From a virus: a DNA stretch of 22,741 nucleotides. This document shows, piece by piece, positions 1-22,741 of this stretch (its first letter is position 1; each line of letters starts with the position of its first letter). Location of the stretch: the IMG/VR virus record IMGVR_UViG_3300030329_005199, positions 1-22,741 of that record, one strand, 5' to 3'. The notes beneath the pieces are model-generated. The model was not told the DNA's origin and did not search any database. It saw nothing but the letters and a program-made list of their open reading frames with translations. A program made the translations under genes and the position numbers.

Positions 1-786
1 CCTCACCAGGACCCCCCTCTTTTTGAGTTCGTGAGCGCGCTCACAGATATAATCTCCGTAGTCTTGTTTCTGTTGAGTAGGGAGAATAGAGTTTATGGTG
101 CTTTCGACTCTTAGTTTGTTGAGAACTAATGTTTCCTCACCATTATTGAGGAGAAGATACAATACCAGACTTGGGCTCCCAGGATTTCTCAATCCAATGA
201 CGAGCATATCTTCAGTTCCCTCGATTGGAGGTGTTTCAAATACGAGAAGGTCATAGTCCCTCAAACCATTGGGTGCTGGCACAGTAATTGATTCGACAGG
301 CCACTTCCACCGGATACCAGAATAAGATGAGTGATTGATTCGGTTTTTGCATGGTGTGACCACCCGACGAGTTGGTGTTTCTTGCATCCATACGTCCCCA
401 AAATAGCGACAGATTGGGGTTGTGGTCATGGACACCCACCGTGACAAAGAGGTGCCGCATATCGCTTGTATTTCATCACGCCACGTATGAGGTAAATAGG
501 GCCAACCATCGGTTTCATCCCCTCCGTTTGTCTTCATAACCTCATTCACAGGCTTGCGAGGTAACTTGTCTTCTTTGGTTAGTGAGTCCAAGAACTCCCA
601 GGTGGAGTCGTAACCTGCCAGCACCAGGCTTTCGCCATCCACCTCGATAACGTGAGTGGGGTCAAACATGAGGTTTCGATTTTCAGTTCTGACGTATGGG
701 TGATACTCAGTAATTTTTATTTTTCCCGTTTGCATCAGTAGCAATTGGGTATCTTCGTCCTGACGGAGAACAAAAAAAGAACTCAC
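1..786 (-). CDS. Hypothetical protein, C-terminus off the window
   Basis: An open frame of 262 codons runs without a stop from a GTG at 786 to the left edge, so the end of the gene lies outside the window. The GTG shares bases with the upstream gene's TGA (GTGA), a coupling seen repeatedly in this operon. An in-frame ATG about 22 codons in is an alternative start. The product is soluble and mixed alpha/beta in character, with an aromatic-rich middle (WPYLPHTW, RWKWPVES) and a hydrophobic strand-like stretch near residue 210 (LVLYLLL). No signal peptide, clear membrane segment or catalytic motif is visible. I do not recognise the family. As the last visible gene of the array that includes ArdC, it may be an accessory or counter-defence gene, but that rests on position only. 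Confidence 0.8.
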   Translation of the reverse strand, partial: MSSFFVLRQDEDTQLLLMQTGKIKITEYHPYVRTENRNLMFDPTHVIEVDGESLVLAGYDSTWEFLDSLTKEDKLPRKPVNEVMKTNGGDETDGWPYLPHTWRDEIQAICGTSLSRWVSMTTTPICRYFGDVWMQETPTRRVVTPCKNRINHSSYSGIRWKWPVESITVPAPNGLRDYDLLVFETPPIEGTEDMLVIGLRNPGSPSLVLYLLLNNGEETLVLNKLRVESTINSILPTQQKQDYGDYICERAHELKKRGVLVR

Positions 787-1076
787 TCAACCACTTCCAC
801 AAAATGAGGCTTGTAGTGGCTGTTGCCTCCGGCGAATCTGATAAGAGAACCAATCTTGATATCTGAGTGAATGGGGTCGTTGTCGAGAATACCTGTCCCG
901 TTGAACTCATCTCCTTCTTGGAGGATGACCCACATAGACTCACCCACTACAGGAGAACCCTCACGAACAGGGAATGTGATGACCTTTACGAAAATATCTC
1001 CGTTGCTGAACTCAACGACGCCGCTTTCCCACCAGCCTCGAACGATATGAGGTTCTTCATGGTTCTCGTGAAGCAT
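783..1076 (-). CDS. Small protein resembling DUF2314
   Basis: This 97-residue protein starts at an ATG overlapping the upstream stop (TGATG), with GGAG about ten bases before it. A GTG nine bases further up is too close to that GGAG to be preferred. Residues 46-68 contain an E-x-M-W, then G-x-L-D-N-D-P, followed by a Lys-x-Gly-x-x-Ile-x-Phe strand. That order resembles DUF2314 proteins (a short beta-rich fold of unknown function, sometimes found near immunity-type genes). The similarity is from memory of the family pattern and needs a profile search. Its last bases overlap the start of the next gene by four. Confidence 0.8.
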   Translation of the reverse strand: MLHENHEEPHIVRGWWESGVVEFSNGDIFVKVITFPVREGSPVVGESMWVILQEGDEFNGTGILDNDPIHSDIKIGSLIRFAGGNSHYKPHFVEVVE

Positions 1077-1465
1077 CAATACCACTCTCCTTCAGGTGTT
1101 ACGTCGCACAGAATTACTGTTCCGAAGAGAGGATAATACTGCCCCCAATACTGTGAGGCAACAATCGTGCCTTCAGGATTTTGAGTTAATTTGTAAATGA
1201 TTGCCTCGTCATCTCCGACCATATCACGGTTTCCGAGGGGGAGTCTTGTAACCAGGCCGGATGCTGGAGCAGAAATCCTTTGCATCAAGTGGAGGCGTTC
1301 AGATGCAATAGTCGGGAGGGTGAGTTCAAATGGTTCCCAGGTATGTTTCATTCCATGCTCTTTCAGAAGGTTCTCATAATCTTCCGCCTCTTGCTTGGAT
1401 ACAGTAAAAACTAAACCTCGCAAGTCTTCGTCGCAGTTCAGGGGTATTGGGTAACATCTCGCCAT
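1076..1465 (-). CDS. Hypothetical protein, 129 aa
   Basis: The start is the ATG at 1465, which has GAGG eight bases upstream (within the end of the preceding gene region). A longer frame to 1525 would overlap that gene by 50 bases and has no comparable ribosome site. The protein opens with MARCYPIPL, has a charged helical part near residues 22-40 and a C-terminal part rich in aromatic and beta-branched residues (SQYWGQYYPLFGTVILCDV). No known motif is seen. Its stop is coupled to the start of the DUF2314-like gene, so the two are likely translated together. Confidence 0.75.
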   Translation of the reverse strand: MARCYPIPLNCDEDLRGLVFTVSKQEAEDYENLLKEHGMKHTWEPFELTLPTIASERLHLMQRISAPASGLVTRLPLGNRDMVGDDEAIIYKLTQNPEGTIVASQYWGQYYPLFGTVILCDVTPEGEWY

Positions 1466-1475
1466 ATTATCAGCC

Positions 1476-1757
1476 TCATTCGTATTTTGCTCTCCATCTT
1501 CTCCACTCTTCAAGATTGATGACAACCCAAAGAGGACTCCGATTTGAACCGGTTAGCCCTCTAACGCTGACTTCACCGTTTTTTCCGATGCCTGGAGTTG
1601 TTGAGAGAATGTTTGAGATTGCATTTGCTGATGGGAAGCGAGTAGTTATCTCGGAGAGTTTGTCCTTGATTTGGTCAGCCGACAGACCGCCTGGATTCTG
1701 ACGCAGAATAGCCACGCATCTATCCCTGATAATCAGGTTTTGCTTACCGCGACTCAT
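1476..1757 (-). CDS. Predicted winged-helix protein
   Basis: The 93-residue product has the outline of a winged helix-turn-helix domain: a first helix at about 10-20 (RDRCVAILRQ), a Gly turn, a second helix at 27-33 (ADQIKDKL), a possible recognition helix at 43-52 (SANAISNIL) and a beta wing with basic and Gly residues at 57-79. A Trp/Arg-rich end (EEWRRWRAKYE) follows. This would suit a DNA-binding regulator or an adaptor within a complex, but no sequence-level family assignment is possible by eye. The start overlaps the upstream stop as ATGA. It is the only clear regulator-like fold seen in the leftward arrays, so it is one candidate for binding the repeated operator sites at 10.7-14.1 kb. 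Confidence 0.75.
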   Translation of the reverse strand: MSRGKQNLIIRDRCVAILRQNPGGLSADQIKDKLSEITTRFPSANAISNILSTTPGIGKNGEVSVRGLTGSNRSPLWVVINLEEWRRWRAKYE

Positions 1758-2476
1758 TCTTCTTCATCCCCTGCATCTGGGTTGTCGTTTAGGTCGCCGG
1801 TCAGGAAAGAGGAATCACATTGGAACTCGCGTGAGGCGTTGAGGACTACTTGACAGTCATATATGGGTTCAGCATCTGTGAACTCATTAACCGCAAGGTG
1901 GAATTGCTCGAAGAGCCAGCGTGTCGCCTTCTTGACCGCCAGGCTTGAGCAGATGGTTTTAGTTTTACCCCAGACACAAATCTCCATGCTGGGATTCACG
2001 AAATCAATGCTCATGATGCTGATATCTGCGCCTTCGATGTTGCAGGAATAGCCACCGCAGTAACTGACTGAATCAAGCGTTTCCCACTCAACCCAGACGT
2101 TGTTGCTATGGGCGAGGTCAAGAGGTCTGCCCTGCTTTCGAGTAACGACCTGTGGGAATCTTTCTTCACGGCTCATATCCTCACCAAACGCTTCATTGAG
2201 TGCTTCATTCACCGCTCGAGCATCACATGATACAAGATAGGTTCCGAGGGGCAGGGTCATATTATTCACAACGATGCTCCATTCAGATGATACCTCTTCA
2301 ACAGGTTCCAAGAGTGTTTCTGATGGACCGTCGCTTGAAGAGTAGTGAGTGCTACAAGTTGCTCTCATTCCGAGTTCCCATAATCGCTGTCGTAGTGCGT
2401 GTCGTGTGACCTGGTCGAGGGAATCCCCATCAAGGTCAAAAGTTGCTGTCAGTGTCCGTGTGCATTGTCGAGTCAT
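1754..2476 (-). CDS. Hypothetical protein, 240 aa, acidic tail
   Basis: The gene starts two bases after the preceding stop and about 40 bases after a TATA box at 2516-2524, so it can be the first gene of its own transcript as well as part of the larger operon. The protein is acidic, contains several Cys residues (including YCGGYSC near the middle) and ends in a short acidic run (DAGDEEE). Many short beta-prone stretches suggest a globular domain, without recognisable motifs. Because it alone gains an extra promoter, its dose may matter, with the winged-helix protein downstream being carried along. Confidence 0.8.
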   Translation of the reverse strand: MTRQCTRTLTATFDLDGDSLDQVTRHALRQRLWELGMRATCSTHYSSSDGPSETLLEPVEEVSSEWSIVVNNMTLPLGTYLVSCDARAVNEALNEAFGEDMSREERFPQVVTRKQGRPLDLAHSNNVWVEWETLDSVSYCGGYSCNIEGADISIMSIDFVNPSMEICVWGKTKTICSSLAVKKATRWLFEQFHLAVNEFTDAEPIYDCQVVLNASREFQCDSSFLTGDLNDNPDAGDEEE

Positions 2477-2478
2477 TT

Positions 2479-2916
2479 TTAATCACCGTCGCCTTCAATC
2501 CTGCTATCATGTTCCCCTATATGAATGTGCCGCAGAAGCATCGCTGCTCCCTTTTTCTCATCTCTAAATGAGTTTTGTGGATAATACAATTCTCTTTCGA
2601 GCATCGTCTTCATTCTGCTCACCAGCCTCAACATTGATTGCCTCCCAGAAACCAGGTCGCAACCCTCAAGATTGACGAGCCAGGTGTTACCTTCTAACAG
2701 TTCAACCAGGACCTCTTCAGTAGCATCATTGAAAAACTGAGTTGAAATGATTCCGTTTCTGATGAGGGCTTCAAGTGTGACGAGCGATTTTTCTGCCTGG
2801 TCGAACCAATCCTCACTTTTCCAATGGAATAGATTTCTGATTTCAGGCATACCCAATTCAGATAACCTGTGAAAAAGAATCTGTTTTTGGTATTCAGTCA
2901 CCTTCATCTCCGCCAT
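2479..2916 (-). CDS. Hypothetical helical protein, 145 aa
   Basis: The ATG at 2916 has GAGGTG seven bases upstream and overlaps the end of the zinc-ribbon gene by 13 bases. The product is predominantly helical (YQKQILFHRLSELG, EKSLVTLEALIRNG, EEVLVELLEG, LRLVSRMKTMLE) with few Gly or Pro residues. No catalytic motif is seen. Its last 20 codons are dual purpose: the bases encoding LLRHIHIGEH also form the CTGCGGCA plus TATA promoter of the next gene. Confidence 0.75.
   Translation of the reverse strand: MAEMKVTEYQKQILFHRLSELGMPEIRNLFHWKSEDWFDQAEKSLVTLEALIRNGIISTQFFNDATEEVLVELLEGNTWLVNLEGCDLVSGRQSMLRLVSRMKTMLERELYYPQNSFRDEKKGAAMLLRHIHIGEHDSRIEGDGD
2504..2545 (-). promoter_or_regulatory. Internal promoter inside the 3' end of a gene
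   Basis: Read leftward, TTCTGCGGCA (its TGCGGCA core at 2528-2534) is followed by ACATTCATATAGG (2516-2526). This is the same arrangement as the promoters at 6,752 and 10,415. A start about 26 bases below the TATA falls near 2494, giving a leader of about 18 bases to the ATG at 2476. The segment GATAGCAGGATTGAAG just downstream is shared with the 4,700 promoter. The element lies entirely within the coding sequence of the 145-residue protein. Confidence 0.6.
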
Positions 2917-3074
2917 CTCTTTTCACCTCTTTTAAGTGGCTCATTGAGTTTTGTTACGAACCCACAGCCTCCACATACCTTGAATCTATCTCTTAATCCT
3001 GAAGGGCATGGTGAAAACAGTTGTCTGACCTCTTCATTACAATGAGCGCATAACTCAATCCTGGGAAGAGTCAT
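2904..3074 (-). CDS. Zinc-ribbon-like small protein
   Basis: The 56-residue protein has Cys pairs at C9/C12 and C34/C37, plus C23, spaced as in a zinc ribbon, then a strongly basic end (KRGEKRWRR) suited to nucleic acid contact. Its ATG lies inside the last 20 bases of the ArdC gene and follows GAAGGTG. The coordinated metal and target are not deducible. Placement directly after ArdC implies co-translation with it. Confidence 0.75.
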   Translation of the reverse strand: MTLPRIELCAHCNEEVRQLFSPCPSGLRDRFKVCGGCGFVTKLNEPLKRGEKRWRR

Positions 3075-4104
3075 CCTTTTCACCTTCTTCCTCTTCTGGA
3101 GGGTCAATGAGGTCAATTGCCTTTTGAGCCTGAGTTCCGGCCACAATCAGCAGTTTGGTGTCGTTGCCCAGAACCTCTATCCAATTGTTGAAGTATGCTG
3201 CTGAACGATTTTGAGTTTCATACGCGAAGCCGAATCGAGCATTGAGCAGGGCCGCACCCATTTCAGCAATCAGTTCCTCGCGAGCATACTGTTTGCATCC
3301 GAATGCCCCTCCCATCTTACGAGATAGGCGTGAGCCGTGTCCTGTTGAATGGACGCACTCATGAGCGATAGTCGAAGTGTAGTATGCAGATGACTCAAAG
3401 AGTTCTCGCGGAGGCATAACCACTTTGTCTGATGAGATATTGTAGTATGCTCGGTCGCCTGCTTCTGAATAGTCAATGCCCTCACGGTCCATGTAACCTG
3501 TCAGACATTCCATGTAAGCAGCCTCGCGTTCATCTTCTTCAGGTCCCTCGCCAACATCTAACTCTTCTTGAGGTGGAAGGTTGGTCTGTTCTCGATTGAA
3601 TACCCAGAACCATTTGAGGATGGGGATGCGCTGTTTCTCCGGTTTGCCGTCAGCATCCAGGACAACCTCGCCGTTCTTCTTCTTGTCCACGTTAATGAGT
3701 TTCCAGTAAACAACGTAACAGTCAGCCTTCTCGCCTCGCTTGATACCGAAATACTGCAGAAGAGGTTTCCCGTCTTTGCCTCGCTTTATCTCACCGTCGT
3801 CGTCTGTCTGATAGAGTTTGTTCTTGCGAGCATAACGCTCACCAAAGGTTTTCCACTCACGGAATGAGCCCCATTGGTTGCTCTTGAATCCCTTCTCACC
3901 AGCCATCACAGGCAGGACGAATTGGTTGATGCCTCGATAAGGACGACCTGGTCTCATGACATTGTGATGAGAACCAAGCATCTTCCAGCCTCTTTCCCAG
4001 GGAGGCGTTCCTTCCTTGAGCATTTTGATAAATGAGTCTGTGATTTGTTGTTGCAGGGTTGCTCGGTCAATCTTGGGTTTTTTCTTCTGTTTCTGTTTAC
4101 TCAT
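3055..4104 (-). CDS. ardC: ArdC-like antirestriction protein with zincin protease domain
   Basis: Residues about 15-175 match the ArdC N-terminal single-stranded-DNA-binding domain: a helix, then a PPWERGW motif (34-40), RPYRGIN (54-60) and the WGSFREWK segment (78-85). After an acidic linker (178-193) comes a zincin-like metallopeptidase domain with H248-E-C-V-H252 and a downstream EELIAEMGAALL (276-287) that can supply the third Glu ligand. The C-terminus is acidic. The full length, 349 residues, is near that of plasmid and phage ArdC. In plasmids ArdC protects incoming single-stranded DNA from host restriction; in a virus the same role at genome entry is likely, though whether the protease cleaves a host protein is unknown. 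The start has GAGGTG seven bases upstream and overlaps the previous gene by eight bases. Confidence 0.93.
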   Translation of the reverse strand: MSKQKQKKKPKIDRATLQQQITDSFIKMLKEGTPPWERGWKMLGSHHNVMRPGRPYRGINQFVLPVMAGEKGFKSNQWGSFREWKTFGERYARKNKLYQTDDDGEIKRGKDGKPLLQYFGIKRGEKADCYVVYWKLINVDKKKNGEVVLDADGKPEKQRIPILKWFWVFNREQTNLPPQEELDVGEGPEEDEREAAYMECLTGYMDREGIDYSEAGDRAYYNISSDKVVMPPRELFESSAYYTSTIAHECVHSTGHGSRLSRKMGGAFGCKQYAREELIAEMGAALLNARFGFAYETQNRSAAYFNNWIEVLGNDTKLLIVAGTQAQKAIDLIDPPEEEEGEKDDSSQD

Positions 4105-4255
4105 CGTCTAACACCTCGTCCTCTATTCTTTTGATTTCATCTTTCTCTTCTTGGGTCAGTTCAGACCACTCTTTACAGTTGAATGGGAATGGGGCAGGAC
4201 AGTATTGGTCTGTTCCGTCCAGAATAAAACACTCTAAACAGCCAGACCAACTCAT
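4097..4255 (-). CDS. Cys-containing small protein, 52 aa
   Basis: Translation starts at an ATGA overlap with the upstream gene, with GAGGTGG four bases before the start. Cys residues at 6, 9, 19 and 27 could bind one metal ion; the second half is a charged amphipathic helix (SELTQEEKDEIKRIEDEVLDDE). It ends eight bases inside the ArdC gene, so ArdC translation probably depends on it. No family recognised. Confidence 0.75.
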   Translation of the reverse strand: MSWSGCLECFILDGTDQYCPAPFPFNCKEWSELTQEEKDEIKRIEDEVLDDE

Positions 4256-4380
4256 GAAACCACCTCACAATCACACATCAAATGAGCAGCCCAGGGACCT
4301 TGAGCCCCTTTTGCCGCTCTTGCTGCTGATTCATGGGTGAAGCCATCGCAGACAGAACATCTGACTAACTTGAAAATCAT
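4252..4380 (-). CDS. Zinc-ribbon-like miniprotein, 42 aa
   Basis: The protein has C8-x2-C11 and a closing C36-x-C38 pair, with an Ala/Gly-rich centre. The start follows GGAGGTTG, which lies at the end of the preceding gene, and both ends show ATGA overlaps. A closing C-x-C, not C-x2-C, recurs in several proteins of this array (at 4377, 4526 and 5791), which hints at paralogy. Function unknown. Confidence 0.7.
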   Translation of the reverse strand: MIFKLVRCSVCDGFTHESAARAAKGAQGPWAAHLMCDCEVVS

Positions 4381-4526
4381 TCAATCAACCTCCAATGAGT
4401 AGCAACAGTGCTTCCGCATGGGCAGGTTCTCACTTCAGGGTAAATCATCTTCACCTTTTCAGTTTTCCTCACTTCCTCTTCAATAGGCACCTTACAAACA
4501 GGGCAGATAAATTGGTATGTCAGCAT
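4377..4526 (-). CDS. Zinc-ribbon-like miniprotein, 49 aa
   Basis: C8-P-V-C11 and C35-P-C37-G flank a charged helix (IEEEVRKTEKVK), giving a four-Cys zinc ribbon outline. AAGGTGG lies upstream within the preceding gene, and the start overlaps that gene's stop (TGATG). The spacing of its Cys pairs is close to that of its neighbours. Function unknown. Confidence 0.75.
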   Translation of the reverse strand: MLTYQFICPVCKVPIEEEVRKTEKVKMIYPEVRTCPCGSTVATHWRLIE

Positions 4527-4657
4527 CAGTCTTCCACCACCTTAACTCTTCCATGAGGGTCAATATCTTCACAATCACAGGCAGTATACATCATTCGACC
4601 TCCCAGACTTCCAATTGCCAGCACTTTCTTTCCACAGGCCTTACATTCATTCAGCAT
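4526..4657 (-). CDS. Zinc-ribbon-like miniprotein, first gene of the ArdC operon
   Basis: This 43-residue protein has C5-x2-C8 and C27-x-C29 around a Gly-rich turn, then an acidic-basic end (DIDPHGRVKVVED). It is the first gene after the TATA box at 4696-4704. A transcript starting near 4673 would have a leader of about 16 bases containing only a weak purine-rich site (GGAAGTGG). Function unknown. Confidence 0.72.
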   Translation of the reverse strand: MLNECKACGKKVLAIGSLGGRMMYTACDCEDIDPHGRVKVVED

Positions 4658-4665
4658 CTTTTCCA

Positions 4666-4712
4666 CTTCCGCTTCAATCCTGCTATCCCGTTCGACTATA
4701 TTAAGTTACTTC
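4666..4712 (-). promoter_or_regulatory. Promoter of the ArdC operon
   Basis: Read leftward, GTAACTTAATATAG (TATA at 4696-4704) is followed by GATAGCAGGATTGAAG, a string repeated almost exactly below the internal promoter at 2,520. Unlike the other leftward promoters it lacks the CTGCGGCA box and has CCGTCTGAAGTA in its place. The predicted start is near 4673. Confidence 0.55.
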
Positions 4713-4723
4713 AGACGGTAGGG

Positions 4724-4801
4724 GGGAGGAGGTCAGACAGCCAACGGGTGAACAGCCCGCTGAGAGGATGAATGATTGGAGGGATTTGCAGACCCCCTCC
4801 C
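4724..4801 (-). other. Nested inverted repeats, candidate structured 3' end
   Basis: The outer arms at 4724-4734 and 4791-4801 pair at ten of eleven positions. Inside them, 4742-4748 pairs with 4756-4762 with one G-U pair, which is allowed only in the leftward transcript. The element sits between the stop at 4815 and the promoter at 4,700. It could end the preceding transcript or be a small RNA, although no T-run follows. Confidence 0.35.
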
Positions 4802-4814
4802 ACACCGTTGAGTA

Positions 4815-5069
4815 TTATACGAGGGACCTCCATCTTCTGAGTTCATTTGAGTTGCCGAGAACTCGGTAGTCAAAGTCTGAGGGAGTAGCAATCCACTCTT
4901 TCATGTGTCCCTCATCATCGGAGGGGAGAGAGTCGTCGTATTCAGTTATCCATAATTCAGACTCAGGCGTTGTTCTTAGGATTTCCAGAACAGCCAGGTT
5001 TGCTTGACTTTTCAGGAACTCTTCTCCCGCGAATAAAAACTGAAATGACCAATAACGCTGATGAGCCAT
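4815..5069 (-). CDS. Hypothetical protein, 84 aa
   Basis: The start chosen is the ATG at 5069, which has GAGGT a few bases upstream. The frame stays open further up to 5186, but that extension would translate through the tRNA-like structure. The protein is aromatic at its N-terminus (RYWSFQFLF), with a helix at about 18-32 and an acidic middle (ITEYDDSLPSDDEGH). No known family. It is the only gene in this array separated from its neighbour by a non-coding RNA-like element. Confidence 0.7.
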   Translation of the reverse strand: MAHQRYWSFQFLFAGEEFLKSQANLAVLEILRTTPESELWITEYDDSLPSDDEGHMKEWIATPSDFDYRVLGNSNELRRWRSLV

Positions 5070-5096
5070 TGTTACCTCTAAGATACAGACTGAGGA

Positions 5097-5174
5097 GTAG
5101 GGAGAGGGAATCGAACCCTCCTGGTCTAAGACCCCTGACGATGCAACGCCAGGTCGCTCCTTGCTGTTCCCCAC
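5097..5174 (-). tRNA. tRNA-like RNA, anticodon not assignable
   Basis: Read leftward, GTGGGGA (5174-5168) pairs with TCCCTAC (5103-5097) in a seven-base acceptor stem with one G-U. The T-arm at 5120-5104 is perfect: GAGGG, TTCGATT, CCCTC, which includes the full GGTTCGANTCC box B. A four-base stem (GGTC, TTA, GACC) sits where a long variable arm would be. The anticodon arm is irregular: seven pairs closing a six-base loop, TTGCAT. The D-arm is very short. Five more flanking bases on each side (CTGAG, CTCAG) also pair. This is either a degenerate tRNA, a tRNA mimic, or a tRNA needing unusual processing. No CCA is encoded. Confidence 0.45.
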
Positions 5175-5182
5175 ATTCTCAG

Positions 5183-5341
5183 TCATATATCTTCACCCAT
5201 CTCTCTCAGTAACAGTATCGTTGATTCGACTCCGGAGATTCTGATAATTTCGAGGACCTCTTCTTTAGCATCAGGACACTCGAGGCTTTCCAGGAACTCT
5301 CTCATGATAGCGCGATGGTCAGGCTCGTTTGGGTCACTCAT
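5183..5341 (-). CDS. Small acidic helical protein, 52 aa
   Basis: The frame starts with an ATGA overlap to the upstream gene, preceded by GGAGGATGAGG. The protein is acidic and helical throughout (HRAIMREFLESL, AKEEVLEIIRISG, TILLLREMGEDI), with one Cys. Its stop lies about nine bases before the tRNA-like element. Too small to recognise; function unknown. Confidence 0.65.
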   Translation of the reverse strand: MSDPNEPDHRAIMREFLESLECPDAKEEVLEIIRISGVESTILLLREMGEDI

Positions 5342-5490
5342 TCTTCCTCATCCTCCGGCGTGAGTTCTTCTCCTTCGCAGACATAGGAAAACATGAGGTC
5401 TTCTCCTTCTCTTGTGAGTTTAATATAACAGCCGCAAAGAGCATAAGGTCTGCCACAACAAGGACAGTGAGTTGGAGTAGGATAGGTCAT
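5338..5490 (-). CDS. Cys-rich miniprotein, 50 aa
   Basis: Cys residues at 9, 11, 12, 19 and 21 (with another at 38) form a compact N-terminal metal-binding knuckle, CPCCGRPYALCGC. The C-terminal half is acidic (EGEELTPEDEEE). The start overlaps the upstream stop (TGATG). Pro-rich leader PTPTHCP is unusual among its neighbours. Function unknown. Confidence 0.7.
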   Translation of the reverse strand: MTYPTPTHCPCCGRPYALCGCYIKLTREGEDLMFSYVCEGEELTPEDEEE

Positions 5491-5720
5491 CAGTAATCAG
5501 CCCCCTGGCATTCAGGACAAGCATATTCCTGTTCTGCGATTCGCCCTTCATCTGAACTGTCAATGCAGAAGGTATAACCACAGCCTGTGCATTGATAGAC
5601 AGCCCTTCCAGGCATATCTCTTTCGTTTTTGCACTCCTGGCACTCTTCCTCTATTTGTGTGACAAACACCCAGATGTCTGGTCGAGCCAAATCTGGAACT
5701 TCGACGTTACTTTTACTCAT
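5490..5720 (-). CDS. Double zinc-ribbon-like protein, 76 aa
   Basis: Seven Cys residues occur as C27/C30, C44/C47, C52 and C68/C71, enough for two ribbons or one ribbon and a knuckle. The middle motif YQCTGCGYTFC and the final ACPEC are typical zinc-ribbon turns. The first 25 residues are acidic and hydrophobic, without Cys. GAGGTGG lies six bases upstream of the start. It could be a nucleic acid or protein-binding adaptor; no specific family is recognised. Confidence 0.78.
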   Translation of the reverse strand: MSKSNVEVPDLARPDIWVFVTQIEEECQECKNERDMPGRAVYQCTGCGYTFCIDSSDEGRIAEQEYACPECQGADY

Positions 5721-5801
5721 TCAGGCCACCTCGTATTCTTCAAAAACCCAGATTTCATTCTCGAGTCGTATTTTCAATTTCGCCACAGGCTCACACTCCA
5801 T
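5721..5801 (-). CDS. Very small protein, 26 aa
   Basis: A 26-codon frame fills the space between two better-supported genes, overlapping the upstream gene by 11 bases and ending directly before the next ATG. Its second half reads as an amphipathic acidic strand (LENEIWVFEEYEVA). There is no strong ribosome site. Its downstream end supplies the GAGGTGG of the next gene, so the frame might simply be the leader of that gene. Confidence 0.4.
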   Translation of the reverse strand: MECEPVAKLKIRLENEIWVFEEYEVA

Positions 5802-5901
5802 CAGTCCATTCAGAACAAGGACAGGTCCCACTGATGGAACCATCGACCTCGTTGATAATCAGATAAGCAGTTCTTCCACAGTTCGGACACTCAATCAGCA
5901 T
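5791..5901 (-). CDS. Zinc-ribbon-like miniprotein, 36 aa
   Basis: C5-P-N-C8 and C27-P-C29 flank a hydrophobic strand (AYLIINEVDGSISG), a minimal four-Cys ribbon close in plan to the proteins at 4252-4657. GGAGGTGG lies seven bases before the ATG, and the start overlaps the upstream stop as TAATG. Function unknown. Confidence 0.72.
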   Translation of the reverse strand: MLIECPNCGRTAYLIINEVDGSISGTCPCSEWTDGV

Positions 5902-6245
5902 TACCAATCCACCTCCAATGAGGGGCCGTAGTCGAGCCATTTGAGGTCGTCTTTTGAATCAGATTTTGAGGGGAAGTTCTCCATAACGAAGCGAGGGTTT
6001 GCTCCTGGAACATCCCAGCCGAACATTGAGCCAACGTGCATACAGTCTGCAACCATCTTAGTTACATTCAGACGCTCATTGAGTTCATCTCGCTTGGCTT
6101 TGGCCTCATCAATTGGCATTTCCTGATATTCCTCAAGAGGCCAATAACCTGATACACCATGTTGCAGACCGACGATTGTGGCTGTTTTGAGTCGCACATG
6201 ACAGATTGCATAGCAGAAGCCAGGCATAGAAAGTTCAGGGTTCAA
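5901..6245 (-). CDS. Hypothetical protein, 114 aa
   Basis: I place the start at a TTG (6245) because GAGGTGG lies exactly six bases upstream. The ATG at 6227 is an alternative but has no ribosome site. The protein has a beta-type first half (CYAICHVRLKTATIVGLQHGVSGY), then a long charged helix (IDEAKAKRDELNERLNVTKMVADCM), then a Gly/Pro segment (MFGWDVPGANPRF). I recognise no family with confidence. It overlaps the upstream gene by 11 bases. Confidence 0.75.
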   Translation of the reverse strand: MNPELSMPGFCYAICHVRLKTATIVGLQHGVSGYWPLEEYQEMPIDEAKAKRDELNERLNVTKMVADCMHVGSMFGWDVPGANPRFVMENFPSKSDSKDDLKWLDYGPSLEVDW

Positions 6246-6453
6246 TTACAGCCACCTCCAGGTCACAGTCTTCCTGTTCATGCTCACGAGGAATGCTTGT
6301 TCTGATATAACCTGTGCATCCACAACCTCCACACAGCAGATTTCCATAGACACCGTTTCCAGATGAGCCGCCCATGTAGTGCCAGACTTTGCCTGGTTCC
6401 TCTTCAGGGCAAGTGCAACGTGACAGTTTCACTCTAAACAGTTGAGATACCAT
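6235..6453 (-). CDS. Cys-rich protein, 72 aa
   Basis: Cys residues at 13, 15, 41, 44, 46 and 63 are grouped as C-x-C and C-x2-C-x-C, split by a long Gly-rich loop (YMGGSSGNGVYGN). A lone zinc site formed by C13/C15 and C41/C44 is plausible. The start overlaps the upstream stop (TGATG). Function unknown. Confidence 0.72.
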   Translation of the reverse strand: MVSQLFRVKLSRCTCPEEEPGKVWHYMGGSSGNGVYGNLLCGGCGCTGYIRTSIPREHEQEDCDLEVAVIEP

Positions 6454-6716
6454 CAGCCCACCTCCGGTTCTGTTACATCAATCACTTTCAGGTTTTCAGC
6501 GTTTTTGCTCGCGTTAGTGGCTCGCATTTCACTTCTGCCCTGCTGTCCACCCTGCCCATATTCATTGAACTGCAGTTGGTTTGGGTAGTCAATTTGAGCC
6601 TCTAAGTCAAGGATAACAGTAGTTGCTGGCCCGTTTGAATCACCACACAGTTCCAGCAACGACAGTAAATCTCGTCGGCTAATTACCAGATACATTCTTC
6701 GTTCAGTCATTTTCAT
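6453..6716 (-). CDS. Hypothetical protein, first gene of the middle leftward array
   Basis: The gene follows the TATA box at 6748-6757 by about 35 bases, with AAGGGCGGGA immediately before the ATG. The in-frame ATG two codons later is equally possible. The N-terminal 45 residues look like a folded alpha/beta unit (RRMYLVISRRDLLSLLELCG, ATTVILDLEAQIDY), and the rest is Gln/Gly-rich and polar (EYGQGGQQGRSE). No known motif is visible. Confidence 0.72.
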   Translation of the reverse strand: MKMTERRMYLVISRRDLLSLLELCGDSNGPATTVILDLEAQIDYPNQLQFNEYGQGGQQGRSEMRATNASKNAENLKVIDVTEPEVG

Positions 6717-6744
6717 TCCCGCCCTTCAAACCTCAATAATGGCT

Positions 6745-6780
6745 TTAGTATATCAATGTGCCGCAGGGGCTTCTGTGCTG
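6745..6780 (-). promoter_or_regulatory. Promoter of the middle leftward array
   Basis: Read leftward, CAGAAGCCCCTGCGGCA (6775-6759) is followed by the TATA segment TTGATATACT (6757-6748) and then ATTATTGAGG. The 17-base box is identical to that at the 10,415 promoter. The stretch ACATTGATATACTAAA also occurs at the rightward promoter near 11,735, so the core is shared between strands while the upstream box differs. Confidence 0.65.
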
Positions 6781-6926
6781 CGTTTCTGCGCTGATAGTGC
6801 GCTCGCGGCGACGCTTCCCTCATTTTAGGAAACCTCCTGTCCCAACCCATTTTCGGGCTGTTTTTCTGCACAGTAAGAACAGGCAACAATCTCACACACC
6901 ACTTCAGCAGCAACAGGCACTATGAC

Positions 6927-6973
6927 CAAAACCCAGGCCTCGCCCTCGCAAAAGAAACAATGAGGCCAGGCTT
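6927..6973 (-). terminator. Candidate terminator of the right-hand leftward array
   Basis: Immediately after the stop at 6974, GGCCTC pairs with GAGGCC across a 20-base loop, and GGGTTTTGG follows in the leftward direction. The T-run is short, so strength is uncertain. The stretch 6780-6926 between this and the next promoter holds no supported gene. Confidence 0.4.
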
Positions 6974-7126
6974 TCAAACAACCACCTCAATACTGACAGG
7001 CATGGGGGATTGATAACAGACCCTGCCGCAATCACAGTAGTGCATCTCATTGAAGTTGCAGTATTTTATCTCCAGACTTCCACACGCCTCACATTCAAAG
7101 ACGCTGATACTCATTATGAATCTCAT
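6974..7126 (-). CDS. Cys-rich miniprotein, 50 aa
   Basis: C12-x2-C15, C23 and C31-x-C33-x3-C37 give a six-Cys, possibly two-metal fold, followed by a hydrophobic strand at the end (PVSIEVVV). The start overlaps the upstream stop (ATGA) with GAGGTG five bases before it. A frame extending to 7165 would have no ribosome site. This is the last gene of the array that starts at 10389. Confidence 0.72.
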   Translation of the reverse strand: MRFIMSISVFECEACGSLEIKYCNFNEMHYCDCGRVCYQSPMPVSIEVVV

Positions 7127-7323
7127 TCTATCACCTCTTTGATGTGGATGAGGATTTCCTCCCACTCGGAGGGGTATTCCTCTTTGAAGTTTTGAGTAAA
7201 GGAGGCAACCAGGCGAGCCTCAGTTTTGTGACCATTTTTGAAAAGAGAATTAACTCGATTCACTCCCCAGCGAACGTAAGAAAAATCAGCGAGTCGCTCT
7301 TCCCTGCTTCTGCGCTTCGCCAT
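7123..7323 (-). CDS. Basic small protein, 66 aa
   Basis: The N-terminus is strongly basic (AKRRSREERL) and the rest is helical, ending in a Trp/Glu segment (EEYPSEWEEILIHIKEVIE). There are no Cys residues, unlike most neighbours. GAGGTG lies seven bases upstream of the ATG. A nucleic-acid-binding role is possible from the charge only. Confidence 0.68.
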   Translation of the reverse strand: MAKRRSREERLADFSYVRWGVNRVNSLFKNGHKTEARLVASFTQNFKEEYPSEWEEILIHIKEVIE

Positions 7324-7325
7324 AA

Positions 7326-7541
7326 TCAGGCACCTCGTAGTTTAGCCAAATCTCGAAGAGTGACCCTGTATTCCAGGTTGTCCTCACAGTTCGCCATGTA
7401 GCATCTGAAGCCTGTATATGTCTTGAGCCTCTTTCCGGTAGCAGTATGTTCCCTGGCACTCATCTGATGACCACAAGAGGGACAACAGACCCTCCCATCC
7501 CAAGTTATGTCAGGCTTTCTCAATCTCTTAACGCGAGTCAT
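7326..7541 (-). CDS. Zinc-ribbon-like protein, 71 aa
   Basis: C19/C20, C23 and a later C47/C52 pair suggest a ribbon with a long basic loop (HQMSAREHTATGKRLK). The sequence CCPSCGHQM followed by FRCYMANC resembles virus-encoded Ogr/Delta-type zinc proteins (small phage transcription activators), where C-x2-C is followed by a C-x4-C. That resemblance is a hypothesis to test with a profile search. GGAGGG precedes the start, which overlaps the upstream stop. Confidence 0.75.
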   Translation of the reverse strand: MTRVKRLRKPDITWDGRVCCPSCGHQMSAREHTATGKRLKTYTGFRCYMANCEDNLEYRVTLRDLAKLRGA

Positions 7542-7777
7542 CAGATTCCCTCCAATTCGGAAATGAGGTTTTCAACGTCAGCCAGGCCTCTTTTATCCAT
7601 CTGCAGGAACATAATTACAGCCTCATCGAGGTGGTCCCTGCACAGACCATAGATAGGCCAGCCACAGGAGACAAAGTTACCATGAGGCGAGGGCATTCTC
7701 ATCCCCTGCGCCCTGTCGTGGGAGCATCCCTCAACAAGACATTTACCTGGATTCAGACTTCCCTGGAATTGAGCCAT
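7541..7777 (-). CDS. Cys/His small protein, 78 aa
   Basis: C13-x4-C18-x-H20, then C38 and C46-x2-H49, could coordinate zinc in a Cys/His arrangement; the last 30 residues form a helix (LDEAVIMFLQMDKRGLADVENLISELEG). The ATG at 7777 overlaps the upstream stop (TGATG) and follows GGGAGGCGG; a start at 7792 is less likely because it lies inside the ribosome site. Function unknown. Confidence 0.72.
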   Translation of the reverse strand: MAQFQGSLNPGKCLVEGCSHDRAQGMRMPSPHGNFVSCGWPIYGLCRDHLDEAVIMFLQMDKRGLADVENLISELEGI

Positions 7778-8196
7778 CAGACCGCCTCCCAATCAATAGG
7801 TTCAGATACCTCGGCGTTCTGTTCAATCAGAATGAGTGGTCCTTTCCAGATAGAGTTAGTATTCAACAGGAGGTGCAGGCGAGAAAAGTTCTCGGCCTGT
7901 TTTGCGGACAAAGGCCTGTAATCCCACTCATCCTCGGAGGGGTTTTCCTCATCGAGCATATCCAGAGTCTTTGTGTCATCGAATGAGGCAAACCTGACAT
8001 AGAAGCCACATTGAGGGCAGGAGACAATATCTGGCTCGCATGGACCGCAACCTGCTGATTCTGAATAATCCAGAAGCAGGGGTTGTCGCGCACCTGTTTT
8101 TGCTCCGTCCTCGTTCCGTTCCCAGCATGAGCCACACTCCATTCCGAGGGAGATGTGGACGCTACCGTTCTGATGCAGTTTAGGCTCATCAGTCAT
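7777..8196 (-). CDS. Six-Cys protein, 139 aa
   Basis: Three C-x2-C pairs (21/24, 50/53 and 60/63) occupy the first half, followed by a Cys-free part with an acidic stretch (LDEENPSEDEWDYRP) and a hydrophobic end. The pairs suggest one or two zinc sites. GAGGGGTG precedes the ATG, which overlaps the upstream gene by eight bases. It is one of the larger members of the Cys-pair set. No family recognised. Confidence 0.75.
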   Translation of the reverse strand: MTDEPKLHQNGSVHISLGMECGSCWERNEDGAKTGARQPLLLDYSESAGCGPCEPDIVSCPQCGFYVRFASFDDTKTLDMLDEENPSEDEWDYRPLSAKQAENFSRLHLLLNTNSIWKGPLILIEQNAEVSEPIDWEAV

Positions 8197-8395
8197 TTAC
8201 ACCCCTCCACATCCAGCCCTTCAGCGTCTGCCCGTTGTGTTCCAGCGTTCCTCTTTTGAGGGTCTGGAACTTCCGTTCAGTTATATCCTCATCAATCTCA
8301 TTCATCAGGTATTCTGCGAATTGCTTCCATGAGCGGAACTCCATCTCCACCCACTCTTCTCTTCCAGGCCACCACTCTCTCACTTTAACTGTCAT
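8189..8395 (-). CDS. Hypothetical protein, 68 aa
   Basis: The short protein is Trp-rich (five Trp) with a beta opening (VKVREWWPGREEWVEMEF), a helix (SWKQFAEYLMNEI) and a closing strand pair (HNGQTLKGWMWRG). The pattern looks like a small beta-alpha-beta modulator. GAGG lies seven bases upstream of the ATG. Function unknown. Confidence 0.7.
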   Translation of the reverse strand: MTVKVREWWPGREEWVEMEFRSWKQFAEYLMNEIDEDITERKFQTLKRGTLEHNGQTLKGWMWRGVND

Positions 8396-8396
8396 T

Positions 8397-8531
8397 TCAA
8401 TTCCTCACTTTACAGCCACAGCAATCTGCACAACAATGAGTGCATCCAGCAATCAGACAGGGGTTGTTTCCCTGATAAGTGCCGAATACCTGTTCTGCTA
8501 TACAGTCCGCCAGACATAATCTTCTGCTCAT
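8397..8531 (-). CDS. Very Cys-rich miniprotein, 44 aa
   Basis: Nine of 44 residues are Cys (6, 10, 25, 30, 33, 34, 37, 38 and 40), with the run CTHCCADCCGC near the end. This is denser than a zinc ribbon and more like a metallothionein-type or disulfide-rich knot. No signal peptide is present, so an intracellular metal-binding role is likelier. The start overlaps the upstream stop (ATGA). Confidence 0.65.
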   Translation of the reverse strand: MSRRLCLADCIAEQVFGTYQGNNPCLIAGCTHCCADCCGCKVRN

Positions 8532-9040
8532 TCTTTGTCCTCCTTCAGTAATGGGTCATAGGCAGTAACGCCTGTTCCCAGGAATATGTATTCAATCTCA
8601 GCCTCATCATGGTCTTCGATGTTGCTCGTCCAGAAGCAATCTATGTTTGAGCAAGACAGGTCCCACTGTCCGCACTGAGTTCTGTATTCTGCATCCTGCT
8701 TCTGCTTTGGGAATCTGAGGAAGAAGTGGTTGATTGTCCTGTGATTCGAGCATTTCTCCGGACACCAGCCTCTTTGAGTTGCAGGGGTCATCATGCCTCT
8801 TGCTCGCAAACGGATGCAGACCTCTTTCCAGACGATGTTGAAGTAGTGTCTGCCTGAGCGTTCTCTCTCGGCCTGACTTCTGGTAAAACTCCACCTGTCA
8901 ATTCCGAAATCGAGCCTCAACCTGGGACTGATTTTTCTTTTGAGATATTCATGACTGTCAGCATCGAAAGGTTCTGAACGACCATGTGCCTGGTCCAGAA
9001 TGAACTCGGTCGCCCAATCTGCTGCTTCTGTTATGTTCAT
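8528..9040 (-). CDS. Hypothetical protein, 170 aa
   Basis: The ATG at 9040 has GGAGGGACAGGC before it and overlaps the upstream stop (ATGA); a frame to 9073 would begin inside the upstream gene without a ribosome site. The first half is helical and basic (RLRLDFGIDRWSFTRSQAERERSGRHYF). The second half contains CPEKC, QCGQWDLSC and DC, possibly a metal site. It is the largest gene of this array. No family recognised. Confidence 0.75.
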   Translation of the reverse strand: MNITEAADWATEFILDQAHGRSEPFDADSHEYLKRKISPRLRLDFGIDRWSFTRSQAERERSGRHYFNIVWKEVCIRLRARGMMTPATQRGWCPEKCSNHRTINHFFLRFPKQKQDAEYRTQCGQWDLSCSNIDCFWTSNIEDHDEAEIEYIFLGTGVTAYDPLLKEDKE

Positions 9041-9147
9041 GCCTGTCCCTCCTGTTTGGTGCAATTGCTGCAATCAGGACGACTGCACATACCTGAATAG
9101 AAGATGAGGCATCTGTCTTCAATGGTGAAACTCCAATCAGCGCTCAT
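9037..9147 (-). CDS. Four-Cys miniprotein, 36 aa
   Basis: C13, C21, C26 and C29 could form one zinc site in a 36-residue chain (CSRPDCSNC at 21-29). Both ends overlap neighbours by ATGA. The frame is short, but it exactly bridges two supported genes and its last codons carry the ribosome site of the next gene. Confidence 0.6.
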   Translation of the reverse strand: MSADWSFTIEDRCLIFYSGMCSRPDCSNCTKQEGQA

Positions 9148-9359
9148 GAGAACAGTCCTCCTGAGTCGCACTTGGGGTCACAGCCTGAACAGGCGCACTC
9201 GCCACAGTCAAGGCAGTTTTGCTCTTTGCAGACTTTGCACTTCTTGAGTTTCAGTTGTTCTCCACATTGAGGGCAGAACTTCCAGGACAGGTGAACGATA
9301 GGTTCAGCACTTCTCAAGATACAGCATTGCTGGAATCTGAAATGGTAGTTTTCGCTCAT
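9144..9359 (-). CDS. Multi-zinc-ribbon protein, 71 aa
   Basis: Twelve Cys residues occur as C12/C13, C29-x2-C32, C41-x2-C44, C49-x2-C52, C55-x-C57, C60 and C64. The segment FCPQCGEQLK is a typical zinc-ribbon turn of the kind seen in archaeal zinc-ribbon domains. The following CKVCKEQNCLDCGECACSG is a dense Cys cluster. Three metal sites are possible. Function unknown; starts with an ATGA overlap. Confidence 0.78.
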   Translation of the reverse strand: MSENYHFRFQQCCILRSAEPIVHLSWKFCPQCGEQLKLKKCKVCKEQNCLDCGECACSGCDPKCDSGGLFS

Positions 9360-9673
9360 TCCTCTTCATCCTCCTCAATTCGCTCGTAGTCTCGAGAACA
9401 GCGAACAGTAACACCAAAGTTCCAGACCTGAACTGTGACCTTGCTCTTCATTGAGCCATCAACAACCCACTCATATTTCTCATACTCACGGTTCTGGTTT
9501 GCTGCTTTGAGAAGAACTTCTTCCATCTGCTTGAGCGACACCTCAATCTGCACATATTCCATCCAGCCTGTTGACACGTTCATCTGAGGCTTCTCACCCC
9601 GTTCACGACAGACCCTGCGGACTGTTGCGACAGCAGACTGAACGTCGTTCACATACTCATACTGTTCCAGCAT
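9356..9673 (-). CDS. Hypothetical protein, 105 aa
   Basis: Among several possible starts (TTG 9688, ATG 9679, ATG 9673), the last has GAGGGTG at a spacing of six and is preferred. It lies within the last 17 bases of the upstream gene. The product is helical in the first half and forms beta-type stretches in the second (EWVVDGSM, KVTVQVWNFGVTVRC), ending in an acidic tail (IEEDEEE). No family recognised. Confidence 0.73.
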   Translation of the reverse strand: MLEQYEYVNDVQSAVATVRRVCRERGEKPQMNVSTGWMEYVQIEVSLKQMEEVLLKAANQNREYEKYEWVVDGSMKSKVTVQVWNFGVTVRCSRDYERIEEDEEE

Positions 9674-9962
9674 CCTCATCACCCTCAATCGTCAGCATCT
9701 GCATCGGCACAGTCCAGGTGGTCAGACCAACCTCAACATGAGCCTTCTTCTGCATTTTCTTCGTCAGCACACCTGTGACAGTGTTGCCTCCGCGCGAGAC
9801 AAAACTCACTGTCTGACCCACTTGCAGATTGTATTTCATCTGCTGAGCCATACGGTTGGAGTGAGCCTTCAGCAAGGCATACATCCTCTTCATCTCAGCG
9901 TGTGTGCTGATTTCTCCGATGCAGTATTCAACTGCTTCCCAATCATCCTCTTCCATTGTCAT
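9657..9962 (-). CDS. Small protein with a predicted SH3-like beta barrel
   Basis: Residues 1-43 are a helix pair, and 47-91 read as a small beta barrel: VGQTVSFVSRGGNTVTGVLTKKM, then HVEVGLTTWTVPMQML. The pattern of VG-x-x-V-x-F, G-x-V/L-T-K and W-x-VP is one I associate with short phage proteins of unknown function carrying an SH3- or KOW-like fold. That is a recollection of a pattern only. GGAGG lies ten bases upstream of the ATG at 9962; the in-frame ATG two codons later is possible. Confidence 0.75.
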   Translation of the reverse strand: MTMEEDDWEAVEYCIGEISTHAEMKRMYALLKAHSNRMAQQMKYNLQVGQTVSFVSRGGNTVTGVLTKKMQKKAHVEVGLTTWTVPMQMLTIEGDEDAGTV

Positions 9963-9982
9963 TTCTCATATTCCTCCTTTTC

Positions 9983-10204
9983 TCATGTAACAGGCCCCTT
10001 TCCAAGAGGTTTCTGCAGGAGTGTTCCGTCAGGTTGCCTGACAGTGCGGTAAGGGAACAGCCACCAGCCGTTCCAGGGTTTACTTTCGAGGTTCTCAGAA
10101 TGACACCATTGACAGCGCCTGGGCATTCTGTTGAGTCTGAATCTGGCCCCACAATCAGGACACCAGACTTGCAGGGCTTTCTGATGGCCTCGCTTTTCTG
10201 GCAT
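9983..10204 (-). CDS. Zinc-ribbon protein, 73 aa
   Basis: WCPDCGARFRL (C15/C18) and RRCQWCHSEN (C31/C34) make a textbook four-Cys zinc ribbon with a basic loop. The C-terminal half is aromatic and basic (NGWWLFPYRTV). GAGG lies seven bases before the start, which overlaps the upstream stop (TGATG). A role in binding nucleic acid is likely for this fold but unproven. Confidence 0.78.
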   Translation of the reverse strand: MPEKRGHQKALQVWCPDCGARFRLNRMPRRCQWCHSENLESKPWNGWWLFPYRTVRQPDGTLLQKPLGKGPVT

Positions 10205-10389
10205 CAGTAGTCCTCCGTTTCAGAAGGGACAGGCACTGAACGGTTCGGGGAACCTGTTCCTGTCGTGTCCGGCGAATCACTATCAGTAATGCTACGCGCA
10301 CGTATAGGCGTAACAGGTGCAGGCGCACTTGGATTCCGCAGGCCGAGGCGGACAAGGTGCGCGTGTAGCAGGCCGTTCTTTCGGGTCAT
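10204..10389 (-). CDS. Hypothetical protein, first gene of the right-hand leftward array
   Basis: This 61-residue frame starts 26 bases below the centre of the TATA at 10412-10419, so its transcript is predicted to be leaderless. It is basic at the N-terminus and Pro/Ser/Thr-rich and disordered after residue 18 (NPSAPAPVTPIRARS). The stop overlaps the next start. Low complexity makes it less certain than its neighbours. Confidence 0.55.
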   Translation of the reverse strand: MTRKNGLLHAHLVRLGLRNPSAPAPVTPIRARSITDSDSPDTTGTGSPNRSVPVPSETEDY

Positions 10390-10408
10390 GTATCTGGAAT
10401 ATCGCCCA

Positions 10409-10437
10409 CCTTATTATAGATGCCGCAGGGGCTTCTG
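10409..10437 (-). promoter_or_regulatory. Promoter of the right-hand leftward array
   Basis: CAGAAGCCCCTGCGGCA (10437-10421 leftward) is followed by TCTATAATAA (10420-10411). The 17-base box is identical to the one at 6,759-6,775. The TATA-to-ATG distance predicts a leaderless transcript for the 61-residue gene. Confidence 0.65.
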
Positions 10438-10670
10438 CGCAGATTCTGCCTGAGCAAACCAGCCTATCTCTTTCCCATATAGTGACAGGTCCTGCCCAAA
10501 AATAGAACAGCCACAGGCCGACACCTGGCTCGTTAGCCTGGAACAGGCACTTAAAACCAGGTCTGTTATTTTGGGGCCTGTTTATCTGGGACCCTCTTTT
10601 CCCGAATCAGTCTCCTATCTGCCTTTTTGTAAAAACAGGCCCTGGTTTCCCAGGTGAGATGGTAGGCTGG
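10438..10670. other. Divergent intergenic region with AACAGGC repeats
   Basis: This gap separates the leftward and rightward arrays. AACAGGC or its complement occurs at about 10,541, 10,577 and 10,633, with looser copies (GACAGGT, CACAGGC) at about 10,489 and 10,510. The first two exact copies face each other. Short T-runs are present. I see no supported gene. A replication origin or shared control region is possible from the divergent position and repeats only. Confidence 0.3.
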
Positions 10671-10735
10671 CTACGCTCGCTACGCTGGTTGCTCCGGCAA
10701 GACTATAAGCAAAGCCCGACCTGCTATAATCATGG
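10671..10735 (+). promoter_or_regulatory. Rightward promoter 1 with variant operator
   Basis: CTACG-CTCG-CTACG (10671-10684) lies 18 bases before the TATA segment ACTATAAGC (10702-10710). The intervening GCTGGTTGCTCCGGCA nearly matches promoter 3. The half-sites differ from the others (CTACG, not CTTAG/CTAAG), but position and spacing are the same. A TATA-based start falls near 10,731. Confidence 0.55.
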
Positions 10736-10761
10736 GCGGAAAACTCCTGAAGGCGGACGCG

Positions 10762-10866
10762 ATGTCTGTTCTCGTAGTTCAGGTGGCCCTGCGGAGGACT
10801 GTCTGTGGCGGGGCCAGCAGTCGTTCTCACTTCGACGCGATGAGGTCCCAGGAGGAATCTGCATGA
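10762..10866 (+). CDS. Possible small protein, 34 aa
   Basis: This short frame lies between promoter 1 and the Lys/Ala-rich protein gene. It overlaps the latter's start as ATGA, and its last codons contain that gene's AGGAGG. By alignment with the leader of the 13,140 gene, the ATG at 10762 is the matching start. An in-frame ATG at 10732 would be nearly leaderless and gives 44 residues. The product (VLVVQVALRRTV then Ser/Arg-rich) has no recognisable feature. Confidence 0.4.
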   Translation: MSVLVVQVALRRTVCGGASSRSHFDAMRSQEESA

Positions 10867-11234
10867 AGAACCAGACTATTCAGGAACAGGCTCGCAACAC
10901 TGTAAACCGCGTTGCTCAGACTGCTGAAGCACTCGTCAATGGACAATACCCTGACCTCAAGGTCTCGGAGAAGGCTGCCAAATCTCTTGGCCTCGCCCTC
11001 ACCCACCTGTCCGTCGTTGATGAGGAACTCTCTGGGAACCTGGAGGGTCGCTCGCTCACTGCACTCGCAAAGCGCACGGCTCGCTCCACTGACCTAAAGG
11101 CTCGTCTGCTGGAACTCGCAACACCTGCGAAAAAGCCCAGCAAGGCAGCAGCCAAGAAGGCACAGAAGAAGGGTGCTCAGAAGAAGGCTGACGCAAAGGC
11201 TGAGGTAACCACCACAGATGATGCAAATGCCTGA
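10863..11234 (+). CDS. Protein with histone H1-like Lys/Ala tail
   Basis: AGGAGG lies seven bases before the ATG at 10863, which decides the start; the same frame is open further upstream but through a promoter. Residues 1-86 are helical and form a probable small bundle (TIQEQARNTVNRVAQTAEAL, KAAKSLGLALTHLSVVDEEL). Residues 88-113 are a Lys/Ala/Pro tail of the kind found in histone H1-like and other nucleoid proteins. Binding to viral or host DNA is a fair inference. A strong hairpin-T terminator follows about 70 bases after the stop. Confidence 0.82.
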   Translation: MKNQTIQEQARNTVNRVAQTAEALVNGQYPDLKVSEKAAKSLGLALTHLSVVDEELSGNLEGRSLTALAKRTARSTDLKARLLELATPAKKPSKAAAKKAQKKGAQKKADAKAEVTTTDDANA

Positions 11235-11303
11235 TTTCCTGAGATGACAATTCGGCTGGGAGGCTCCTGCCTCCAACCAACTCCAGATAACACACAGGTC
11301 CCT

Positions 11304-11337
11304 CAGGGGCGGTTCGCTGCCCCTGGGGGGCTTTTTT
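11304..11337 (+). terminator. Strong hairpin plus T-run
   Basis: CAGGGGC (11304-11310) pairs perfectly with GCCCCTG (11319-11325) around an eight-base loop, and six T follow at 11332-11337. It follows the Lys/Ala-rich protein gene. The form is like a bacterial intrinsic terminator. Confidence 0.75.
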
Positions 11338-11648
11338 CAGAACTCCTGAGTTCTGAGTCAGCCTCGGCGTCCCACCGTCGGCTGGCTCAGGCTCTCCTCT
11401 TTTTAACTTTTTTTCAGGCTGAGCGATGACGCTCAGTCTGTCAGACACAGCAGATTTTCCTCGAGTGTGAGCAGGTAGCCTGGGGACCTGGTGAGCCAGG
11501 TTCTCTTATAGCAGCATCTCTTTTTCCTGGGAAAAGAGCATCTCATTTCTGCCCCAGCCTCTTACCTGCACAGTCTTCTGCACCACCTCCTCTTTGAGAC
11601 ATCTCCCGAGTCTGGAGCCTGGTCTGCTCACAGAATCTCCTTGAGCCC

Positions 11649-11760
11649 AGCTAAGCTCCCTAAGCTCAAGAGGCTGCGCGCGACTGCATATACCTGGTCA
11701 GCTTAGCTCCCTAAGCTCGCGCCTGGGTTACATTGATATACTAAAACCCCTATGACATAC
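11649..11760 (+). promoter_or_regulatory. Rightward promoter 2 with two operator-like sites
   Basis: AGCTTAG-CTCC-CTAAGCT (11700-11717) has perfect seven-base arms and its inner half-site ends 17 bases before TTGATATA (11733-11740). A second, looser site, CTAAGCTC-CCTAAGCTC, lies at 11651-11668 and is itself framed by CTTGAGC/GCTCAAG. The core ACATTGATATACTAAA is shared with the leftward promoter at 6,752. Confidence 0.65.
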
Positions 11761-11775
11761 TGAGGGTAAAATCTC

Positions 11776-12048
11776 ATGGAAAAAAATGTGAATGAACAGA
11801 CTCTGGAAGAGCTGCATGAAACCATGCTCACGGCTCTTGAAGACTCTGTAATGGAAATGGCTGAACTACAACAGCAGCAAGCGGGGACGAGCGAACACTA
11901 CTCGGGCGACCTCGCTGACCAGCTGTTTTGTGGTCGAGCGGTGATGGTATCCACTCGGATGCTCATTGCTGCTGCAAACGAAATGAACCGACGAGTGCTC
12001 ATGGCGAACTACCGGATGCTCCGTATCATGTGGCCTGGTGGTCGCTGA
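11776..12048 (+). CDS. Hypothetical helical protein, 90 aa
   Basis: GAGGGTAAAATCTC precedes the ATG, the leader pattern shared by the rightward cassettes. The protein is almost all helix (EQTLEELHETMLTALEDSVMEMAELQQQQ), probably a coiled coil in the first 40 residues, with a Met-rich second half (VSTRMLIAAANEMNRRVLMANYRMLRIMW). No motif recognised. The stop overlaps the next start (TGATG). Confidence 0.75.
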   Translation: MEKNVNEQTLEELHETMLTALEDSVMEMAELQQQQAGTSEHYSGDLADQLFCGRAVMVSTRMLIAAANEMNRRVLMANYRMLRIMWPGGR

Positions 12049-12278
12049 TGGCAGCAGCATATTACCGGTTTTGTGACGCTGATGGCTCGTGTGTTGTGGG
12101 GATGAAACTCCAGCGAACCACTCGACAAAAGTTCAGTCTGGTCGTGAAGGTGCCTGGTATTCCAGGTTCCACCACCTACCAGGGCTTCACTGGTTCTCCC
12201 GACTACGAAGCAGCCTTGCTGGCTGAATCATACGGTTGGAATCGAGCATCAGGTTCAGCTCAAGGGCGCGACCGCTGA
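12048..12278 (+). CDS. Hypothetical protein, possible AP2-like DNA-binding fold
   Basis: The 76-residue frame starts at TGATGG overlapping the 90-residue gene. Its beta-rich layout (YRFCDADGSCVVGMKLQ, KFSLVVKVPG, TYQGFTGSPDYEAALLAES) with a helix after an aromatic G-F-x-x-x-x-x-Y-x-A-A pattern recalls AP2-type domains of phage HNH proteins (three strands then a helix). This is a weak resemblance. It could be a small DNA-binding protein. Two small hairpins follow. Confidence 0.68.
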   Translation: MAAAYYRFCDADGSCVVGMKLQRTTRQKFSLVVKVPGIPGSTTYQGFTGSPDYEAALLAESYGWNRASGSAQGRDR

Positions 12279-12293
12279 TAACCATTACAGTCT

Positions 12294-12344
12294 CCCCCCC
12301 GTAAGGGGGCCGCTCAACCAGGCGGAGCTTTCTTGCTCTTTTCC
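12294..12344 (+). terminator. Double hairpin, likely terminator
   Basis: A C-run and G-run of at least five pairs (12295-12309) close a GTAA loop, then GAGC-TTTCTT-GCTC is followed by TTTT. It lies about 20 bases after the stop of the preceding gene and before promoter 3. Confidence 0.6.
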
Positions 12345-12395
12345 TGGCAAACCTTGTGGCTCCAGCCTGGATTTGAGCATTCGCTTCAGAATCAC

Positions 12396-12472
12396 ACTTA
12401 GCTCCCTAAGCTGGTTGCTGCGGCACCTTAATATAGATAGGCCCATCTCCGTATATTGAGGTGAAATAACTT
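12396..12472 (+). promoter_or_regulatory. Rightward promoter 3 with operator
   Basis: CTTAG-CTCC-CTAAG (12397-12410) lies 17 bases before TTAATATA (12428-12435), with GCTGGTTGCTGCGGCA between. TATTGAGGTGAAA at the predicted start combines initiator and ribosome site. The leader contains GTG-AAA-TAA, a two-codon frame. Confidence 0.65.
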
Positions 12473-12473
12473 C

Positions 12474-12761
12474 ATGGAGAAACAGGAAAAGCAGCAAGAC
12501 CAGGGACAGCATGACAGAATCTGGGACACAGAAGGCGAGTGGCACGGAGCAAACAGCAGTTTGTTCTTCGACGCAGGCTTCGGAGACCGAGATGTAGCAG
12601 GCAGATACGAGATATACGTGTGGATGGAGATATCAGCGAACGACTTTGACGAGTTCGGCTTCAGCTATTGCATTGACAGCTTTTGGAGCGACGGTATGTA
12701 TCAGGCTTTGAGCGACAGCGTGAATGGCTTCAACAGAATATATCTGGCGAGGGATGTTTGA
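12474..12761 (+). CDS. Hypothetical acidic aromatic protein, 95 aa
   Basis: The protein has a Gln/Glu-rich polar start (EKQEKQQDQGQHDR) then a compact acidic, aromatic domain with many Asp, Phe, Tyr and Trp (YEIYVWMEISANDFDEFGFSYC, SFWSDGMYQALSDS). The acidity suggests a protein-binding or DNA-mimic role, which is speculative. The start lies about ten bases after GAGGTGAAA. No family recognised. Confidence 0.75.
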   Translation: MEKQEKQQDQGQHDRIWDTEGEWHGANSSLFFDAGFGDRDVAGRYEIYVWMEISANDFDEFGFSYCIDSFWSDGMYQALSDSVNGFNRIYLARDV

Positions 12762-12762
12762 G

Positions 12763-12993
12763 ATGTGCGAGAAGTGCATTGAACCAGAAGACGTTGAGCC
12801 TACGGAGGCGAATTGCGTTCGAGCGGTCATTTTTCTTGAGGAACGCCTGGATGAGTTTACAACTGATAAGAGGGTTGCAGTCGAGACACTAATCAACGAG
12901 TATTGTCGAGTTCACAATATGTGCAGACCTTCAGCGTATGACCCAATCGGTATGTGCTCATGCCTGATGTGTGAGTTCGGGCCGAGCAGTTGA
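12763..12993 (+). CDS. Cys-rich protein, 76 aa
   Basis: The ATG at 12763 has GAGG about ten bases upstream; an ATG at 12754 is too close to it. Cys residues at 2, 5, 18, 48, 54, 65, 67 and 70 bracket a central charged helix (CVRAVIFLEERLDEFTTDKRVAVETLINEYC). N- and C-terminal Cys pairs may join into a zinc site that clamps the helix ends. Follows the acidic protein gene by one base, so the two share a transcript. Function unknown. Confidence 0.72.
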   Translation: MCEKCIEPEDVEPTEANCVRAVIFLEERLDEFTTDKRVAVETLINEYCRVHNMCRPSAYDPIGMCSCLMCEFGPSS

Positions 12994-13005
12994 GAATTCC
13001 TCTTT

Positions 13006-13019
13006 CCCCCAGATGGGGG
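13006..13019 (+). terminator. Short G/C hairpin after the Cys-rich gene
   Basis: CCCCC-AGAT-GGGGG forms a five-pair hairpin with a four-base loop, 12 bases after the stop. The preceding TCTTT and absence of a following T-run leave its direction uncertain. Confidence 0.45.
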
Positions 13020-13051
13020 CATTCAGCCTCGAAGCCCTGGTCAAATATCAC

Positions 13052-13135
13052 GCTTAGCTGCCTAAGCTCATTGCTGCGTTAAGACTATAAGCAAATACGT
13101 CCTGGCTATTATTGGGGTGAAAAACTGCTAAAACT
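13052..13135 (+). promoter_or_regulatory. Rightward promoter 4 with operator
   Basis: GCTTAG-CTGC-CTAAGC (13052-13067) has perfect six-base arms, 18 bases before CTATAAGC (13085-13092). TTGCTGCGTTA lies between. The start region TATTATTGGGGTGAAAA is followed by a minimal frame GTG-AAA-AAC-TGC-TAA before the gene's ATG. Confidence 0.65.
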
Positions 13136-13139
13136 CGTA

Positions 13140-13544
13140 ATGTCTGACAAGGACAAATCTGCACTCGCTGACCTGGCACGGTCTGAAGGCTGGAAGAACT
13201 GCATGAACCATCTGGGGGAACCTGATTTCCCTGCATTCGATATACACTGGGACCACTTCCCTGGTGTTAATGCGCCTCTTTGGCCTCGACCTGGAAGTCT
13301 CCTGGTTATGCGAAACTGGACGCCTGAATCTGAACGTGCGCGAAAACACTTCGCGCCTGGTCACGGCTCTTTCTGGATAGCGACTCAATACTTCGCTGAA
13401 CTGAATGACCAAGAAATGCACCAGATTTTCCTGCCGCTGAATGGCGCTGATGACAATTTCAATTGTCCTGCCTTCGCCACCTGGGCTGACCTGGATTCTC
13501 TTCGTCTGACGCCTGTCTTCTTTTGGTCTGCACCGGCTCCTTAG
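13140..13544 (+). CDS. Hypothetical protein, 134 aa
   Basis: The ATG at 13140 is about 20 bases from GGGGTGA, an unusually long spacing for this group. The protein has an N-terminal helix, then an aromatic Pro-rich core (FPAFDIHWDHFPGVNAPLWPRPGS, HGSFWIATQYFAEL) and a Trp/Pro end (FFWSAPAP). Scattered His and Asp residues could be catalytic, but no pattern is recognisable. The stop lies within a perfect hairpin, TAGGCT-CTTT-AGCCTA. Confidence 0.75.
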   Translation: MSDKDKSALADLARSEGWKNCMNHLGEPDFPAFDIHWDHFPGVNAPLWPRPGSLLVMRNWTPESERARKHFAPGHGSFWIATQYFAELNDQEMHQIFLPLNGADDNFNCPAFATWADLDSLRLTPVFFWSAPAP

Positions 13545-13574
13545 GCTCTTTAGCCTATCTCCCCTGGGTTGGGG
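13542..13574 (+). terminator. Two hairpins at the gene end
   Basis: TAGGCT (starting with the stop codon) pairs with AGCCTA across CTTT, then CCCC-TGGGTT-GGGG follows. Neither has a strong T-run. They mark the end of the promoter 4 cassette. Confidence 0.5.
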
Positions 13575-13617
13575 ATTATCCAGCCTGGGGGCTGTCGCCT
13601 TTTGTGAGCCTGACGCA

Positions 13618-13680
13618 CTTAGGCCCCTAAGCTGATGCCTGGGTTAAGACTATAAGCAAATACCCCTTCCTTAGTATTGG
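13618..13680 (+). promoter_or_regulatory. Rightward promoter 5 with operator
   Basis: CTTAG-GCCC-CTAAG (13618-13631) lies 18 bases before CTATAAGC (13650-13657), separated by CTGATGCCTGGGTTAAGA. The TATA and flank TTAAGACTATAAGCAAATAC are identical to promoter 4. TATTGGAGGTAAA marks the start and ribosome site. Confidence 0.65.
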
Positions 13681-13691
13681 AGGTAAATCTC

Positions 13692-13949
13692 GTGAAATTG
13701 AACACACAAGTTCTGGAGACTGTCTGCAAGGTGATAAACACTGCTGCTGCTGAGAATGGCGACCATGTGCCAATCGCTGGTCTGGGGGAAACTGAATCTC
13801 ACCCCGACACCTACAACGCGCAGTATGTTCTGTCTTGCATTGACCAGGTTATCCTGAATGAGTCTGCAAAGAAGCCCTGGCAACGCACTTTTGTCTGGTC
13901 TGAACTTTGCTTGTCTCGTTCGGCCTGGGTCTCATACGCAGACGTCTGA
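13692..13949 (+). CDS. Hypothetical protein, 85 aa, GTG start
   Basis: GGAGGT lies seven bases before the GTG at 13692; the frame is open slightly further up but through the ribosome site. The product is helical (TQVLETVCKVINTAAAENG, YVLSCIDQVILNES) with a Pro/Gly loop between, and ends in SELCLSRSAWVSYADV. No family recognised. GTCCC-CATTC-GGGAC follows shortly after the stop. Confidence 0.72.
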   Translation: MKLNTQVLETVCKVINTAAAENGDHVPIAGLGETESHPDTYNAQYVLSCIDQVILNESAKKPWQRTFVWSELCLSRSAWVSYADV

Positions 13950-13958
13950 TTTCTGCGT

Positions 13959-13973
13959 CCCCATTCGGGACCA
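13959..13973 (+). terminator. Small hairpin after the GTG gene
   Basis: GTCCC and GGGAC pair around CATTC about nine bases after the stop. TTTCCC and TTTTCC runs follow some 20 bases later. It is weak compared with the element at 11,304. Confidence 0.4.
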
Positions 13974-14048
13974 TCTTCTGGGGGAGACTCTTTCCCATTT
14001 TCCTGGCTCCAGCCTCGATTCTCCTGGCTGAATGGATGAATAAGCGGA

Positions 14049-14120
14049 CTAAGCTGCCTAAGCTGATTTCTGCGGCATCTATAAATACCCCCACCCCCTT
14101 CCTTAAATCGAGGTAAAACT
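14049..14120 (+). promoter_or_regulatory. Rightward promoter 6 with variant operator
   Basis: CTAAG-CTGC-CTAAG (14049-14062) has direct, not inverted, half-sites, as in the distal site at 11,651. It ends 16-17 bases before CTATAAATA (14079-14087), with TTTCTGCGGCAT between. TCGAGGTAAAACTC precedes the gene's ATG. Confidence 0.6.
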
Positions 14121-14121
14121 C

Positions 14122-14376
14122 ATGATGGAAAAAATAGAAGCCGAGGCTCGACTACGAGCCATGATGAATGACCAGCCTGGTGGCGGTTTCAGCAACAACC
14201 TTCGCGCTCTCCTGAGCGCAGGTGCTGCTGCTTACTTACACGCAGACTTGGGCAACCGAGCAGCATTGTGCGCGTTGTCCTTCGGAGAACTGATGAACCT
14301 ATGGTCAGAGCACGAAGATTGCACGACACCAGGGATTTTGAGCAAAGCGGGGTATGAGGATGAACGGACCAGTTAA
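14122..14376 (+). CDS. Hypothetical protein, 84 aa
   Basis: The ATG follows GAGGTAAAACTC; the next codon is also ATG. The protein is Ala/Leu-rich and helical (KIEAEARLRAMMNDQ, NNLRALLSAGAAAYLHADLGNRAALCALSFGELMNLW), with a polar acidic end. It may be a small helical bundle. No family recognised. Its last 17 bases overlap the next gene. Confidence 0.73.
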   Translation: MMEKIEAEARLRAMMNDQPGGGFSNNLRALLSAGAAAYLHADLGNRAALCALSFGELMNLWSEHEDCTTPGILSKAGYEDERTS

Positions 14377-14512
14377 GTGTATTATCTGTTTTAAGCCGTT
14401 GCCTAACAGCAGCAAAAAGAGTCCCAGTTCGTTTTGTTCAGGTAAGTGTTGCACAGCATACTACTCAATGTCAGTATCTGAGCGACCAGCCATGAATCAG
14501 GCACGACAGTGA
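14360..14512 (+). CDS. Zinc-finger miniprotein, 50 aa
   Basis: C7-x2-C10, a basic Ser-rich loop, then FCSGKCC (C26, C30, C31) give a treble-clef or MYM-like zinc-finger outline: C-x2-C-x15-C-x3-C. GGGG lies seven bases upstream of the ATG. It is the second gene of the promoter 6 cassette. Proteins of this outline are often found in viral accessory regions without known function. Confidence 0.72.
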   Translation: MNGPVKCIICFKPLPNSSKKSPSSFCSGKCCTAYYSMSVSERPAMNQARQ

Positions 14513-14826
14513 TTCTCAAGGCGAGAAGTTGAGGGGGCCTGGGGGCCTACGGGGTTGGACCCCTCTTCTTCTCCCATTTTTCTCAGTTCGGGAGCCTCGA
14601 GGCTGAATGCTATTTTCCCATTACAGTCTCGAGTCTGGGAGGCTGGAGCCTGGGCCAGTTTTGCTAATTTTCAGTCTCCTTCTGCTGCTGTTGAGTCTCC
14701 TTCTGCTGAATCTCCTTGCTCCTGCTGCTGAGCCTGGATTTCTGCCTCATTTTTTCGGTCTGAAATCTCCTACAGATATCTCCCCAGCCTCCTGCTGCTG
14801 AGGCTGCTGCTCCTGGTTATTCCAGG
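14513..14826. other. Non-coding stretch with CTCCTTCTGCTG repeats
   Basis: A hairpin terminator lies at 14551. Further on, AGCCTCGAGGCT (about 14,592-14,603) is a perfect palindrome. CTCCTTCTGCTG repeats twice at about 14,676-14,710, followed by looser CTGCTGCTG-rich copies to about 14,815. I see no firm gene. A frame at 14607-14801 translating to a Leu-rich segment arises from the repeats. Confidence 0.45.
14551..14580 (+). terminator. Terminator of the last rightward cassette
   Basis: GGGG-TTGGA-CCCC is followed by TCTTCTTCTCCCATTTTTC. It lies about 40 bases after the zinc-finger gene and ends the cassette series. Confidence 0.55.
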
Positions 14827-14829
14827 CGT

Positions 14830-14861
14830 AAAAAAAAGAAAGGAACGGGGCCGAAGCCCCG
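14830..14861 (-). terminator. UUCG-capped intrinsic terminator
   Basis: Leftward, CGGGGC-TTCG-GCCCCG is a six-pair stem with a UUCG loop, followed within ten bases by eight T (14837-14830). It ends the gene at 14880-15251. This is the strongest terminator in the window and has a bacterial-like form. Confidence 0.8.
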
Positions 14862-14879
14862 CCCCAATCATGTTTGTAG

Positions 14880-15251
14880 TCAAGCACCCAATCGTCCGCG
14901 ATATTGCGGTCGTTGATGCTTCGTGTGCCAATCAAAGGTGTCCGTTAGCATCTTGGTGTATTGTTGTGTCACCTTGAACCACGCAAGCACCACATCGTCT
15001 TCGTTCATTGTCCATACGATGCAAGCAAGCCACGCATCAAGCGCATACCAACCGTCTTCGCAATTGACCCAATCGTAGCCTTCCATGTTCACGTATGGAT
15101 AGCCCGCGTGTGCGCTTCGTCCTTCACCCGTAAAGTGAAGGTTGAAGTCCATGACCCAATCTTCCACGATGTTTGATGCCGTGTCCCAATCGTCGTTTGC
15201 CAAAGCATTCAACAATCGGCCACCCCGCTTTGTTGTTTTCATTCGTCCCAT
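14880..15251 (-). CDS. Hypothetical protein, 123 aa, Trp-rich
   Basis: GGTGAT lies six bases before the ATG at 15251. After a basic start (GRMKTTKRGGR), the protein reads as a series of acidic Trp-containing helices with two similar halves: NDDWDTASNIVEDWVMDFNLHF and NEDDVVLAWFKVTQQYTKML. Eight Trp in 123 residues is high. No catalytic pattern recognised. It is the best-supported gene of the island, having both a ribosome site and a UUCG terminator. Confidence 0.75.
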   Translation of the reverse strand: MGRMKTTKRGGRLLNALANDDWDTASNIVEDWVMDFNLHFTGEGRSAHAGYPYVNMEGYDWVNCEDGWYALDAWLACIVWTMNEDDVVLAWFKVTQQYTKMLTDTFDWHTKHQRPQYRGRLGA

Positions 15252-15330
15252 TAGTTATCACCCCCTTTGGGATTTGTCGCCGCCCGAAGCGGTTATGGCA
15301 ACCAAAACCTGGTTGTAAGAATAGGATGGG

Positions 15331-15350
15331 TGGGGGGCTTGCGCCCCCCA
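15331..15350 (-). terminator. GCAA-capped hairpin
   Basis: TGGGGGGC and GCCCCCCA pair perfectly around a GNRA-type GCAA loop (leftward). It follows the stop of the 15359-15616 gene by about eight bases. No T-run follows, so it may stabilise a 3' end and not stop polymerase. Confidence 0.6.
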
Positions 15351-15358
15351 TGTGATAG

Positions 15359-15616
15359 TCACACCATCACCCCGTTGATGAAGCCCCCGCAAGTGCCGCA
15401 CCACACATCCCCCTTCGCAACGCAAGCGGGTTCATCATTCGGACCACCCACTTCACGGCCGTTCGATATGACCAAATTGCGCGGACGGGAAATCCGCATT
15501 TCGTATTCGCCATTCACGACCACCGCATTGATTGTCACCAATCCGTAAGGGGCCGCGTTCATACCACAACCGCACGGCATGGCGCGTCGTGCGGCGGGTT
15601 CATTGTTTGTTCCCAT
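15359..15616 (-). CDS. Cys-containing small protein, 85 aa
   Basis: The product has CGCGM (residues 15-19), a beta-rich centre (YGLVTINAVVVNGEYEMRISRPRNLVIS) and a closing CVAKGDVWCGTCGGF, a probable single zinc site around a beta sheet. ATG at 15616 has no clear ribosome site; the internal ATG at 15580 just before CGCG is an alternative. The overlap with a possible upstream frame (ATGGGAACAAACAATGA) suggests coupling. Confidence 0.65.
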   Translation of the reverse strand: MGTNNEPAARRAMPCGCGMNAAPYGLVTINAVVVNGEYEMRISRPRNLVISNGREVGGPNDEPACVAKGDVWCGTCGGFINGVMV

Positions 15617-15839
15617 GAATCGTAAGGGGGTTTGGGGGGCCGCCTGGATTCAAGAAGCCCCCCGTTTGCATTGTGTTCACCCCCCAATGTCGTTCGGTCC
15701 CTTTCGGACCTAATGCGGCGTATTGTGCCGTATGAATCGAAGATGCGGGGGTGGCGTTCCGTGCGCTACCACCCCCGACTATCGCATTGATGAATTGGAT
15801 AAGGAAAGTGTAAGTCCACGCACCACCGTCACGGCCCAT
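15600..15839 (-). CDS. Doubtful small protein, 79 aa
   Basis: The frame ends inside the start of the next gene. It includes a hydrophobic segment (YTFLIQFINAIVGGG) then a polar Ala/Thr/Gly-rich part. There is no ribosome site and a long rightward frame overlaps it. In the adjacent leftward frame, an ATG-less stop-free run upstream (INPTGSNTTGAGANPTG...) points at the same place, so a frameshift joining the two is possible. Confidence 0.3.
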   Translation of the reverse strand: MGRDGGAWTYTFLIQFINAIVGGGSARNATPASSIHTAQYAALGPKGTERHWGVNTMQTGGFLNPGGPPNPLTIHGNKQ

Positions 15840-16163
15840 CCGAAGATGGATACGTTCGTAGGTGGTCGTGGGGTGGGTGATGATTGGTGGGGACCGGTTG
15901 GATTAGCACCGGCCCCCGTTGTATTGCTACCCGTAGGGTTAATTCCCACATCCACGCCCCCCCGTCGGTCGTGGGTTGATGTTTGGGTTACGCGCCCCTT
16001 TCGGCGGTTGTCGCTATCCGGCGGGGGTATCCCGTAGGCACCGCGCCCGTTGATTGCTAGTCATTTGTCCGTTGCGTTCACACACCGCCATAGGTGGGGT
16101 CCGTCCGTGCGCGCCGTTGTCCGGCGGCCATTGTATCCGTCAATGATTCAAGTGTTCACCGAT
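15840..16163. other. Stretch without a supported gene inside the island
   Basis: Frames on both strands are open over 200 or more bases, but none has a ribosome site. The leftward frame reading Gly/Thr/Pro/Asn-rich (VDVGINPTGSNTTGAGANPTGP) has only GTG starts. The rightward frame at 15723-16037 reads as Pro/Val/Gly-rich. C and G runs could hide indels. Confidence 0.3.
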
Positions 16164-16505
16164 TCAAGCGTCGAAGTGGGATTGAAGGTTGGCCATCGTG
16201 GTCTTGACTTCCGTTACCATCTTGGCTAGGTTTGCGTCGGACATTCCTTTGCCTACATAGTTCGGGTTGTCTAATACCGCTTGGTATGCTTCCATAGCGG
16301 CGTCCAAGACGTTCCATTGGGTGCGCATGATATTGGGGTCATCGCGCGCCCACTTCAAGGTCAAAAGTCGCTTTGCCACATCCAACGGTCGGCGCACCGC
16401 ACGGCGCGCGTCATGTTCGGAACCGGCTACACGGCTTCCACCCTTCCCACCGTCCACTTGAACCGATGAACCCAAATCACGCCATGAAGTTCCCTTCTTA
16501 GCCAT
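16164..16505 (-). CDS. Hypothetical protein, 113 aa
   Basis: GGTGAT lies eight bases before the ATG at 16505. The protein has a Gly/Lys-rich start (VQVDGGKGGSR), a basic helix (DARRAVRRPLDVAKRLLTLKWARDD) and two further helices (QWNVLDAAMEAYQAVLDNP, NLAKMVTEVKTTMANLQSHF). The helical, basic layout just downstream of a terminase large subunit could suit a packaging or DNA-binding accessory, but that is weak. The frame is open up to a GTG at 16757; that extension contains CPSC and two other Cys. Confidence 0.65.
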   Translation of the reverse strand: MAKKGTSWRDLGSSVQVDGGKGGSRVAGSEHDARRAVRRPLDVAKRLLTLKWARDDPNIMRTQWNVLDAAMEAYQAVLDNPNYVGKGMSDANLAKMVTEVKTTMANLQSHFDA

Positions 16506-17027
16506 GTTCGTATCACCATATCCATGTGTCGGTCGATGACCTACCGCTATCCCGCATCGTTTCAAATCGGTAGCATATTCATCCGGTGCGATTTGGTGAA
16601 GGTCGGGACCCCCACTTCCACCGCACTTTTTGGGTGGTTGGTCATTCATTGATAATTCTATGACGGGCAATCGACGTTGCCCATCATTAGGGTTGATTCG
16701 TATTATGGAACTTAGGCATGACGGACATTCGTCTATCCTTTTTGGGTGCTTTCGCACACAAACACATAGTCATACTATGCGCCCCCCCACGTTACCGTAG
16801 GTCCTAGGTCCCCGCCGTCGGGGACAATACTACCCTAGCACCGTTACTACTTAAGACTATTGATGCCCAAAATCGTCGATTCCTGGCAGGAAACGCACTT
16901 TTTCACGATTTGTTAGGATTTCCCAAAAATTATTAACAATACGGTCTTGTTGCACGCCCACAGACACGCTGTTTTTTTGAGAAATTTTTTTGAGAAGCGT
17001 TACGCTTATAACCCCTGAACACATCCG
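16506..17027. other. Intergenic stretch with hairpins and poly-T tracts
   Basis: 16506-16757 is an in-frame, possibly coding extension of the 113-residue gene with Cys residues (ECPSC). Beyond it, GTCCCC-GCCGTC-GGGGAC (16808-16825) is a perfect hairpin, and TTTTTTTGAGAA occurs twice in tandem at about 16,973-16,996, just before AAGCG-TTA-CGCTT (16995-17007). AT-rich bases around 16,920-16,990 contrast with the island. This may be a junction or a promoter region. Confidence 0.35.
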
Positions 17028-17252
17028 TTAATCTGAGGGTCGGGGCGGTTTCTTCCCCTCCCCCCCGCATTCGCCTTCGGCCCTCACCCTTACTATCCTC
17101 ATATAGCCGCAGTAAACATTTCTTTGCAGTTCTTTACTCCAAACCTTGTGAGTAGTGCCTCGCATGGTGGAAGTGTAGCCGCATTCATTACAGCACCTCA
17201 ACAAAGCCAATGGCCTCGAATAACCCAATTTTCCCCTGTCCCTGCTTTTCAC
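17028..17252 (-). CDS. Cys-containing small protein after terminase
   Basis: The GTG start overlaps the terminase stop (GTGA). Residues 20-24 are CCNEC, followed by a basic linker (THKVWSKELQRN) and later Cys (VYCGY, GECGG). The C-terminus is Gly/Lys/Pro-rich and probably disordered. A seven-base C run lies within the end of the gene and could vary. Its place directly behind terminase suggests a packaging accessory, but no family is recognised. Confidence 0.65.
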   Translation of the reverse strand: MKSRDRGKLGYSRPLALLRCCNECGYTSTMRGTTHKVWSKELQRNVYCGYMRIVRVRAEGECGGEGKKPPRPSD

Positions 17253-18730
17253 AAATCCAACCCCCTGTATTTACCAGGTCTGTTTTGTGAGGGTCTTTGC
17301 GTCCCACCCAACCAATCTCCTTTTTGCACTGAACCAGTAAACACAGGTGTCCCAGGAATCAGACTTCCGAATTGGTCTATTGCATGAGCAAGAGCCATAG
17401 TAGTGTCATTGTGTCGCCCAACATCAACAATTTCTCCTCCCTTCCAAACGTGACATTCCAACTCGTCCAGGACAATGTTCACCATCTTTCGAGTCTCAAC
17501 ATCTCCGTATGGGAAGTGAACCTTCCCCTGTTCAAACCACACTCGGACCCGATTAAGGAGAGCCTGTTTTAGTCCCTTGTTACTGACCTTCGATGGCCTG
17601 TAATCCACCACCAGACCCATTCGTTGCATGATGGTTTCATAGAGTCTTTGGAATCCCACTTCTTCAGCAGCAACAGGACATTTGCCGTATTTTGCAGCCC
17701 ATTCCCCTATCATCATACACTGTTTATCTGGGGGGAAGTCATTCCGCCGCCACATATTGACAAAGTGAATGTTACCGTCTGAATCCTGTCTTAACACAAC
17801 CATAACTGAGTAGTCTTTTTCAAGACCATGTGAGGGGTCAAAGCCAATGACATACCTGCCTTCTTCATCATTAGTGATTCCCAGCACCTTTTCCATTTGC
17901 AGGTTTTTTCTGGTGTGTTCCCTCTTGAATGCTGAAGCCTCATCGTCCACTACTTTGCACAGGTATTCCTGGGTGAATGATAAATCTCCCATAGCAACTT
18001 TCTGTTCCAACAAGAAAGCCAATGAGCGGTGTTCCGGCCAAAGGCATTCGAGTTGTATTTCAGGGTCTGAGCGGTGTTCATCCCAATTCGGAATTGCTGA
18101 CCAAACACCTGTTTTCCAGGCTTCATTTGCCAGCATTTCTGTGTGATAGAGGTCATTCATGCTCATTGGCGTTCCCACAACGAACAAACAGGTTTCTGGG
18201 CTCAACATTGGAGTAATTTTCTTTCGGAACCAATGCTGAATAGTCTCAAAGTTCATATCTCCCATATCATCTAACACATCGTCAAATGCGATACAAGCAG
18301 GGTGTTCACCACGAATAGCAGCCCCAACACCCGTAGCACGGATGACAGCGCCGTTTGTGAGACGCAATTCCAATTTTGTCCCTCTTCGAGGGTGAATAAA
18401 CTTCCTCAATTCAGGGTGACGCCTCATATCATCTTTGATTTCTTCAAGACGACGAGCAGCCAAATCCTTGCTCGCAGAAAACAACCAACAGGTAAAGGGC
18501 TTGCCACGCCACTTTTCAAAAAGAGCCAAATGCAACAATTTCACTCTTAGAGTAGTGGACTTTGAATGGTCACGAGGAGCAATAATGCAAACGCGGTGGA
18601 CCTGCGCCCCCTTCCTGTCCCCATACATTTCCATCCAATCGCCAATGTGATTCCCCCATGTGTAACCGAGCCATTCAGTGAAATACTGAATGTCCCTCTT
18701 TGAGCGTTCCATGTGGAAGCCACCTAACAT
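17249..18730 (-). CDS. terL: Terminase large subunit
   Basis: This is the ATPase-nuclease motor that drives viral DNA into the prohead and cuts it. Residues 50-59 (IAPRDHSKST) form the Walker A-type loop, with K57; C146-IAFDD-151 is Walker B; VVGTP at 184-188 is motif III. The nuclease domain shows D298 (IGFDPSHG), E356/E357 (VAAEEVGF) and D442 (HNDTT), consistent with three acidic metal ligands. At 493 residues the length is typical. I choose the ATG at 18730 because AGGAGGT lies eight bases upstream; an in-frame TTG nine codons earlier lies before that site. The start overlaps a zinc-ribbon gene. Confidence 0.95.
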   Translation of the reverse strand: MLGGFHMERSKRDIQYFTEWLGYTWGNHIGDWMEMYGDRKGAQVHRVCIIAPRDHSKSTTLRVKLLHLALFEKWRGKPFTCWLFSASKDLAARRLEEIKDDMRRHPELRKFIHPRRGTKLELRLTNGAVIRATGVGAAIRGEHPACIAFDDVLDDMGDMNFETIQHWFRKKITPMLSPETCLFVVGTPMSMNDLYHTEMLANEAWKTGVWSAIPNWDEHRSDPEIQLECLWPEHRSLAFLLEQKVAMGDLSFTQEYLCKVVDDEASAFKREHTRKNLQMEKVLGITNDEEGRYVIGFDPSHGLEKDYSVMVVLRQDSDGNIHFVNMWRRNDFPPDKQCMMIGEWAAKYGKCPVAAEEVGFQRLYETIMQRMGLVVDYRPSKVSNKGLKQALLNRVRVWFEQGKVHFPYGDVETRKMVNIVLDELECHVWKGGEIVDVGRHNDTTMALAHAIDQFGSLIPGTPVFTGSVQKGDWLGGTQRPSQNRPGKYRGLDL

Positions 18731-18846
18731 GGTTTCAAACCTCCTGGGATTCCACAATAAGGACAGGGTTCTGTTACCTTATTTCTTTGGATGAGTTTTG
18801 CATACCAGCCGCAATTGATACATCTTACAGGCCCAACAAACATCAT
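18724..18846 (-). CDS. Zinc-ribbon miniprotein, 40 aa
   Basis: RCINCGWYAKL and PCPYCGIPGG supply two C-x2-C pairs in an archaeal-like zinc ribbon, with one further Cys at the end. Two consecutive ATG codons (18846 and 18843) are possible starts; GGTG lies a few bases up. Its stop overlaps the terminase start and its last codons contain the terminase ribosome site, so the two are translated together. Such a ribbon next to terminase may help it bind DNA, which is inferred. Confidence 0.72.
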   Translation of the reverse strand: MMFVGPVRCINCGWYAKLIQRNKVTEPCPYCGIPGGLKPC

Positions 18847-18847
18847 A

Positions 18848-20311
18848 TCACACCGGAGCAAATAATGAGCCGATTAGACCCTTTTCGTAGTCTATGAAGT
18901 GAGCCGCTAATCCAGCCTGATTCCCCACATATCCGTGTCGGTGGTGGTATCGGTCTTCACCTGCCAGGCTCGGCAATTGAATAATGATTGAACCAGACCG
19001 TTCTTCACTCTTCCTGTGGTGGAAGTGTCCGTGAAACCAGACTCTATGTTCAGTTTGACCCCACAGTTCCCGACATTCAACAGCCATGATTTCATGGAGG
19101 TTCTTGAGAGCCTTCGTGTCACCATGAGTGAAACCAACAATGGTGTTCCCATATTGAGTGTATTGTCTGATTTTGGGACATACTTCGACTGTTACATCTT
19201 CAGTGTTTTCAAAAGAGGCACTAAGATACATCATGAGAGCAAGAGTGCTATGTCGGTCGTGGTTCCCAGCCATGAAGAAGACTTCAACAGGAGCCACTTG
19301 TCTGAGTAATTCGATATGTTCCTTCGCCAATTCACAACCACTCATCAGTATTTGTGCGGGGGAGCCTGCCATATCTTGTTGAGTGCCCTTTGTTGTTTGT
19401 CCGAGGTCGTTATCAATGTGGAACCAATCTGAACCTGTTGCCAAGATGATTTTTTCAGGTCTTCCAGGCAAACGCATAATCAGTTCTTCCGTCTTTTCCA
19501 AGAGCCTTAATTTCGCTTCTTCAAACGAGTAACCTTCACCCGTTTCATCTTCCCAGCCGTATTTACCCCAATGGAAATCAGTAGCAGATACTACGAGCGC
19601 ATAAGGAGCCTTTGATTCGTTAATTATTAAACGGTTGGGCTGGGCTTGTTTTTGCTGTGCGACCATTTTCCTGAAATCATCGAGCAAAATATACTCCAAT
19701 TCACGATACTTTGCAGCATCCTTTTCGATAGAAGCCCACTTTTGATTTTCAAACTTTTGATGCAAGATTCGCCTGTTCCTCAACAACATATCATTGACGA
19801 GTTCTTCAGGGTCCCTTTCAAGCACCTCTTCATCGGTGAATGGGTCCATATCATGAGTCCATCCGTGAATCCTCTTGTATTCATCGAACCAATTTCGAGG
19901 AATGTTGAATCTCCTGGCCATTTGGTTCATTGAGGCTGCATCCCCAACCATATTTGAATAAGCCTCCTTCATTTCCCTGTGAGTATCACCAGGGACCATG
20001 ATGTTTTGACCAGCGGTTCTCAAGAATGTGATGTAACAGTCCTTTTCGGGTGAATAGAAGTATGCCTGTTCAAACACATAGTCTTCTCCACCTTCTTCAA
20101 CAGGTTGTTCAGGTCGGTCTTCGATGGAATAAAACTTCTTGTATCTCCAAATCGCTGTATTCCAAGAAGATAGTGAACGGTTTGGGTATATGCTATTTAA
20201 CTCGCGAGCGAATGCCGCAGCAGAACCAACCCAGAGGTCGATATTTTCTTCAATTGCTTGCCTTACGTCGTCAGATAGCCCCTTACGCCCTTCTTCCATT
20301 GTATACTCCAT
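18848..20311 (-). CDS. HTH-metallophosphoesterase fusion protein
   Basis: Residues 236-487 are a calcineurin-type metallophosphoesterase: D245-x-H247 (TDFHWG), GSD at 293-295, GNHD at 349-352, THGD at 395-398 and GHFHH at 428-432, so the metal ligands are all present. Upstream, residues 120-160 contain a helix-turn-helix-like segment (ASMNQMARRFNIPRNWFDEYKRIHGWTHD) and the first 60 form a separate helical part. Related proteins occur beside terminase in many tailed phages; the substrate is unknown, with phosphodiesters or nucleic acid ends plausible. The DNA-binding part could stand in for a terminase small subunit, as none is seen. GGGGTGG precedes the ATG. Confidence 0.88.
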   Translation of the reverse strand: MEYTMEEGRKGLSDDVRQAIEENIDLWVGSAAAFARELNSIYPNRSLSSWNTAIWRYKKFYSIEDRPEQPVEEGGEDYVFEQAYFYSPEKDCYITFLRTAGQNIMVPGDTHREMKEAYSNMVGDAASMNQMARRFNIPRNWFDEYKRIHGWTHDMDPFTDEEVLERDPEELVNDMLLRNRRILHQKFENQKWASIEKDAAKYRELEYILLDDFRKMVAQQKQAQPNRLIINESKAPYALVVSATDFHWGKYGWEDETGEGYSFEEAKLRLLEKTEELIMRLPGRPEKIILATGSDWFHIDNDLGQTTKGTQQDMAGSPAQILMSGCELAKEHIELLRQVAPVEVFFMAGNHDRHSTLALMMYLSASFENTEDVTVEVCPKIRQYTQYGNTIVGFTHGDTKALKNLHEIMAVECRELWGQTEHRVWFHGHFHHRKSEERSGSIIIQLPSLAGEDRYHHRHGYVGNQAGLAAHFIDYEKGLIGSLFAPV

Positions 20312-20603
20312 GCTGCCACCCCTTTATTAAACAACCGGCAGGTAATTGAATTATTTTCAATTTGTAATTCAGCAATAGAAAGAAATATGGGCAGCACAGC
20401 GGAGGAGATAGCGCAATTCCTTCAATTCACATAGGGGGTTTCTATCGTAATACAAGATAATAGAGAAAAATACCCCATAGGGAATTGACATAATTAACGG
20501 CCCCCCTGAGCCGTGCTGTGATTATTTCGTTTAGGCTGGATTTGAAACAATTGAAAGAAAACTCTAAACGCAATACAGCCTCTATTGGGTCTGAGAAGAG
20601 AAA
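20312..20603. other. Divergent control region with inverted repeats
   Basis: AATTGAA-TTATT-TTCAATT (20344-20362) is a perfect inverted repeat about 33 bases before the metallophosphoesterase start. A larger symmetric element spans 20423-20487, with arms CAATTC, GGGG and TCTAT facing ATAGA, CCCC and GAATTG. Between and beyond are AT-rich segments that may hold TATA boxes for both strands (CATAATTAA near 20,489 rightward). No gene is supported. Confidence 0.5.
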
Positions 20604-20951
20604 ATGGTGGATGGGTTCAAGTTTGATGAGGTCCTGCAAGAAGTTATGGGCGGCGAAGCCTTTGATGTTTGTTACGGAGACTTTTGCTACTATGTGCCAG
20701 GCTGGAAAGAAACTTCTGCCGTTTTGTGCTTTTTGGAATTGTTCTTCTGGTTAGTGCTGGGGCGGTTAGGTTGGAAAAGGTTGAAAAGGCGCGCTCAGAA
20801 TCACTTAAAACGGGGCAAAAGCCATGAAAAAGGAGCTCGAAGCGCTGCTGACGGCGAGATTAGACCTAATTTCGGAGCAAACGGTGAACAATGGCCTCCA
20901 ACTGTCGGAACACACGAACAAGTTAGAGAATCTGGAAGAAAAGATGAGTGA
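20604..20951 (+). CDS. Small membrane protein, 115 aa
   Basis: Residues 1-37 are acidic with two Cys (DVCYGDFCYYVPGW), 38-57 form one transmembrane helix (SAVLCFLELFFWLVLGRLGW), and a strongly basic run follows (KRLKRRAQNHLKRGKSHEKG), predicting an inside C-terminus. The last 42 codons overlap the next gene in another frame. The end of the protein there looks like a by-product of that overlap, so the working part is probably residues 1-75. Holin or other membrane roles are possible. Confidence 0.6.
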   Translation: MVDGFKFDEVLQEVMGGEAFDVCYGDFCYYVPGWKETSAVLCFLELFFWLVLGRLGWKRLKRRAQNHLKRGKSHEKGARSAADGEIRPNFGANGEQWPPTVGTHEQVRESGRKDE

Positions 20952-21093
20952 TATGCACGAGGACGTGTCTGACCTCAAAAATGGACCAGTAGGACAACTC
21001 AACCGCTACATCAACCATCAAATTGCTAAAGTTACAGGTGGAGTGGGTCTATTCGGCCTATTCCTCTTCATAATTAGCGGAGGTGGTCTATAA
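20824..21093 (+). CDS. Coiled-coil protein with C-terminal membrane segment, 89 aa
   Basis: Residues 5-53 are heptad-like and charged (LEALLTARLDLISEQ, LSEHTNKLENLEEKMSDMHEDVSDL), and 71-86 form a C-terminal hydrophobic helix (GGVGLFGLFLFIISGGG). The layout is like small phage tail-anchored proteins such as hemolysin XhlA-type holin partners (a known coiled-coil plus one membrane helix family); the likeness is structural only. The start has GGGG eight bases upstream, and the stop overlaps the portal start (TAATG). Confidence 0.8.
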   Translation: MKKELEALLTARLDLISEQTVNNGLQLSEHTNKLENLEEKMSDMHEDVSDLKNGPVGQLNRYINHQIAKVTGGVGLFGLFLFIISGGGL

Positions 21094-22493
21094 TGGCTTG
21101 GCGAGATTGGTTTGCGAAGGAAGAAGGTAAAGAGATTGAAGAAGAGACTGTTCTAAACATCAAGGGAGCAACAGTTGAAGGAGGATTGGCGAAGATTGCT
21201 GGTATTTCCGACATAGTGAAGGAAACAAACGTGCTTCGGACAACCAACTCATACGATAATGACTTCGACCTCTTCGATGATATGTTGAAACTCGACCCTG
21301 AACTAAATGGTGCAGTTAGGGCAATCAGCCTGTCCGCAAACAGTTGGGAAATTGACTACTCAACCGGAAGGAACAGGAAAATCCGCCGCGCTATACAAGA
21401 ATTGGTCGAATCCCTGGACTTTGACGATGTTCTCATCAGTTCCATGCGTGATTTGATGGTTTATGGCAACAGCATAAATAAAATCGTTGGAAGAACAGGT
21501 GTTGGAATCACTGACCTTCAATCCCTCCCCATCAAACAAATGAGCATCGTTGATGAAAGAGGAAGAGCGTATCTTGAATCAGATGGAGCGCACATGATTA
21601 AACCCAGCGTTGCAGATGAACAAAACCCAATCATTGACCCCCTCGTTTATGTGCTTAGAGAGCAAAACTTCAACCAACAGTCTTGGTCGAGAGACGAGAT
21701 ATGGCATCTCCGCATTGATTATCGCAGCAATTGGTTCGTGGATAGAATGAACAGACATTCATACGGTGTTTGGGGTGCTTCTCGCTTTACGAGCCTGAAA
21801 CAAGCCATCCGAGCCAAATACAACTCACTAAACAACCGAATTGCTCTTGAGGATTCCCTCACAAAGCAGTTTATCACCATCGGTAAGGACGCTGTTGAAC
21901 ATATCCAAGACCCTGCCGAACAACAAGAACGGTTGAGCCACATCGTGAATCAAGTCGGCACTTTGTTGGAAGGGCTACGGGCCGACCAAGTGCCAATCCT
22001 GCCCCACTACGTTGAAATGCACCACATTGACTTGAATAACACCATTCCGGACAATACGGCCTTTATGGATAGCATCAACGCCGATATTTCGGCGGTTATG
22101 CAAGTCCCCCGCGTCGCCGCCGGTCAAGAACGTGGCTCCACCTTTGCTGCCTCTTACAATGCAAACATCTGGTCATTCCAAAGTATCAGGAGGCTCCAAA
22201 AGGTTGTGGTGGAATCGGTTAAATCCCTATTCACTAAACACCTCGAATTATTGGGCGTTCCACACAGCACTTTGGACTTACCAACATTTTCATTCAAACC
22301 CCTCATGGAAGAAGGTGCTATGGAAAAGACCCAAAGAGCGACACTTTCATACAGGGATGGAGTCATGAACCAAAACGAGGCGAGAGAATTGCTTGGACTG
22401 ACCCCTGTTGATGGCGGAGATGAGTTTTCCCACGACAAGACCAACAGCCCGACAATTCCGATGCCGGAAAACAATAGGCTGGAGGATACTTGA
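21093..22493 (+). CDS. Portal protein
   Basis: The portal is the dodecameric ring at the capsid vertex through which terminase pumps DNA. Marks are the early LDPELNGAVRAISLSANSWEID (67-88), YGNSINKI (124-131), DEIWHLRID (201-209), the YGVWGASRF region (224-232), A-x-x-x-ERGSTFAAS (343-354) and the closing GVMNQNEARELLGLTPVDGGD (423-443), the last very typical of portals. At 466 residues it is of usual length. The terminal region (NSPTIPMPENNRLEDT) is disordered. Its gene points away from terminase, separated by the divergent region, which is an uncommon arrangement. Confidence 0.93.
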   Translation: MAWRDWFAKEEGKEIEEETVLNIKGATVEGGLAKIAGISDIVKETNVLRTTNSYDNDFDLFDDMLKLDPELNGAVRAISLSANSWEIDYSTGRNRKIRRAIQELVESLDFDDVLISSMRDLMVYGNSINKIVGRTGVGITDLQSLPIKQMSIVDERGRAYLESDGAHMIKPSVADEQNPIIDPLVYVLREQNFNQQSWSRDEIWHLRIDYRSNWFVDRMNRHSYGVWGASRFTSLKQAIRAKYNSLNNRIALEDSLTKQFITIGKDAVEHIQDPAEQQERLSHIVNQVGTLLEGLRADQVPILPHYVEMHHIDLNNTIPDNTAFMDSINADISAVMQVPRVAAGQERGSTFAASYNANIWSFQSIRRLQKVVVESVKSLFTKHLELLGVPHSTLDLPTFSFKPLMEEGAMEKTQRATLSYRDGVMNQNEARELLGLTPVDGGDEFSHDKTNSPTIPMPENNRLEDT

Positions 22494-22741
22494 TGAGCAA
22501 CGGAAACGAAGAGGCAATTAAGCGCGCATTAGAATCGGGTCGAAGCCATGAAGATATTGCGAAAGACCTGGCTGATGACGGACTTCTAAACAACAGCCAT
22601 CTTCTCGGTTCAACCGAAAGGCTCATTGAATCGAACGGTGAAACTCAGGACGTTATCGAGCGAGCCACAGAAACCGCTCAAAAATTACAAAAGTTACTCA
22701 CAGCCATTATCCCCATTCTCGTTCTAATCGCAGGTAGCGGG
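22493..22741 (+). CDS. Helical protein with membrane segment, cut by window edge
   Basis: The start overlaps the portal stop (TGATG). The 83 visible residues are a long polar helical region (EEAIKRALESGRSHEDIAKDLADDG, STERLIESNGETQDVIERATETAQKLQKLL) followed by a hydrophobic helix (TAIIPILVLIAGSG) that reaches the edge. The plan, polar helix then a membrane helix ending in Gly/Ser, matches the protein before the portal. Its true C-terminus lies outside the window. Confidence 0.75.
   Translation, partial: MSNGNEEAIKRALESGRSHEDIAKDLADDGLLNNSHLLGSTERLIESNGETQDVIERATETAQKLQKLLTAIIPILVLIAGSG

Follow-up and report, generated by a model that had tools for sequence, protein, structure and literature searches.

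Organization of the locus and identity of the virus

The window, the whole stretch of 22,741 nt that was analysed, corresponds to bases 1-22741 of the 29,183-base IMG/VR record IMGVR_UViG_3300030329_005199, which is possibly a fragment. It contains six 70-nt promoter units, all on the + strand, which start at 10671, 11702, 12397, 13053, 13618 and 14049 and precede ten ORFs of 44-134 aa. The features of this region are as follows, all on the + strand:

10671..10740: promoter unit P1, with a diverged site (CTACGCT-CG-CTACGCT), a middle box and a TATA box at 10704
10732..10866: 44-aa ORF directly behind P1, the stop of which overlaps the start of the 123-aa gene
10863..11234: cassette 1, small gene of 123 aa; product helical with a basic tail, no family
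11651..11666: extra, seventh site CTAAGCT-CC-CTAAGCT, which has no unit attached and precedes the P2 site by 51 bp
11702..11771: promoter unit P2, TATA at 11737
11776..12278: cassette 2, two small genes (11776-12048 and 12048-12278), no family
12397..12466: promoter unit P3, TATA at 12432
12474..12993: cassette 3, two small genes (12474-12761, and a second that ends at 12993 and has an uncertain start), no family
13053..13122: promoter unit P4, TATA at 13086
13140..13544: cassette 4, gene of 134 aa, no family and no IMG/VR relative
13618..13687: promoter unit P5, TATA at 13651
13692..13949: cassette 5, small gene with a GTG start, no family above cut-off
14049..14118: promoter unit P6, TATA at 14080
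14122..14512: cassette 6, two small genes (14122-14376 and 14354-14512)

The terminase large subunit (TerL) shares 61-67% identity with 18 IMG/VR loci, and the portal protein 53-67% identity with 17 loci. One relative of 64.8 kb (G001), the TerL of which is 65% identical, encodes PolB, an AAA clamp-loader-like ATPase, cpn60 and an ERCC4 nuclease; unlike G001, the 29,183-base record shows no PolB or archaeal-type replication genes. In magroviruses, an ERCC4-type nuclease is reported to lie inside a near-complete set of replication proteins, together with portal and terminase (PMC10160649). Among annotated phages only weak TerL matches were found, including those of the haloviruses phiH and PhiCh1. 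Overall, TerL and portal appear to group the virus with magrovirus-like contigs, and our best guess is a magrovirus-like virus, the host of which would be a marine archaeon. Magroviruses are viruses of Poseidoniales. Genome contigs searched with the MCP-like protein and a TerL profile for a host link gave no match, a search for closer relatives through four window proteins found none, and phage and plasmid records held no DNA resembling the window.

Six promoter units with sharply defined boundaries

The six units align without gaps from the upstream site through the TATA box to the ribosome-binding site (RBS). A repeat finder that is blind to promoters also grouped the six 70-nt copies into one family (D1), with 61-76% identity to its reference copy. 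In a leave-one-out scan, where a matrix built from five units was used to search for the sixth, each unit ranked first of the 58,065 positions in the 29-kb record, both strands counted, with scores of 36 to 73 bits compared to less than -21 for the best other position. Even after removal of the site (bases 17-70 only), each unit still ranked first, the runner-up in most tests being the leftward promoter at 6771. Pattern and matrix scans of the 29-kb record, itself possibly a fragment, found no further copy of the unit. The repeat finder, the leave-one-out ranks and the enrichment of the site described below agree with the six sites proposed by a sequence-only reading, all of which lie where it had placed them; its view that one promoter unit under selection for its geometry recurs before small, unrelated genes is also supported. 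The locus holds several near-identical TATA-containing intergenic units, which stand before separate genes.

The mean pairwise identity is 0.61 inside the unit, compared to 0.28 in the 50 bases on either side (0.28 and 0.28) and 0.25 for random sequence, so that the conserved block stops sharply at the promoter. Within the unit, conservation is highest in the site (0.83), followed by the middle box and the TATA region (0.60 each), the initiator/RBS block (0.56) and the spacer (0.44). This pattern points to function, although the units may have arisen by copying. P4 and P5 have 53/70 bases in common, P3 and P6 have 49/70, and the TATA region is identical in P1, P4 and P5, as would be expected if the unit were mainly a copied module, either a promoter duplicated together with its genes or a stretch of homology through which cassettes are exchanged, without a regulator of its own. 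We consider this improbable, as the site is the best conserved part and is missing from leftward promoters with the same core, the flanks and genes are unrelated, and the extra site before P2 stands without a unit.

The upstream site is best described as two direct heptamers

At up to three mismatches, CTTAGCTNCCTAAGCT has seven matches in the window compared to 0.38 expected from shuffles, a count which takes in one overlapping reverse match at 11700 and leaves out the diverged site of P1. At two mismatches, the whole 29,183-base record has six matches in the forward and none in the reverse orientation. The site spans 16 bp and can be written as CTWAGCT-NN-CTAAGCT, namely two direct heptamers with a 9-bp period. 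The sequence-only reading had described it as a paired site of the palindromic form CTTAG-N4-CTAAG, as if contacted by one dimeric protein; however, over seven sites (the six units plus the copy at 11651) a direct-heptamer model gives 43/49 matches, compared to 36/49 for a 7-bp inverted repeat. The P1 site, with CTACGCT twice, scores 7/7 in the direct and 3/7 in the inverted arrangement. In four of the seven sites the 5-bp palindrome has no mismatch, whereas the CT that follows the left pentamer, a mere spacer in the palindrome model, is kept in six of seven. Direct repeats are thus the favoured, though not proven, symmetry. The six sites that had been counted stand, but the seventh at 11651 had been missed, and P2 is thus preceded by two tandem sites.

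The gap between the site and the TATA box measures 15, 17, 17, 17, 19 and 19 bases, which departs from the constant 16-18 bases claimed before; it is the register between the site and the RBS that stays constant. A strict pattern of the site was found in none of the viral contigs, and a looser one gave 34 single matches, none of which scored with the unit matrix. Pairs of CTWAGCT were absent from the 21 relatives scanned.

Short repeats also occur in relatives, in dense arrays within gene-poor stretches, and together with the two copies at P2 they raise the alternative that the sites are replication, packaging or partition repeats that chance to sit in intergenic gaps. This is highly improbable, since all but one of the seven sites keep a single orientation and register to the TATA box and RBS over 70 nt, unlike the arrays of the relatives.

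A core promoter shared with the leftward operons

With the first base of the site as position 1, the unit consists of the site (1-16), a middle box (~19-28), a TATA box with its first T at 32-36 and an initiator-like AT.G block at ~59-62, next to which most units have a GAGG-type RBS. Archaeal transcription usually starts ~27 bp after the first T of the TATA box, which would put the site at roughly -61 to -46, upstream of the predicted contact region of TFB and TBP. The start codon behind P1 follows the TATA box by 28 nt; P1 and a leftward promoter at 10428, which sit 28-29 nt before an ATG, look leaderless.

The middle box CTGCGGCA occurs six times in the record, and five of these copies (P3, P6 and leftward promoters at 10428, 6766 and 2535) stand 2-6 nt before a TATA box. 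The combination CTGCGGCA-N2-6-TATA was found five times in the window and not once in 100 shuffles. Three of the five are leftward core promoters that head operons and have no CTWAGCT site, all on the - strand:

10415..10428: CTGCGGCA-TC-TATA, gene start at 10389
6749..6766: CTGCGGCA-N6-TATA, gene start at 6716
2518..2535: CTGCGGCA-N6-TATA, gene start at 2476

The middle box had been regarded as a mark of the six rightward promoters. As these three site-less promoters have it too, it belongs to a shared core, to which the site is an add-on. Thus, the virus has at least two promoter classes, the core alone for leftward genes and the core plus site for rightward genes. A search for sigma-70 promoters found 2 compared to 3.2 expected, which is no excess.

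Small orphan genes downstream of the units

None of the cassette proteins scanned reached the Pfam cut-off or matched PADLOC, and PHROG matches were weak at best (phrog_2308, E 0.0022, for 14354-14512). Neither the P4 product nor the P1-unit protein has an IMG/VR relative. Anti-defence proteins rarely have relatives; the cassette genes are putative early accessory or anti-defence genes. Outside the cassettes, the leftward region encodes an ArdC-like antirestriction protein. The hairpins that had been noted as usually closing a cassette hold clearly for cassette 1 (z -5.0 against shuffles) and weakly for cassette 4 (z -2.1), whereas the other four are within the range of shuffles.

A putative upstream activating site

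Archaeal activators typically bind upstream of the BRE and recruit TBP or TFB, sometimes via several short sites as for EarA and Ptr2, whereas the usual binding place of archaeal repressors is on the core promoter or below it (PMC5512572; PMC5937170). The position proposed earlier for the site, just upstream of the BRE and TATA box, is borne out and is one where archaeal activators bind. The reading that we favour, with moderate confidence, is that the six units form one class of archaeal-type promoter, composed of the 16-bp site, the middle/BRE box, the TATA box, the AT.G block and mostly a GAGG-type RBS, in which the site would serve as an upstream activating site for a virus-specific regulator. 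This regulator would occupy both heptamers, one beside the other, immediately upstream of where TFB and TBP make contact, and would switch the small rightward genes as a group, most likely activating them through recruitment of TFB or TBP. The leftward operons share the same core (CTGCGGCA plus TATA) and, having no site, would lie outside the regulon. The units, their boundaries and register, the shared core and the lack of further copies in the record can be read directly from the sequence, whereas promoter activity of the units, protein binding at the site and activation are inferred, the sign of regulation from the site position only. Several findings speak for this reading, namely the leave-one-out ranks, the confinement of conservation to the 70-nt unit, the fixed orientation of the site and its register to the TATA box and RBS in all six units, the core in common with leftward promoters that have no site, the lack of a sigma-70 excess, the PolB, clamp-loader-like ATPase, cpn60 and ERCC4 nuclease of TerL/portal relatives, and the other TATA-linked repeats of G013, G015 and G017. 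The 4-base variation of the site-TATA gap and the absence of a comparable family from G001 speak against it. Moreover, in halovirus HF2 a comparable upstream alpha block is dispensable for promoter activity without viral genes (PMC8707807).

Alternatively, the site could be an operator at which a repressor made by the virus, Aca-like or F55-like, turns a strong early promoter off once the first phase of infection is over, or holds it off in a carrier state. Most regulators of archaeal viruses that have been studied are repressors. F55 of SSV1 occupies tandem direct repeats at several early promoters, some of which have two sites (PMC5569661), Aca8 is thought to repress early anti-defence promoters later (PMC11065993), and the paired sites at P2 would suit such an operator. 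Compared with F55-type operators, the tandem direct repeats are present here (43/49), but there is no overlap with the BRE or transcript start: the site ends 15-19 bp before the TATA box, clear of the BRE, TATA box and start, where repressors usually act (PMC5512572). We therefore regard a repressor operator as rather unlikely.

Comparison with known promoter systems

In anatomy, the closest known system is the class I intergenic repeats of HF2, seven promoter-tested units of 56-58 bp with alpha, BRE, TATA and gamma blocks (PMC8707807). HF2 is a tailed archaeal virus with about seven such units, compared to six here. In both cases the intergenic unit is repeated, combines an upstream block with the BRE, TATA box and an initiator block, and has a sequence confined to these units, here within the 29-kb record; in HF2, transcription starts at a fixed place after the TATA box (PMC8707807). 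They differ in sequence, and the alpha block of HF2 IR4, CTAAAGACTTAA, lies nearer to the TATA box than the site does here. In addition, the HF2 units serve early-middle genes over 49 kb, compared to six units in 3.5 kb on one strand here, and the HF2 promoters were tested, whereas the present units are known from sequence alone.

In gene content, the closest known system is the early promoters of SIRV2-type Sulfolobales viruses, where one virus-specific sequence round the core promoter recurs upstream of numerous small orphan genes that mostly stand singly and include several anti-defence genes, and where the upstream parts vary between viruses while the core stays (PMC11065993). Those promoters have a strong core, some with inverted repeats over the BRE that are read as repressor sites (PMC11065993), whereas the window has direct heptamers upstream of the BRE and an anti-defence role of its genes is only putative. 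The host regulators EarA, Ptr2 and TFB-RF1 also use short sites immediately upstream of the BRE, repeated for EarA and Ptr2, to recruit TFB/TBP (PMC5512572; PMC5937170), but they are known proteins with other motifs, and no homologue was identified here. F55 resembles the putative system in placing several promoters under tandem direct repeats, two at some of them, but its sites overlap the BRE and transcript start (PMC5569661), whereas the present site is clear of the core promoter. Altogether, the layout is already known from other archaeal viruses, and what is particular here is the upstream two-heptamer site. In the part of the literature covered on Poseidoniales, viruses and promoter motifs, we found no report of such units.

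Repeated units in relatives and a candidate regulator

Relatives were examined by an ungapped-repeat search followed by motif scans. G013 has six copies of ACTCACGATAAAAAA, with TATA or TTAAATA within 3 nt after each. G015 has five copies of a ACTCACGATAAAAAA-type unit, four of which precede genes that are evidently shared with G013. In G017, AATCACGAATTCGTAAGGTT runs into TAAATA-like boxes, with six matches at up to four mismatches, and weaker repeated sets occur in G014 and G010. The near TerL relative G001 has no comparable repeated family. Virus-specific repeated promoter units therefore recur in part of the virus group, with differing sequences.

One weak candidate for the regulator, named already in the sequence-only reading, is encoded in the window:

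1476..1757, - strand: small winged-helix-like protein

Its winged-helix fold model is of low confidence (mean pLDDT 46). A family of small proteins (alignment A3) is present in G013, G015, G016 and G014, and its gene is the first behind the repeated unit in G013 and G015. The window protein aligned with A3 by profile over 77 columns (hhalign probability 68%, E 4.8e-5 for this single comparison), whereas BLASTP found nothing and a search of IMG/VR gave no relative of it. It is thus a lead only, and the missing genome part may hold the regulator. The product of 10863-11234 was also considered as a regulator by its fold, and was set aside for want of a convincing fold match.

Speculatively, and we think doubtfully, the marine archaeal tailed viruses of this group might generally use lineage-specific upstream activating sites to sort their genes, with a small regulator of its own for each site, such that the site would be a fast-changing private address while the core stays. 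The window, G013/G015 and G017 would be cases, with the winged-helix-like family (A3 and 1476-1757) as candidate readers. Little work has been done on how viruses of uncultured marine archaea control their genes. A unit with a clean site, together with the differing units of the relatives, could allow promoter classes to be defined from sequence, and such classes would help in predicting early accessory genes, an approach already used for Sulfolobales viruses, and in searching for matching regulators.

Word counts anchored on the TATA box plus RBS were too noisy in the relatives; in the window itself they returned TAAGCT and TGCGGC.

Additional features of the window and its relatives

3055-4104, - strand: gene for an ArdC-like protein with Pfam matches, in the leftward region
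10732-10866, + strand: 44-aa ORF behind P1, the first rightward promoter unit, apparently leaderless
Pieces L048-L049, L056, L053, L033, L037 and L057, from relatives G013, G015, G014, G016 and G017: (A/T)TGTAAC repeat clusters

The ArdC-like protein comprises an ArdcN and a zincin-like metallopeptidase domain (Pfam E 3.8e-21 and 1.8e-34, respectively), and is likely an antirestriction protein; no counterpart was found in the 21 relatives searched. In the first cassette, the 123-aa gene has a start that overlaps with the stop codon of the 44-aa ORF. Two of the leftward promoters (10428-10450 and 6766-6790, - strand) both possess CAGAAGCCC immediately 5' of CTGCGGCA and share GCAGAA farther upstream, which perhaps form a separate upstream element typical of promoters in this orientation.

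In the relatives, gene-poor stretches of G013, G015, G014, G016 and G017 harbor densely clustered short repeats with the common motif (A/T)TGTAAC, in the forms CTTTTGTAACC, TTATGTAAC and AAATTGTAACC. These repeats reach 31-77 copies per set of pieces, compared to a single copy in the relative G001, and are possibly origin or partition repeats. AATCCAAATCCAAAT recurs in the intergenic gaps of pieces L017, L019, L022 and L023, in several cases immediately 5' of a hairpin that is followed by a T run.
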